From Thermochromatium tepidum ATCC 43061 (GTDB taxonomy: Bacteria > Pseudomonadota > Gammaproteobacteria > Chromatiales > Chromatiaceae): DNA of 64,000 nucleotides. The stretch lies in the NCBI RefSeq assembly GCF_009664085.1, contig NZ_CP039268.1:1783501-1847500 (forward strand). Direction: 5' to 3'. The position numbers and the translations under genes were made by a program. Under the pieces are notes generated by a model. That model was not told where the DNA came from and did not search any database. It saw nothing but the letters and a program-made list of their open reading frames with translations. Shown piece after piece: positions 1 through 64,000 of the stretch (the first letter of the stretch is position 1; the number at the start of each line of letters is the position of its first letter).

Positions 1-1753
1 GGAACAGGAAGTTCTCGGGATCCGGGTAATCGGCGTTCCAGCCCCACATGAACACCTGTCCGGTGCCGTTGCGGATCTTCTCCTGAAAACGGTTGTAGTC
101 AGTCGAGCGGATGACCAGCTCGATGCCGAGCTTGGCAAACTGCTTGCGGATCCAGTTCAGACGCGCGCGGTCATCGGGGCCAGCGGCCACGGCCTCGTAG
201 TTGAGACTGAGCGCGCGCCCGGTCTCGCGATCGATGCCATTCGGATAGCCGGCCTGTTCCATCAAGCGCTGTGCCTCAGTGAGGCTGCGCCGCTTGGGCC
301 GTCCGTCGCGCCAGGTATAAACATAGGGATTGATGCCGGCCTCGCCCTCGCGATGACCGAAGATGCCGGGCGGCAGCGGGCCTTGCGCCACCAGGCCGCG
401 CCCATTGGTAAAGATCGAGATGAATTCCTCGAAGTCGACCGCGATCGAGATCGCCCGGCGCAACAGACGTGCGCGCTCCGAGTCGCCACCGATCACCGGG
501 TCGAGCATGTTGAAGCCCATGTAGAAGATCGATGGCTCAACCGAGGTCAGCAGTGAAATACCGCGCTCGCGCATGACCTCAGTCAGCATCGGCTCACCCG
601 AGGCCTCGATCTGGATCGCCTGATCGAAGGCATCCGACGCGATCCCGGAGGCGTCATAGTAGCCCTGGAGGAATTTGGTCCAGCGCGGGATGTCCTCCTT
701 TTCCAGACTGTAGATGGCACGCTCAATGAAGGGGAGTGGACGACCGGCGTCGTTCAGGATGCCCGAATCCAGATCCTCGGGCATACACTCGGTTGGATAG
801 GTCTCACCGTGGAAGTTGGGGTTGCGTTCCAGCACCAGGCGTCGGTTGGGGTCGTTCTCCGTCAACATATAGGGCCCGGTACCGACCGGATACCAATCGA
901 GCGTGATGTTGCGCTCGGCCAGACCGGGTTGGGCGTAAAAGACATCGGCCTCCCAGGGCAGGGGCGCAAAGAAGGGCATGGCGAGCCAATACAGGAACTG
1001 CGGATACTTGCCTTCGAGACGGATGCGCAGCGTATAGCGATCAAGCACCTCGACGCCACTGAGATTCGCCTGACGCAGGGCCGCGGCCCGCTTTAGGGCG
1101 TGGGCCGACTCCAGCCCCGCGAGTTGGTCGGCCAATTCAGCAAACCCCCGGATATGCTCGCGCATCAGACCAGCCAGCGGCGAATGCGTCCAGGGCGCGG
1201 CCAGGCGTTTGATCTGATACGCGAAATCCTCGGCGGTCAGCTCACGGGTGCCGGTCTCTTTGAAGTCGGCCAGCCGATGGATCCCCTTGAGCCCCTCCGG
1301 ACTCAGGCTGTGATAGCGATAACGCCCGTCTTGGGTGCGCGCAAAGGCCGGATGCGGCTGGAACCGGATGCCCGGTTGAATACGGATCAGATAGTCACTG
1401 TGGTCGATGGACGCGACCGGCGCATCCTTGGGCAGCGGGTTGCCCTCAGCGTCGAAATAGCGCGGTTCGGGTACCTCGGATGCCGACAAGGGGACCAAAC
1501 GATAGGGTCTGAGCAAAAAGTGATATTGCAACGGCGGCTCATAGATCTGCGCCAGGAAGGTGTATTCGTCGGCGCTGTAGGAACGCGCCGGGTCCAGATG
1601 CTTGGGCCGCTCGGCAAAGGAGCTGTAATAGATGTTGGCCGTGGCGTCTGCCGCTGGATAGGGATTGTTCCAGGCCGATTCACCGCAACCGACCAGCGCG
1701 AGCACCAACAGCCCGAGCATTGCACTCCATGATGGTGTGATCCGGTCGCGCAC
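1..1753 (-). CDS. Peptide/oligopeptide ABC transporter substrate-binding lipoprotein (C-terminus outside window)
   Basis: The frame is open to the left window edge, so about 584 residues are visible and the C-terminus is missing. I chose the GTG at 1753, which has a purine-rich AGGGCGGAC stretch before it; an ATG at 1720 is the alternative. A hydrophobic stretch ends in the lipobox LALVGC (Cys about residue 23), indicating an exported lipoprotein. Family 5 (OppA/DppA-like) solute-binding features are seen, including VGTGPYML near the middle and FMWGWNADYPDPENF at the visible end. It should deliver peptides to an ABC permease, whose genes would lie left of the window on the same strand. Substrate specificity cannot be read from sequence. 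Confidence 0.85.
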   Translation of the reverse strand, partial: MRDRITPSWSAMLGLLVLALVGCGESAWNNPYPAADATANIYYSSFAERPKHLDPARSYSADEYTFLAQIYEPPLQYHFLLRPYRLVPLSASEVPEPRYFDAEGNPLPKDAPVASIDHSDYLIRIQPGIRFQPHPAFARTQDGRYRYHSLSPEGLKGIHRLADFKETGTRELTAEDFAYQIKRLAAPWTHSPLAGLMREHIRGFAELADQLAGLESAHALKRAAALRQANLSGVEVLDRYTLRIRLEGKYPQFLYWLAMPFFAPLPWEADVFYAQPGLAERNITLDWYPVGTGPYMLTENDPNRRLVLERNPNFHGETYPTECMPEDLDSGILNDAGRPLPFIERAIYSLEKEDIPRWTKFLQGYYDASGIASDAFDQAIQIEASGEPMLTEVMRERGISLLTSVEPSIFYMGFNMLDPVIGGDSERARLLRRAISIAVDFEEFISIFTNGRGLVAQGPLPPGIFGHREGEAGINPYVYTWRDGRPKRRSLTEAQRLMEQAGYPNGIDRETGRALSLNYEAVAAGPDDRARLNWIRKQFAKLGIELVIRSTDYNRFQEKIRNGTGQVFMWGWNADYPDPENFLF

Positions 1754-1872
1754 GTCCGCCCTACCCTTTCGCCAGATGACAAGATTGGGTACTGTTACAA
1801 CCCTGGTCTGGGGTGTCAACGGGCACCACGCCGCTTCATCCGTTCACCTAAAGCTACAGAGACAACACACCC

Positions 1873-2649
1873 ATGGGTTTCCTAGAAGGCAAGAAGATCC
1901 TGATCACCGGCGTGGCGAGCAACCGCTCCATCGCCTGGGGCTGCGCGGAGGCGATGTATCGTCAGGGTGCCGAGATCGCCCTCACCTACCAGAACGACAA
2001 GCTCAAGCCGCGGGTCGAGGAGATGGCACACCAGTGCGGCTCGGACCTCGTGCTGCCGCTCGACGTGGCCCAGGATGCCGAGATCGAGGCCCTCTTCAAG
2101 GCGCTTGGCGAGCACTGGGATGGGCTCGACGGCATCGTGCATTCGATCGCCTTCGCCCCGCGCGATCAGCTAGAGGGCGACTATATCGACGCCGTCACCC
2201 GTGAGGGCTTCACCATCGCCCACGAGATCAGTTCCTACAGCTTCGCGGCCTTGGCCAAGGCCGGACGGGGCATGATGGAAGGACGCAACGGCGCGCTCGT
2301 CACCATGACCTATCTGGGCGCGGTGCGCGCGGTGCCAAATTACAATGTCATGGGCGTGGCCAAGGCGAGCCTGGAGGCCAATGTCCGCTATCTGGCCGCC
2401 TCACTCGGCCCGCATGGCACGCGGGTGAATGCCATCTCGGCTGGCCCGATCCGCACCCTGGCTGCCTCTGGCATCTCGAACTTCCGCGAGATGCTCAAGC
2501 AAGTCGAGGAACGCACCCCATTGCGGCGCAACGTCACCATCGAGGAGGTCGGCAATGCCGCCGCCTTCCTGTGCTCGGACCTGGCCTCAGGCATCACCGG
2601 CGACATCCTCTATGTCGACACCGGTTACAACATTCTCGGGCTAGGCTGA
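1873..2649 (+). CDS. fabI: Enoyl-[acyl-carrier-protein] reductase [NADH]
   Basis: The 258-residue short-chain dehydrogenase reduces trans-2-enoyl-ACP in the last step of each fatty-acid elongation cycle, in the cytoplasm. It starts [13 protein letters not shown] with the FabI-type nucleotide loop [11 protein letters not shown]. It has the catalytic pair Y156 and K163 in [14 protein letters not shown] and the second Tyr in TYLGA (about 146), so it aligns residue for residue with E. coli FabI. The C-terminus [14 protein letters not shown] is also typical. It is convergent with ppiD and divergent from the peptide-binding protein gene. Confidence 0.97.
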
Positions 2650-2722
2650 TCGCATCGCCGGCTCTTACGCCCAGCGTCCGGCGTAGGAGCCGAGGCGTGC
2701 CACTCGGGCGTCAATCGGCCGC

Positions 2723-4660
2723 TTACAGCGCCTCGTCGCGCCCCCGTAACGCCTTGCGCTCGATCTTGGCACGCGACTTCATGTCTTCGATTACGTTGAT
2801 GTAGGCCTGACGCCCCATGATCTGGGTGAGGATGAAGGACTCGGCCGAGAAACCATCCGTGTTGTCTTCCGCATTCACCTTGACCTCCCCGTCCTCGACC
2901 TTGCTCAGACGCACCACGACGACATCGCCATCGTCTAGGATCGCGGTTCCAACGCTAACGCCCCCAGCGGTCGGCACGGGCAGCTTGAAGGCTGCATCCA
3001 GCACACCCGCCGGCACGGCGGTGTTCTGACGATCGACCAGACCGGGGGATTCGGGCTTCAGCCCCTCGCCGATCGCCGACCAGTCTGAGCCGTCACGCAG
3101 CCTTTCAGCCAGCGCCTCGGCGGCCGACTTGGCCGCTGCGCGCGCCTGCTCATCGCGGATGGCCGCGACGATCTCATCGCGTACCTCGTCCAACGGCTTG
3201 ACGGACGCCTCGCGATGTTCAGCGACGCGCAACACGATGGCCTGGAGCTGGTCGCGCTCGGGTTCGATCAGTTCGCTATTGTGGCCGCCGACCAGAACGT
3301 CCTCGCTGAAGGCAGCCGCCAGCACCTTGGGGTGTGACAGCACACCCTCGCTACCGCCCTCGCGGCCGATCCAGTCGCTATGCTGGACGGTCAGGCCCAA
3401 CGCCTCGGCGGCCGGATCGAGACTGTCACGCGACTCATAGCTGATGTTGGCCAGACGCTCGGCGAGATCATAGAAGAGTCCCTCGGCACGCTGCTTGGCC
3501 AACTCGGTGCGCAGCTGCTCGCGCACCTCCTCGAACGGCTTGGTTTCCGAAGGCAAAATCTTGGTGACCTCGATCAGGTGATAACCGAAAGGGGTGCGCA
3601 CAGGTTCGCTCAACTCGCCGACCTTGAGCGCGAAGGCCGCCTGATCAAAGGCCGGAACCATGATGCCGGACTCGATGACCCCCAGCGATCCACCCTTGGC
3701 GGCACTGCCCGGATCCTGCGACAGCGTCTTGGCCAGTTCCTCGAACGACTCACCGGCCTGGATCCGGGCGCGGATCGCCTGAATCTCATCGAGCACCGCC
3801 TGCGCCTTGGCTTCATCGGCCCCCTCCTCGACCTTGAGCAACAGATGACGCACCTCGCGCCGCTCGGGCTGGACGAAACGTGCCCGGTCGGACTCGTAGA
3901 GCTGGCGTAGATCCTCCTCGCTCACCTCGACCTTGGATGACAGGCTGTCGATGTCGAGCATCAGATAGTCGAGCTTGACCTGTTCCGGGGTCTGGAAACG
4001 CGCGCGATTGGAACCGTAATAGGCCGTGATGCGCGCCTCGTCGATCGGCTCCTCGCGGCGATAGTCGGCCAGCGGCAGACGTAGATAGCTGATCTCACGC
4101 CTCTGGCCCATGAGCCGCTTGTAGGCGTCCAGCTCAGCGCGCGTGACCAATTCGCTGCTAGAGACGGCGCGGATCAACTGGGTCGCGCTCATCTTCTCGC
4201 GCAACTGCGCCTCGTACATCGCTGGGGTCAGACCCTGGAAACGCAGCAGACGCTCATAGGTCTCCTTGTCGAACCGCCCTTCGCTGATAAAGGCCGGATC
4301 GGAGAGGATCTGCATCTGGACCTCTTGATCCGAGACATGCAACCCAAGACGCTTGACGACATCCGTAAGCAGCGCTTCCTGGATCAGGGTTTCGAGCACC
4401 TCGGCGCGCAGCCGCTGATCGTCAAAGGTCGCAGGATCATAGGCCGTACCCAGGCGTTTGCGCAGTTCGAAGCGCCTCTCCTGGACCCGTTGATCCAGCT
4501 CGCGCGCTGGGATCTTGACCCCATTGACGGTTGCGGCGATCGGCTCTCCGCCCATACCTAGATAGGACTGAATGCCCCAGAGGGCGAATGGAATACTGAT
4601 CAGGATGACGATGGCCCAGGCGATCCAGCCTTGGGCGCGTTCACGGATGGTCTGAAGCAT
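2723..4660 (-). CDS. ppiD: Periplasmic folding chaperone PpiD, SurA-like N domain plus PPIC domain
   Basis: The product is 645 residues, close to E. coli PpiD (623). A single membrane anchor lies near residues 11-33 (GWIAWAIVILISIPFALWG), followed by a large periplasmic part. The SurA-like N-terminal chaperone helices span about 35-200. One parvulin domain lies at about 265-365 (from EVRHLLLKV to PFGYHLIEV), and a second, degenerate region follows it. It is thought to help newly secreted proteins fold at the Sec translocon. It is the last gene of the block clpP-clpX-lon-hupB-tRNAs-ppiD, an order conserved in many gammaproteobacteria. A rho-independent terminator for the upstream tRNAs lies just before it, so it probably has its own promoter. 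Confidence 0.93.
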   Translation of the reverse strand: MLQTIRERAQGWIAWAIVILISIPFALWGIQSYLGMGGEPIAATVNGVKIPARELDQRVQERRFELRKRLGTAYDPATFDDQRLRAEVLETLIQEALLTDVVKRLGLHVSDQEVQMQILSDPAFISEGRFDKETYERLLRFQGLTPAMYEAQLREKMSATQLIRAVSSSELVTRAELDAYKRLMGQRREISYLRLPLADYRREEPIDEARITAYYGSNRARFQTPEQVKLDYLMLDIDSLSSKVEVSEEDLRQLYESDRARFVQPERREVRHLLLKVEEGADEAKAQAVLDEIQAIRARIQAGESFEELAKTLSQDPGSAAKGGSLGVIESGIMVPAFDQAAFALKVGELSEPVRTPFGYHLIEVTKILPSETKPFEEVREQLRTELAKQRAEGLFYDLAERLANISYESRDSLDPAAEALGLTVQHSDWIGREGGSEGVLSHPKVLAAAFSEDVLVGGHNSELIEPERDQLQAIVLRVAEHREASVKPLDEVRDEIVAAIRDEQARAAAKSAAEALAERLRDGSDWSAIGEGLKPESPGLVDRQNTAVPAGVLDAAFKLPVPTAGGVSVGTAILDDGDVVVVRLSKVEDGEVKVNAEDNTDGFSAESFILTQIMGRQAYINVIEDMKSRAKIERKALRGRDEAL

Positions 4661-4691
4661 GGCGATTCACGAAGATCCAGTGTCCGGAAAC

Positions 4692-4725
4692 AAAAACGGG
4701 GTATCCAGTTGCGATGGATACCCCG
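4692..4725 (-). terminator. Rho-independent terminator behind the tRNA-Val/tRNA-Asp pair
   Basis: On the minus strand an 11-bp perfect stem (CGGGGTATCCA / TGGATACCCCG, loop of 7) is followed by five T residues at 4692-4696. It lies 11 bases past the CCA end of tRNA-Asp and should end the hupB-tRNA transcript before ppiD. Confidence 0.9.
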
Positions 4726-4736
4726 TTGACCGAAGT

Positions 4737-4813
4737 TGGCGGAGCGGACGGGGCTCGAACCCGCGACCCCCGGCGTGACAGGCCGGTATTCTAACCAACT
4801 GAACTACCGCTCC
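4737..4813 (-). tRNA. tRNA-Asp (GTC)
   Basis: 77 bases on the minus strand. The acceptor stem GGAGCGG/CCGCTCC, a T-arm with GGTTCGAGCC and the anticodon loop CTGTCAC (anticodon GTC) are all present. The 3' CCA is encoded at 4737-4739. Confidence 0.97.
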
Positions 4814-4819
4814 AGATCC

Positions 4820-4895
4820 TGGTGGGTGCTGCAGGGATCGAACCTGCGACCCTCGCCTTGTAAGGGCGATGCTCTCCCAGCTGAGCTAAGCACCC
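4820..4895 (-). tRNA. tRNA-Val (TAC)
   Basis: 76 bases on the minus strand with acceptor stem GGGTGCT/AGCACCC, anticodon loop CTTACAA (anticodon TAC) and encoded CCA at 4820-4822. It lies 16 bases behind hupB and 6 bases ahead of tRNA-Asp, so the three are likely co-transcribed. Confidence 0.97.
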
Positions 4896-4911
4896 TCGTG
4901 AAGCGAGGGTG

Positions 4912-5184
4912 TCATTGTACCGCGTCTTTGAGCGCCTTACCAGCCTTAAACGAGGGCGTTTTCGATGCCTTGATTTCGATGGTAGCACCTGTCTGCGGAT
5001 TGCGACCGGTACGGGCTGCGCGCTCTTTTAAGGAAAATGTGCCAAACCCGATCAATGATACGGTATCCCCCTCCTTCAGCGCAACAGCAATCGAATCAAT
5101 GAAGGCATCTAGGGCACGGCCGGCCGCCGCCTTGGAGATGTCGGCAGCCTCGGCCATTTTTTCGATGAGTTCCGATTTATTCAT
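4912..5184 (-). CDS. hupB: DNA-binding protein HU (beta type)
   Basis: 90 residues, the standard HU length. The helical dimerisation part [19 protein letters not shown] is followed by the beta-arm signature [21 protein letters not shown] that clamps bent DNA. It is a nucleoid-associated protein and acts as a dimer. It sits between lon and the tRNA genes as in E. coli and Pseudomonas. Confidence 0.97.
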
Positions 5185-5370
5185 AGAATTCCCCTGTAAA
5201 TCCCCAGTTTTATGCCTGAAATGATCAGCGTCGAGCCGCGCCCGGTCGCCGGATATGTTGTGGTCTATCGATCGTCCGAAAGGCCCGCGCGCCCCGCGGC
5301 GGGGCGCCTCGATCGTTCAAGCATCCTAATGCGCGACGGGCGCGCGAAGCAACCATCAATTGCGCCAGAC

Positions 5371-7830
<2,460 letters not shown>

Positions 7831-8035
7831 GAAAACCTGTTCTCGTTAGAAGCGACGTTGCACTGGATAGGGCGCGTCAGCCGTGGGCCAGGGGTGGCTG
7901 TTACGGATCCGCGCACGGGACGACGTCGGGATGATTGAGTCTGACAACAGGATCGGGGCTTGAGACAGGCTCTTCAATGCCTGGGGCCCAGTGAGTCAAT
8001 CGACCCGCCTCCTGCGATCGGGTGGATCTTGGATT

Positions 8036-8150
8036 TTGAAACCGCAAAGGCACCAAGGACAGCAGGCATTCGGATTGCAGATCCGGCACCACAACCGCGG
8101 CCTTGTGGCCGGAAAAATTCTTGGCGTCCTTTGTGTTCTTTGCGGTTCAA
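8036..8150. repeat. 115-bp imperfect palindromic element between clpX and lon
   Basis: The ends are inverted copies of about 25 bases: the left reads TTGAAACCGCAAAGGCACCA, and the right reversed reads TTGAACCGCAAAGAACACAA. No coding capacity is seen. It resembles dispersed, MITE- or REP-like elements with a CCGCAAAG end. It fills most of the 338-bp gap 7831-8168, where I see no gene. Confidence 0.7.
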
Positions 8151-8168
8151 ACAAACGAAACGTCTTGG

Positions 8169-9428
8169 TCAATCCGCTGCGACGGCCTGCTTTTCGATCC
8201 GCTCGTAGATCAGGAAGGGCTTGTTCTCACCATTGATGACCGAGGCGTCGATGACGACCTTGCTGACATGATCCATGGAGGGCAGATCGTACATGGTGTC
8301 GAGCAGCACCTGTTCCATGATGGTTCGCAGACCACGCGCGCCGGTCTTGCGCTCCATGGCCTTGCGAGCGATCTCACGCAGGGCGTCGTCGCGGATCTCA
8401 AGCTGCACACCCTCCATCTCGAACAGCCGTGCATACTGCTTGACCAGCGCGTTCTTGGGTTCGGTAAGGATACGCATCAGGGCCGCCTCGTCGAGTTCCT
8501 CTAGGGTGGCCATGACCGGTAGACGACCGACGAACTCAGGGATCAGACCATAGCGGATCAGATCCTCCGGCTCCACTGCGCTCAACAGCTCGCTGAGCTG
8601 GCGGCTGTCGTCCTTACTCTGGACCTCGGCCGAGAAGCCGATGCCGGTCTTCTTGGAGCGGTTCTGGATCACCTTGTCGAGACCCGCGAAGGCGCCGCCG
8701 ACGATGAACAGGATATTGGAGGTGTCGACCTGGAGGAACTCCTGTTGCGGATGCTTGCGCCCACCCTGCGGCGGCACCGAGGCGATGGTGCCCTCGATGA
8801 GTTTGAGCAACGCCTGCTGCACGCCCTCACCTGAGACATCGCGCGTGATCGAAGGGTTGTCTGACTTACGCGAGATCTTGTCGATCTCGTCGATATAGAC
8901 GATGCCGGTCTGCGCCTTCTCGACGTCATAGTCGCATTTCTGCAACAATTTCTGAATGATGTTCTCCACATCCTCGCCGACATAACCGGCCTCGGTCAGG
9001 GTGGTGGCATCGGCGATGGTGAAAGGGACATTGAGCAGGCGCGCAAGTGTCTCAGCGAGCAGGGTCTTGCCCGAGCCGGTCGGACCGATGAGCAGGATGT
9101 TGCTCTTGGCGATCTCGATGTCTTCCTTGGCCTCGGCGACCTCAAGCCGCTTGTAGTGGTTGTAGACAGCGACCGAGAGGACCTTCTTAGCCTTTTCCTG
9201 CCCGATCACGAACTCGTCGAGTTTGGCCTTGATCTCGCGCGGCTTGGGCAGATGACTGGTCGTCTCAGCAGTGTTCTCCTCCATCTCCTCACGGATGATG
9301 TCATTGCAGAGTTCGACGCATTCATCGCAGATAAACACCGAGGGACCCGCGATGAGCTTGCGCACCTCGTGCTGGCTCTTACCGCAGAAGGAACAATAGA
9401 GCAGTTTACCGTCGTCGCTCTTACTCAT
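8169..9428 (-). CDS. clpX: ATP-dependent Clp protease ATP-binding subunit ClpX
   Basis: 419 residues from the ATG at 9428; a longer open frame to 9494 lacks family similarity, and a GGAG lies 11 bases before this ATG. The N-terminal zinc-binding domain is [13 protein letters not shown] followed by [10 protein letters not shown] (four Cys). The AAA+ part has Walker [13 protein letters not shown] and Walker [11 protein letters not shown], then sensor and C-terminal domains. It unfolds substrates and feeds them to ClpP. The order tig-clpP-clpX is conserved, and the genes are probably co-transcribed. Confidence 0.97.
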
Positions 9429-9674
9429 CGGGTGTAGATCTCCGGGGGGCTGTGAGGGATGCGACTCCTGCATTCCCGAATGAGGCGGGCTCAATCATAA
9501 CCATTTGGGGGGATATGGCAAGAAACTTGGCTCTAAACCTTGATTCCGATCAACCTGGCCGGATTGAAACGCCTGGGACGTTCGGGTTCTGGAAGGTCGC
9601 CCTGCCATCGACACGAGAGGGGTCTTTCGATGCTTGTTTCAGTATTTCGGATCCTGAAGACTGGACAGCGATGT

Positions 9675-10322
9675 TCAAGACTTCTTGGCGGGCGCCGGAC
9701 CGCGCTCGATGATGACCTGATCGATTAAGCCGTATTCACGTGCCGTCTCGCCGTCCATGAAGCGATCGCGCTCCGTATCCTCAGCAATCTTTTCAATCGG
9801 CTGACCCGTGTGATGGGACAGGATCCGATTCAGTCGATCGCGGATATAGAGGATCTCACGCGCATGGATCTCGATGTCGGTCGCTTGCCCCTGGAAGCCG
9901 CCGAGCGGCTGATGGATCATCATGCGCGAGTGCGGCAGACAAAAGCGCTTGCCCGCTGCACCACCGGCCAACAGCAGTGCGCCCATGCTCGCTGCCTGAC
10001 CGATGCACATGGTGCTCACGTCGGGGCGGATGAAACGCATGGTGTCATAGATTGCCAGACCAGCCGTGACCGAACCGCCGGGCGAATTGATGTAGAGATG
10101 GATGTCTTTGTCCGGATTCTCTGACTCCAAGAACAGCAACTGCGCCACCACCAGATTCGCCATGTGGTCCTCGATCGGACCGACGAGAAAGATGACCCGT
10201 TCTTTGAGTAGACGCGAATAGATATCGAACGAGCGTTCGCCGCGCGCGGTCTGCTCGACCACGATGGGCACTAGCCCCAGACCTTGGGGCTGCCAATCGG
10301 TGCGACTTAAGGATATGCTCAT
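9675..10322 (-). CDS. clpP: ATP-dependent Clp protease proteolytic subunit ClpP
   Basis: 215 residues. Serine protease residues are visible: Ser in [11 protein letters not shown], His in [14 protein letters not shown] and the downstream Asp region [14 protein letters not shown]. The substrate-channel start [20 protein letters not shown] is typical. It forms a tetradecameric barrel gated by ClpX. It lies between tig and clpX; the 246-bp gap to clpX (9429-9674) holds no gene I can recognise. Confidence 0.97.
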
Positions 10323-10414
10323 GACTGGAATTGTGACTCGAATCGTTGATAAAGGCGGACCACTGGACCACGCTATCTGGTCACCACCGTCGATTGGGCG
10401 GCCTGACCAACGAA

Positions 10415-11698
10415 CTATTGCTCGGTGAGCTGTGCAAAGGTCAGGGGTTCGTCCTCAACCCGGGCCTGCTTGAGTATCAGATCGACTACCTGATCCTCAA
10501 TAACCAATGCCCGAATCGGGCCTAGACGCCCTTCATCGGCATAGTAGTAATCGATCACTTCCTGCGGGTGCTCGTAGCTCGATGCTATATGCTCGACGGT
10601 CTCGCGCACGCGCTCGGGATCGACCTTGATGTCATTGTCGCGGATGATCTGCCCCAAGATCAGGCCCAGAGCAACCCGACGCTTGGCATCAGATTCCAAC
10701 CTCTCAGGCGGCAGCGACATCTGGCCGCCGCCCAGGGCCTGACGCATCTGCTTGGCCAGGGTGCGCTGCTCGCTCTCGACCAGTACCCTGGGCAGTTCGA
10801 TCGGATTGGCCTCGTAGAGCATGTCCATCACACGCTCCTTGGTGCGGGCGATAAGACGCTCCTTCAACTCGCGCTCCATGTTGCGACGTACATCGGCCCT
10901 AAAACGCTCGAGGTCGCCGTCCTCGATCCCGAAGCCCTTGACGAACTCGGCGTCGAGCTCGGGCAGACGCGGTTTAGCGATCGAGTCGATGGTCACCTCG
11001 AAGCGCGCCGGCTTACCGGCCAGAGGCTTGGTCTGATGGTCCTCGGGGAAGGTCAGGTCGAGCGTGCGCGTCTCACCCGGGGTCGCGCCGATTAGCCCCT
11101 CCTCAAAACCTGGAATCAGACCCCCTGAGCCGAGTTCGAGCTTGAAATCCGTGACGGCGCTGCCTTCAAATGGCTCGCCATCGACCTTAACGACGAAGCT
11201 GACGCTCAGCTGATCGCCCTGCTGGGCCGGACGATCGACCGGCTCCCAGGTCTTGCGCTGCGCGCGTAGGCGTTGGATCATGTCGTCCAGATCGGCATCG
11301 GTGAGCTCGCATACGGGGCGCTTGATGACCCTGTCTTGCACCGAGGCGAGCCTGATCTCGGGCATGACCTCGAAGATGGCAGTATAGGCCATGCGCCCGG
11401 CGGCGATGTCAAGATCGGGTTCGATCTGCGGCAGGCCAGCTGGGATCAAGGACTCCTGTTCGAAGGCCTTATAGAGGGTCTTCTGCACCATGTCGCCGAA
11501 GACCTCCTGGTGCAGCTCGGCGTTGTAGCGTTGACGCAGCACCTTCAGCGGGACCTTACCGGGACGAAAACCCGGCAACTTGGCGTGACGCGCAAGCTGC
11601 TGCAACCGTTTCTCGACCTCGGCACCGACCTCATCAAACGGCAGATCGACCCGCATCCGTCGCTCAAGTCCCTCGCCCGCTTCAACCGACACTCGCAT
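10415..11698 (-). CDS. tig: Trigger factor (ribosome-associated chaperone and peptidyl-prolyl isomerase)
   Basis: 427 residues from the ATG at 11698 ([15 protein letters not shown]); the frame extends to 11788 but the extra 30 residues are unlike the family. The ribosome-binding signature PGFRPGKVP is at about 43-51. The FKBP-type domain lies at about 155-240 ([20 protein letters not shown]). The C-terminal substrate cradle ends [14 protein letters not shown]. It binds at the exit tunnel and shields nascent chains. It is the first gene of the tig-clpP-clpX-lon block. Confidence 0.96.
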
Positions 11699-11904
11699 TG
11701 AATCTCTCCCGCGGACGCCAAGTGGTGCGCCACGCCTACCAAAATAATCTCGACGCCACCGCCCATCCACCTGGGCGGACGCCTTCAAAAGCGGTGTAGT
11801 ATAGCATGAATCACGCGCTTGACAGCGGCCCTAACCGCCTCACTGCCGGCGCATCTCCCGTCCGCCGCTGGAGACTGTCATGTGCCTCCAGCGTCCAGCC
11901 GTGC

Positions 11905-13290
11905 TCAGATGACCTTGGAAAAGCCGATCGGCCCGGTCTTTTCCGCCAGATAGGCATCGAAGGCCATGCAGATGTTGCGCACCAGCAGCCGACCACGCGC
12001 CTGAATGCGGATCATGTCGGCATCGACCGACACCAGACCATCGTCCTCCATGACCCTGAGCTTGGCGAGGCTGTCGGCGAAGTAGTCATCGAAGACGATG
12101 CCCCACTTGGCCGCCACCGACGCCTTGTCGAGCTGGAAATGACAGATCAGCCGGGTGATGACATCGCGCCGGATCAGGTCGTCGCGGTTGAGCTCAAGCC
12201 CCCGGAAGATAGCGAGACGCCCAGCGTCGATATCGGCGTAATACTCATCGAGTTCGCGGCGGTTTTGGCCGTAGGTGTTGTCGATCATGCCGATCGAGGT
12301 CACGCCGATGCCGATCAGATCGCAGTTGGCATGGGTCGAATAGCCCTGGAAATTGCGATACAGGGTACCGGCACGCTGAGCGATGGCCAGCTCGTCGTCG
12401 GGACGGGCGAAGTGGTCCATCCCGATGAAGACATAGCCGGCCTCGGTCAGACGCGCGATGGTCGATTGCAGGATGTCCAGTTTGACTTGGGGCGGCGGCA
12501 GATCTTCTGCATTGATGCGCCGCTGCGGTTTGAAGCGCTCGGGCAGGTGGGCATAGTTGAAGATCGATAGACGCTGGGGACCGACCTCGATGACGCGGTC
12601 CAGGGTCTTCATGAAGCTCTCGACCGATTGGAACGGCAGGCCATAGATGAGATCGATACTGGTCGAGCGGAAGCCCTCGGCGAGCGCCGCCTCCAGCACC
12701 GCCATGGTCTGGGCCTCGGTCTGGAAGCGATTGACCGCCGCCTGCACCCGCTCGTCGAAGTCCTGCACACCAAGACTCATGCGATTGAAGCCGATCCGGC
12801 GCAACAGCTTGACCGTGGAGGCATCGGCCTCGCGCGGGTCGATCTCGATCGAAAACTCACCGACCTCGTCATCGGCCAGGGTAAAGTATCGGCGCGTCAC
12901 CTCCATCAGCTCGACCATCTGATCATGGTTCAAAAAGGTCGGGGTACCACCGCCCCAGTGCAGCTGCTCGACGACACGGGAGCGGTCAAACAGCGCCGAC
13001 TGCATCGCCAGCTCGCGATGGACGCGCTCCAGATAGGGCGGTGCGAGCGAACGATCCTTGGTCGCGATCTTGTTGCAGGCGCAATAGAAGCAAACCGTGT
13101 CGCAAAAGGGGATATGGAAATAGAGCGAGAGCGGACGGCCACTCGCGTTGCTGCGCGCACAGGCCGCCTTGTAGGCCGCCTCGTCGAAGGATTCGTCGAA
13201 CTCGACCGCCGTGGGATACGAGGTATAGCGCGGACCACTCTGGTCGTAGCGACGAATCAAATCAAGATCGAAGGAAACGCCTTGCTCCAC
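11905..13290 (-). CDS. hemN: Oxygen-independent coproporphyrinogen III dehydrogenase
   Basis: 461 residues from a GTG at 13290. It is a radical-SAM enzyme with CDTVCFYCACNK (CxxxCxxC cluster ligands) after IPF, and GGGTPTFL as the SAM-contact loop. Its start (DLIRRYDQSGPRYTSYPTA) is the one expected of true HemN rather than HemW. It decarboxylates coproporphyrinogen III without oxygen in heme and bacteriochlorophyll synthesis, fitting an anaerobic phototroph. The neighbouring tig is unrelated in function. Confidence 0.95.
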   Translation of the reverse strand: MEQGVSFDLDLIRRYDQSGPRYTSYPTAVEFDESFDEAAYKAACARSNASGRPLSLYFHIPFCDTVCFYCACNKIATKDRSLAPPYLERVHRELAMQSALFDRSRVVEQLHWGGGTPTFLNHDQMVELMEVTRRYFTLADDEVGEFSIEIDPREADASTVKLLRRIGFNRMSLGVQDFDERVQAAVNRFQTEAQTMAVLEAALAEGFRSTSIDLIYGLPFQSVESFMKTLDRVIEVGPQRLSIFNYAHLPERFKPQRRINAEDLPPPQVKLDILQSTIARLTEAGYVFIGMDHFARPDDELAIAQRAGTLYRNFQGYSTHANCDLIGIGVTSIGMIDNTYGQNRRELDEYYADIDAGRLAIFRGLELNRDDLIRRDVITRLICHFQLDKASVAAKWGIVFDDYFADSLAKLRVMEDDGLVSVDADMIRIQARGRLLVRNICMAFDAYLAEKTGPIGFSKVI

Positions 13291-13434
13291 CGTTCAATCC
13301 TCCAGCCGCATCGGGCATCACTGACTCCCGCGCGGCCCATCGTGTAGGGCCTGTTCAGGCATCGTCCCCGCCGTGTCCGAATCTGGTGCGTTGACATTCG
13401 GCCGCTGCGTCGGCGGGATGTGGAAATATCTATT

Positions 13435-14367
13435 TCAAGAATAGAGCGCCTCCTCGATGAGCGGCTGGAATTCGAGGAGTTGCTCGCGCGTGAGCAGAAA
13501 CACCCCCTCCCCACCGCGCTCGAATTCGATCCAGGTGAAGGGCAGGCCCGGCAAACGCGACTCTAGAGACGGCAGCGAATTGCCGACCTCGACGACCAGG
13601 ATGCCGCGCTCGTTGAGATGAGCGGCCGCCTCGTCGAGGATCCGCAGCACAATGTCGAGCCCGTCCTCACCGCCCAGCAGACCCAGATGGGGTTCGTTGT
13701 GGTACTCGGCCGGCAGCGCCTCGAATTCGGCACGCGAGACATAGGGTGGGTTAGAGACGATCACGTCGTAACGCCGATCCCCGAGCGCGGCGAACAGATC
13801 GGACTCAAACACATGCACCCGATCACCGACGCCGTGACGCTCGACGTTGTCGCGTGCGATGACCAGGGCCTCAGGCGAGATGTCGACCAGATCGACATCG
13901 GCATCCGGCAGATAGACCGCTGTCGCGATACCGATGCAACCACTGCCGGTCCCCAGGTCCAGTACCCGGCGCACGCGATCGGCGTCGATCCAGGGATCGA
14001 ATCCAGCCTCGACCAGCTCGGCGATCGGCGAGCGCGGCACCAGCACCTGTTCGTTGACCCGGAACTCCAGCCCCGCAAACCAGGCACGTCCGATCAAATA
14101 GGCCGCCGGCACGCGCTCGACAACCCGGCGCTCGATGAGCTCGCAGACGCGCACCCGCTCGGCTAGAGTGAGCCGGCAATCGCGGAAGTTCGCTGGCAGA
14201 TTGGGATCAAGGTGCAGGGCGCTCAGCACCAACAGTGTCGCCTCGTCGATGGCATTGTCGGTGCCGTGCCCGAAGTGGAGGCCAGCCGCGTTGAAGCGGC
14301 TCGCGCCCCAGCGCACGAAGTCCTGAATCGAGATCAAACCGTCCGGCTGCTCTGCCATGGCGCCCAT
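13435..14367 (-). CDS. prmB: 50S ribosomal protein L3 N5-glutamine methyltransferase
   Basis: 310 residues; an alternative ATG at 14358 gives MAEQPDG. SAM-binding motif I is VLDLGTGSGCIGI and the glutamine-methyltransferase signature is VSNPPYVSRAEF. The N-terminal helical domain and the PRSPIAEL stretch favour PrmB over PrmC. It modifies Gln in ribosomal protein L3 during ribosome assembly. Confidence 0.93.
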   Translation of the reverse strand: MGAMAEQPDGLISIQDFVRWGASRFNAAGLHFGHGTDNAIDEATLLVLSALHLDPNLPANFRDCRLTLAERVRVCELIERRVVERVPAAYLIGRAWFAGLEFRVNEQVLVPRSPIAELVEAGFDPWIDADRVRRVLDLGTGSGCIGIATAVYLPDADVDLVDISPEALVIARDNVERHGVGDRVHVFESDLFAALGDRRYDVIVSNPPYVSRAEFEALPAEYHNEPHLGLLGGEDGLDIVLRILDEAAAHLNERGILVVEVGNSLPSLESRLPGLPFTWIEFERGGEGVFLLTREQLLEFQPLIEEALYS

Positions 14368-14489
14368 GATATCGTCAAGCTAGGATTGATAAAGGCCAAG
14401 CCGTCCGCCGATCAAGTCGGCGGGCGGCCTGGATAGAGACTAAGAAGCATACCACTGGCGGGACAGTTTTTTCAGTGCCGGAAATGGGA

Positions 14490-14960
14490 TTAGGCCGCGC
14501 GCCGCTGTTTTTCGGGTTCGAGCGTGGCGCACGACGCGGCGGATTCAAGCTTGGGATGCCCGCCCCGCTCAACCAGATCCTGAAGCGAGATGTTGCTCAG
14601 AAAATTGAAGATCTCGTCGCTCAGCTGGTCCCAGAGATGGTGGGTCAGACAGCGCTGGCCTTCATGGCAGTTCTGGCGCCCACCGCAACGCGTCAGCTCC
14701 ACCCACTCGTCGACAGCGCAGATGATGTTGGCGATCGAGATCTCGCTCGGCGCGCGACCCAGATAATAGCCTCCGCCCGGGCCGCGCACGCCGCGCACCA
14801 GCTTCTTGGCGCGCAGGGCGGCAAACAGTTGTTCCAGATAGGACAGCGAGATGCCTTGGCTGGATGAGATGTCTGCCAGCGTCACAGGTCCTTGGCCGGC
14901 GTGCAGGGCCAGGTCGAGCATGGCGGTCACAGCGTATCTGCCTTTGGTCGATAGTCTCAT
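14490..14960 (-). CDS. iscR: Rrf2-family iron-sulfur regulator, IscR type
   Basis: 156 residues from the ATG at 14960 ([20 protein letters not shown]). It has an Rrf2 winged helix with [19 protein letters not shown]. Three cluster-ligand cysteines have the IscR spacing C-x5-C-x5-C ([13 protein letters not shown]). It is expected to bind a [2Fe-2S] cluster and control iron-sulfur assembly genes. No iscSUA genes follow; prmB is next on the strand. It may be an orphan paralogue or an unlinked IscR. Confidence 0.88.
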
Positions 14961-15061
14961 GGTAGTCAGGCCTACTTGGGGGATGAGAATTGTCACTAGA
15001 CTAAATTAGTCAACAATTCCCTTATTTCAAGCATGGCTCGTTCATGAGTCGATCAGGGTGG

Positions 15062-15643
15062 CTACGAAGACTGGGCGAGACAAGCCGGCGACGCACCGGC
15101 GACTGGCGATCGCTGTCCATCAATCGGGCTCTGATTGGGCGCGAAACCATGCCCCTGACGCAGACAGAACATCAGCCATTTGGACAGGAACAGATTGGCC
15201 CGCCATTTGTCGGCCAGGGCTGGATGGGCATATCTGGTACGCAACGGCAGGATGGATTGGCGTAGCTCCAGCACCTCGACCTGACGGGCGTCGTAGTAGA
15301 CGCGCAGTCGGGCGTCTGGGTCGAAATGGGTCTCCCGTGTCTCTGCATCCGTGAAACGATGGGTCAGATGCACCAGCGTGGTGTAGCGTGCCTGTTGCTC
15401 GATCCCAAGATGCAGATCGACAACCCCCGGACGTCGTGAGAGATACTGTCCGTTCGGATAGGTGTTCAATCCAGGTGCCAGACGTCGCAGCAGGACGAAA
15501 TTTTCCTCGCACAGGCTCATCAGGGCACCAATATCCGGATGACCCATGATCAGCTTCAGGAAAAAGGCGCGGTCGGGTCTGAATTGCATCGATAGCGAGC
15601 ACGATGCGATCGTCTGGACGGTTTGAGGAGTCAACGGCCTCAC
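15062..15643 (-). CDS. DUF1249 family protein (YqiB-like)
   Basis: 193 residues. The core GALMSLCEENFVLLRRLAP, the DLHLGIEQQARYTTLVHLTH region and the DARLRVYYDARQVEVLEL stretch match the DUF1249/YqiB family. The biochemical role of this family is not known. The C-terminal 30 residues after LRQGHGFAPNQ are probably disordered. It lies just downstream of the thioredoxin gene on the same strand (18-base gap), so the two may be co-transcribed. Confidence 0.8.
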   Translation of the reverse strand: MRPLTPQTVQTIASCSLSMQFRPDRAFFLKLIMGHPDIGALMSLCEENFVLLRRLAPGLNTYPNGQYLSRRPGVVDLHLGIEQQARYTTLVHLTHRFTDAETRETHFDPDARLRVYYDARQVEVLELRQSILPLRTRYAHPALADKWRANLFLSKWLMFCLRQGHGFAPNQSPIDGQRSPVAGASPACLAQSS

Positions 15644-15661
15644 ACCTTGGGCGTTAATCGT

Positions 15662-16033
15662 TCAGGCCCGAGCGCTCGACTGTTCCTCGATCTTGCGCCG
15701 CACCTCGTCCATGTCGAGTTCACTGGCCTTGGTAAGCAAGGCACGGAAGGAACCCTCGGGCAGCGCGCCGGCCTGCGCGAAGATGATGATCTGGTCGCGG
15801 AAGATCATCAGGGTCGGAATGGAACGAATCTGGAAATGGGCTGCAATCCCCTGCTCTTCCTCAGTGTTGATCTTGGCAAAGACGATGTTCGGGAAGTCTT
15901 CCGAGACCTTCTCATAGACGGGCGCGAAGGAACGGCAGGGGCCGCACCAGGGCGCCCAAAAGTCGATGACCACGAAGGCATTGTTTTGGATGGTTGATTC
16001 GAAATTGGCGGTATTGAGTTCGACGACGGCCAT
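15662..16033 (-). CDS. Thioredoxin family protein
   Basis: 123 residues. It is a thioredoxin fold with the redox motif WAPWCGPCRSF, cis-Pro in RSIPTLMIF, and no signal peptide, so it is cytoplasmic. A helical extension of about 20 residues (DEVRRKIEEQ) follows the fold. It reduces disulfides in partner proteins. The canonical trxA is normally shorter, so this may be a secondary thioredoxin. Confidence 0.9.
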   Translation of the reverse strand: MAVVELNTANFESTIQNNAFVVIDFWAPWCGPCRSFAPVYEKVSEDFPNIVFAKINTEEEQGIAAHFQIRSIPTLMIFRDQIIIFAQAGALPEGSFRALLTKASELDMDEVRRKIEEQSSARA

Positions 16034-16151
16034 TGGGAGCCTCGGCTTGGGGTGAAAAGTGAATTTGATACTAACAGATAGAGCGGCTCCCGTGGCCCGA
16101 CACCCGGGGTCGGGATTGGAAACACGGAAGGGAAAAGGCGCTCAGGCATTC

Positions 16152-16823
<672 letters not shown>

Positions 16824-16838
16824 TTAACTGGAACAGTT

Positions 16839-16973
16839 AGGAAAGCACTGAATAGCTCCCCTCTGGGAGAGGGTCGGGGAGAGGGAAATAAGCACATGAC
16901 TTCATTGCCCCCCTCACCCTGCCCTCTCCCCCGCCGACCCGCAGGGGAGAGGGGATTGAATCAGCGTTTCCTT
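16839..16973. repeat. MITE-like element with AGGAAA-type ends enclosing a REP-like hairpin
   Basis: The left end AGGAAAGCACTGAATAG and the right end TGAATCAGCGTTTCCT are inverted copies. Inside are CTC/GAG-rich hairpin arms such as CTCCCCTCTGGGAGAG and a second arm ending GCAGGGGAGAGGGG. The same ends recur at 26357, 29209, 33203 and (half) 57571. It fills the left half of the 345-bp adk-htpG gap; the rest (16974-17156) holds a GCCCGCCGGCGGGGC palindrome and no gene. Confidence 0.7.
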
Positions 16974-17156
16974 AGGTTATTGGATGAACAATCCACATCA
17001 GATGCAGTATGCCACGCCCGCCGGCGGGGCGACTACTCGAAGCAGCCGAATATTAGGCTTCCTTGGGTCGATCGCTGAATGTGGTGTGTCTCGATGGCTG
17101 AGCCAGACGGCGACGAACACCCAGGTCGTCCTCGGATGTCCAGCCTGGTCATGGGA

Positions 17157-19076
17157 TCAGCCGCCGGCCAGCATCATGTTGAGCATCAGCTTGTTGAGAC
17201 GCCCAACAAAGGCCGCCGGATCCTCGAGCTGACCGCCCTCGGCCAACTGCGCCTGATCGAACAGGATCGAGGCCAGGTCATTAAAGCGCCCCTCATCCGA
17301 CTCGGACTCCAGACGCCGCACCAGCGGATGTTCCAGATTGATCTCCAAGATCGGCTTGGTCTCAGGCGCACTCTGACCCACGGCCTTGAGCACGCGTGCC
17401 AGGTTGGTGCTCATGTCGTCGGCGCCGACCACCAAACAGGCCGGCGACTCGACCAGACGGGTACTGGGGCGTACCTCCTTGACCCGTTCGCCGAGCGCGG
17501 TCTTCAGACGTTCCAGGAGCGGCCTGTGCTCGGTTGCGGCCCGCTCCTGGACCGCCTTCTCCTCCTTGTCGGCCAGCTCGCCCAGGTCCAGATCCCCCTT
17601 GGCGACCGACTGGAGCTGTTTGCCCTTGTACTCGTAGAGATGGCTGACCAGCCACTCATCGACCCGATCGGAGAGCAGCAACACCTCGATCCCCTTCTTG
17701 CGGAAGACCTCCAGATGGGGGCTATGACGCGCTGCCGCCGGGCTGTCGGCGGTGATGTAGTAGATCTTGTCCTGGCCTTCCTTCATGCGCTCGAGATAGG
17801 CATCGAGCGATTCGCGTTGCGCGCTGCCCTCGCTATGGGTAGTCGAGAAGCGCAAGAGCCCGGCGATGCGTTCTTTGTTGGCGAAGTCCTCGGCCGGGCC
17901 TTCCTTCAGCACCTTGCCGAACTCGTCCCAGAAGGTCGCGTACTTCTCGGGCTCGTCCTTGGCCAGGGTCTCGAGCAGACCCAGGATACGCTTGGTGTTG
18001 GCCTGACGGATGGTGTCGATCTTGCGGTTGTGCTGGAGGATCTCGCGCGAGACGTTCAGGGGCAGGTCATCGGCATCGACGATCCCCTTGACGAAGCGCA
18101 GATAGTGCGGCATCAGCTTGTCGGCCTCGTCCATGATGAAGACGCGACGCACATAGAGCTTGACGCCGTGCCTTTGGTCGCGATCCCACAGATCCCAGGG
18201 GGCCTTGCTGGGGATATAGAGGAGCGCGGTGTATTCGTTGGTGCCCTCGACCCGGTTGTGGACATAGGCCAGCGGCGGCTGAAAGTCATGGGCGATGTGC
18301 TTGTAGAACGCGTGATACTCCTCCTCGGTGATCTCCGACTTGTTGCGCATCCAGAGCGCCGTGCCACGATTGACCTGCTCGAACTCGGGCGGCGCGCCCT
18401 TCCTTTTCTCGGCCTCCTCGCCGTAGTACTCCTTGGCCATCTCGATCGGGATGGCGATATGGTCGGAGAACTTACTGATGATCGAGCGCAGCCGCCAAGG
18501 TTCCAGGAACTCCTTCTCGTCTTCCTTGAGATGCAGGATGACGTCGGTCCCGCGACCGGCCTTCTCGACCGTTTCGAGCGTGTAGCTGCCGCGTCCGTCG
18601 GACTCCCAGCGCACACCATGTTCGGCACCGAGTCCGGCACGACGTGAAACCAGCGTCACCTTATCGGCGACGATAAAGGCCGAATAGAAGCCGACACCGA
18701 ATTGGCCGATGAGCGCGCTGTCCTTGGCCTGATCGCCCGACAGGCTCTCGATGAAGCGGCGGGTGCCGGAACTCGCAATGCTGCCGATGGTCTCGATCAC
18801 CTCGTTGCGGCTCAGCCCGATGCCGTTGTCCGAGACGGTGATGGTACCGGCATCACGATCGACCAGGATCCGGATGCGCAGGTCCGAGTCGCCCTCGTAG
18901 AGCCCATCGTCGCTTAAGGCCTCGAACCGGAGCTTTTCGGCTGCATCCGAGGCATTGGAGACCAGTTCGCGCAGAAAGATCTCCTTGTTCGAGTAAAGCG
19001 AGCGGATCACCAGATCCAGCACCTGGCTCACCTCGGCCTTGAACTCTAGTGTTTCCTTATGCGCTTCGACTGTCAT
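17157..19076 (-). CDS. htpG: Molecular chaperone HtpG (Hsp90 family)
   Basis: 639 residues. The N-terminal GHKL ATPase has [17 protein letters not shown], the [11 protein letters not shown] loop and [11 protein letters not shown]. The middle domain carries [16 protein letters not shown], and the C-terminal dimerisation domain ends [13 protein letters not shown]. It is a cytoplasmic ATP-driven chaperone. It is divergent from pgm, with a 200-bp region between. Confidence 0.97.
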
Positions 19077-19255
19077 CTTTGGATACTTACCTTGCTGTGA
19101 ATGGAGGAAATGTTAGGAGATGGGCGCGAATTGTCGCGCGCTGCTTAGTGTCGCCTAGGGCCGGGGGATACAATGCTCGCTGACGTCGGCATCGCCCCGT
19201 TCTCCTCGCGGCCGTCCCGCCGCTGCGCGCTGGCCGCTCAGTGAAGTCGATTTAA

Positions 19256-20911
<1,656 letters not shown>

Positions 20912-21002
20912 TGGAGCCTGACCTCTTGAAATATGGGACAAAAGAAACGCACCCGAATGAAAGCGGTTGGGCTGACCCGATAAAAATATTTGTTGGACCC
21001 AT

Positions 21003-21158
21003 TGCAATCGCCGAAAATCATCTAAACTTTCAGCCATCGTCACAGATGGGACTCTGGCAACACACCAATACTCCCTGGCAAGCGCCAGGTCACGTTGTCC
21101 TCCTCGTCTCTCTTCTACGAGAGACCTTTCGACCCGGCGCACCCCGCCGGGTTTTTTT
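21003..21158 (+). ncRNA. Candidate structured small RNA with three consecutive hairpins
   Basis: The 319-bp gap between pgm and the SOUL gene holds three perfect hairpins in a row. They are CCTGGC/GCCAGG at 21074-21089 (loop AAGC), GTCTCTC/GAGAGAC at 21106-21125, and CCCGGCG/CGCCGGG at 21133-21151, followed by seven T. A weak promoter-like TTGCAA at 21003 lies before TAAACT at 21024. The transcript could simply be the pgm 3' UTR; the multiple ordered stems suggest an independent or processed small RNA. No homology to a named RNA is claimed. Confidence 0.45.
21133..21158 (+). terminator. Rho-independent terminator
   Basis: A 7-bp GC stem (CCCGGCG/CGCCGGG, 21133-21151) is followed directly by TTTTTTT (21152-21158). 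It ends pgm transcription and/or the candidate small RNA. Confidence 0.9.
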
Positions 21159-21230
21159 GATGTTCCGCCCCCATCATGGCAGGCATGAGCCCCGATACCC
21201 CAAGGACAATCGACCCGGAACCATTTGATC

Positions 21231-21875
21231 ATGACCCTATCCACGACTTGGACGACCCGCGTCTGGCTCGGCGCCGTCCTGCTGCTTTCAGGAGCCCTTG
21301 CAATGGCCACTGAGGAACCACGCTATCAAACACTTCAGACGACCGCAGACTATGAGCTGCGCCGCTACGAACCCTATCGGGTCGCCGAGGTCGAGGTGCG
21401 GGGCGACTTCGAGAAGGTCGGATCAGAAGCCTTCAGGATCCTGGCCGGCTACATCTTCGGCGACAACCAGGGTGGGCTCAAGATCGAGATGACCGCCCCG
21501 GTCAGCCAGCGTCCGGCCGCGGTCGGCACGCGCCTGGAGATGACAGCCCCTGTTACCCAGCACCAGACCGAGGCCGGCACCGAAACCTACGTCGTGAGTT
21601 TCGTGATGCCGGAGCGTTTCAGCCTGGAGACACTGCCCCGGCCTAACAACCCGCGTATCGTGCTGCGCGTGGAACCAGCAAGCCGTGTGGCCGCGCGCCG
21701 CTATTCCGGTTCCTGGAGCGAGGCACGCTATCGTGATGAGGAGCGGCGTTTGCTGCATGCCTTGCAACGCGATGGACTAAAGCCGCGCGGCGCTTCGGTC
21801 TATGCACGCTACAATTCTCCGTTCTCGTTGCCGATGTTTCGACGCAACGAGATCCTCGTCCCACTGGCCGATTGA
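21231..21875 (+). CDS. SOUL-family heme-binding protein, exported
   Basis: 214 residues from the ATG at 21231 (a TTG at 21225 also reads in frame). An N-terminal signal sequence of about 28 residues has the hydrophobic core VWLGAVLLLSGALA. The SOUL/HBP core includes YELRRYEPYRVAEVEV, GYIFGDNQ and the repeated KIEMTAPV / LEMTAPVTQ blocks. It ends AEARYNSPF-like (VYARYNSPFSLP). Family members bind heme or tetrapyrroles; the bacterial role is unclear. Convergent with the group II intron remnant. Confidence 0.87.
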   Translation: MTLSTTWTTRVWLGAVLLLSGALAMATEEPRYQTLQTTADYELRRYEPYRVAEVEVRGDFEKVGSEAFRILAGYIFGDNQGGLKIEMTAPVSQRPAAVGTRLEMTAPVTQHQTEAGTETYVVSFVMPERFSLETLPRPNNPRIVLRVEPASRVAARRYSGSWSEARYRDEERRLLHALQRDGLKPRGASVYARYNSPFSLPMFRRNEILVPLAD

Positions 21876-21971
21876 TCGCGAATTGATCGCGAACGCTGTC
21901 CGGACGTCCCGACGTTCCCGAAACGGCACCGGGATCAGTGACCTGCAGGCCCGGCTGTAACCAAACAGAAA

Positions 21972-22938
21972 ATCGGGATAGGGGCGGTCAGGATACCTGA
22001 CCGGGCCCCTCCCACACCACCCGGCATGCGGGTCCGCACCGGGCGGTTCGAGAAGTTGAGGTCATGAGAGACGGGGCAGGCCGAGTTTGTCGAAGTAGGC
22101 AATGGTGAGCACCCGGTTGAGTTCCCCTGCGCTGTTCCTCCACCCGCAGCGGGAGTTGCCTGCCACTCGCTTTGCCACCTGTTCGGCGGCTCCGAGGTTG
22201 ATCAGTTCCCGGTAGATCGTGCTACCTCGCCGCCATTGCTTGAGTTGAAAAGCAATGGACGTGCTTCTCCAGTACCTTAAACCACGATCCTGCGGCCGGT
22301 TTGGATATATAGCCCTGCGCCGCCCGTCTCGCGTCGTGGGCGCGTCGGCCCGGTCGGAAGCCGTAGCTGTGTTCGCTGAAGCTGGGGTCAAGTAGCGGTT
22401 GCAGCACTTGCAGCAGTGCTTGCTGGATCAGCCGATCCGTGACCGTCGGGAGGCCAAGCTCGCGCTCGCCGCCGTCTGGCTTCGGGATCGTTACCCGTCG
22501 TACCGGTCTGGGCCGCTACCTCCCCGGCAGCCGTTGTTCCCGAATCAATGGCCACGCCGTCACCAGTTGCCGGGCGGTCTGGTCAATGTCCAGCCCATCC
22601 ACGCCCGCTGCGCCTTTGTTGGCTTTGACGCGTTTCCACGCTTGCCGCAGGTTCTCTCTCGCCAAGACCGCTTGCAGCAGTCCCGACCCTGTGCTCTCGG
22701 TGTCCCGTCGCGGGCTGGTCGCTTCGTCGCTGACAGGATCACGCCCGGCTTCACCGTGCGCGACGCCCGCCCTGCTCGGCAGCGCCTTCTATCCGGTTCG
22801 TGGTCCAAGGCTCGCAGCTTCGCTCCACGCCTCCTCCCCACACTCGCTCGCCCTCATGCAGTTGCGCTTCGCTTCGTTCGTCGTGATCAACTTACGGTGG
22901 GACTTTCACCCACAAGAGTGCGCCCGTGCCGGGCGCAC
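21972..22938 (-). mobile_element. Degenerate group II intron (about 0.97 kb, internally deleted)
   Basis: On the minus strand the 5' end reads GTGCGCCCGGCACGGGCGCA and soon after GGGTGAAAGTCCCAC, the standard bacterial group II intron start. The 3' side carries the GAACCGCCCGGTGCGG...GGTGGTGTGGGAGGGG region and ends CCCCTATCCCGAT, a usual group II 3' end. Full introns with their protein are about 2-2.5 kb, so more than half is missing. The 5' end lies 4 bases past the T-run of the hsp20 terminator, the insertion habit of bacterial class C introns; class is inferred from location only. Confidence 0.82.
22062..22850 (-). pseudogene. Remnant of group II intron-encoded reverse transcriptase/maturase
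   Basis: Fragments in different frames match the family. The N-terminal part lies near 22560-22760 (frames reading ENLRQAW and KGAAGVDG-like sequence with shifts). Reverse-transcriptase text VLQPLLDPSFSEHSYGFRP lies near 22340-22420. The maturase C-terminus RGSTIYRELI ... VLTIAYFDKLGLPRLS ends at 22062. The catalytic YADD region is absent because the sequence jumps from GRRAHDARRAAQGYI to the C-terminal segment. Frameshifts and the deletion make it non-functional. Confidence 0.85.
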
Positions 22939-22942
22939 ACGC

Positions 22943-22968
22943 AAAAAGGCCGGGGAACGCCCCCGGCC
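22943..22968 (-). terminator. Rho-independent terminator of the hsp20 gene, intron target site
   Basis: Minus-strand stem GGCCGGGG/CCCCGGCC (22948-22968) with a 5-base loop, then TTTTT (22943-22947). The group II intron begins 5 bases further on. Confidence 0.88.
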
Positions 22969-23021
22969 CCTCTGGCTCGACGGATCAGCGGTCAGCCGTC
23001 GTGCGGGTCAGCGGTCCAAGC

Positions 23022-23483
23022 TCAAGCCGCCTTGGCCGCCTCGTGCTCGATGGCCGGCGCAGTGCCCGCACTACGGATCTCGATGCGCCGCGGCCTCATC
23101 GCCTCGGGCACCTCACGCACCAGGTCGATGTGCAGCAGACCATTCTCTAGCCGCGCCTCCACCACCTTCACATAGTCGGCGAGCTGGAAGCGGCGCTCGA
23201 AGGCGCGGTTGGCGATACCGCGATAGAGGAAGTTACCCTCGCTCTCGGTCGTCTGACGCTGCCCAGCGATGGTGAGCAGATTCTCCTTGACCTCGATGTT
23301 CAGCTCGGCCTCGGTGAAGCCGGCCACCGCAAGCGTGATGCGATAGCGATTTTCGTCGAGTAGCTCGACGTTGTAGGGTGGATAGCCACCCGGCTCGGTG
23401 CGATAGGCCGTCTCCAGCGCATTGGCCAGACGCTCAAAGCCGATCATGGAGCGAAACAGCGGTGAAAAGTCGAGCGTCGTCAT
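23022..23483 (-). CDS. Small heat-shock protein, Hsp20/IbpA family
   Basis: 153 residues from the ATG at 23483 (GGAGGATATGTC before it). It begins MTTLDFSPLFRSMIGFERL as IbpA-like proteins do. The alpha-crystallin domain is at about 38-125 (YNVELLDENRYRITLAVAGF, GIANRAFERRFQLADYVKV, LENGLLHIDLVREVPE). It is an ATP-independent holdase for heat-unfolded proteins. It is controlled by a CIRCE operator over a sigma-70-type promoter and ends with its own terminator, so it is a single-gene unit. Confidence 0.95.
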   Translation of the reverse strand: MTTLDFSPLFRSMIGFERLANALETAYRTEPGGYPPYNVELLDENRYRITLAVAGFTEAELNIEVKENLLTIAGQRQTTESEGNFLYRGIANRAFERRFQLADYVKVVEARLENGLLHIDLVREVPEAMRPRRIEIRSAGTAPAIEHEAAKAA

Positions 23484-23578
23484 GACATATCCTCCACATG
23501 AGAGCAATATGGACAACAGTTGGCGTTCATAACGAACCGCCGGTTGGGCGACCCCCCGAGGGGCGATCGCTTGCATAG

Positions 23579-23607
23579 AATATAGGCATTGATTAGCACT
23601 CTGTCAA
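23579..23607 (-). promoter_or_regulatory. Sigma-70-type promoter of the hsp20 gene
   Basis: On the minus strand TTGACA (23602-23607), a 17-base spacer and TATATT (23579-23584) form a near-consensus promoter. The -35 box lies inside the CIRCE operator loop. Confidence 0.85.
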
Positions 23608-23619
23608 GGTGAGTGCTAA
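23593..23619. promoter_or_regulatory. CIRCE operator (HrcA binding site)
   Basis: Exact TTAGCACTC-N9-GAGTGCTAA with the canonical 9-base spacer. It overlaps the -35 box and spacer of the hsp20 promoter, so HrcA should repress the gene until heat shock. The rest of the 306-bp gap 23484-23789 holds no other gene I can support. Confidence 0.95.
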
Positions 23620-23789
23620 TTCTTGACGCTCAGGCCGCTGATGCCCATCATGCGCAGTCGCTCGGCCGCGACTGTCATCAAGGCGTCATGCGCGGCCTTT
23701 AGAGTCTCGACCACGGCGATCTCAAGCCCATAGCCGCGTTTTGCGACCCGAGCGTGCGCCATCTCCCCGCCACCACGAGTTTGCATAGC

Positions 23790-24896
23790 ATGACAGAACT
23801 AGCCACACCGTATTATCTGATCGACGAATCTCGGCTCAAGCGCAACCTCGAAATCATTCGGCAGGTGCGCGAGCGATCTGGGGCCAAGTCGGTGCTGGCG
23901 CTTAAGTGTTTCTCGACCTGGTGCGTATTCGATCTAATGCGCCAGTATATGGACGGTACTACCAGCAGCTCGCTCTACGAGGCGCGTCTGGGCCATGAAG
24001 AGTTCGGTGGCGAGACCCATGCCTATAGCGTCGGCTTTTCGCGCGCTGAGGTGCTGGCGGTCCGCGAGTTCGCCGACAAGCTCATCTTCAACTCGGTGTC
24101 TCAGCTACGGCAGTTTTACCCAGAGGTCGCGGGCCTGAATCTGGGATTGCGGGTCAATCCGGGGATCAGCTACTCGCGCTTCGATCTCGCCGATCCGGCG
24201 CGGCGTTATTCGCGTCTGGGTGTCCGCAACAAGGCGGAGATCAGCGAGGCCCTGCCTTGGATCAAGGGCCTGATGTTCCATTTCAACTGTGAGAACGCGG
24301 ATATCGAGCACTTTCGGGCCGCACTCGCGACCATCGGACGGGAATATGGCGAACTCCTGCATCGCATGGAGTGGGTGAGTCTCGGCGGCGGGCTCTCTTT
24401 CACCCAAGAGGGATACCCACTGGAGACCTTCTGCGAGGCCCTGCGCACCTTCGGCCAGTCCTTCGACATCCAGGTCTATCTGGAGCCGGGCGAGGCTGCC
24501 GTGACCCAGAGCACCGAACTCGTGACCACAGTGCTCGATGTGGTGCACAACGAGATCGATATCGCCATCGTCGACGCCTCACTGGAGGCGCACATGCTCG
24601 ACCATCTCATCTATCGCACCAACCCACGGCTCGCCAGCCCGCCGCCCGGCGAGCATCGGATGATGATCGCCGGGCGCACTTGTCTGGCGGGTGACGTCTT
24701 CGGCGACTTCAAGCTCGCTTGCCCCTTGCAGATCGGTGACGAGGTACGCATTGCCGATGCCGGTGGCTATACCATGGTCCAGGTCAACTGGTTCAATGGT
24801 GTCAGCATGCCGGCGATCGTGGTACGCCGACTCGATGGCCAAGTGGAATGCGTGCGCACATTCGGATATGAGGACTTCAAGCGCAGTCTGTCCTGA
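23790..24896 (+). CDS. nspC: Carboxynorspermidine decarboxylase
   Basis: 368 residues from the ATG at 23790 (MTELATPYYLIDESRL); the frame is open further upstream. It is a PLP-dependent alanine-racemase-fold decarboxylase with the PLP lysine in VLALKCFSTW (about 45), VSLGGGLSFTQ binding the phosphate and the C-terminal catalytic Cys in GRTCLAGDVFGDF. It decarboxylates carboxy(nor)spermidine to the triamine. The dehydrogenase that makes its substrate is encoded 113 bp downstream. Confidence 0.92.
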   Translation: MTELATPYYLIDESRLKRNLEIIRQVRERSGAKSVLALKCFSTWCVFDLMRQYMDGTTSSSLYEARLGHEEFGGETHAYSVGFSRAEVLAVREFADKLIFNSVSQLRQFYPEVAGLNLGLRVNPGISYSRFDLADPARRYSRLGVRNKAEISEALPWIKGLMFHFNCENADIEHFRAALATIGREYGELLHRMEWVSLGGGLSFTQEGYPLETFCEALRTFGQSFDIQVYLEPGEAAVTQSTELVTTVLDVVHNEIDIAIVDASLEAHMLDHLIYRTNPRLASPPPGEHRMMIAGRTCLAGDVFGDFKLACPLQIGDEVRIADAGGYTMVQVNWFNGVSMPAIVVRRLDGQVECVRTFGYEDFKRSLS

Positions 24897-25009
24897 AGGA
24901 TCCATCTCCCGCGGGGGCCTTGATGCGTGCCAATGTCGAGCGGTGAGTCGCAAATCCGCTGTCTTCCGAGCTATTTTTCAAACCACAGCAACGTCCAACA
25001 GAGAACCCC

Positions 25010-26350
25010 ATGAAGAAAAACGTGCTGATCATCGGCGCCGGGGGCGTCGCACATGTGGCCGCGCACAAGGCGGCGATGAACAACGAGCTACTGGGCGACA
25101 TCTGCATCGCCTCGCGCACCCAGTCCAAGTGCGATGACATCATCGCGAGCATCCAACGCAAGGGCCATCTCAAGGATCCATCCAAGAGGCTCTATTCGCG
25201 CCAGATCGATGCGCTCGACATCCCGGCGACGGTCAGGCTGATCCGTGAGACCAACTCCGAGATCGTGATCAACCTCGGTCAGGCCTTTCTCAATATGTCG
25301 ATCCTGGAGGCCTGTCTCGAGACCGGCGTGGCCTATATCGACACCGCCATCCATGAGGAGCCGGATAAGGTGTGCGAGACCCCGCCCTGGTATGCCAACT
25401 ATGAGTGGAAGCGCAAGGATCGCTGCACCGAGAAGGGCGTGACCGCGATCCTCGGCGCCGGCTTCGATCCGGGCGTGGTCAACGCCTATTGCGCCCTGGC
25501 GGTCAAGCGGTATTTCGACCAGATCCAGACCATCGACATCATCGATGTCAACGCCGGCAGCCACGGCAAGTATTTCGCCACCAACTTTGACCCCGAGATC
25601 AACTTCCGCGAGTTCGTCAAGGTCTGGACCTGGATCGATCGTCAATGGAAGGAGTACCCGACCCACACGGTCAAGCGTGTCTATGACCTACCGGTGGTCG
25701 GTCCCTCGCCCATCTACCTCAATGGCCATGATGAGCTGCACTCGCTGTCGAAGAACATCGACGCCGACAGTATCCGCTTTTGGATGGGCTTTGGTGACCA
25801 CTACATCAATGTCTTCACCGTGCTGCGCACGCTCGGCTTCCTGTCGCATCTGCCGGTCAGGCTCGCCAACGGCCAAGAGGTGGTCCCACTCAAGGTGGTC
25901 AAGGCGCTCTTACCCGATCCCAAGACCCTAGCCCCCAACTACACCGGCAAGACCTGCATCGGTAACTTCGTCAAGGGCATCAAGGATGGCCGTCCGCGCG
26001 AGGTCTTCATCTATCAGGTCTCGGATCACAAGGCTTGCTATGAGGAGGTCGAGTCTCAGGCGATTAGCTACACCGCCGGCGTGCCACCGGTCGCCGCCGC
26101 CATGCTGATCGCGGATGGAACCTGGGACGTCCGAACCATGGTCAATGTCGAGGAACTAGACCCTGAGCCCTTCATCGCCCTCCTCGATCGGATGGGTCTG
26201 CCGACCGAGGTCAAGGAGATCGAACCGGGCAGTGCCGCGTCCTTCGATGGCACGGTGCGCGATCTGGAGACCGAGATCGCCGCGTCCACCGTAACCGTCA
26301 CCGTCTCGGCGGCCAATCCCATGATCGCCGTGGCCCCCAAACCCCGTTGA
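25010..26350 (+). CDS. Carboxynorspermidine dehydrogenase (saccharopine dehydrogenase family)
   Basis: 446 residues. The Rossmann nucleotide site is VLIIGAGGVAHVAAHKA at the N-terminus, and the saccharopine-dehydrogenase-like core includes GVTAILGAGFDPGVVNAYC and HGKYFATNFDPEINF. Family members join aspartate semialdehyde with putrescine or diaminopropane to give carboxy(nor)spermidine, the substrate of the upstream nspC product. The C-terminal tail has an unusual repeated Thr-Val stretch (TVTVTVSA). A decayed second copy of the 3' end lies at 33107-33405, beyond the hydrogenase operon. Confidence 0.9.
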   Translation: MKKNVLIIGAGGVAHVAAHKAAMNNELLGDICIASRTQSKCDDIIASIQRKGHLKDPSKRLYSRQIDALDIPATVRLIRETNSEIVINLGQAFLNMSILEACLETGVAYIDTAIHEEPDKVCETPPWYANYEWKRKDRCTEKGVTAILGAGFDPGVVNAYCALAVKRYFDQIQTIDIIDVNAGSHGKYFATNFDPEINFREFVKVWTWIDRQWKEYPTHTVKRVYDLPVVGPSPIYLNGHDELHSLSKNIDADSIRFWMGFGDHYINVFTVLRTLGFLSHLPVRLANGQEVVPLKVVKALLPDPKTLAPNYTGKTCIGNFVKGIKDGRPREVFIYQVSDHKACYEEVESQAISYTAGVPPVAAAMLIADGTWDVRTMVNVEELDPEPFIALLDRMGLPTEVKEIEPGSAASFDGTVRDLETEIAASTVTVTVSAANPMIAVAPKPR

Positions 26351-26356
26351 TCGTTT

Positions 26357-26587
26357 AATGAAGCGCTGAACAAATGCCTACCCGATTCAACCCCCGATAG
26401 CGCGTTTATTGCATCTCGGGATCGTGTTCACCGCTTTTGTTCTTTGTGGCGGATGCCCTGACTGTCGTAAGCGCGTCCTCGATCTTGGAAAAGCTCTTCT
26501 GGGTCGGCCTGGGCGGTTGTCTTCGGGCTGGACGCATCAGCACGATTGTGCCTGGTCCGGGGACTGGTAAATCAGCGTTTCACTAGG
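26357..26587. repeat. MITE-like element, 231 bp
   Basis: The left end AATGAAGCGCTGAACAAA and the right end AATCAGCGTTTCACTAGG are imperfect inverted copies and share the AGCGCTGA / TCAGCG core with the other elements of this family. The interior of about 195 bp is not recognised and has no gene. It begins 6 bases after the dehydrogenase stop. Confidence 0.55.
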
Positions 26588-26612
26588 CTCGATGGCCTGC
26601 ACCTCTCCCTTC

Positions 26613-26638
26613 CCGCATGGCGCATGGACGCCATGCGG
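26613..26638. other. Perfect 10-bp inverted repeat
   Basis: CCGCATGGCG / CGCCATGCGG with a 6-base loop and no T-run. It could be an operator or a structured RNA element. It lies in the long gap between the dehydrogenase and hydrogenase genes. Confidence 0.4.
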
Positions 26639-26868
26639 TGGTCTCCACCCTGCATCATCGAGGCGTTGCCCTCGTTCGCGTGATCCGGATGGACGGAACG
26701 GGCACGTGCATTGACCAAAATATTAAAATATAGTAATATTTGAATTCATGGCTTGACCCTTAAGCCACGGGAACCGGATCTTGTCCGCGATCGTTGTGAT
26801 CGAGACCCAAACAGCCAGGTATCGATCCGATCCGGTTGAGTTTTAGGCCCAGCCCTTTGGTACCCACA

Positions 26869-26973
26869 ATGAAATACCTCCATCTTCTCACTGAACTGAC
26901 CCTCAGCGAACTGATTTCGATCGCCCTCGTCATCACAGCCCCGCTGCTGTTGGTGTATGCCTGGCTAGTCTGA
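26869..26973 (+). CDS. Possible small membrane protein (34 residues)
   Basis: The ORF reads MKYLHLLTELTLSELIS and continues into a single hydrophobic helix ending LLLVYAWLV. The charged and polar start followed by one membrane segment is the usual layout of bacterial small membrane proteins. A strong 9-bp hairpin (27007-27036) lies 33 bases after the stop, consistent with a short transcription unit. I see no clear ribosome-binding site and recognise no family. Treat as a candidate only. Confidence 0.35.
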   Translation: MKYLHLLTELTLSELISIALVITAPLLLVYAWLV

Positions 26974-27006
26974 TTCGATCCACCAGTTCGACATACCTTG
27001 CCTCAC

Positions 27007-27036
27007 GGCGCCCAGTCGCACTCGAGTCTGGGCGCC
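27007..27036. other. Perfect 9-bp hairpin, possible terminator without T-run
   Basis: GGCGCCCAG / CTGGGCGCC around a 12-base loop. No T-run follows on either strand. It lies just behind the 34-residue ORF. Confidence 0.45.
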
Positions 27037-27889
27037 AATGTCCCGGCCTCTCCTGCCACACAAGCAAGGCGCCTGTCGTCGGGACCGGTCGTTTCACGAC
27101 CAACATACCCCAGACCTCCGACCTTCTCCTAAATCCATGCCCTGCCCCAGGTGTTTGGATCTAAAATTTTGATTCGAATAGATAATTTAAGCACCAACCC
27201 TTTGCCCATCCTGTCATCCCCCACCCTCTCGAGAGGGTACTGTAAGGGATCAGGCACCGAGCTGCCCAGCGCAGGGTGCATACCCGTCAGTGTCTCTTCG
27301 ACCCTGGTCGTGCCTTTGCTAAGCCCTTGATCCGGAAGGCCCGCCCCGGTCCGATACCAGGACGAGGCGAGCTGAAAACATCCATGGATGGATCTTTACG
27401 CATCCCCTATTAATCCGGCCACCAAATACCTTCCCTGTTCTTTTGGGGCAACGCCAAGGTCGGTCCAGTCCTGGCCTTGGCTTTAAGCGGCTGATTGCCC
27501 GCGCTTGGGACTCCCTACTCCAGATGAACCCGGCCTGTTTAAGGGTAGGCTTAATAAAGCGCCCATCCCCTTTTGCCATCCCATTGGGGGTCACAAGGCT
27601 GCGAATCACACCAGCAAAGGTGTCCTCAGTAAGCGGTAAAAACGAGTGCTGTGGTAAAAATCATGCCATGGCCTCTTATTAATAAAATGGCAAGGTTAGT
27701 CCGGGCTATGGATTCAGGTCTGTATCTCGAAATCCTGCATCAATTCCGAATCCCAAATCGCAGAACTGCATGAATGTCAATTGAGAATTTAATTATAAAA
27801 TTATTTTATCTCAATGACTTAGCAACATACGTAGATTGCCATGATGGATTGCTTATATTTGTCGAAAGGCGGGACTATTTAGCGTTTCT
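27037..27889. other. Long non-coding stretch upstream of the hydrogenase operon
   Basis: About 850 bp with no ORF that I can support. Base composition falls toward the right, with an AT-rich imperfect palindrome flanked by ATTGAGA / TCTCAAT at about 27780-27815. It could hold binding sites for regulators of the hydrogenase promoter; none besides the FNR box to the right is recognised. Confidence 0.5.
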
Positions 27890-27933
27890 TTGATTTGGAT
27901 CAAATGACATTTTTGCCATTGCAGGCTTAATAT
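27890..27933 (+). promoter_or_regulatory. FNR box and -10 element, class II promoter of hynS
   Basis: TTGATTTGGATCAA at 27890-27903 matches the FNR consensus TTGAT-N4-ATCAA exactly. A -10 box TAATAT lies at 27928-27933, which puts the box centre about 42 bases before the expected start, the class II activator position. The leader to the hynS ATG would be about 200 bases. In Thiocapsa roseopersicina the hyn operon is reported to be activated by FnrT, which agrees. Confidence 0.82.
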
Positions 27934-28137
27934 TTTGCGTACAACAGGACCTAGGCCTTTTCGAGCAATGAACCAGGATGTATATGTGATTCGCCGTCGA
28001 CATCGATTGCGGTATCAGACGAATGGCCTGGGCGGTCTCGCAACCATGTGTCTGGGTCACGGGTACGACAAGACGCCGTAGGGCCTGAGAGTGGCTCGGG
28101 TCGAGGCGCCATACAACGACAGATGCAGGAGGATGCA

Positions 28138-29220
28138 ATGGCCACAGGCATGACCCTGGGTGGTTTCTTGCGTAGCCAAGGCGTGACTCGACGCGCCTTT
28201 CTCAAATTCTGCTCGACCCTGGCCTCGACGATGGCCATCCCGACCGGGATGGTATCGGTGATGGCCGAGACCCTGGAGCAGGCCAGTCGTCCGTCGGCGA
28301 TCTGGCTGTCCTTCCAGGAGTGCACCGGATGCACCGAATCGCTCCTGCGCTCACATGCCCCCTCGATCGAATCGTTGATGTTCGACTTCATCTCGCTCGA
28401 TTATCACCACACCCTACAGGCCGCCTCGGGGGCGGCGGCCGAGCGCGCGCGTGAGGAGGCGATGCATGCGCATGCCGGCAACTATTTGGTCCTGGTCGAT
28501 GGATCCATCCCCAGGGTCAAGGGCTATTCGACCATTGCTGGGATCAGCAACCTGGACATGTTGCGCGAAACGGCGGCGGGAGCGGCTGCCATCCTCGCCG
28601 TGGGCACCTGCTCGGCCTATGGGGGGTTGCCCAAGGCCGCCCCCAATCCCACCCAGGCACTCTCGGTCGCAGAGGTGATCGACGATCGTCCGATCGTCAA
28701 CATTCCCGGCTGCCCACCCATCCCGTTGGCGATCACAGGCGTGATCGCGTACTACCTGACCATGGGCGCGCTCCCTCCTTTGGACCCGCTGGGGCGTCCG
28801 CTGGCCTTCTTTGGGGAGAACATCCATGACCGCTGCTATCGCCGGCCTTTCTACGACCGCGGATTGTTCGCCGAGACCTTCGACGACGAGGGCGCACGCA
28901 AGGGTTGGTGTCTCTACAAGCTCGGCTGCAAGGCGCCCTTGACCTACAACGCCTGCGCCCATGTCAAGTGGAATCAGGGTGTGAGCTTTCCGATCCAGTC
29001 TGGACACGGCTGCATCGGCTGCTCGGAGCCGAATTTCTGGGACAAGGGCGGGATCTACGAGTCGGTGCCCATGGGACAGTTCGGCTATGGGCCAAGTATC
29101 ACCCTGGCCGCTGGGCTGGGGGTTGCCGTTGGGGCGGGGGCGGCATTGCTGGCGCGCAGCAAGAAGCACAAGACAGAGGCCAGGCTCCATGGCGACGACC
29201 CAGATGCCTTGAAGCGCTGA
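28138..29220 (+). CDS. hynS: [NiFe] hydrogenase small subunit (Isp-associated, group 1e type)
   Basis: 360 residues from the ATG at 28138, with AGGAGG 6 bases before it; an upstream in-frame start at 28048 lacks a site. It has a twin-arginine signal (VTRRAFLKFC), so the assembled dimer is exported by Tat. Iron-sulfur ligands are CTGCTES, GTCSAYGG, NIPGCPP, then DRCYRRPFYD, GWCLYKLGCKAP and GHGCIGCSEPNFWD. A C-terminal membrane helix (LAAGLGVAVGAGAALLA) anchors it. It passes electrons from the NiFe site toward Isp1/Isp2. The stop codon lies inside a small MITE-like repeat. Confidence 0.97.
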   Translation: MATGMTLGGFLRSQGVTRRAFLKFCSTLASTMAIPTGMVSVMAETLEQASRPSAIWLSFQECTGCTESLLRSHAPSIESLMFDFISLDYHHTLQAASGAAAERAREEAMHAHAGNYLVLVDGSIPRVKGYSTIAGISNLDMLRETAAGAAAILAVGTCSAYGGLPKAAPNPTQALSVAEVIDDRPIVNIPGCPPIPLAITGVIAYYLTMGALPPLDPLGRPLAFFGENIHDRCYRRPFYDRGLFAETFDDEGARKGWCLYKLGCKAPLTYNACAHVKWNQGVSFPIQSGHGCIGCSEPNFWDKGGIYESVPMGQFGYGPSITLAAGLGVAVGAGAALLARSKKHKTEARLHGDDPDALKR

Positions 29221-29263
29221 TTTATTCTCACTCTGGGAGAGGGGGTTATTCAGCGCTTCACTC
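29209..29263. repeat. 55-bp MITE-like element overlapping the hynS stop
   Basis: The left end TTGAAGCGCTGATTTATT and the right end TTATTCAGCGCTTCACTC are inverted copies. The stop codon TGA of hynS is supplied by the left end, so the last codons of hynS may have been altered by its insertion. Shares ends with the elements at 16839, 26357 and 33203. Confidence 0.6.
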
Positions 29264-29330
29264 AAAGGCCCGCACGAAGGACTGTATCGATCATTGATAT
29301 TGCACAGCCAACCTGGAGGACTCAAACCCT

Positions 29331-29981
29331 ATGACGCTCCTGGATTTCGCGCGAGGGCCGGCGATTCACTGGTCGCTCATCATTTTCGCCGCCGGTACCA
29401 TCTGGCGGCTGCTCGGCGTGCTCATCCTGACCCGCGGCGCCGATCTATCCCGTCCGCGTGACGCCTTCGGCAACTTTAAGGGCTACCGTACCGTCTTCAG
29501 CCGCGCCTGGCCAAGCGGTGAGTTCACCACCGCGACCCGTTACCAGACCGTGATGGCCTATACCTTCCACATCGCCACCCTGATCGTGGTGATCGGCATT
29601 GTTCCGCACATCGAGTTCATTAAGAGCCTGACCGGGGCGACCTGGCCGGGGCTACCGAACGCGGCCGGCGTGGCGGTCGGGATCATCGCCTTGGTCTCGC
29701 TGCTAGCGCTGATCCTGCGTCGGGTCACCAAACCCGCGGTCTATTGCTCGACCTGGGGCGATTACTTCGCCTGGTTGGTGGTCGCCGCGCCCCTGGTCAC
29801 CGGCTTGATGACCTTTGCCCACATCGGGCCGCGCTACGAGACCATGCTCGGTCTGCATATCCTGAGCGCCGCGCTGCTGTTTGCTTGGTTCCCGTTCAGC
29901 AAGCTGATGCATGCCTTCTGGTTCGTCTTCTCACGTGCCCAGAGCGGCCTGGCCTATGCGCATCGGGGGGTTCGGATATGA
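29331..29981 (+). CDS. isp1: Hydrogenase-associated membrane cytochrome b-like protein Isp1
   Basis: 216 residues, NarI-like integral membrane protein with about five hydrophobic helices (e.g. IHWSLIIFAAGTIWRLLGVLI, FHIATLIVVIGIVPHI, VAVGIIALVSLLALIL, AWLVVAAPLVTGLMTF). Conserved His residues in the helices fit heme b ligation. It should carry electrons between the exported HynSL dimer and the cytoplasmic Isp2. Its stop overlaps the isp2 start by ATGA. Confidence 0.93.
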   Translation: MTLLDFARGPAIHWSLIIFAAGTIWRLLGVLILTRGADLSRPRDAFGNFKGYRTVFSRAWPSGEFTTATRYQTVMAYTFHIATLIVVIGIVPHIEFIKSLTGATWPGLPNAAGVAVGIIALVSLLALILRRVTKPAVYCSTWGDYFAWLVVAAPLVTGLMTFAHIGPRYETMLGLHILSAALLFAWFPFSKLMHAFWFVFSRAQSGLAYAHRGVRI

Positions 29982-31381
29982 GCAGCACCGCCGTTCAGGC
30001 ACCGATCTTTCCGAGCTTCGCTCAGGTCTTCCAGGGGCTGGTCGGGCAGATCGGTCAATTGCGCCAGATGGCGCCCACGCCGACGCTACCCGAGGCGACG
30101 CGGGTCCGGCGTGCCATTGCGACCCTGATCGCCGAGACCAATGCCGATGAGGCCGTCTGGCTAGAGAGCTGTATCCGGTGCGGTCAGTGCACCAGCGCCT
30201 GTCATTACTTCCAGGCCACGGGCGATACCAAATATGCCCCGCTGCGCAAGATGAACCTCTATCGCAGGGTCTATCAGCGCGAGATTGGCCCCTTCCGCTG
30301 GTGGTACCGGCTGGTGACCCGTCCGATCGGTCTCAAGGATCTAGAGGCCCTGCAGGAGCTGGTCTACGACTCCTGCTCCGAGTGCGGGCGCTGTACCATG
30401 GTCTGTCCGATGGGGATCGATATCGCCTCCTTGGTCCACCACCAGCGCAGTGCCCTGGTGGCGGCCGAGCTGGTTCCGCCCGAGCTGGCGGCGCTCCAGA
30501 TGGAACAGAAACAGCGGGGGACCGTGTTTGGCGCCTCGGCCGAGGCCTTGCATCGGATGGTCGATACCATCCGTGAACGCGCGGGCGTCGCGATCCCGCT
30601 CGACAAGGCGCGCGCCGAGGTGATGGTGCTGAGCTCGGCGGTGGATCTGGTGGGCAATGGCAATGGTCTGTTGGCGACCGCCCGGGTGATGAACCACTTG
30701 GGGGTCGATTGGACCATCTGTAGCGATGGCTTCGAGAGCGCCAATTTTGGACTCCTGTCCGGTGATATGGCGCTGTGGAAGAGACAGGTCGATCCCATCG
30801 TGGCGGCTGCCAAACGGATCGGGGCCAAGACCCTGGTCATCGCCGAATGTGGACACGCCTATCCGGCCCTACGCTGGAATCCCACGCTCAAGGGCGAGGA
30901 CCTGCCCTTCGAGATGATGTACATGTCCGAGTATCTAGGCCGTCAGGCCAAGGCCGGACGGCTGCGGCTGCGTCCGCTCCAGGGCCGAGTCACCTATCAC
31001 GACCCCTGCAAGACGGGCCGTCGCGGTGGGGCCTTCGATGAGCCGCGCGCCGTGCTCCGGGCGATGCAGGCCGATTTCGTCGAGCTTCCGGCAAACAAGG
31101 AGTTCAACTGGTGCTGCGGCGGGGGGGCAGGGATCTTCCTGCTGGAGCGGGCGACCCGGCTGCGCGACGAGTCGTTCAAGATCAAGATGCGACAGGTCGA
31201 TATGACGGGGGCCGAGGCGGTGGTGGTCAGTTGCGCGAGCTGCCGGCTCAACTTCGAGGCCGGACGTCACAAGAACCAATGGAATAAACGGGTTGAGAGC
31301 CTGGTCGAGCTGGTCGCCGCGCATCTGCTCGATGACGCACCCCAGGGCGCGCAGTCCCCGATCGAGGAGGCGGCGGCATGA
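29978..31381 (+). CDS. isp2: Hydrogenase-associated heterodisulfide reductase-like protein Isp2
   Basis: 467 residues from the ATG at 29978, which overlaps the isp1 stop. Two [4Fe-4S] binding motifs are CIRCGQCTSACHYF and CSECGRCTMVCPMGID. Two HdrD/CCG-type cysteine-rich regions follow, seen as HDPCKTGRRGG and WCCGGGAG ... SCASCRLNFEAG. It is cytoplasmic and is thought to link the hydrogenase to intracellular thiol/disulfide or sulfur metabolism. It overlaps hynL by ATGA, so isp1-isp2-hynL are translationally coupled. Confidence 0.95.
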   Translation: MSSTAVQAPIFPSFAQVFQGLVGQIGQLRQMAPTPTLPEATRVRRAIATLIAETNADEAVWLESCIRCGQCTSACHYFQATGDTKYAPLRKMNLYRRVYQREIGPFRWWYRLVTRPIGLKDLEALQELVYDSCSECGRCTMVCPMGIDIASLVHHQRSALVAAELVPPELAALQMEQKQRGTVFGASAEALHRMVDTIRERAGVAIPLDKARAEVMVLSSAVDLVGNGNGLLATARVMNHLGVDWTICSDGFESANFGLLSGDMALWKRQVDPIVAAAKRIGAKTLVIAECGHAYPALRWNPTLKGEDLPFEMMYMSEYLGRQAKAGRLRLRPLQGRVTYHDPCKTGRRGGAFDEPRAVLRAMQADFVELPANKEFNWCCGGGAGIFLLERATRLRDESFKIKMRQVDMTGAEAVVVSCASCRLNFEAGRHKNQWNKRVESLVELVAAHLLDDAPQGAQSPIEEAAA

Positions 31382-33108
31382 GTAATCGAATCGTCGTAGA
31401 CCCCATCACCCGCATCGAAGGACATCTGCGCATCGAGGCGCAGATGGAGGGCGGTGTCATCCAGCAGGCCTACTCCTCTGGGACCATGGTGCGCGGGATC
31501 GAGAACATCGTGAAGGGCCGAGATCCACGCGATGCCTGGGCCTTCGTACAGCGGATCTGCGGGGTCTGCACCCTGGTCCATGGTCTGGCGGCAGTGCGCG
31601 CCGTGGAGGATGCGCTCCGATATCCGATCCCGCCCAATGCCGAGCTGATCCGCAATCTCATGGTCGGCGCCCAATATGTGCACGATCATGTGATGCACTT
31701 CTATCACCTCCATGCGCTCGACTGGGTGGATCTGGTATCCGCCTTGAGCGCTGATCCCAAGGCGACCTCGTCTCTGGCGCAGTCCATCAGCCCCTATGCC
31801 AAGTCCTCGCCCGGCTATTTCGCAGACGTCCAGGATCGGCTCAAGGGCTTCGTCGCGGCCGGGCAGTTGGGCATCTTCGCCAATGGCTATTGGGGGCATC
31901 CAGCCTATCGACTACCGCCCGAGGCCAACCTCATGGCGGTCGCCCATTATCTGGATGCACTGGCCTGGCAGCGCGATGTCGCCCAGATCCATACCATCTT
32001 CGGCGGCAAGAACCCGCACCCCAATCTGGTCGTCGGCGGTATGCCCTGCGCCATCAGCATCGACTCCGGTAGGCAGGCCGGTACCGCGCTGGACGTGCCG
32101 GGTCTGGAGCGGGTGCGGGTGCTTATCGGCCAGATGCGTGACTTCGTCACCCAGGTCTATGTCCCTGACACCCTGGCGATCGCGGGCTTCTACAAGGACT
32201 GGTTCGAGCGGGGCGAGGGGGTCGGCAATTTCCTCTGCTACGGCGACTTCCCAGCCAAGGGGTTCGGCGATCGCGATTCCTATCTGGTGCCGGGCGGAGT
32301 GATCCTGAATCGCGACCTCTCACGCATCCATGAGATAGACCTGCGCGCCGAGGACGAGATCCAGGAGTTTGTCACCCACGCCTGGTATCGCTATTCGGTC
32401 GGTAAGGATCAGGGGCTCCATCCCTCTCGTGGCGAGACCAGCTTCGATTACACAGGGCCGGAACCACCCTACCAGCAGCTCGAGGTCGAGCGGGGGTATT
32501 CCTGGCTCAAGTCGCCGCGCTGGCGCGGTCAGCCGGTCGAGGTGGGGCCACTGGCCCGTGTCCTGATGCTCTATGCCAGTGGGGATGCGCGGATGAAAGA
32601 GCTGGTCGATGGGGCGTTGCGCCAATTGGATCTGCCGTTGGAGGCGCTCTATTCGACCATGGGCCGCACCACCGCTCGGGCCCTGGAGACCCAGTACATG
32701 GTCGAGGCCATGGCTGGTTGGTTCGATCAACTGCTGGCCAATATTCGCGCCGGGGACGTCCGGACCTTCAACGAGAGGTTCTGGGAACCCGAGACCTGGC
32801 CCAGGTCCGCGCGTGGCGTCGGTCACATGGAGGCCCCGCGCGGTGCCCTGGGACACTGGATCCACATCGAGGACGGGAAGACGGCCAATTACCAGGCGGT
32901 GGTGCCGAGCACCTGGAACGCGGGGCCGCGCGATGCCCAAGGCCGGAGCGGCCCCTATGAGGCCGCGCTCCAGGGACAGACGCTTCTGGATCCCGAGCAG
33001 CCGATCGAGATCCTACGTACCGTGCATAGTTTTGATCCCTGCATCGCCTGCGCCGTACATCTGATCGACCCCAAGGGGAGAGAGCAGATACGCGTGCGGG
33101 TATTGTGA
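31378..33108 (+). CDS. hynL: [NiFe] hydrogenase large subunit
   Basis: 576 residues. The L1 motif is RICGVC (about residue 59) and the L2 motif at the C-terminus is DPCIACAVH, giving the four Cys ligands of the NiFe site. Fifteen residues (LIDPKGREQIRVRVL) follow the His and should be cut off by a maturation protease. The start MSNRIVVDPITRIEGHLRIE is standard. Accessory genes (hyp, protease) are not in the window. The stop codon lies in the first bases of a decayed dehydrogenase fragment. Confidence 0.97.
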   Translation: MSNRIVVDPITRIEGHLRIEAQMEGGVIQQAYSSGTMVRGIENIVKGRDPRDAWAFVQRICGVCTLVHGLAAVRAVEDALRYPIPPNAELIRNLMVGAQYVHDHVMHFYHLHALDWVDLVSALSADPKATSSLAQSISPYAKSSPGYFADVQDRLKGFVAAGQLGIFANGYWGHPAYRLPPEANLMAVAHYLDALAWQRDVAQIHTIFGGKNPHPNLVVGGMPCAISIDSGRQAGTALDVPGLERVRVLIGQMRDFVTQVYVPDTLAIAGFYKDWFERGEGVGNFLCYGDFPAKGFGDRDSYLVPGGVILNRDLSRIHEIDLRAEDEIQEFVTHAWYRYSVGKDQGLHPSRGETSFDYTGPEPPYQQLEVERGYSWLKSPRWRGQPVEVGPLARVLMLYASGDARMKELVDGALRQLDLPLEALYSTMGRTTARALETQYMVEAMAGWFDQLLANIRAGDVRTFNERFWEPETWPRSARGVGHMEAPRGALGHWIHIEDGKTANYQAVVPSTWNAGPRDAQGRSGPYEAALQGQTLLDPEQPIEILRTVHSFDPCIACAVHLIDPKGREQIRVRVL

Positions 33109-33405
33109 GGAGTTGGATCCAGAACCCTTCATCGCTATCATCGACCGCGTCGGTCTTCCGACCGAGTTCAAGGAGATCACGCCAGACGGCGCCGCGTCCT
33201 TAAGAAGACGCTGATTCATTCTGTTCGCGGCTAGGGTCGCTCCTACAACCCATCGATTGCGTGGGAGCGACTTGAGACGCGATTGATTCAGTGTTTCCTG
33301 AAGGGCGCGGCGCGCGGCCCTAAGACCGAGATCGCCGCCTCGACTGCGGCACTCACCGTCCTGGCACCCACCCCCATGATCGCCGTTGCGCCCAGACCGC
33401 GTTGA
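33107..33405 (+). pseudogene. Decayed 3' end of a second carboxynorspermidine dehydrogenase gene
   Basis: In frame the fragment reads EELDPEPFIAIIDRVGLP, then TEFKEITPDGAASL, and is broken at 33203-33300 by a MITE-like element. It resumes KTEIAAST and ends TPMIAVAPRPR followed by TGA. The intact gene at 25010-26350 ends with the matching EELDPEPFIALLDRMGLP ... NPMIAVAPKPR. The two are similar but clearly diverged. It starts at the hynL stop and lies 61 bp before the Orn/Lys/Arg decarboxylase, so it marks where the hydrogenase operon joined a polyamine locus. Confidence 0.9.
33203..33300. repeat. 98-bp MITE-like element inserted in the dehydrogenase remnant
   Basis: The left end AGAAGACGCTGATTCATT and the right end GATTGATTCAGTGTTTCCTG are inverted copies. 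An inner inverted pair GGTCGCTCC...GGAGCGAC is also present. The insertion interrupts the reading frame of the decayed dehydrogenase fragment, giving a clean pre- and post-insertion comparison with the intact copy. Confidence 0.7.
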
Positions 33406-33466
33406 TCTCGCCCAGGGCAGCGCGGTCTGCGGGCCGCCCATGGCCTTACTTATCGAGGACCACGCG

Positions 33467-35734
33467 ATGCGTTTCCGTTTTCCAGTCGTCATCATCGACG
33501 AGGACTTCCGCTCCGAGAACGCGAGTGGCCTTAGCATTCGCGCGCTCGCCAAGGCGATCGAGAGCGAGGGGCTAGAGGTGCTCGGCGTCACCAGCTATGG
33601 CGATCTGACCTCGTTCGCCCAGCAGCAGAGCCGCGCCTCCTGTTTCATCCTCTCCATCGACGACGAGGAGTTCGGCAGCGGCTCGCCCGAGGAGATCCAG
33701 GAGGCATTGGCGAGCCTGCGTGAGTTCGTCCAGGAGGTCCGGCTGCGCAACGAGGACATCCCGATCTTTCTCTACGGCGAGACCCGCACCTCACGCCACA
33801 TCCCGAACGATGTGCTCAAGGAGCTGCACGGTTTCATCCATATGTTTGAGGACACACCCGAGTTCATCGCCCGCTATGTAGCGCGCGAGGCACGGGTCTA
33901 TCTCGACAGCCTGGCCCCGCCCTTCTTCCGCGCGCTCACTCACTATGCCGCCGACAGCTCCTATTCCTGGCACTGTCCGGGACACTCGGGCGGCGTGGCC
34001 TTTCTCAAGAGCCCGGTCGGGCAGATGTTCCATCAGTTCTTTGGTGAGAACATGCTGCGCGCCGATGTCTGCAATGCGGTCGATGAGCTCGGGCAGCTGC
34101 TCGATCACTCAGGCCCGGTCGCCGCCTCCGAGCGCAATGCCGCCCGGATCTTCAACTGCGACCATCTGTTCTTCGTCACCAACGGCACCTCGACCTCGAA
34201 CAAGATCGTCTGGCACTCGACCGTCGCCCCGGATGACATCGTGGTGGTGGATCGCAACTGCCACAAGTCGATCCTGCACGCCATCATCATGACCGGTGCC
34301 ATCCCGGTGTTCCTGATGCCGACGCGCAACCATTACGGCATCATCGGCCCGATCCCGCTCGATGAGTTCAGGCCCGAGAACATCCGGCGCAAAATCGCCG
34401 CCAATCCCTTCGCCAAGGGGATCGATGCCAAGCCGCGCCTGCTGACCATCACCCAGAGCACCTATGACGGCGTGCTCTACAACGTCGATACCATCAAGTC
34501 GCTGCTCGACGGCGAGATCGACACCCTGTTGTTCGACGAGGCCTGGCTGCCGCACGCCGCCTTCCACGAGTTCTATACCGGGATGCATGCCATCGGTAAG
34601 GACCGTCCGCGCTGTCGCGAGTCCATGGTGTTCGCCACCCAATCGACCCACAAGCTGCTCGCCGGACTCTCGCAGGCCTCGCAGATCCTGGTGCAGGAGT
34701 CCGAGCAGCGCCGGCTGGACCGCGACAGCTTCATCGAGGCCTATCTGATGCACTCCTCGACCAGCCCGCAGTACGCCATCATCGCCTCCTGTGACGTGGC
34801 GGCGGCCATGATGGAGCCGCCCGGCGGCACGGCCCTGGTTCATGAATCGATCCTGGAGGCACTCGATTTTCGGCGCGCCATGCGCAAGGTCGCAGCCGAG
34901 CTGGGCGATGATTGGTGGTTCAAGGTCTGGGGACCAGACTATCTGGCCGAGGAAGGCATCGGCGATCGGGGCGACTGGATGCTGCACGCCGGCGACCACT
35001 GGCACGGGTTCGGAAACCTGGCACCCGGCTTCAACATGCTCGATCCGATCAAGGCCACGGTCATCACGCCTGGTCTGAACGTAGACGGTGAGTTTTCCGA
35101 GACCGGCATCCCGGCGGCGATCGTCACCAAGTATCTGGCCGAGCATGGGATCGTGGTCGAGAAGACCGGGCTCTATTCGTTCTTCATCATGTTCACGATC
35201 GGCATCACCAAGGGCCGCTGGAACACCCTGGTCACCGAGCTCCAGCAGTTCAAACACGACTACGACCGCAACCAGCCCCTGTGGCGCGTGTTGCCCGAGT
35301 TCAGCCAGGCCCATCCGCGCTACGAGAAGATCGGGCTGCGCGACCTGTGCGATGCGATCCACGGCCTCTACAAGGCCAATGACGTCGCGCGTCTGACGAC
35401 GGATATGTATCTGTCCGATATCGTCCCGGCCATGAAGCCGGCCTTGGCCTTCGCCAAGATGGCCCATCGCGAGATCGAACGGGTCAGGATCGAGGATCTC
35501 GAAGGGCGCGTGACCAGTGTCCTGCTCACACCCTATCCACCCGGAATCCCGCTGCTGATCCCAGGCGAGTGCTTCAACGCCACCATCGTGCGCTATCTCC
35601 AGTTTGCGCGTGAGTTCAACACCCGCTTCCCGGGCTTCGAGACCGATATCCACGGGCTCGTCAAGGACGAGGACAGCGGCGATTATTTCGTCGATTGCGT
35701 CAAGTCGGCCCTAGCCCAGGGAGATCCAGGTTGA
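33467..35734 (+). CDS. Orn/Lys/Arg decarboxylase, fold type I (arginine/lysine decarboxylase-like)
   Basis: 755 residues from the ATG at 33467 (MRFRFPVVIIDEDF); the open frame extends to 33386 across the end of the dehydrogenase remnant. The order is an N-terminal wing/receiver-like domain (about 1-130), the PLP domain with the internal-aldimine Lys in ATQSTHKLLAGLSQ, and FDEAWLPHAAFHEFY, then a C-terminal domain. It should make a diamine from a basic amino acid, and putrescine (via agmatine if arginine is the substrate) or cadaverine fits the nearby carboxynorspermidine genes. Substrate cannot be decided here. Its 3' end overlaps the xthA 3' end by 35 bases. Confidence 0.9.
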   Translation: MRFRFPVVIIDEDFRSENASGLSIRALAKAIESEGLEVLGVTSYGDLTSFAQQQSRASCFILSIDDEEFGSGSPEEIQEALASLREFVQEVRLRNEDIPIFLYGETRTSRHIPNDVLKELHGFIHMFEDTPEFIARYVAREARVYLDSLAPPFFRALTHYAADSSYSWHCPGHSGGVAFLKSPVGQMFHQFFGENMLRADVCNAVDELGQLLDHSGPVAASERNAARIFNCDHLFFVTNGTSTSNKIVWHSTVAPDDIVVVDRNCHKSILHAIIMTGAIPVFLMPTRNHYGIIGPIPLDEFRPENIRRKIAANPFAKGIDAKPRLLTITQSTYDGVLYNVDTIKSLLDGEIDTLLFDEAWLPHAAFHEFYTGMHAIGKDRPRCRESMVFATQSTHKLLAGLSQASQILVQESEQRRLDRDSFIEAYLMHSSTSPQYAIIASCDVAAAMMEPPGGTALVHESILEALDFRRAMRKVAAELGDDWWFKVWGPDYLAEEGIGDRGDWMLHAGDHWHGFGNLAPGFNMLDPIKATVITPGLNVDGEFSETGIPAAIVTKYLAEHGIVVEKTGLYSFFIMFTIGITKGRWNTLVTELQQFKHDYDRNQPLWRVLPEFSQAHPRYEKIGLRDLCDAIHGLYKANDVARLTTDMYLSDIVPAMKPALAFAKMAHREIERVRIEDLEGRVTSVLLTPYPPGIPLLIPGECFNATIVRYLQFAREFNTRFPGFETDIHGLVKDEDSGDYFVDCVKSALAQGDPG

Positions 35735-36536
35735 TCCACACCGGGCAATGGTCGGAGGCCTTGTCCATGGCGCGGATGCCATAGTCGATCCCGGCGTCGA
35801 TCAAGCGCGCGCACAAGGGTGGTGAGATCAGGATGTGGTCGATCCGCAGACCATGCTTGGGCTCGCGCTCGAAGCCGCGCGAGCGGTAGTCGAACCAACT
35901 GAAACGGTCGCTGACCTCGGGATGACAGGCCCGGTAGGCGTCGATCAGCCCCCAGTCGAGCAGGGCCTGGAACCAGGCGCGCTCCTCGGGCAGGAAGGCG
36001 CACTTCCCGGTACGTAGCCAGCGTTTGGCATTGTCGGCGCCGATCCCGACATCCAGATCCAGGGGCGCGACGTTCATGTCGCCAAGCAGCACCAGGTTCT
36101 GGTCCGGGTGAAAGGCGGTCTGCAGATAATCGAGCACCTCGGCATAGAATCGCTGCTTGGCCGGGAACTTCAGCGGGTGATCGCGACCCTCGCCTTGCGG
36201 GAAATAGCCATTGATGACCGTGACTTCGTCACCATCGGCGAGCCGGTAACGGCCTAGAATCAAGCGCCGTTGCGCGTCGCCATCCTCGTTCGGTAGCCCC
36301 TTGACGACGCTGTGCGGTGTCTGCCGACTCAGGAGGGCCACACCATAGTGTCCCTTTTGACCGTGGATCTGGGGGTCATAGCCCAGTCCGCGCGCCCAAT
36401 CGAGCGGAAACTCGGTATCGGCGACCTTGGATTCCTGGAGGGCGATGATGTCGGGGTCGAGCCCGGCCTTGATCGCCTCGATCTGATGCAGACGGGCGCG
36501 AACGCCATTGATATTGAACGAGACGATCTTGAGCAC
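35700..36536 (-). CDS. xthA: Exodeoxyribonuclease III
   Basis: 278 residues from a GTG at 36536 preceded by a GGGGGG stretch; the open frame extends upstream without similarity. AP-endonuclease/exonuclease motifs include FNINGVRARL, the metal Glu in IIALQESKVAD, LVLLGDMNVAP, LRIDHILIS and the terminal SDHCPVW. It repairs abasic sites and degrades duplex DNA 3' to 5'. It is convergent with the decarboxylase, and the coding regions overlap. Confidence 0.94.
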   Translation of the reverse strand: MLKIVSFNINGVRARLHQIEAIKAGLDPDIIALQESKVADTEFPLDWARGLGYDPQIHGQKGHYGVALLSRQTPHSVVKGLPNEDGDAQRRLILGRYRLADGDEVTVINGYFPQGEGRDHPLKFPAKQRFYAEVLDYLQTAFHPDQNLVLLGDMNVAPLDLDVGIGADNAKRWLRTGKCAFLPEERAWFQALLDWGLIDAYRACHPEVSDRFSWFDYRSRGFEREPKHGLRIDHILISPPLCARLIDAGIDYGIRAMDKASDHCPVWINLDLPGLGPT

Positions 36537-36598
36537 GCGAACCCCCCAGCGGTGGATTTCCTCAAACCAGTGCCCTTTGTAATCGATTGGAGGCTCAC

Positions 36599-37090
36599 AT
36601 GTCACTGTTACAGGCGTTTAAGGGGCATCGCGGCGAGTATCTGGTCGCGCTGCAATTCTTATTGTTCTTCGCCTTCGTCCTGGCGCCGAACTGGAACCCA
36701 TTGGCTACCACCGAGGTGCTGGCGGCCCTTGCGCCGGTACGCTGGATCGCGCTCGGCGGCGCTGGACTGGTTGCCCTGGTCTTCGGGGGGTTCGGCGTGC
36801 TGCACATCCGCGACTATCTCACGCCCCTGCCCTATCCGGTCGACCACAACCAATTGGTCAAGCACGGCATCTATGCCTGGGTGCGCCATCCGCTCTACAG
36901 CAGCCAGCTCTTCGCGGCGCTCGGCTGGACGCTCTATACCCTGAGTCTGACCCATCTGCTGATCCTGATCCTCGGCTTCGTCTTTTTCGACTACAAGGCC
37001 CGCAAAGAGGAGGACTGGCTGACCGAGCGTCACCCCGAATATGCCGAGTATGCCCGCCAGGTGCGCAAGTTCGTGCCCTGGATCTATTGA
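36599..37090 (+). CDS. Membrane methyltransferase, isoprenylcysteine carboxyl methyltransferase (ICMT)-like
   Basis: 163 residues from the ATG at 36599 (TTGGAGG before it). Four hydrophobic segments are visible. The ICMT/PEMT signature is KHGIYAWVRHPLYSSQL, with the C-terminal EEDWLTERHPEYAEYARQV. Such proteins methylate small lipophilic or carboxyl substrates; the substrate in bacteria is generally unknown. It is divergent from xthA, with a 62-bp gap. Confidence 0.88.
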   Translation: MSLLQAFKGHRGEYLVALQFLLFFAFVLAPNWNPLATTEVLAALAPVRWIALGGAGLVALVFGGFGVLHIRDYLTPLPYPVDHNQLVKHGIYAWVRHPLYSSQLFAALGWTLYTLSLTHLLILILGFVFFDYKARKEEDWLTERHPEYAEYARQVRKFVPWIY

Positions 37091-37166
37091 GGGGGCTCGT
37101 CCTTGGTGTCTGCGCCCCGACTGGCGATGCGCCCCCTCCCCGACTCCCAAGCCTCATGGACACTGC

Positions 37167-39215
<2,049 letters not shown>

Positions 39216-39339
39216 GAGGGTTCGGTCTCCGCATGGTCGAAGGGTTTAGGGCCGTCATGGGTCCGATTGAGTTCGGTTTCCAGACGGCTTGCGGGCCTCT
39301 AGCCTGCTCAAGACCGCCCATAACGTCCGAGGATCCCCC

Positions 39340-40005
39340 ATGAACGCACCTAGACCCGAGACCCTGACCGGCGTCGTCCTGGCCGGCGGCCAAGCGCGAC
39401 GCCTGGGAGGGGTGGACAAGGGCTTGATCCTGGTCGGCGGACGACCGCTGATCGCCTGGGTTCTCGACGCACTCGCCCCTCAGGTCGGGTCGGTGCTGAT
39501 CAATGCCAATCGCCATCCAGAACGCTATGCCGAGTTCGGTTATCCGGTGGTCGCAGATACACTCCCGGATCATCAGGGACCGCTGGCCGGATTCCTGGCC
39601 GGGATGCGCGCGGCCAGCACCGACTGGATCCTCACCCTGCCCTGTGACGGGCCGCGCCCGCCCTGGGACCTCGCCGCACGGCTTATCGGTGCCTTGATCG
39701 AGCAGAAGGCCGAATTGGCCGTAGCCACGGATGGCCGACGCCGCCAATCGGTCCATGCCTTGCTGCCGGTCGCCCTGGCCGACGACCTCGAAGACTTCCT
39801 CGCCAGGGGCGGACGGCGGGTCGAGGATTGGCAGCAGGGCCATCGGCTTGCAGTGGCCGATTTCAGCGAACGGCCCGAAGCGTTCGCTAATGTCAACACG
39901 CCGGAGGAACTCCAGCGATTCGCGGCGCGCGAGGCCGGGGCCGGAGCAGACGATGACGAGATCTTTACCGCATCATGCCTCTGGAACAGGCTGGGCACCG
40001 GATGA
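39340..40005 (+). CDS. mobA: Molybdenum cofactor guanylyltransferase
   Basis: 221 residues from the ATG at 39340. The nucleotidyltransferase start is GVVLAGGQARRLGGVDKGL (GG-x-S/A-RRMGG-x-DKG signature). HQGPLAGFLAGM, LPCDGP (in place of the more common LPCDTP) and FANVNTPEEL follow. It adds GMP to Mo-molybdopterin to make the bis-MGD cofactor used by DMSO-reductase-family enzymes. Between yyaL and degQ; no other cofactor genes are nearby. Confidence 0.93.
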   Translation: MNAPRPETLTGVVLAGGQARRLGGVDKGLILVGGRPLIAWVLDALAPQVGSVLINANRHPERYAEFGYPVVADTLPDHQGPLAGFLAGMRAASTDWILTLPCDGPRPPWDLAARLIGALIEQKAELAVATDGRRRQSVHALLPVALADDLEDFLARGGRRVEDWQQGHRLAVADFSERPEAFANVNTPEELQRFAAREAGAGADDDEIFTASCLWNRLGTG

Positions 40006-40095
40006 CGAACCGGTCACTTCCAGAATCTTGCATTGTTCGATATGGCCCACTAGTTTTCAGCGATCGAACGACAAACCTAAACCGGGGTACACTTC

Positions 40096-41457
40096 ATGTC
40101 TTATCAGCGTATTCGGTCCCAGTGGTGGTTTTGGCCCCTGCTCTTGTGCCTGACGTCCACGGCATGGGCCACGCTTCCGCTGAGCGTCGACGGGCGGGCG
40201 CTGCCCACGCTCGCGCCCATGTTGGAGCGCGTGCTGCCGGCCGTGGTCAACATCTCGACCGTCACCCGCATCGAAATGGCCGAGCATCCATTGCTGCGCG
40301 ACCCCTTCTTTCGTTATTTCTTCGACATCCCCAATCAACAGCGCCAGCGCGAGAACAGTAGTCTCGGCTCCGGCATCATCGTCGATGCCAAACGCGGTCT
40401 GGTGCTCTCTAACCACCACGTCATCGCCAAGGCCGATACGATTCGGGTGACGCTGCATGACGGGCGCACCCTGGAGGCGACCCTGATCGGCAGCGATCCT
40501 GAGACCGATGTCGCCGTACTGCGCATCCCGGCCCAGAATCTTACCGCCCTGCCCTTTGCTGACTCCGACCAACTGCAGGTTGGCGATTTCGTGGTCGCGA
40601 TCGGCAATCCGTTCGGACTACGCCAGACTGTGACCTCCGGGATCATCAGCGGTCTAGGGCGCACAGGACTGGGCATCGAGGGGTATGAGAACTTCATCCA
40701 GACCGATGCCTCGATCAACCCGGGTAACTCGGGTGGCCCGCTTGTGAACCTCAACGGCGAGCTGATCGGCATAAACACGGCGATCCTAGCGCCCGGCGGT
40801 GGCAATATCGGCATCGGCTTTGCCATCCCATCCAACATGGCACGCGCCATCATGGAACAGATCCTAGAGTTCGGCGCAGTGCGACGCGGTCTGTTCGGAG
40901 TTGCGGTACAGAACCTGACTGACGATCTGGCTAGGGCAATGGGGCTGAATAGTCTCGACGGCGCCCTGGTGACGACCGTAGAAAGCAGCTCGGCCGCCGA
41001 GGAGGCAGGTCTGCGCGCGGGCGATGTCATCCTCAGGCTCAACGACAGGCCAGTGCGCGGGGCCTCGGATCTACGCACCCAGTTTGGACTGCTGCGGGTC
41101 GGGGAATTGGTCAAGGTCGATATCCTGCGCAACGGCAAAACGCTGCGTCTGACCGGGCGCATCGCCGACCCCTATCGCCATTACATCTCAGGCGAGCGTC
41201 TGTCCCCCGCGCTGTCCGGGGCACTGTTTGGCGAACTGAATACGGACTCGGGGATCCCTGGTGTGCCTGTGGGGACCGTCGATCGCGAGAGTCCAGCCTG
41301 GCGCGCCGGTCTGCGCGAGGGCGACCGTCTGGTCCAGGTCAATGGTCAGACCCTCAGCTCCCTAGGCGACATCGCCAAGATCCTACGTGCCTCCAAGGGG
41401 CTCTATAGCCTGCGTATCCAGCGCGGCGATGACCTGATCTTGATCTCAGTGCGTTGA
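40096..41457 (+). CDS. degQ: Do-family periplasmic serine protease (DegQ/HtrA-like)
   Basis: 453 residues. The signal peptide is about residues 1-25 (WWFWPLLLCLTSTAWA). The trypsin-like domain has the triad His in VLSNHHVIAKAD, Asp in DPETDVAVLRI and Ser in INPGNSGGPLVNL. Two PDZ domains follow (about 265-350 and 375-450, the latter ending SLRIQRGDDLILISV). It degrades or refolds misfolded envelope proteins. It marks the left border of the accessory island. Confidence 0.94.
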   Translation: MSYQRIRSQWWFWPLLLCLTSTAWATLPLSVDGRALPTLAPMLERVLPAVVNISTVTRIEMAEHPLLRDPFFRYFFDIPNQQRQRENSSLGSGIIVDAKRGLVLSNHHVIAKADTIRVTLHDGRTLEATLIGSDPETDVAVLRIPAQNLTALPFADSDQLQVGDFVVAIGNPFGLRQTVTSGIISGLGRTGLGIEGYENFIQTDASINPGNSGGPLVNLNGELIGINTAILAPGGGNIGIGFAIPSNMARAIMEQILEFGAVRRGLFGVAVQNLTDDLARAMGLNSLDGALVTTVESSSAAEEAGLRAGDVILRLNDRPVRGASDLRTQFGLLRVGELVKVDILRNGKTLRLTGRIADPYRHYISGERLSPALSGALFGELNTDSGIPGVPVGTVDRESPAWRAGLREGDRLVQVNGQTLSSLGDIAKILRASKGLYSLRIQRGDDLILISVR

Positions 41458-41459
41458 AC

Positions 41460-41779
41460 CCTCGAGCGGCTCTGCCATGCCTACGATGGCGAGGTCGTAC
41501 TGGGCTTAGGCGTACCCAGTGCTTGGCGAAGCGGGCGCAGGCCGCGGCCCGCTTTGTCCAGGCGAGCCGCGCAGCCAAGGCAACGATCGCCGCAGCCGTG
41601 ATGAACTCAAAGCCAACCCGCCGGATGCGGTGATCATCACAACCCAATGGCGCGCTGCCGATATTGTCATGGAGATGCGGCGCGAAGGTATCGCTGCCAA
41701 ACAGATTCTGCTCGAACACCAGGGGCGTCTCATTGACTTTTGGCACGACCCGCATCCCTATGCTTTACCTCCAATGTGA
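41460..41779 (+). pseudogene. Remnant of a C-methyltransferase gene with an internal deletion
   Basis: The left part (41460-41593) is a diverged match to the region around 47060-47200 of the intact methyltransferase gene (frames read ERLCHAYDGEVVLG-like sequence). At about 41594 it jumps to a near-identical copy of the C-terminus (47380-47565), reading DELKANPPDAVIITTQW and ending YALPPM. About 190 bases of the gene are missing at the junction and the 5' two thirds are absent. Confidence 0.85.
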
Positions 41780-43464
41780 CTGGCTATGAAAAAGAAACTC
41801 CCCATTGGCATCAGTACGCTCTGCAAGATGATCCGCGACGGCTATGTCTATGTGGATAAGACCCGCTATGTCTATGAAATGGCCAGTTCGGGGGTGTACT
41901 ACTTTTTAAGCCGCCCGCGCCGTTTTGGCAAAACCCTGTTTGTCGATACCCTGAAAGAGGCCTTTGAAGGCAATCGCGAACTCTTCCGCGGCCTGTGGCT
42001 TTATGATCACTGGGACTGGGACAAGAAGTATCCGGTGATCCATCTCTCCTTGGGCAGTGGGGTGGTCCGCGACAGGATAGATTTAGACAACAAAATCCGA
42101 GATCTCCTCTACCAAAATCAGGAACGCCTTGGCATCCAGTGTCGGGACGCTACCGACGTTGCGTTGTGCTTTGGAGATCTCATCCGCAAGGCCAAGGCAC
42201 AATACGCTCTACCGGCAGTGATCCTCATCGACGAATACGACAAGCCTATTTTAGATAACATTACCGATGCACAAAGGGCAACAGAGATTCGGGAAGGACT
42301 CAAAAATCTCTATTCGGTCATCAAAGACCATGATGCCCATATCCAATTTGTCTTTTTGACCGGTGTGAGCAAGTTCAGCAAGGTGTCGATCTTTTCGGGG
42401 CTCAATAATCTGCGCGACATTACCATTGACGAGCAGTATTCTTCCATCTGTGGTTATACCGAGTCCGAGCTCACGGAGCATTTCAAGGAACATCTTGCTG
42501 GGCACGAGAGAGAGATGATCCGGCAGTGGTACAATGGATACAGTTGGACAGGGGAGGAGCGAGTCTATAATCCATTTAGTATTATCAATTATCTGCAAAC
42601 AAAAAAGATTCGTAACTACTGGTTCGAGACAGGCACTCCATCGTTTCTCATCGAGCTCTTCAAAAAGAAACGCTACTACATCCCCCAGCTGGAGAACCTC
42701 GAAGTTGGCGAAAGCATCCTCGGCAGCTTTGATGTGGACTTTATCGAGCCAGAGAACATCCTGTTTCAATCTGGATATTTGACCATTGCAGATGCCATCA
42801 TGAAGGGCAGCCGCTGGGTCTATCGCCTGACCTATCCCAACCTCGAGGTCCGGCAATCCCTGAGCGACTATATCCTGCGGGCCTACCATCACTCCGCCAT
42901 CGAAAAAGAACGGGCCCAAAACCGGCTCTACGACTGCCTCATGGCTAAGGACATTTCAGGCATTGTGGCGATCATGCGCGCTCATTTTGCCTCCATCCCC
43001 CACGACTGGTACCGCAAGAACCGCATCGACCAGTACGAAGGCTACTATGCCAGCGTGTTCTATGCCTATTTTGCCTCCATTGGCGTGGACGTGCGGGTGG
43101 AAGACCCCACCCACTATGGCCAGGTGGATATGGCAGTGCTTCTGCCAGAAGTCGTCTACGTCTTTGAGTTCAAAGCCATTGACGGCGAAGAGGCCACCGG
43201 CGAGGCCCTGGCCCAGCTCCAGGCCAAAGGTTATGCCGCAAAGTACAGGGGCACCGGCCGGCAGGTGCAGCTCGTAGGGCTCGAGTTCAGCAAGACCAAG
43301 CGGCAGATTGTGGGGGTGGCGGTGGAGCAATGACTTACGTCGTTATCGTCGTGACACGAAGGAATTGGTATGCTCTCTCATCGTATTCAGGACGCCCTCC
43401 AACAAACCATCGAGCACCATCAAGCCGGCCGTCTGCCAGAGGCCGAGCGGCTCTACCGCGCCAT
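41594..43464 (+). repeat. Direct repeat copy A, about 1.87 kb (pairs with 47380-49250)
   Basis: The segment covers the methyltransferase 3' end, the whole nuclease gene and the first about 95 bases of the TPR gene. It matches 47380-49250 at a constant offset of 5786 bases, nearly identical except for a diverged patch at 42044-42340. Confidence 0.93.
41786..43333 (+). CDS. AAA-ATPase-like / PD-(D/E)XK nuclease family protein (copy A)
   Basis: 515 residues. The AAA-ATPase-like domain has the P-loop variant SRPRRFGKTLFVDTL (about 40-54) and the Walker B-like AVILIDEYDKPILD (about 145-158). A C-terminal DUF1703 PD-(D/E)XK nuclease-like domain has GQVDMAVLLPEVVYVFEFKA (about 450-470). The family is widespread in variable copy number in bacteria; its function is not established. 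The gene is duplicated at 47572. Residues 87-185 differ strongly between the two copies while the rest is almost identical. Confidence 0.9.
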   Translation: MKKKLPIGISTLCKMIRDGYVYVDKTRYVYEMASSGVYYFLSRPRRFGKTLFVDTLKEAFEGNRELFRGLWLYDHWDWDKKYPVIHLSLGSGVVRDRIDLDNKIRDLLYQNQERLGIQCRDATDVALCFGDLIRKAKAQYALPAVILIDEYDKPILDNITDAQRATEIREGLKNLYSVIKDHDAHIQFVFLTGVSKFSKVSIFSGLNNLRDITIDEQYSSICGYTESELTEHFKEHLAGHEREMIRQWYNGYSWTGEERVYNPFSIINYLQTKKIRNYWFETGTPSFLIELFKKKRYYIPQLENLEVGESILGSFDVDFIEPENILFQSGYLTIADAIMKGSRWVYRLTYPNLEVRQSLSDYILRAYHHSAIEKERAQNRLYDCLMAKDISGIVAIMRAHFASIPHDWYRKNRIDQYEGYYASVFYAYFASIGVDVRVEDPTHYGQVDMAVLLPEVVYVFEFKAIDGEEATGEALAQLQAKGYAAKYRGTGRQVQLVGLEFSKTKRQIVGVAVEQ

Positions 43465-46301
43465 ATTGCAAGTGCAGCCCAATCACCCGGATGCACACCA
43501 CAACCTGGGGCAACTCGTCCGCCAGATGCGGCAACCCCGTGCGGCGCTGCCGCACCTCAAAGCCGCGCTCGAAGCCAAGCCCGACGTCGCGCAATACTGG
43601 CTGAGCTTCATCGCCGCGCTGAGCGACGCGGGTGAAGTACAAACCGCCCGGTCGGTGCTCGAGCAAGCCCGCGCGCGCGGCTTGACGGGGCCGGCGATCG
43701 ACGAACTGGCCGCCCCACTGGAGGCAGTGGCCATGACCGCTCCAGCCCCGCCAACCGCACCCTCGCCTGCGGCTGAACCGCTGCCGCCAGAGGCGACCCA
43801 AGGCAGCCCGCGCGAAGCGGCGCAGACGCCACTGCAGCCAGCCATTGATCTACGTGAGCGGGGCGACTACGCCGCTGCCGAAGCATGGTTGCGCGCCCAT
43901 TTGGCGCAGCACGGCGAAGACGCTGCGGCGCTAGCGTTGCTCGCACAAGTGCGCATGCTGCGCAAAGACGACGCGCGAGCCGCTGAGCTATTGCAACGGG
44001 CTGCCGCGATCGATGCCAAGCACCCGGCGGTACTGCGCAACCGGGCGCGCCTGAAACTCAAACAAAACGCCCCGCAAGAAGCTCTTGCGCTGGCTGAGGC
44101 AGCCTGGGCCGCCGAGCCGACACTGGAAAGCCGCCTTTTGCGTGCTGCCGCGCTGGCTGCCGTGCAACGCAGCCAGGAGGCTGCGCGAGAGATCGACGCC
44201 ATCCTAGCGGTCAAGCCCGACTACGCCGAAGCCTGGGCCAACCGAGCGCTTGTCGCCCTGCGCAGCCAGCAGGTCGAAGCAGCCATCGCCGCTGCCGAGC
44301 GGGCCGTTGCGCTCAAGCCACACCTGGCGCAGATCTGGCGCATGCTCGCAGGCCTGCGCCTGCAACACCGCCATGATCTTTCGGGCGCCATCGCCGCGCT
44401 CGAGCAAGCCTTGGTCAGCGAACCGGATGATGTGGCGACACTTTCCGACCTGGGCGAATTCTTGCGCCGGGCCAAGCGGCTCGATGAAGCGCTGCAGGTG
44501 CTGGCGCGCGCCGTGAGTCTGGACGCTGGCAGCTACAACGCCTGGGTCAATTACGGCACTGCGCTACAAGAAGCGCAACGGCTCGAGGAAGCGCAAGCCG
44601 CCTACGAAAAAGCGCTGGCCATCAATCCCCGCTCGCCCGAAGTCGCCAACAACCTCGGTGCCATGGCCAAAGACCGGGAGGATTGGGAAGAGGCGCTGCG
44701 CTACTTCGAACAAGCCTTGGCAGAAAAACCCGATCACGCCGAGATCATGAGCAACAAGGCGGCGGCGCTCACCGCGCTGGAGCGCTTCGATGAGGCCGAA
44801 GCCGCGGCACGAGACGCCTTGCGCCTACAGGAGGCAATCCGTCTCAAGCCCAAGGCGGTTGAATACCGCGTGCTGCCGGCGTTGATGCTGCCCTCCATCA
44901 TGGATTCGGCAGATGCCATCGCCCACTGGCGCAGCCGCTATCAGCAGGGCATTGCGGCGCTGCAAGAGGAGATCGATGAAATCCGCGACCTGAGCAAGGT
45001 TAGCCACAAGTCTTTCTATCTTGCCTACCACAACGCTGACGACCGGCCGATCCTGGAAGCGCTCAGCCAGTTTTTTCGCAGCAAGGCCCCCCAGCTCAAC
45101 TACACCGCCCCGCACATTGCCCAGTGGCGGATGTCAAGCCAGCGGCGTATTCGGCTTGGCATCGTATGCCGACAACTTTCGCAATCATCCTGTCGGTCGC
45201 TTCATTTTCTATTTCATCAACCATCTCGATCGTCGGCTTTTCGAAGTTGTCGTGATCTATCCTCGCCAAACCAAAAAAGATGCCCTCACCAAAGAAATCG
45301 TCGGTCGTGCCGACCATTATGTTGCTATTGGCGGTCCGTTGCAGCAACAATTCGCTGACATTGCCGCGCTCGAATTAGACGTACTGTTTTACCCCAATTC
45401 CCAGGAAAGCGATAAAACTTACTTTCTTGCCTATGGGCGACTCGCACCCGTGCAATTCGCTTTTTGGGGCATTGCCGAGACCACTGGTATCGATACCATC
45501 GATTATTACTACTCCAGCATACTGATCGAGCCGGAAGAGGCGGTTGCGTACTACAGCGAACATCTCGTTTTGGCTTCTTGCTTGCCGTGCCCGATCGCGT
45601 TTTATGTTGCACCATCAGAGCGCAAGTCGCGTTCTGACTTTGGTTTGCCAGAAAAGGGGCGTATCTATCTCTGCTCACAATCGCTTTTCAAAATCCATCC
45701 AGAATTCGACGCCGTTTTGCGCGAAATTTGCCGCCTTGATCCTGAGGGTCACTTGGTCTTCATCGAAGCCAAAATCAAAGCGCAAACTGAACGCCTTCGC
45801 GAACGCTGGTCACGCAGTGCGCCAGAACTCAACGAGCGCGTCATCTGGCTGCCGCGGAAAAGAAGCGATCTTTTCTTCGAACTTCTCAATCACGCCGATG
45901 TGCTGCTCGATCCGATTCACTTCGGTTCGGGGACCACGTTCTACGAAGCCATGTTGCATGGTGTGCCGATCATCACCTGGCCTGGACGCTTCATGCGCGC
46001 GCGTATCGTCGCCGGCGGCTATCGCCAAATGGGTTTGAGTGACGAGGCACCGATTGCAACTTCGTTGGATGCATATGCGGCTACCGCCGTAGCCTGGGCA
46101 AAGGATAAGGAGCGATGCCAGGCATTTCGGCTACGAGCCAAGGAAGCGAACAAACTTCTGCTGGGAGCCGAAGCAGCTCGCCAATTCGAAACCTTCCTCC
46201 TCGCCGCTCTCGAGGCCGCCGCTCGCGGCGAAAGACTGCCTTCTGGCTGGCGCGTGCCGACGGACGCCGCCCCGACGGGACTGACGCTGGAGGCGCGATG
46301 A
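43370..46301 (+). pseudogene. TPR protein with SPINDLY-type GT41 glycosyltransferase domain, frameshifted
   Basis: Frame 1 (43370-45358) carries an Ala-rich N-terminus and tandem TPRs (e.g. NAWVNYGTALQEAQRLEEAQ, SPEVANNLGAMAKDREDWEE), then HKSFYLAYHN and QRRIRLGIV. The catalytic part continues in the +1 frame from about 45168: ADNFRNHPVGRFIFYFINHL, SQSLFKIHPEFDAVL and LLDPIHFGSGTTFYEAMLHG, ending at 46301. Joined, this is a normal O-GlcNAc-transferase-like enzyme of about 975 residues. A single-base indel near 45161-45170 breaks it, either a real mutation or a sequence error. A methyltransferase gene follows. Confidence 0.88.
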
Positions 46302-46332
46302 CCCCGATCCCATGGTTCAGGAGAAGACTGAT

Positions 46333-47565
46333 ATGAGTGCGCCCACGTCGGTTTCGTTTTTCCGACTCTATCCCTGCCCCGTCTGTGGCGTGTCAGCAGC
46401 GCTGACCTTTTTCGACGGCGGGCAAGCGCCGCTGGCGGCCTTGGGTTGGCCGCGCTCTACGGAGGAAGCGCAGGCCATGGCGCGCTACCCGCTCGATTTT
46501 GTCCAGTGCACGGCGTGCGGCCATGTCTGGAACCGTTCCTTTCGCTACGAGGCCGTCCCTTACCGTGAGCATTCCAACCGCATGTTCAACAGCGGCTCGC
46601 TCTGGCGCGGCCATCTAGCGGAACTGGCCGAGACGACCCTGGCCATGCTGCCCCAATGCCCTTGTGTGGTCGAAATCGGTTGCGGCTGCGGTCACTTTTT
46701 GCAGGCCCCGGCCCTACGCCGGATAGGGCGTTACTTTGGCTTCGACCCAAACGGGCAAGCCCAGGCCCAGACGTGTTTCCAGTTCGAGGCCCGGCTCTTT
46801 ACGCCCCACGAAGACCTGCCGCGCTTGGCGCCTGACCTCATCGTCATGCGCCACGTGCTGGAGCACTTCACCGAGCCGGCGGCCTTTGTGCTGCAGCTGG
46901 CGTGGGCGGCCAGCCGCTGCGCCAAGCCGGTTCGCTTGCTCGTTGAAGTGCCGTGCATCGACCGAGTCTTCAGCACCGGTCGTCTGGCTGATTTCTTTTA
47001 CGAGCATCCGCAGCAGTTTGGCACCGAATCGCTGCGCACCTTGCTGGAACGCGCCGGCCACATCGAGCGGCTGTGGCATGCCTACGACGGCGAAGTGGCG
47101 TTAGGGGTGGTGCGCTTGGGTCTGCCTGCCGCCTGGCAGGAGCGAGCAGATGCAGCGGCGCGCTTTGCTCAGGCAAGCCGCCAGGCCAAGGAGACCATCG
47201 GCGCGCAACTGGCGCAACTGGCGACAAGCGGCCAGCGCGTGGTCATCTGGGGCGGCACCGGCAAGGCCGCGGCCTTCATGCACTACTACGGGGTTGATGG
47301 CGAGCGCTTTCCTTGCGTGGTCGATTCCGACTCGGAAAAGGTGGGGACCTATGTCCCAGGTACTGGTCAGCTCATCCGTAGCCGTGATGAACTCAAAGCC
47401 AACCCGCCGGATGTGGTGATCATCACAACCCAATGGCGCGCTGCCGATATTGTCATGGAGATGCGGCGCGAAGGTATCGCTGCCAAACAGATTCTGCTCG
47501 AACACCAGGGGCGTCTCATTGACTTTTGGCACGACCCGCATCCCTATGCTTTACCTCCAATGTGA
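46333..47565 (+). CDS. SAM-dependent C-methyltransferase family protein
   Basis: 410 residues from the ATG at 46333 (GGAG 9 bases before). A putative N-terminal zinc-binding pair is YPCPVCG and QCTACGHVWN. The methyltransferase core has motif I CVVEIGCGCGHFLQA and a conserved MRHVLEHF. The C-terminal Rossmann-like C-methyltransferase domain has VVIWGGTGKAAAFMHY. Relatives methylate sugar nucleotides or related surface-glycan precursors; the substrate here is unknown. It lies 31 bp behind the TPR-glycosyltransferase gene, suggesting a shared glycosylation role. Confidence 0.87.
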   Translation: MSAPTSVSFFRLYPCPVCGVSAALTFFDGGQAPLAALGWPRSTEEAQAMARYPLDFVQCTACGHVWNRSFRYEAVPYREHSNRMFNSGSLWRGHLAELAETTLAMLPQCPCVVEIGCGCGHFLQAPALRRIGRYFGFDPNGQAQAQTCFQFEARLFTPHEDLPRLAPDLIVMRHVLEHFTEPAAFVLQLAWAASRCAKPVRLLVEVPCIDRVFSTGRLADFFYEHPQQFGTESLRTLLERAGHIERLWHAYDGEVALGVVRLGLPAAWQERADAAARFAQASRQAKETIGAQLAQLATSGQRVVIWGGTGKAAAFMHYYGVDGERFPCVVDSDSEKVGTYVPGTGQLIRSRDELKANPPDVVIITTQWRAADIVMEMRREGIAAKQILLEHQGRLIDFWHDPHPYALPPM

Positions 47566-49250
47566 CTGGCTATGAAAAAGAAACTCCCCATTGGCATCAG
47601 TACGCTCTGCAAGATGATCCGCGACGGCTATGTCTATGTGGATAAGACCCGCTATGTCTATGAAATGGCCAGTTCGGGGGTGTACTACTTTTTAAGCCGC
47701 CCGCGCCGTTTTGGCAAAACCCTGTTTGTCGATACCCTGAAAGAGGCCTTTGAAGGCAATCGCGAACTCTTCCGCGGCCTGTGGCTTTATGATCACTGGG
47801 ACTGGGACAAGAAGTATCCGGTGATCCATATCTCTTTTGCAGAGGGTCAGATGGCAAACCGGGGTGAACTCGATACCTGGATCATCGAGCAGCTGAAGAA
47901 AAACCAACGCCGCCTGGCAGTCCCACTTGAGCCCAGCACGTTTATCCCCCTCTATTTTTCCCAACTGATTGAGGCAGCGCACGCCACCCACGGCCAACCG
48001 GCAGTGATCCTCATCGATGAATATGACAAGCCCATCCTGGACAACATTGCTACCCCTGAGATCGCCGCCGAGATGCGCGAAGGACTCAAAAATCTCTATT
48101 CCGTCATCAAAGGCCAAGACGCCCATATCCAATTTGTCTTTTTGACCGGTGTGAGCAAGTTCAGCAAGGTGTCGATCTTTTCGGGGCTCAATAATCTGCG
48201 CGACATTACCATTGACGAGCAGTATTCTTCCATCTGTGGTTATACCGAGTCCGAGCTCACGGAGCATTTCAAGGAACATCTTGCTGGGCACGAGAGAGAG
48301 ATGATCCGGCAGTGGTACAATGGATACAGTTGGACAGGGGAGGAGCGAGTCTATAATCCATTTAGTATTATCAATTATCTGCAAACAAAAAAGATTCGTA
48401 ACTACTGGTTCGAGACAGGCACTCCATCGTTTCTCATCGAGCTCTTCAAAAAGAAACGCTACTACATCCCCCAGCTGGAGAACCTCGAAGTTGGCGAAAG
48501 CATCCTCGGCAGCTTTGATGTGGACTTTATCGAGCCAGAGAACATCCTGTTTCAATCTGGATATTTGACCATTGCAGATGCCATCATGAAGGGCAGCCGC
48601 TGGGTCTATCGCCTGACCTATCCCAACCTCGAGGTCCGGCAATCCCTGAGCGACTATATCCTGCGGGCCTACCATCACTCCGCCATCGAAAAAGAACGGG
48701 CCCAAAACCGGCTCTACGATTGCCTCATGGCTAAGGACATTTCAGGCATTGTGGCGATCATGCGCGCTCATTTTGCCTCCATCCCCCACGACTGGTACCG
48801 CAAGAACCACATCGACCAGTACGAAGGCTACTATGCCAGCGTGTTCTATGCCTATTTTGCCTCCATTGGCGTGGACGTGCGGGTGGAAGACCCCACCCAC
48901 TATGGCCAGGTGGATATGGCAGTGCTTCTGCCAGAAGTCGTCTACGTCTTTGAGTTCAAAGCCATTGACGGCGAAGAGGCCACCGGCGAGGCCCTGGCCC
49001 AGCTCCAGGCCAAAGGTTATGCCGCAAAGTACAGGGGCACCGGCCGGCAGGTGCAGCTCGTAGGGCTCGAGTTCAGCAAGACCAAGCGGCAGATTGTGGG
49101 GGTGGCGGTGGAGCAATGACTTACGTCGTTATCGTCGTGACACGAAGGAATTGGTATGCTCTCTCATCGTATTCAGGACGCCCTCCAACAAGCCATCGAG
49201 CACCATCAAGCCGGCCGTCTGCCAGAGGCCGAGCGGCTCTACCGCGCCAT
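47380..49250 (+). repeat. Direct repeat copy B, about 1.87 kb (pairs with 41594-43464)
   Basis: Near-identical to copy A at offset 5786, with the diverged patch at 47830-48126. Recombination between A and B would excise or duplicate the glycosyltransferase-methyltransferase segment. Confidence 0.93.
47572..49119 (+). CDS. AAA-ATPase-like / PD-(D/E)XK nuclease family protein (copy B)
   Basis: 515 residues, the same length as copy A, with the same P-loop variant and C-terminal nuclease-like motif. Between about residues 87 and 185 it reads, for example, HISFAEGQMANRGELDTWI where copy A has HLSLGSGVVRDRIDLDNKI. Walker B (AVILIDEYDKPILD) is kept inside the diverged patch. Outside it only about one substitution (R/H near residue 413) was noticed. 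It lies 6 bases behind the methyltransferase stop. Confidence 0.9.
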   Translation: MKKKLPIGISTLCKMIRDGYVYVDKTRYVYEMASSGVYYFLSRPRRFGKTLFVDTLKEAFEGNRELFRGLWLYDHWDWDKKYPVIHISFAEGQMANRGELDTWIIEQLKKNQRRLAVPLEPSTFIPLYFSQLIEAAHATHGQPAVILIDEYDKPILDNIATPEIAAEMREGLKNLYSVIKGQDAHIQFVFLTGVSKFSKVSIFSGLNNLRDITIDEQYSSICGYTESELTEHFKEHLAGHEREMIRQWYNGYSWTGEERVYNPFSIINYLQTKKIRNYWFETGTPSFLIELFKKKRYYIPQLENLEVGESILGSFDVDFIEPENILFQSGYLTIADAIMKGSRWVYRLTYPNLEVRQSLSDYILRAYHHSAIEKERAQNRLYDCLMAKDISGIVAIMRAHFASIPHDWYRKNHIDQYEGYYASVFYAYFASIGVDVRVEDPTHYGQVDMAVLLPEVVYVFEFKAIDGEEATGEALAQLQAKGYAAKYRGTGRQVQLVGLEFSKTKRQIVGVAVEQ

Positions 49251-49335
49251 CTTGCAGGCCCAGCCCAACCACCCCGACCCCAACCACAACCTCGGCCAAC
49301 TCGCCCGCCAGGTCGGCCAGCCGCGCCTCCGATAA
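49156..49335 (+). pseudogene. Truncated start of a TPR protein gene
   Basis: 59 residues (starting MLSHRIQDALQQAIEHHQAG) matching the N-terminus of the TPR gene at 43370, then stopping at TAA after GQPRLR. Only the first TPR is present, so it is a left-over of the direct repeat and not a working gene. Region 49336-49449 shows nothing recognisable. Confidence 0.85.
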
Positions 49336-49449
49336 GCGGCCTCGGCTGAAGGCGCATGTTGGGCGGACTTTAGGATGGTTTTATCTCTGCTCAATCTCGC
49401 TCATGATTTGTTCCAATGTCTTACCGAGTTTTTTTCCCATACATCCCAG

Positions 49450-52287
49450 TTAGCCTCTCGTTCGCGCTTCCCCGCCTTGCAGGATCACGTCCCGAATCCC
49501 ACCGGGTTGCCGCACTACCGCCCAACGCCAGCGTCCGAATCCGCCATGCGCGTTGACGGCCTGGATCCATTCTTCCAGATACTGGCGCTTCACTTTGTCT
49601 TGTTCGGTGTCCTGCCCCTTCGTTTCGAGCACGAGCATGTCGCTGCTCTTCAGCCGAACGAGGAAATCGGGCCGATACTTCCGGACGACCCCGCGATAGA
49701 CGTAGAGCACCTCGAAGCCGAGATGGTCATTCTTGACCCAGGCGGCCACCGCGTCGCTGTTGTCGAGCACGAAGGCGTCCGACGCCTCCCAGGCGCTGTC
49801 GTAGACGCAGACGTTGATGTGCGACTTCCGCGTGCGCTCGCACGGCTTGCCGGTGTGCCAGGTGCACATGTCACCCGTTGATCGGATCGGGTGGTCGCGG
49901 TCGAAGACCGGGGTGAGCCGCTCGGTGTTCTCTTGCCGCACCGCCTCCCAGACGTGCTGGACGACCCGCGACATGTTGAGTGTGATGATCAGCCGGCGGC
50001 ACAGCTCGTCCTGGTAGAAAAGCGGCGGCGTGATGGTGATGCGGTCGGAGGCGATGAACTGCTCGACGATCCGCACCAATTGCGCCAGCAAGACCTCGCG
50101 GCTGCCCTGCCAGGTATGTTTCATCTGATCGAAGACGTCCCGCGCGGTCTCGAAGATAATGCGCTGGGTGCGGAACTCGCGCGCCAGCCGCTCCAGCTCG
50201 ATGCGGTTGATCCCGGCCATATTGGGCTTGCCTTCGAGGATGGGCGCCAATTCCGCTACCTGGGCGGTCTGGGCTGCGTCTAGTTCTAACGGCCGTGCCT
50301 TCGACCAATCCAGCGCCAGCGTGGGTTGAAACACGCGCTCGATGCGCACCACGTTCGGCCAGCGGATTTCAAACTCCGCCTTGGCGGGGTCCGGCTCGAC
50401 CGCGGTCTTGGGCGTGGGCGGCGGTGGCGGGCCGTCCTCGCCCCCCTCGTGCGGCAAGAAGGTGAAGGGCACGCCGAAGATGTTCACGTACTCCGGCTCG
50501 AACAGGCCCGTCGCCGGGTTCACCTCGTAGGACGTGCGCCGTAAGCCGCGCCCCACCACCTGTTCGCACAAGAGCTGGCTTGTGAAGGCACGCAGGCCCA
50601 TGATGTGGGTCACGGTCTTCGCGTCCCAGCCCTCGCTCAGCATGCCGACGGAGATGACCTTCTGAATCTTTTCGCCCGGCTGGCCCGCCTTGCCCACCGT
50701 GTCCACGGTCTGGCGCAGCCGCTCCGCCTGCTCGGCCTTGGTCAACTTGCGCTCGACCGGCGCGTCGTTCTCCCCTTCCTGCTCGTTCTCGTCGGCCACG
50801 TCCACCACCGGGGCGGCCGGCTCATCCTGCGCCTCCGCCTCGTCGAGCACCTTAGAGTCGATGTGCAGGATGCGCTCCGGGTCGCACAGCTCATCAATGT
50901 GAATCCGCCGTGAATCGAAAGCGTGCTTGACCCGTGCGGCGGTCTCGGTGCGGTTGCAGACGGTGATCATCACCGGCGGGGTGCGCAGTCCGGCTGCCTG
51001 CCACGCCTTCCACGCTTCGCGCCAGTCGTAGCCCAGCAGGTAGTAGGCATTCAACACCAGATCGGGCAGCGGTTCTTCGGGGGTGGCCTTGCGGTTCAGG
51101 TCGTCCTTCACGTCGGGGTCGTTGTAGATGTGATAAAGCCGCGACTTGTAGGTCCTGGCGTCCGGCACGGCGTCGTCGCGCACCACCACGCGCGGGGTCT
51201 TCACCAGGCCGGATTCGATGGCGTCGTTGAGGCCGAAATCGCTGACGATCCAGCCGAAGAGGGCCTCCTCGCTGCTCTTCTTGCCCGACGGCGTAAAGGG
51301 CGTGGCGGAGAAGTCATAACAGGTGAGAATGCCGCGCGAATGATGCAGCCGGTCCAACCCGCCGATCCACACCGTGGCTTCTTCGGCGCTGTCTTTCAGA
51401 TCACGCTGGCGCAAGTATTTGCCCTCCGCCTCCCAGTTGACGCGCCAGGCGTGGTGGGCCTCGTCGTTGAGCACCAGCAGGTTGCGGGCATTCGCCATCT
51501 CGCCCAGTACCTCGCGCGTGTAGGCTTCGTCGCTCTTTGCGCCGCGCTTGTCTACGCTCTTCCGCTTCTGGATCTGCGCCTCGCTCTCCCACGCCAGGGC
51601 GTGCCAGTTGCGTATCAGCACCTTGCCCTGCCGCAGCTTGTCGAGCAGGGCGGAAGGCACGATGTCGAACGCCTCATAGTAGTTGCCCGCGCCCGCCGGT
51701 TCCAGAACGGCCAGCCGTTTCTTGACCGTCAGCCCCGGCGCGACGACGAGCACGTTCTTCGAGAAACGCGCGTCCTGTGGGTTCGCCACCTTGTTGAGGA
51801 TGTGCCAGGCGATGACCATCGCCATGACGATGGTCTTGCCCGAACCGGTCGCCATCTTGCAGCACTGCCGCGCAAAGGCCCCGCCGTCGCCGGGAATCTC
51901 GATGCCCACCCGCTCGGCGGCGGGCGCTTCGGTCAGCCAGATGAGCGTCTCGACCGCTTCCAACTGACAGAAGAAGAAGCACCGCGCGTCGAACGCCTCC
52001 GGGTCGCGCCAGTGATCGAGCAGCCGCCTGGTGATGCTGGTCACGCCGGGATAGCCGGCCTCGCGCCAGGCTTTGACGCGCGGGCGGATCTGGTTGACCA
52101 GCGGAATCTCCACGAAGATGCCGGGGTCGTCGAAGGCCCGGGAATCGCCTGAGGCCACCACGTAGCCCGCTGGGCGACGGCCCTCCACCAGGTCGAAGGT
52201 GCGCGTCTCGCGATCGTAGCGCCAATGACGCTGCGGCTCCTCGTAGGGCGAATTGACAATCAGGCGGTCGATGGTGGTGCGGGGCAT
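49450..52287 (-). CDS. res: Type III-like restriction enzyme, Res subunit (helicase-nuclease)
   Basis: 945 residues from the ATG at 52287 (MPRTTIDRLIVNSPYEE); a TTG 8 codons earlier is possible, but the duplicate copy starts at this ATG. SF2 helicase motifs are KMATGSGKTIVMAM (Walker A), LVLNDEAHHAWR (DEAH-like), FSATPF and VVGRGLRRT (motif VI). The C-terminal nuclease has RPDFLVRLKSSDMLVLETKG (PD...ExK). It needs the Mod subunit to recognise and cut DNA. All neighbours to 57193 are on the same strand. It is last in the operon; a truncated second copy of its 5' end lies at 52800-53116. Confidence 0.92.
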   Translation of the reverse strand: MPRTTIDRLIVNSPYEEPQRHWRYDRETRTFDLVEGRRPAGYVVASGDSRAFDDPGIFVEIPLVNQIRPRVKAWREAGYPGVTSITRRLLDHWRDPEAFDARCFFFCQLEAVETLIWLTEAPAAERVGIEIPGDGGAFARQCCKMATGSGKTIVMAMVIAWHILNKVANPQDARFSKNVLVVAPGLTVKKRLAVLEPAGAGNYYEAFDIVPSALLDKLRQGKVLIRNWHALAWESEAQIQKRKSVDKRGAKSDEAYTREVLGEMANARNLLVLNDEAHHAWRVNWEAEGKYLRQRDLKDSAEEATVWIGGLDRLHHSRGILTCYDFSATPFTPSGKKSSEEALFGWIVSDFGLNDAIESGLVKTPRVVVRDDAVPDARTYKSRLYHIYNDPDVKDDLNRKATPEEPLPDLVLNAYYLLGYDWREAWKAWQAAGLRTPPVMITVCNRTETAARVKHAFDSRRIHIDELCDPERILHIDSKVLDEAEAQDEPAAPVVDVADENEQEGENDAPVERKLTKAEQAERLRQTVDTVGKAGQPGEKIQKVISVGMLSEGWDAKTVTHIMGLRAFTSQLLCEQVVGRGLRRTSYEVNPATGLFEPEYVNIFGVPFTFLPHEGGEDGPPPPPTPKTAVEPDPAKAEFEIRWPNVVRIERVFQPTLALDWSKARPLELDAAQTAQVAELAPILEGKPNMAGINRIELERLAREFRTQRIIFETARDVFDQMKHTWQGSREVLLAQLVRIVEQFIASDRITITPPLFYQDELCRRLIITLNMSRVVQHVWEAVRQENTERLTPVFDRDHPIRSTGDMCTWHTGKPCERTRKSHINVCVYDSAWEASDAFVLDNSDAVAAWVKNDHLGFEVLYVYRGVVRKYRPDFLVRLKSSDMLVLETKGQDTEQDKVKRQYLEEWIQAVNAHGGFGRWRWAVVRQPGGIRDVILQGGEARTRG

Positions 52288-52307
52288 TCCGATAGCCACT
52301 CTCGGTT

Positions 52308-52520
52308 TCAAGCGACTTCCGGGACGGACTCGAACAACAGTCGCCGAATATCGGCCTCCGGCGCGCGCTTTGACAAGTACAGCATCTCGATGCCGACGAC
52401 GCGGTCCTGATCGTCGTAATCCACGATGATGCCGGGCGAGACTTCCTCTGAACGGCTTGAAGGCGCTTCACTCAGCGTCAGGTAAAGCGCATCGGCCTGC
52501 CGGTCCACTTTTAACTTCAC
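52308..52520 (-). CDS. DUF2283 family protein, likely antitoxin partner
   Basis: 70 residues with the DUF2283 core KLKVDRQADALYLTLSE ... GIIVDYDDQDRVVGIEML. It overlaps the DUF4258 gene by ATGA (52517-52520) and is followed by res. Such pairs are commonly predicted toxin-antitoxin modules; no experimental role is claimed here. Confidence 0.85.
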   Translation of the reverse strand: MKLKVDRQADALYLTLSEAPSSRSEEVSPGIIVDYDDQDRVVGIEMLYLSKRAPEADIRRLLFESVPEVA

Positions 52521-52765
52521 GGGATGGTCCTCCTTCGATCAAAGAATGCCGTTACAACATGGAGTGGTCTCTTCCTGGTGTTAACAACAACCCGTAACAC
52601 ACGATGGCCAAATTCAGGGATGCGTGCGAGACGATGTTCCAGGTCCGCGTCCACCGGATCGGCCTCGGTCAGCTCTGGCGCGGTCAATGCCCGTTCCATC
52701 CAGGCGACAGGGATATGCCGCTTCTTCAGCGCGTCCTGTGCATGTTCTGTCAGGACGTAGTCCAT
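52517..52765 (-). CDS. DUF4258 family protein, likely toxin partner
   Basis: 82 residues; begins MDYVLTEHAQDALKKRHIP and has the RLARIPEFGHRVLRVVVN ... VVTAFFDRR pattern of the RelE/BrnT-like DUF4258 fold. It overlaps DUF2283 and lies directly behind the truncated res copy. Probably a small RNase-like toxin or its relative. Confidence 0.82.
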   Translation of the reverse strand: MDYVLTEHAQDALKKRHIPVAWMERALTAPELTEADPVDADLEHRLARIPEFGHRVLRVVVNTRKRPLHVVTAFFDRRRTIP

Positions 52766-52799
52766 GTCTCCGTCACTCCGGGAGCGCCAAAACCTTCTT

Positions 52800-53116
52800 C
52801 AAACCGGCAGAAGAAGCGCCGCGCATCGAACGCCTCCGGGTCGCGCCAGTGCTCCAGGAGCCGCCTGGTGATGCTGGTCAGGCTCAGATAACCCGCCTTG
52901 CGCCAGGCCTTGACGCGCGGGCGGATCCGGTTGACCAGCGGAATCTCCACGAAGATGCCGGGGTCGTCGGAGGCTCGAGAATCGCCTGAGGCCACCACGT
53001 AGCCCGCCGACCGGCGGCCCTCCACCAGCTCACGTCTCGCGGTCGTAGCGCCAGTGCTTCTTCGGCTCATCAAAGGGCGAATTGATGATGAGGCGGTCGA
53101 TGGTGGTGCGGGGCAT
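52800..53116 (-). pseudogene. Truncated, frameshifted copy of the res 5' end
   Basis: From the ATG at 53116 it reads MPRTTIDRLIINSPFDEP and KKHWRYDRET, then loses frame where the full gene has ETRTFDLVEG. It resumes as LVEGRRSAGYVVASGDSRAS through LLEHWRDPEAFDARRFFC. It diverges from the full gene at about 52800. The sequence is similar but not identical to the active copy, so it is an older or allelic version. Confidence 0.9.
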
Positions 53117-53454
53117 TACTCCTCCAGGGGAACCAGTGCTTCGAGCTTAGCGATCAGCGGCGGAAGCTCTTCCCACGCCACCTTCCACACAACGTCCAAA
53201 TCAATCTCAAAGTAGCCATGGACCAGCCGGTGTCGCATGCCGATCATCTCACGCCATGGCAGTTCTGGATGGGCGTCTCGAAACGCCTGCGAGACGCGCG
53301 AAGCCGCCTCGCCTATGATCTCAATGACCTTGAGCAAGGCCAACTGTTGCATGCGGTTGTGCTCAAATTCCTCTCGTGTGCAATTTCCTATAAATGCCAC
53401 GCCATCCCGAGCAGCCAGCAACATGTCCAGGAGCAGGATGTCGTCAGGCCGCAT
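53116..53454 (-). CDS. hepT: HEPT-domain toxin (HepT-like, DUF86)
   Basis: 112 residues. The HEPT signature R-x4-H with Tyr is RHRLVHGYFEID (about 74-85), after the helical start DILLLDMLLAARDGVAFI and ALLKVIEIIGEAASRVS. HepT toxins act as RNases or are held in check by AMPylation. The start overlaps the mntA end by 11 bases, and the stop overlaps the ATG of the res remnant. Confidence 0.92.
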   Translation of the reverse strand: MRPDDILLLDMLLAARDGVAFIGNCTREEFEHNRMQQLALLKVIEIIGEAASRVSQAFRDAHPELPWREMIGMRHRLVHGYFEIDLDVVWKVAWEELPPLIAKLEALVPLEE

Positions 53455-53755
53455 ACACCACCTCCGCAGCGTCGAGGATGGCCTTGCGGCGCAAGTAATT
53501 TCGGCTGGTTTGAATGGACCTTTTGGTCACTAAATCGACTTCACGGCCAAACAGGACACGCAGCTCGTCCTCCATGCGGACGAGATCAAAAAGCGTGCGC
53601 CCAGCCTCTGGCGCGAAGTCAACTAATACATCGACATCGCTGTCTGGTCCGAAGTCCTCGCGCAGCACGGATCCAAAGAGCGCAAATTCAACGATGCACC
53701 ACTTCCTGCAAAACTCGCCGATGGCTTCATAAGGGATGGTGATGCGCGCGGTCAT
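53444..53755 (-). CDS. mntA: MNT-domain nucleotidyltransferase antitoxin (MntA-like)
   Basis: 103 residues. The minimal nucleotidyltransferase signature is ALFGSVLREDFGPDSDVDVL (GSxxR...DSDxD). MntA-type antitoxins AMPylate the paired HepT at the tyrosine of its active motif. The ATG overlaps the mod stop by ATGA, so the pair is translationally tied to the methyltransferase. Confidence 0.92.
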   Translation of the reverse strand: MTARITIPYEAIGEFCRKWCIVEFALFGSVLREDFGPDSDVDVLVDFAPEAGRTLFDLVRMEDELRVLFGREVDLVTKRSIQTSRNYLRRKAILDAAEVVYAA

Positions 53756-55670
53756 GCTTCCACCTCCATGACCTTCAGGCTCTCGATGCCCCGGTCATCC
53801 ACGATCTTGACGGCAATGCGCTTGTGCTCGCCCGGTGCGAAGGGCAACGAGACCGTGCCCCGGTAAGCCTCTATCAGGTCCTCGTCGATCTCGGCCTTGA
53901 GGTTCTTTGCCAGCTTCGCCCAGCCGTCTTTTTCGCCTGCCATCGGAAAGAAGACCTGACGCGGGTAGAGGCTGCGGCCGTCGTAGTCGGTGTCGAGCAG
54001 CCAGACGGCGATCTTGTCTGCGCCGCCCGATTCGATGGCGCCGGTCTTGGTGTTGTAGTAATCAAAGCCATGCACTTCGACCACGAACCGGCCATCTTCG
54101 GCTTGGCGCAGCTCCACATCCGGCTGCCCGATGAGCCAGAAGGATTCGTTGCTGGCGCGCTTCTTTTTGAGGTCGTCGGTTAGGAGATCGGCGTTCATTT
54201 GAACCTTGAGGAACTGCATGCCGGCCAGCTCAGGCTTCATCTCGTCAATGTCCTTGGCCGCTTCGGGGTCGAACTGGAAGGCGGCAAAGATCAGCAGTTT
54301 TGGCCGCGGGACGAGCATCCGCGCCTCTTGCCAGGCATGCTCGACCTGCCGCTGCTCCAGGGGCCCATGTTCCGGGCCGAAGGAGACGACGACGCGGTTA
54401 GTGGCTAGTGGATAGTGGTCAGTGGATCGTTTTTTGGCGTCCAGCTTTCTTTCGCTATCCACTATTCCCTGTGCACTATCCACTACTTCGCCGTCGGCGT
54501 GCAGGTAGCGACAGCCGGGCAGCGGTTCCAGCCGGGCGAAGCGGATGGATTGCCCGTTTTTGCCACGGATGCCGGTACGCAATAGCTCGTCGCGCCATTC
54601 GGTCTGGCGCAGCGTCTCACCAGAGCGGGCAATCGAGGCATTTGCCGGTTCGGGCCTCGGCTCGAGAATTTCGTCCACCGACTTGACCACCGGCGCAGGC
54701 ACCGCCTCGACGGTAAATGGGCCGGTGACGCGCACTTTCTTGCGATCCACAAAGGGCTGGTCGTAGAGCGTCTCCTGGTCGGCATGGCGGGCGATGGCGG
54801 CGTCTATTTCCTCCTGGCGCTTGCGGGCGAGCGTCAAGGCCACGCGCGAGGTGTCGCAGGTGATCCAGCGCCGGCCCCACTGCTCGGCAACAAAGGCGGT
54901 GGTGCCGCTGCCGCAATTGTGCACAACGCACAGCTCCGTGATGAAGGAGTGCGCGTCTTCTACTTCCAGGTCATACAACTCCTCTTCGGTTTCTTGAGTG
55001 TGGAGTTCAGCGATGCGCGCTGCGACCCGTTGCGGACCAAAGAAGACCCAATCACCCACAGCCAGGTCCTGCGCTTCCACCCACTCGGCCCTCTCGACGC
55101 TGAGCTGAAGGTGGCAGGTGTGTCGAATGGTTTCGTAAACGCCCTCCAGATTGGACAGGACCTCCCTGGCCGGGATTCGCAGCACCTCCAGGCCCAGCCC
55201 GCGGAGATAGGCATCGCGGGCCTGATCGTGAGCCAGCGCCTCTTCGCTGCTGTGGGCCGGCGCGCCGTCCACCTCGACGACAAGTTGGGCGTCGCGGCTG
55301 TAAAAGTCCGCTATGTACTGACCGATGGGATGCTGGCGTCGGAAGGTGAAACCGGTTTGGTCGTTGCGCAGGGCCGTCCACAGCTTACGCTCCGGCGGGG
55401 TCATTTCACGCCGCAGCGTCCTGCTTCGCCCGCGCACCCCCTGGGGAATGCCCGACCAGTCGTTGTGCCCTCCCAGTGAGCGCGGGCGGCGTTTGGCGAG
55501 CACCTTGTGGTCAGCAGAGAGCCAGAGCGTTGAGTCGGTTTTTTCGTGGCGGATGCCGATCATCGTGCCGCGGTATGGCCGGCGGATCACGCGCACGACG
55601 CGATGCGATTGCCCGTCATGCCCCAGAACCCAGTCGCCGGGTTGGATGGATTCGATGGGGAGCAGGGTAG

Positions 55671-55705
55671 CCCCTCCCCAGCCCTCCCCGTAAACGGGGA
55701 GGGGG
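55671..55705. repeat. REP-like palindrome in the intein insert
   Basis: CCCCTCCCC followed by the palindrome CTCCCCGTAAACGGGGAG. Motifs of this kind are common dispersed repeats in proteobacteria. It directly abuts the first CRISPR-like repeat and together with it makes up the foreign insert. Confidence 0.65.
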
Positions 55706-55792
55706 CGTCCCCCCGCGTGCGGGGGGACCATCCGGGCAGGGGCTCCACTCCGGGCAGGGGCATGGGCGTCCCCCCGCGTGCGGGGGGACCAT
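55703..55792. CRISPR. Mini-array: two identical 29-bp type I-E-like repeats and one 32-bp spacer
   Basis: The 29-bp repeats at 55703-55731 and 55764-55792 are identical. They read on the minus strand ATGGTCCCCCCGCACGCG and onward to GACGCCC, with the stem CCCCCCGC/GCGGGGGG. The period is 61 bp, the type I-E value. Alignment to the classic 29-bp I-E repeat layout (stem at the same place) is good. The spacer (55732-55763) is GC-rich with an internal CCCCTGCCCGG duplication. No cas genes are in the window and the array lies inside a coding region, so it may be a relic or a look-alike. Confidence 0.7.
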
Positions 55793-57286
55793 AGGGGGGC
55801 AGCCTCCCCCGTCCTCCACACACCACACCCGCGTCCCTTTCCGCACACACGTCGGGTCGAAGACCAGGTCGCCCGGGTCGGTGGTCATCAGGAGGCAGCG
55901 CTGGATGACAAGCGTATTTGTCTGAACCACATAAATTTTGCTCTCGCCCTTGAGAAATCCACCCGCCGCAGTATCATCCCAGGAATTCGGGATTGCGCGT
56001 ACTAGGTAGTCGACCAGAAAACGTCGATAAAAAACGTTCTGACCCTTGATCTGCAATCGGCCAGCTGCGGCAAGGTTTTTCATGCCGCTTTCGGTTGTTG
56101 ACCAGTGGCGGCCTGCATTTGGCGCAAAAGTCTGTCCGCCGTATTCAAACTGGAAAGCGCCGCTTTCCGTGTAGCCTTGTGAGGTAAGGTCAGCGAGAGC
56201 GTACTTCTTGCCCTGTAGCTTCTCTTCCGGCGTCCAACGCTCCACCTCAGTCAACTGGCGGCACGCACCCTCGGACTCAATCCAGTCGTAGTTACTCTCT
56301 GTTTCAAGGGGCCGATGCACGAATAATTGCCGGTACTTCGCTCGCGACTTATCTTTTGCATACCAGAGAGCATAGTCGGAGATGTTGTCCAGCAGCCCCC
56401 CCGCTCGTGCCGCCGTGGTGCGAAACGCGATTTGACTCACAAAATTCCCCGCCCCAAACACCTCATCCATCAACTCCCGCACGTGGTGCACATTCTCATC
56501 GCTGATCTGCACAAAACACGAGCCACTCTCCGCTAACAACTCTCTAGCCAAAAGCAGCCGGTCGCGGAGATACGTGAGATACGAATGGATGCCCAGCTCC
56601 CAGGTGTCGCGAAAGGCGCGGATCTGCTCCGGCTCGCTGGTCAAGTCCTCGTCCTTGCCGTCCTTGACGTCGCGCTTGTTCACAAAAGGCTGGAAGTTGG
56701 AGCCGTATTTGATGCCATAGGGCGGGTCGATGTAGATCATCTGCACCTTCCCCGCCAGGCCCTCTTTTTCCAGGAGCGAGTTCATCACCAGCAGGCTGTC
56801 CCCCGCCACCAGCCGGTTGCTCCAGCCGTGGGCGTGCTGGTAGAACTCGACGGCGTGACGCAGCGGCTCGGCACGCTCGGTGTCGAAGAGCGTCATCTGC
56901 TGAGGGCCGCCGCCGTTCTTCTTCCGCACGGCCTCGATGATGGTGCGCGGGTCAATGCGCTCGTGGACGTGCAGGGAGACCGTCGGCACCTCGAACGAGG
57001 TGTGCTCGGCCTTGCCGGCCCACACCAGTTGCGGGTCGAGGTGCGGGTCGTAGGCGTAGGTCTTCTTCTGCCCGGCGTCGGGGTCGGTCTGGGGCGTGAC
57101 CAGCCCCACGGGCGGGTTGTTGACGCGCTCTTTGTCCCGATGCTCGTAGGATTCGATCGGGCGCTTGGATTCGGTTTTCTTGTTTCGTGCCATCAAGTTC
57201 CGCCTATTGGTTTCGTCATGCGCCGGTTCGGGAGGCCACAGCCATTGCCTTCTCCTATTGGTGAGGGCGGTGAAGCGAGGTAGATG

Positions 57287-57352
57287 CCCAACGTCGAAGC
57301 TCAGGGGCGCGAGCCGCTTGCGGTGCGTCCCCCTGGAGCGCAATGTTAGACG
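57287..57352. repeat. attC-like site (integron cassette recombination site), 66 bp
   Basis: The outer boxes GCCCAAC (57287-57293) and GTTAGAC (57346-57352) fit RYYYAAC ... GTTRRRY. Between them GCTCAGGGG pairs with CCCCCTGGAGC, leaving an extra base as in extra-helical attC positions. A single site was found and no integrase is in the window. It lies about 95 bases before the mod start. Could be a chance palindrome. Confidence 0.55.
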
Positions 57353-57800
57353 ATGAGGCTCGCAAGAGCGCGAGCCTGCGAGCCCACGCCCGGAAGGCAA
57401 GGGAGAAACGGCGTTTGAAGAGCGCGACACGGCCCGCGCCCGCGAGGCGGGAAGACGGCGGCAGCTCGGAGCGCGGCGGGGCTGTCAGTGCAGGAACCAC
57501 GGAGCCCGAAGACAGCGGCCAGACCCGAGCCCAAAAGTCGGCGCTGGCGAGACGCGATTCGGGGAGATGGGATTGATTAAGTGTTTCCCGAGACCCTCTC
57601 GTGCAGTATGGACGTGCCGGGCGGCGCTCAAACTCAGCGACGTGCCACGGGCGAGGGACACAGGATAGTTCCTTCGCGGCACATGCTCACACGGGACGCA
57701 ACATGTATCGCGCGAAGCAAGGCGGACGTAACCGCTGGTATTACGCTGGTCATCGAAATGGCGGCCAGGCTGAGGATCCAAGTGTGGCGGCGAGATAGCG
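57353..57800. other. Non-coding stretch between the restriction locus and holA
   Basis: No supported gene. It contains a hairpin GGCTCGCAAGAGCGCGAGCC near 57358, and a right-end copy of the MITE-like repeat (GATTGATTAAGTGTTTCCC, 57571-57590). It is the probable right border of the island. Confidence 0.5.
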
Positions 57801-58829
57801 TCATGGGGATCCGAATCCGGAGAGCGGCCCGCCGCTCAGACCATCGGCGATGCGCGCGAGCCGATGCCAAGGATCGCCCGGATCGACGCCCTTGATGGCA
57901 CGATCGACGCCGGCACACTGCCATAGAAGTTCGCGCAGCTGCCCCGTCGAGAGACGCCTTAAGGCACGCTCGATCGTCTCCTGCCGCATCCGGGGCACGC
58001 GATGCTTGGCATAGATCGCCTCAAGCGAAGTACGGCGGGCGACGGCATCCGCTGCCTCGGCCAGCATCCGCAGCTCGCGCGCCAGCACCCAGAGCACCAG
58101 CACATCGGCGGTCCCTTCGGCCCGGAGTACGGTCAGCACACGCTGCACCCGTGCCCGATCGCCCTTTAGTGCCGCATCGGTCAACGCAAAGAGATCGAAC
58201 CGCGCGCTGTCGGCCAGATTGCCGAGCAGGTCGTCGAGTTCGAGCGGTCCGGGATCGTGCAGCAGACGCAGTTTCTCGACCTCCTGGACCGCCGCCAGCA
58301 GATTGCCCTCGGAGCGCTCGGCGAGCAAGGCGGCCACGCCCGGCCCTGGCTGCAAACCGACCGCGCACAACCGTTGCTCCAGCCAGCCTTCCAGCTCGCG
58401 TTCCTTCATTGGCCAGACCTGGATCACGGCACCGATCGACGCGATCCGCTTGGCCCAGGCCGACTGCAACTCCTTACGGTCCATTCCGGGGGCCAGGATC
58501 AACAACAGGGTGTCCGGACAGGGACGCTCGCAATAGACGCGGATCGCCTCGCTGCCCTCCTTGCCGATCTTGCCGGCAGCCACCCGCAACTCGATCAGAC
58601 GCCGCGACGAGAACAGCGACATCGCCTCTGCGGCCGCCGCGAGTGCGCCCCATTGGAATGCCCCCTCGGCGTCGAGGATCTCACGTTCGTCGAACCCGGC
58701 CCGGCGCGCCGCCTCGCGCACCAGACGCGCCGCCTCGCCAAACTGATAGGGCTCATCGCCGCAGATCAGATAGACAGGCGCCAATTCGGCCTTGAGCTTG
58801 GTGCCAAGCTCATTGAGACTAATCGCCAT
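57801..58829 (-). CDS. holA: DNA polymerase III subunit delta
   Basis: 342 residues from the ATG at 58829 (MAISLNELGTKLKAELAPVY). Clamp-loader delta features are YLICGDEPYQFGEAARLVRE, ILDAEGAFQWGAL, LLLILAPGMDRKE and LDDLLGNLADSARFDLFALTDAAL. It opens the beta clamp as part of the clamp loader. In most gammaproteobacteria lptE-holA neighbours lie upstream; here a small ORF and pth lie there. Confidence 0.93.
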   Translation of the reverse strand: MAISLNELGTKLKAELAPVYLICGDEPYQFGEAARLVREAARRAGFDEREILDAEGAFQWGALAAAAEAMSLFSSRRLIELRVAAGKIGKEGSEAIRVYCERPCPDTLLLILAPGMDRKELQSAWAKRIASIGAVIQVWPMKERELEGWLEQRLCAVGLQPGPGVAALLAERSEGNLLAAVQEVEKLRLLHDPGPLELDDLLGNLADSARFDLFALTDAALKGDRARVQRVLTVLRAEGTADVLVLWVLARELRMLAEAADAVARRTSLEAIYAKHRVPRMRQETIERALRRLSTGQLRELLWQCAGVDRAIKGVDPGDPWHRLARIADGLSGGPLSGFGSP

Positions 58830-58879
58830 GTATGTTTCAGCCAATCAAAACCGTTCATCCAGTGGAGCACACGAGGAAC

Positions 58880-59065
58880 ATGGTCGAGATCAAACATCGC
58901 GAAACCGGCGCGATCCTGGGGACCATCAGCGCCGATTCGCTCGTCGGCACCGATCTGCGCGACATGCCGCCTCAGGCCGACCTGCGCCCCGTCGAGATCC
59001 GCTATATGCCAACCTCCAGGGCGCGTAACCCCCAGTTGCCGGGCCACAAACAACATTTGCGCTAG
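58880..59065 (+). CDS. Small protein of unknown function (61 residues)
   Basis: Starts MVEIKHRETGAILGTISADS, then LVGTDLRDMPPQADLRPVEI. The N-terminus is like the start of pentapeptide-repeat proteins (VEIKHRETGAIL..L...DL...ADL), but no repeat array follows, so it may be a short derivative or a truncated relic. It is divergent from holA and convergent with pth. Low confidence that it is translated. Confidence 0.4.
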   Translation: MVEIKHRETGAILGTISADSLVGTDLRDMPPQADLRPVEIRYMPTSRARNPQLPGHKQHLR

Positions 59066-59104
59066 CCTTTGTCTCGCCCGTGCTATCCGCTTGGCACAGA
59101 TCGA

Positions 59105-59701
59105 TCAGCCCTGACGATGCAGTCGATTCATCGCCTGCTGAAATTGCCCCTCGATGAGCTCGGGGAGCCGATGTTCGGCCTCCTCGAGCGACTGGCGAAT
59201 ACGCTGCTCATCGTCGCGGGAGGGACAGCCCAGGACATAACCCGTGACCAGGCTACGGTCGCCCGGATGGGCGATGCCGATGCGCAGACGCCAGAACTCG
59301 CGTGAGCCGAGCGCCGAGATGCTGTCACGCAGACCATTGTGACCCGCGTGTCCCCCGCCCTGCTTGAGGCGCGTCACGCCGACCGGCAGATCGAGTTCGT
59401 CGTGCGCGATCAGGATCCGCTCCGGGGGGATGTCGAAATAATGCGCCACTGCCACGACCGACTGACCACTGCGATTCATATAGGTGGATGGCTTGAGCAG
59501 ACGCACATCACGACCGGCGACGCACACGCGCGCCAGCTCACCGAGAAACCTCGGTTCGGCACGGAAGGACTCGCCTTGGGCGAGCGCAATGGCCTCAACC
59601 CACCAAAAGCCGACGTTGTGGCGCGTCGCCTCGTATTGGGTGCCCGGATTGCCCAGCCCCACGATCAGTTGAATACCGGCATCCGACATGGTTGCTCGCA
59701 T
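59105..59701 (-). CDS. pth: Peptidyl-tRNA hydrolase
   Basis: 198 residues from the ATG at 59701; an ATG at 59689 (MSDAGIQLIVGLGN) is equally possible. The family core IVGLGNPGTQYEATRHNVGF, with catalytic His in TRHNVG, is followed by KPSTYMNRSGQSV, ILIAHDELDLPVG and GGHAGHNGLRD. It recycles peptidyl-tRNA released from stalled ribosomes. The order prs-rplY-pth is conserved. Confidence 0.95.
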   Translation of the reverse strand: MRATMSDAGIQLIVGLGNPGTQYEATRHNVGFWWVEAIALAQGESFRAEPRFLGELARVCVAGRDVRLLKPSTYMNRSGQSVVAVAHYFDIPPERILIAHDELDLPVGVTRLKQGGGHAGHNGLRDSISALGSREFWRLRIGIAHPGDRSLVTGYVLGCPSRDDEQRIRQSLEEAEHRLPELIEGQFQQAMNRLHRQG

Positions 59702-59781
59702 CAAGCGTCGGCCCCCGCGGACACACCGAGAACCAACGCCAAGCTGAATGAATTGGCTCGCCGAGGGGGAACACGGCCCAA

Positions 59782-60378
59782 TCAGGCCGATTCGGCCTCC
59801 TCGCTGTCGCCGTGCGCACCGTGGATCACGACCACAGGCTTGTCCGGATCGGGCGCATGCGCCAAGGCCACGCCCTCGGGCAGCCTGAGCTCGGACAGAT
59901 GCAAGATCGAGCCGAGTTCCATCTCGGTCATGTCGACGGCGATGAACTCGGGCAGATCCTTGGGGAGACAGACGATCTCGATTTCGGTGATGGTATGAGA
60001 GACTACGCCGCCCCGCTTGACGCCCTTACACCTGTCTTCGTTCACGAAGTGTAGAGGAACCGTCATCCTGATCTTCTCGTCCTGCGAGACGCGCATGAAG
60101 TCGAGGTGCAGGATGAAGGGCCGGGCCGGATGGCGCTGCATGTCCTTGAGGACCACCTTGTTGACCTGGTCGCCAATCTTGAGGTCGAGCACGTGCGAGT
60201 AGAAGGACTCATGCTCCAGGTGCCTCAAGAGCTCATTATGGGACAGCGCGATCATCTGCGGATCCTGGTGTGCGCCATAGACGATGGCTGGAACCAGCCC
60301 TTGCCGACGCAGGCGGCGGCTCGCACCCGTCCCAGTGTCGGTACGCGGCTGTGCATTGATTTCAAAACTCACGCTCAT
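59782..60378 (-). CDS. rplY: 50S ribosomal protein L25/general stress protein Ctc
   Basis: 198 residues from the ATG at 60378 (MSVSFEINAQPRTDTGTGAS); the frame is open to 60477. Long Ctc form: the L25 domain binding 5S rRNA (ASRRLRRQGLVPAIVYG) plus a C-terminal beta-rich TL5 domain (VPLHFVNEDRCKGVKRGG) and an acidic tail. Between pth and prs. Confidence 0.95.
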   Translation of the reverse strand: MSVSFEINAQPRTDTGTGASRRLRRQGLVPAIVYGAHQDPQMIALSHNELLRHLEHESFYSHVLDLKIGDQVNKVVLKDMQRHPARPFILHLDFMRVSQDEKIRMTVPLHFVNEDRCKGVKRGGVVSHTITEIEIVCLPKDLPEFIAVDMTEMELGSILHLSELRLPEGVALAHAPDPDKPVVVIHGAHGDSEEAESA

Positions 60379-60491
60379 TGGCGTTCTCCACTCGATTGGA
60401 TCGTGATAAACGAATGCGCCGGAATCCCGCGACCAGGATCCCGGCGCCTTTGGAGTGCGCGCCTGGACGGCCCGCAAATAGAGGTATTGAC

Positions 60492-61445
60492 TCAGTCGAC
60501 GAACAGCGAACTGACCGACTCCTCGTTTGAGACCCGGCGCATGGTCTCGGCCAGCAGCTCGCCGATGCTCAGCTGGCGGATCTTGCCACAGGCTCGCGCC
60601 GCCTCGCTCAATGGGATGGTATTGGTGACGACCAGTTCGTCGAGCATCGAATTCGAAATGTTATCGACCGCCGGCCCCGAGAGCACCGGATGGGTGCAGT
60701 AGGCCACCACCTTACGCGCTCCATGCGCCTTGAGCGCCTCGGCGGCGCGGCAGAGGGTGCCGGCGGTGTCGACCAGGTCGTCGATCAACACGCAGGAACG
60801 CCCCTCAACGTCGCCGATGATGTTCATCACCTGGGCCTCGTTGGCGCGCGGACGGCGTTTGTCAATGATCGCCAGGCCGGCGTCGTCGAGCCGCTTGGCC
60901 AGGGCGCGCGCGCGCACTACGCCGCCGACGTCGGGCGAGACCACCATGAGATCTTCGTATTTCTGACGCCAGATATCGCCGAGCAGGATCGGCGAGGCAT
61001 AGACATTGTCGACTGGGATATCGAAAAACCCCTGGATCTGATCGGCATGGAGATCGACCGTCAACACGCGATCGGCGCCTGATTTGCTGATCATCTTGGC
61101 GACCAGGCGCGCCGTGATGGGAACGCGCGCCGAACGCGGACGCCGATCCTGACGCGCATAGCCAAAATAGGGCACGACCGCGGTGATACGCTTGGCCGAG
61201 GCCCAACGCAGGGCGTCGATCATCACCAGCAGTTCCATCAGATTGTCGTTGGGCGGTGCACAGGTCGGCTGGACCACGAAGACATCGCGTCCGCGGACAT
61301 TCTCCTGGATCTCGGCCATGACCTCGCCGTCGCTGAACTGACCGACGACGGCCTTGCCGAGCGGAAGACTAAGATGGGAGACAATTTCGGCCGCCAACGC
61401 CGGGTTGGCGTTCCCGGAGAAGACCATGAGTTGGCTTGCAGGCAC
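60492..61445 (-). CDS. prs: Ribose-phosphate pyrophosphokinase
   Basis: 317 residues. The start is [15 protein letters not shown], followed by the ATP-loop [10 protein letters not shown], the PRPP signature [11 protein letters not shown] and the phosphoribosyl loop [13 protein letters not shown]. It makes PRPP for nucleotide, histidine and NAD synthesis. It follows tRNA-Gln and ispE on the same strand. Confidence 0.96.
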
Positions 61446-61487
61446 GGGTGGATTCCTGTCTGCGCGAATGCGAGAAAAACTGGAAAA

Positions 61488-61562
61488 TGGCTGGGGTGCC
61501 AGGATTCGAACCTGGGAATGCCGGGATCAAAACCCGGTGCCTTACCGCTTGGCGACACCCCA
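61488..61562 (-). tRNA. tRNA-Gln (TTG)
   Basis: 75 bases on the minus strand, acceptor stem TGGGGTG/CACCCCA, anticodon loop TTTTGAT (anticodon TTG), T-arm with GGTTCGAATCC and encoded CCA at 61488-61490. Between ispE and prs, as in Pseudomonas. Confidence 0.96.
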
Positions 61563-61590
61563 AGAACAATGGCGTTGGCGCTTAGAGGCT

Positions 61591-62463
61591 TCAGGCTTGA
61601 TCCAAACGATCGAGTAACGGGGAGCGGTTAAGCCCCCGTGTTACAAAGCCGCGCATCTGCGCCGGTGCTCGACTCAGCGCTTCCCTGGCACGCGCCTCCT
61701 CGTCGAAGACGGCAAAAACGCAGGCCCCCGTGCCTGTCAGTCGACCACCACCCCAAGCGGAGAGCCAATCGAGCGCCGATTCGACTTCGGGATAGTCACG
61801 CCGGACAACCGGCAGACAGTCGTTCGTGACATCCCCGCTCAGAAAGTCATCTAGTGTGATGGGTCGCGAATCGCGTGTCAATTCTGGATGAGAAAAAACA
61901 GCGCGCGTCGACACCGAACAGGGTGGCACCAACACCAGATACCAGGGCTCAGGCAGCTCGACCGGCTCCAGCCGCTCGCCAACCCCCTCGCCCCAGGCGG
62001 CACGCCCGCGCACGAAGACGGGCACATCGGCACCGAGCGGCAGCGCGATGGCCGACAGCGCCGCGTCGTCGAGCCCGGTGCCCCAGAGTCGATTCAGGGC
62101 GACCAGGGTGGTGGCGGCATCCGAGCTGCCGCCGCCCAGTCCACCGCCCATCGGCAGGTTTTTCTCACAACGGATATCGACCCCAAGCCGACAGCCGGTG
62201 GCGCGTTGGAGCGCGCGTGCCGCCCGTACTGTCAGATCGTCACCCTCAGCCACGCCCGCGAGCGCATCGACCCGACGCACGACGCCGTCCTCACGCAGGT
62301 CGAACCATAGCCGGTCACCCTGCTCGATGAACTGGAAAACGGTCTGAAGTTCGTGATAGCCGTCGGGTCGACGCCCGAGGATACGCAGCATCAGGTTGAG
62401 TTTGGCCGGGGCCGGCCAGGCGTGCGCGGGATCGCGATCGATCATGTCGGTCTTTTCAGGCAT
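61591..62463 (-). CDS. ispE: 4-diphosphocytidyl-2-C-methyl-D-erythritol kinase
   Basis: 290 residues. GHMP kinase motifs are WPAPAKLNLMLRILGRRPDG, the ATP loop NLPMGGGLGGGSSDAATTL and the C-terminal RLTGTGACVFAVF. It phosphorylates CDP-methylerythritol in the MEP isoprenoid pathway. It starts 16 bases after the TPR gene stop, so the two are co-transcribed; lolB, often located here, is absent. Confidence 0.95.
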   Translation of the reverse strand: MPEKTDMIDRDPAHAWPAPAKLNLMLRILGRRPDGYHELQTVFQFIEQGDRLWFDLREDGVVRRVDALAGVAEGDDLTVRAARALQRATGCRLGVDIRCEKNLPMGGGLGGGSSDAATTLVALNRLWGTGLDDAALSAIALPLGADVPVFVRGRAAWGEGVGERLEPVELPEPWYLVLVPPCSVSTRAVFSHPELTRDSRPITLDDFLSGDVTNDCLPVVRRDYPEVESALDWLSAWGGGRLTGTGACVFAVFDEEARAREALSRAPAQMRGFVTRGLNRSPLLDRLDQA

Positions 62464-62479
62464 TCAGATTTGCAACCCC

Positions 62480-64000
62480 TCAATTCGACGTGGCGTCCCG
62501 GTTTTCAGGCACACCGCGCGAGAGCCGATGACGACTGACGACCGCTTGCAGATAGACATGGTCCGGATCAGCGGCGACGGCCTTGTCCCAGACCGCCCAG
62601 GCCTCAGCGTGCCGACCCAGCGCCCAGAGTACCTCACCCAGATGGGCGGCGATCTCACCGTCTTGAAGCAGCGCATTGGCCTGCTGGAGGTACTCCAGCG
62701 CCCGCTCTAGATCGCCGAGACGATAATAGACCCAACCTAGGCTGTCGAGGATCGCCGGTTCATCGGGCTTGAGTGCGTGGGCGCGCTCGATGAGTGCGAG
62801 CGCCTCCTCGAAACGATCAGTCTGGTCGGCCAGGGTGTAACCGAGGGCGTTTAGGGCATCGGCATGCTCTGGGTCCGACGCGATGATCTGGCGCAGATCG
62901 CGCTCGCCGAGTTCGATCCAGCCGTGCTTCATGGCGTGAAGACCGCGTGCATAGAGCAGGGAATCGTTTTCTGGAAAGACCGCGAGCGCCTCGTCATAGA
63001 CCGCCCGCGCCTCTTCCGAACGCCCCACCTCCTCAAGGATCTCGGCCTCGACCATGAACAACGCCAGCGCGTTGTCCGATGACTGGTCACGCATCTGTTG
63101 CAGGATCTCGCGCGCCTGGCTCACCTCGCCGCGCTTGGCGCGTAGAAAGGCCAGACGCACACGCGCGTCGTCGGCGTGCGCCCCGCCGACCCTGGCATAC
63201 CAGTCGAGCGCGGTCGCGATATCCTCGGCACGCTCGGCGGTCTGGCCAAGATAGAAGGCGGCCTCGTCCTGGCGCTGTCCGGTCTCGTAAAGTCGCCCGA
63301 AATGGAGCCGGGCACCGGCCAGGTCTTCCAATTGGAGCGAGAGGATGCCAACGGCAAAGAGGATGTCGGGATCCTTGGGGTATTCGCGAAGCATCGACTC
63401 GAAGACCTGGCGTGCGCTCGAGAACTCGCGCTCGTCGACCAGCAGTTGGCCATAGAGCATCTTGAGCGACCGGGCACCGGGATTGGCCTCGACGAATGAC
63501 TCCAGCAAGGCGCGCGCCTCGGCGCGCTTGTCGTCCGAGAGCAGCAGACGCACCAACAACAACCGCGGCTCGTCCCAGTCCGGACGCAGCGCCATGGCGC
63601 GGCGCGCCGCGCGCTCGGCGACCTCGGGGTGCGAGAGTCCGGCCGCAAGCATAGCCAGGGCCTGATGGGCGTCCGCGCGCTCGGGGAAACGCTCGATCAG
63701 TGCCTCCATCATCGCGAGGCGCTCTTGCGGCGTCGGCAGCCGCGCCAGGATCGCCGCCGCCTTGGCAAAGGCCGCCTCACCGCCCTGCCCAGACAGCTCG
63801 ACCAGGCGCTGGAGATGGATCAGGGCCCCCTCACGATCCCCCGCCTTGAGGCGCAGGAAGGCCGCCACCTGATGGGCATCCGGCGCAGTGGGCGCAAGGG
63901 TGAGCCACAGCACCATGGCCTCGTCGGCAACTGCATCGTCCTCGGCGCCAATGGCTGCGCGCACCGCCAGTTCGGCCAGCTCGGGCGCCCGGGTCAACTC
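62480..64000 (-). CDS. Tetratricopeptide-repeat protein (N-terminus outside window)
   Basis: The frame is open through the right edge, so the true start lies beyond it; about 506 residues are visible. Roughly ten TPR-like units are seen, for example ARLHFGRLYETGQRQDEAAF, ALNALGYTLADQTDRFEEAL and ILDSLGWVYYRLGDLERALE. It matches the TPR protein commonly found upstream of lolB-ispE in gammaproteobacteria, predicted to be an envelope lipoprotein. The signal region is not visible. Confidence 0.85.
   Translation of the reverse strand, partial: ELTRAPELAELAVRAAIGAEDDAVADEAMVLWLTLAPTAPDAHQVAAFLRLKAGDREGALIHLQRLVELSGQGGEAAFAKAAAILARLPTPQERLAMMEALIERFPERADAHQALAMLAAGLSHPEVAERAARRAMALRPDWDEPRLLLVRLLLSDDKRAEARALLESFVEANPGARSLKMLYGQLLVDEREFSSARQVFESMLREYPKDPDILFAVGILSLQLEDLAGARLHFGRLYETGQRQDEAAFYLGQTAERAEDIATALDWYARVGGAHADDARVRLAFLRAKRGEVSQAREILQQMRDQSSDNALALFMVEAEILEEVGRSEEARAVYDEALAVFPENDSLLYARGLHAMKHGWIELGERDLRQIIASDPEHADALNALGYTLADQTDRFEEALALIERAHALKPDEPAILDSLGWVYYRLGDLERALEYLQQANALLQDGEIAAHLGEVLWALGRHAEAWAVWDKAVAADPDHVYLQAVVSRHRLSRGVPENRDATSN

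Follow-up and report, generated by a model that had tools for sequence, protein, structure and literature searches.

We found that the 64,000-nt window of Thermochromatium tepidum (the whole stretch of DNA that was analysed) carries an intein in motif I of a type III-like DNA methyltransferase subunit (Mod), and that this intein probably belongs, as a decayed copy, to a class 1 family that moves horizontally. In the same reading, the loop after intein block A would tolerate REP-like GC palindromes and serve them as a landing or refuge site, and the Mod protein of this genome is most likely inactive.

The window copy of the intein (labelled WIN; minus strand) has Cys1 and the last Asn as its exact ends and is flanked by DPT and CGSGTTA. 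The Cys1 codon (55849-55847) stands immediately 3' of DPT, and the last Asn codon (54918-54916) is followed by the Cys+1 of CGSGTTA; class 1 termini are present at both ends (55849-54916), with CVRKGT at the start and VVHN followed by C at the end (Cys1, HN and Cys+1). The first-pass annotation had placed the intein precisely at this junction and proposed a comparison of the exteins with intein-free Mod homologues; two of these (L029 and L030) read DPTCGSGTTA without interruption, in full agreement with that placement. Blocks A, F and G, also called there, were recovered (Table 1), as was a DUF559 (Vsr-like) domain in place of a LAGLIDADG nuclease (Pfam, 5.9e-28), in which the columns E107, D135, E146 and H152 (L045 numbering) are invariant in alignment A1, WIN included, and are putative catalytic residues. 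For the splicing domain, intein_Cterm (TIGR01443, NCBIfam) matches at 4.3e-7, over its cut-off, and Intein_splicing (PF14890, Pfam) matches in the C-terminal part only, at 1.2e-4 and under its curated cut-off. The N-terminal Hint part of WIN is weak by itself (PF05203, 0.099), though at E up to 0.1 Hint_2 is matched in 20/25 family members and PF14890 in 25/25. Thus, of the Hint and DUF559 profile hits that had been anticipated, DUF559 and the C-terminal splicing part were obtained and the N-terminal Hint part of this copy stayed weak.

Table 1. Features of the mod-intein locus and the neighbouring res gene in the window.
Feature	Position	Strand	Basis
Intein, Cys1 to C-terminal Asn, frame-broken, 934 nt	54916..55849	-	sequence
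Intein block A, CVRKGTRVWCVEDG, frame 0	55808..55849	-	sequence
DUF559 (Vsr-like) domain, residues invariant in alignment A1	55114..55431	-	Pfam + alignment
C-terminal splicing part, blocks F and G, end VVHN; Intein_splicing 122-155	54916..55017	-	Pfam/NCBIfam
Palindrome-rich stretch, 142 nt, loop after block A (exact ends are an assigned choice)	55666..55807	-	sequence
Palindrome GTCCCCCCGCGTGCGGGGGGAC, copy 1	55768..55789	.	sequence
Palindrome GTCCCCCCGCGTGCGGGGGGAC, copy 2, 61 nt from copy 1; same palindrome in L053 loop	55707..55728	.	sequence
Palindrome CCCTCCCCGTAAACGGGGAGGG, kind dispersed in most host genomes	55682..55703	.	sequence
Mod N-terminal extein up to DPT, N6_N4_Mtase match, MTase_III; likely start ATG 57193-57191 (assigned choice)	55850..57193	-	ORF + profiles
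Mod C-terminal extein from CGSGTTA, frame +1, without VPH[IV]TL.SIA block	53752..54915	-	ORF + profile + homologue comparison
Res subunit, BPTD_3080 family, nearly full length (2-966 of 970)	49450..52311	-	profile NF046055, 1175.6 bits

The host gene was identified by MTase_III matches (PDLC03632, PADLOC) of 5.2e-104 for the Mod-N ORF and 4.1e-50 for the Mod-C ORF which, together with the neighbouring Res gene, uphold the earlier call of a type III-like Mod. Within the intein, block A is in frame 0 and the remainder in frame +1: VEDG (end 55808) and LLPIES (start 55665) are separated by 142 nt, no multiple of 3, and two ORFs (55616-57430 and 53752-55848) are found in place of a single one across the intein. 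With no single open frame leading from the N-extein through the intein to the C-extein, WIN was filed as a decayed copy. The VPH[IV]TL.SIA block, kept in 17/17 compared homologues (L033 yielded no motif in this comparison), is gone from Mod-C, and an intact catalytic Mod subunit was therefore not found in the window. With a loop that breaks the reading frame and a conserved block missing from Mod-C, this Mod is probably inactive. The proposal that splicing acts as a self-protection control, Mod being inactive without it, fails in this genome, while splicing-dependent Mod activity is plausible in relatives with open frames. Such host-gene decay is not unusual, Mod being broken or shortened outside the intein in six (L040, L042, L047, L061, L066 and L071) of the 25 relatives with a one-frame intein. 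Type III Res acts only with Mod, and therefore loss of Mod need not kill the host.

The frame break rests on one genome record, in which a sequencing error is possible, and many of the relatives are metagenome-assembled. An error in the GC-rich palindromic stretch, by which the gene would be a working intein-containing Mod, is nevertheless unlikely. It would be consistent with C and G homopolymers six bases long within the stretch, with both ORFs being otherwise open and with the one-frame inteins of L040, L043, L053 and L057, which are close relatives, but the loss of the Mod-C block speaks against it, as do L055 and L054, which likewise shift frame between block A and the remainder (both are metagenome-assembled, so that the same doubt applies to them).

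The decayed copy belongs to a widespread family. By searching about 85,000 species genomes, we found that 31/33 pattern matches are inteins at the same Mod position, in many phyla; the intein is in one open frame in 25 relatives, and 24 of these contain DUF559. A profile of these 25 inteins matches solved inteins in its C-terminal part (MjaKlbA, 2jmz, and Mtu RecA, 2in0) and a DUF559-like structure (3hrl). Phyla are mixed in the intein tree, where WIN falls within a six-row set including Armatimonadota, Nitrospirota, Myxococcota and two further rows (100/99). Comparison of Microcystis L240 with L242 gave exteins that are 69.8% and 79.7% identical and intein cores that are 94.0% identical with no indel across 750 nt, which indicates that the intein has moved between diverged Mod alleles in this genus. 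The Microcystis identities and the phylum-mixed tree place horizontal movement at the level of the family only. Plasmid and phage searches returned 52 and 3 matching records, respectively, none spanning 80% of the query, and among the matches listed (15 of 52 plasmid, 3 of 3 phage) similarity was confined to the DUF559 part or slightly beyond. A viral origin was considered and set aside: of 13 viral matches to the junction pattern, 12 are CHNCG-motif genes, taken for zinc-binding proteins, and one (L079) is an 18-residue chance frame.

The 142-nt stretch of WIN contains three perfect palindromes, and the 22-nt repeat pattern (<=3 mismatches) had 0 matches after dinucleotide shuffling of the window (100 shuffles). 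Across the family, palindromes were found in 24/27 loops (L045, L060 and L061 being without; that of L055 has another sequence), and they cover 19.9% of the loop versus 0.6-1.3% elsewhere (24/25 inteins; L040 was left out as its loop end was not found). L054 lies outside the loop-coverage, tandem-array and loop-palindrome counts. Palindromes also occur beside the intein (6/24 N-side and 10/24 C-side windows) and are visible in the Mod exteins of L029, L053, L064 and L070, and therefore they are not restricted to the spliced-out part. That a low-complexity linker slipped and generated the palindromes on the spot, with no insertion, has in its favour the tandem arrays that make up many loops; we consider it improbable, as CCCTCYCC-kind palindromes are dispersed in 27/32 host genomes (2007 copies versus 18 for the reversed pattern, our sums), several loops (L047, L051, L056, L062, L064 and L066) carry two palindromes with reverse-complementary or nearly reverse-complementary inner bases, and a comparable insert was absent, by eye, from fifteen other inteins with readable start in the same genomes. 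Of the five hosts with no CCCTCYCC-kind palindromes, three (L042, L056 and L068) have loop palindromes of another kind.

Loop length differs among near-identical Microcystis alleles (the exteins of L240 and L241 are 99.0% identical and their loops differ by 156 nt), and it is in the loop that WIN, L055 and L054 change frame. These observations would suit a phase-variation switch in which the number of palindromic units turns Mod on or off, and type III mod genes can switch via repeats, as described for Mycoplasma MmyCI. Such a switch is nonetheless quite improbable, since the period of tandem arrays in the inteins is divisible by 3 in 25/26 (some arrays overlap) and the loops in Microcystis likewise differ, in all three cases, by multiples of 3, a pattern that resembles selection against shifts of frame, and since Mod-C of WIN carries a deletion.

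Two further readings have very little chance of being correct. A one-spacer CRISPR unit inserted in the intein would fit the 61-nt spacing of the two WIN repeats (a repeat of 28-29 nt and a spacer of 32-33 nt) and the end of a CRISPR-like array as the sole other genomic place with the repeat (3 places in the genome at <=1 mismatch), but L053 carries the same palindrome once, without second copy or spacer, and the palindromes vary across the family. Splicing in trans by an accidental split intein, with a short N-intein on Mod-N and a separately started C-part, could draw on a break directly after block A, near the S1 position at which inteins have been artificially split, and on an ATG at 55731-55729 in the C-part frame, yet nothing points to the two parts being translated together or associating, Mod-C too is damaged and the intein is in one frame in 25 relatives.

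We therefore favour a decayed intein whose loop has taken up palindromes. In open-frame copies, the intein would excise itself via Cys1, HN and Cys+1 and home into intein-free mod genes by its own nuclease, which appears to be DUF559 where most described inteins have LAGLIDADG. The loop after block A lies within the part that would be spliced out, so it may be permissive for palindromes arriving as mobile units, which would grow and shrink there nearly always by multiples of three; the 61-nt spacing of the two WIN repeats, no multiple of 3, counts against this. In WIN, the loop has shifted the gene out of frame. This arrangement amounts to nested selfish DNA, REP-like palindromes lying in an intein that itself lies in a restriction-modification gene; protein splicing would keep the insert hidden from the host protein. 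Why a single intein loop becomes a palindrome hot spot can be tested on it.

Free-standing DUF559 genes are also flanked by similar palindromes, often inverted. A palindrome lies <=300 bp away from 38/40 DUF559 genes (40 of 41 loci, the incomplete L208 being left out; high-scoring matches, no random draw), compared to 3/26 ParE genes (26 of 30, with L173, L175, L179 and L198 left out) and 2/17 Vsr genes; L203 and L214 are the two of the 40 without a palindrome within 160 bp. The host set comprised 10 of 11 loci, with L129 and the short loci L117, L122 and L135 outside it. Another tree, separate from that of the inteins, had 67 rows; L119, L123, L126, L129, L154, L160, L162, L209, L214, L216 and L220 had no motif and one further row was too short. 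Around weak, distant DUF559 matches, two-sided palindromes were found in 0/23 Actinomycetota and 0/7 others, and a palindrome on either side (<=300 bp) in 9/23 and 1/7; among strongly matching Actinomycetota genes, both complete ones are flanked by a palindrome on one side or both (a third is incomplete). DUF559 may be the engine of these palindromes. We tentatively suggest, as a possibility and with some doubt, that a DUF559 gene with paired GC palindromes around it makes up a tiny mobile element so far without a name, that its palindromes spread gene-free as REP-like repeats, and that the DUF559 intein is both a vehicle of the nuclease and a landing site of the palindromes. With this bracket, DUF559 would become a candidate for the enzyme behind a common class of dispersed GC palindromes, a question that is now testable. 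In a search mostly outside subscription journals, we found no publication that connects DUF559 with palindromes or this intein with Mod, which is no proof of absence. The first-pass annotation had neither the frame difference nor the stretch of palindromes, and the family across phyla and the DUF559-palindrome link were likewise absent from it.

Several known systems share parts of this arrangement. Class 1 homing-endonuclease inteins (Mtu RecA, MjaKlbA) have in common with it Cys1, block B, block F, HN, Cys+1, a nuclease in mid-Hint and the profile match to solved inteins, but here DUF559 stands for LAGLIDADG, a second, palindrome-filled insertion loop follows block A and WIN is frame-broken. 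REPIN/RAYT systems have dispersed palindromes in inverted pairs near the gene of a DNA-cutting enzyme, as here, but that enzyme is a Y1 tyrosine transposase and the associated gene here is DUF559. A Vsr/PD-(D/E)xK-kind nuclease for homing is shared with EDxHD/Vsr-like homing endonucleases (I-Bth0305I; Vsr-like inteins of fractured genes), reportedly treated by Taylor in 2011 and Dassa in 2009. A DUF559 gene is assigned to the EDxHD family (PMC9403480), and EDxHD enzymes, as a point of difference, are described as mostly phage-derived (PMC3943268). Rickettsia palindromic elements are palindromic units inserted in frame in protein genes (PMC10969869), a likeness by description and not by their sequences, whereas the palindromes here are concentrated in one intein loop, across phyla. 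Caulobacter VsrA is likewise a DUF559 protein but, according to PMC12907096, a free-standing one, its presence tied to in vivo DNA damage and linked to cytosine methylation.

The first-pass annotation had placed an intein exactly at the DPT/CGSGTTA junction of motif I in a type III-like methyltransferase (Mod), and the positions of its Cys1 and final Asn codons bear this out, as does a clean comparison with intein-free Mod homologues, in which DPTCGSGTTA is gap-free (L029, a locus from the same genus, and L030, from the same family). The DUF559 domain that it had described inside the intein was recovered with a match of 5.9e-28, and the C-terminal splicing region with a match of 4.3e-7. Its assignment of the host gene also holds, since Mod gives two matches to PDLC03632, the PADLOC model for type III methyltransferases (76–507 and 646–982; model length 983), and the restriction subunit, Res, matches the BPTD_3080 family over nearly its full length. 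The window's copy is a real intein of known kind, made a new variant by a palindrome-filled loop after block A. By analogy with known inteins, splicing would proceed through C1, HN and C+1, and homing would begin with DUF559 cutting the intein-free junction; PMC9403480 treats inteins and DUF559 together and assigns a DUF559 gene to the EDxHD homing family, whose enzymes are reviewed in PMC3943268.

Features of the window and of the compared loci (L) and genomes (G); coordinates without prefix refer to the window, and G000:C1 is the contig that carries it
Feature	Position	Strand	Remark
Mod-N (extein before the intein)	likely ATG at 57193 to DPT	minus	
Intein Cys1 codon	55849–55847	minus	directly after DPT
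Loop after block A	55666–55807		142 nt
DUF559 match	55114–55431		within intein
Intein's final Asn codon	54918–54916	minus	CGSGTTA then follows
HepT-like + nucleotidyltransferase pair	53116–53755	minus	between Mod and Res
Res-like fragment	52750–53073	minus	between Mod and Res
DUF4258 ORF	52517–52765	minus	weakly BrnT-like; between Mod and Res
Res	49450–52311		
L029 Mod open frame	L029:2066–6115 (G005)		1350 aa
L053 Mod open frame	L053:2–4336 (G067)		at least 1445 aa (1485 in another count)
DUF559 in L115	about 1501–1827		in 1208-aa open frame
DUF559 in L125	about 1501–1815		in 1208-aa open frame
CRISPR-like array	L010:960–1623 (G000:C1, about 2741640–2742303)		
Further inteins	G000:C1:1719832–1723053, 2177838–2179361		open frames 1399, 1412 aa

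The reading frame of the window's copy is broken. Block A (CVRKGTRVWCVEDG) shares the frame of Mod-N, and a second, different frame holds the intein from LLPIES onward together with Mod-C, the extein part after the intein. In the 142 nt in between, GTCCCCCCGCGTGCGGGGGGAC occurs twice at a distance of 61 nt and CCCTCCCCGTAAACGGGGAGGG once; across the 64 kb, ~30 further places carry perfect palindromes that differ from these in sequence. Missing from Mod-C, too, is the stretch around VPH[IV]TL.SIA, which all 17 other Mod-C sequences compared possess (11 found by an automatic pattern, the remaining 6 by eye; as judged by eye, the first residue differs in L030, L064, L045, L042, L055 and L058). 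Because of the frame break and the missing stretch, this copy is most likely non-functional, a dead copy in its genome.

A degenerate DNA pattern for HN|CGSGTTA, searched across 84,980 species genomes, returned 33 loci, 31 of which are inteins at the motif I position of Mod; the other two (L046 and L050) were rejected as chance pattern matches. Where visible, the N-side junction is mostly DPT|C, with DIT|C in L042, L044 and L063, DAT|C in L070 and DCF|C in L051 and L054. A single open frame runs from Cys1 to HN in 25 of the 31, the intein start being absent from L048, L049, L059 and L067, where the locus edge falls inside the intein, and the frame shifting in the loop after block A in L054 and L055 (in L054 again after DUF559). 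All open-frame inteins except L060, a mini-intein of 145 aa, carry DUF559 (24/25). In an alignment of 24 family inteins and the window's copy, invariant columns include H68, D135, E146, H152, H265 and N266 (L045 numbering), and Pfam searches (E up to 0.1) matched DUF559 and Intein_splicing in 25/25 and Hint_2 in 20/25. The C-terminal part of the family profile matches solved inteins, and the profile also matches the DUF559-like structure 3hrl. In 6 of the 25 (L040, L042, L047, L061, L066 and L071) Mod is interrupted or shortened outside an intein that is itself open, which supports host-gene decay, with errors possible as several of these are metagenome-assembled; in several others of the 25 the Mod frame reaches the locus edge.

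Palindromes are concentrated in the loop. Perfect palindromes (arms of 8 or more, loop of 8 or less; 24 inteins) cover 934/4683 nt of it (19.9%; at least one in 21/24 inteins) and 0.7% of the remaining intein sequence (4/24), against first-order resampling expectations of 1.3% and 0.3%. Values for the exteins, 0.6% on the N side (6/24) and 1.3% on the C side up to 1300 nt (10/24), each with 0.3% expected, are approximate because flank windows may extend beyond the gene. With arms of 7 or more, palindromes occur in 24/27 loops (the 25 in-frame inteins, the window's copy and L055), 23 of them of the C-run/G-run kind and that of L055 of other sequence. They are not exclusive to the loop, being present in Mod exteins of L029, L053, L064 and L070. 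Tandem arrays within inteins, some overlapping, have periods divisible by 3 in 25/26 cases (one in the C-part of L063; the window's 61-nt pair was not called as an array). Extein identity between the Microcystis loci L240 and L241 is 99.0%, and their loops differ by 156 nt (three pairwise differences: 156, 129 and 27 nt), and of two poribacterial sisters with 72% identity, L068 has a palindrome and L045 has none. We found no palindrome-type insert in other inteins of the same host genomes among 15 readable starts (14/23 loci; 45 residues each, by eye), and the insertion site of nested nucleases, as described in PMC6801210, does not include this loop. The pattern suggests that palindromes may be tolerated here because the segment is absent from the mature protein, with length selected in multiples of three.

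The intein family has spread horizontally. Phyla are intermixed in the intein tree, where the window's copy shares a set of six rows (100/99) with Armatimonadota, Nitrospirota, Myxococcota and two rows without named phylum, and the Thiotrichaceae intein L061 is placed away from it. In Microcystis, 3/12 genomes have the intein, and it moved between alleles, since the L240 and L242 cores are 94.0% identical (750 nt, no indel) versus 69.8% and 79.7% for the exteins (~900 nt each side). The DUF559 of L056 clusters with free DUF559 genes, apart from the other 24, in a tree with few columns and many open forks, and this grouping suggests one nuclease exchange.

DUF559 was found in 31/32 genomes of the set, frequently in more than one copy, and the palindromes seen on both sides of free DUF559 genes prompted a test against control genes. 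The 110 genomes from the window's phylum, 35 of which have a DUF559 match, supplied 40 high-scoring DUF559 genes, which we compared with 26 ParE genes. Within 160 bp, palindromes were found upstream of 29/40, downstream of 30/40, on both sides of 21/40 and on either side of 38/40 DUF559 genes, versus 0/26, 1/26, 0/26 and 1/26 for ParE (Fisher p, inflated by related genes: upstream 5.7e-10, downstream 4.4e-9, both 1.7e-6). At 600–775 bp upstream and downstream the counts were 0/40 and 1/40 for DUF559 and 2/26 and 0/26 for ParE. Within 300 bp, both/either counts were 25/38 of 40 for DUF559, 0/3 of 26 for ParE and 0/2 of 17 for Vsr, and 8/10 of 10 for free DUF559 genes in intein hosts; distant weak DUF559 matches were bracketed on both sides in 0/23 and 0/7 cases. 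Terminator hairpins could be one source of these palindromes; however, palindromes also occur upstream, and the ParE and Vsr controls speak against this source. Resemblance was 0.92 within one gene's pair, a value that leans upward because the best of several pairs was taken, versus 0.77 between genes, and the best-matching pair was inverted in 19/27. The motif CCCTCYCC-N4-9-GGRGAGGG has 2007 copies in 32 host genomes versus 18 for the reversed control (present in 27/32, maximum 814 in one; 6 versus 0 in the window's genome). These sequence comparisons point to a strong association of palindromes with DUF559 genes, not proof of mobilisation, and that DUF559 drives palindromes is speculative. 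Rickettsia palindromic elements, as covered in PMC10969869, are a precedent for in-frame palindromes within genes, and PMC12907096 links the Caulobacter DUF559 protein VsrA to DNA damage.

The C-terminal linker in Mod-C of L029 and L053 includes an in-frame DUF559 bracketed by palindromes and measures 633–684 nt there, versus 96–102 nt in the window's copy, L030, L065 and L063. L053, with its motif I intein, has two DUF559 domains within one gene. Palindrome-flanked DUF559 also lies in frame in L115 and L125, the L115 frame resembling a methyltransferase by eye.

Elsewhere in the window's genome there are further inteins (table). Over 79 aa the Res-like fragment shares 84% identity with the N-terminal portion of intact Res; it is a duplicated, truncated res piece. 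In a CRISPR-like array, eight good repeats, each about 36 nt long, are joined by a final, degenerate one. Ahead of this last repeat the intein's GTCCCCCC palindrome occurs twice, at a distance of 61 nt, with one copy a base shorter.
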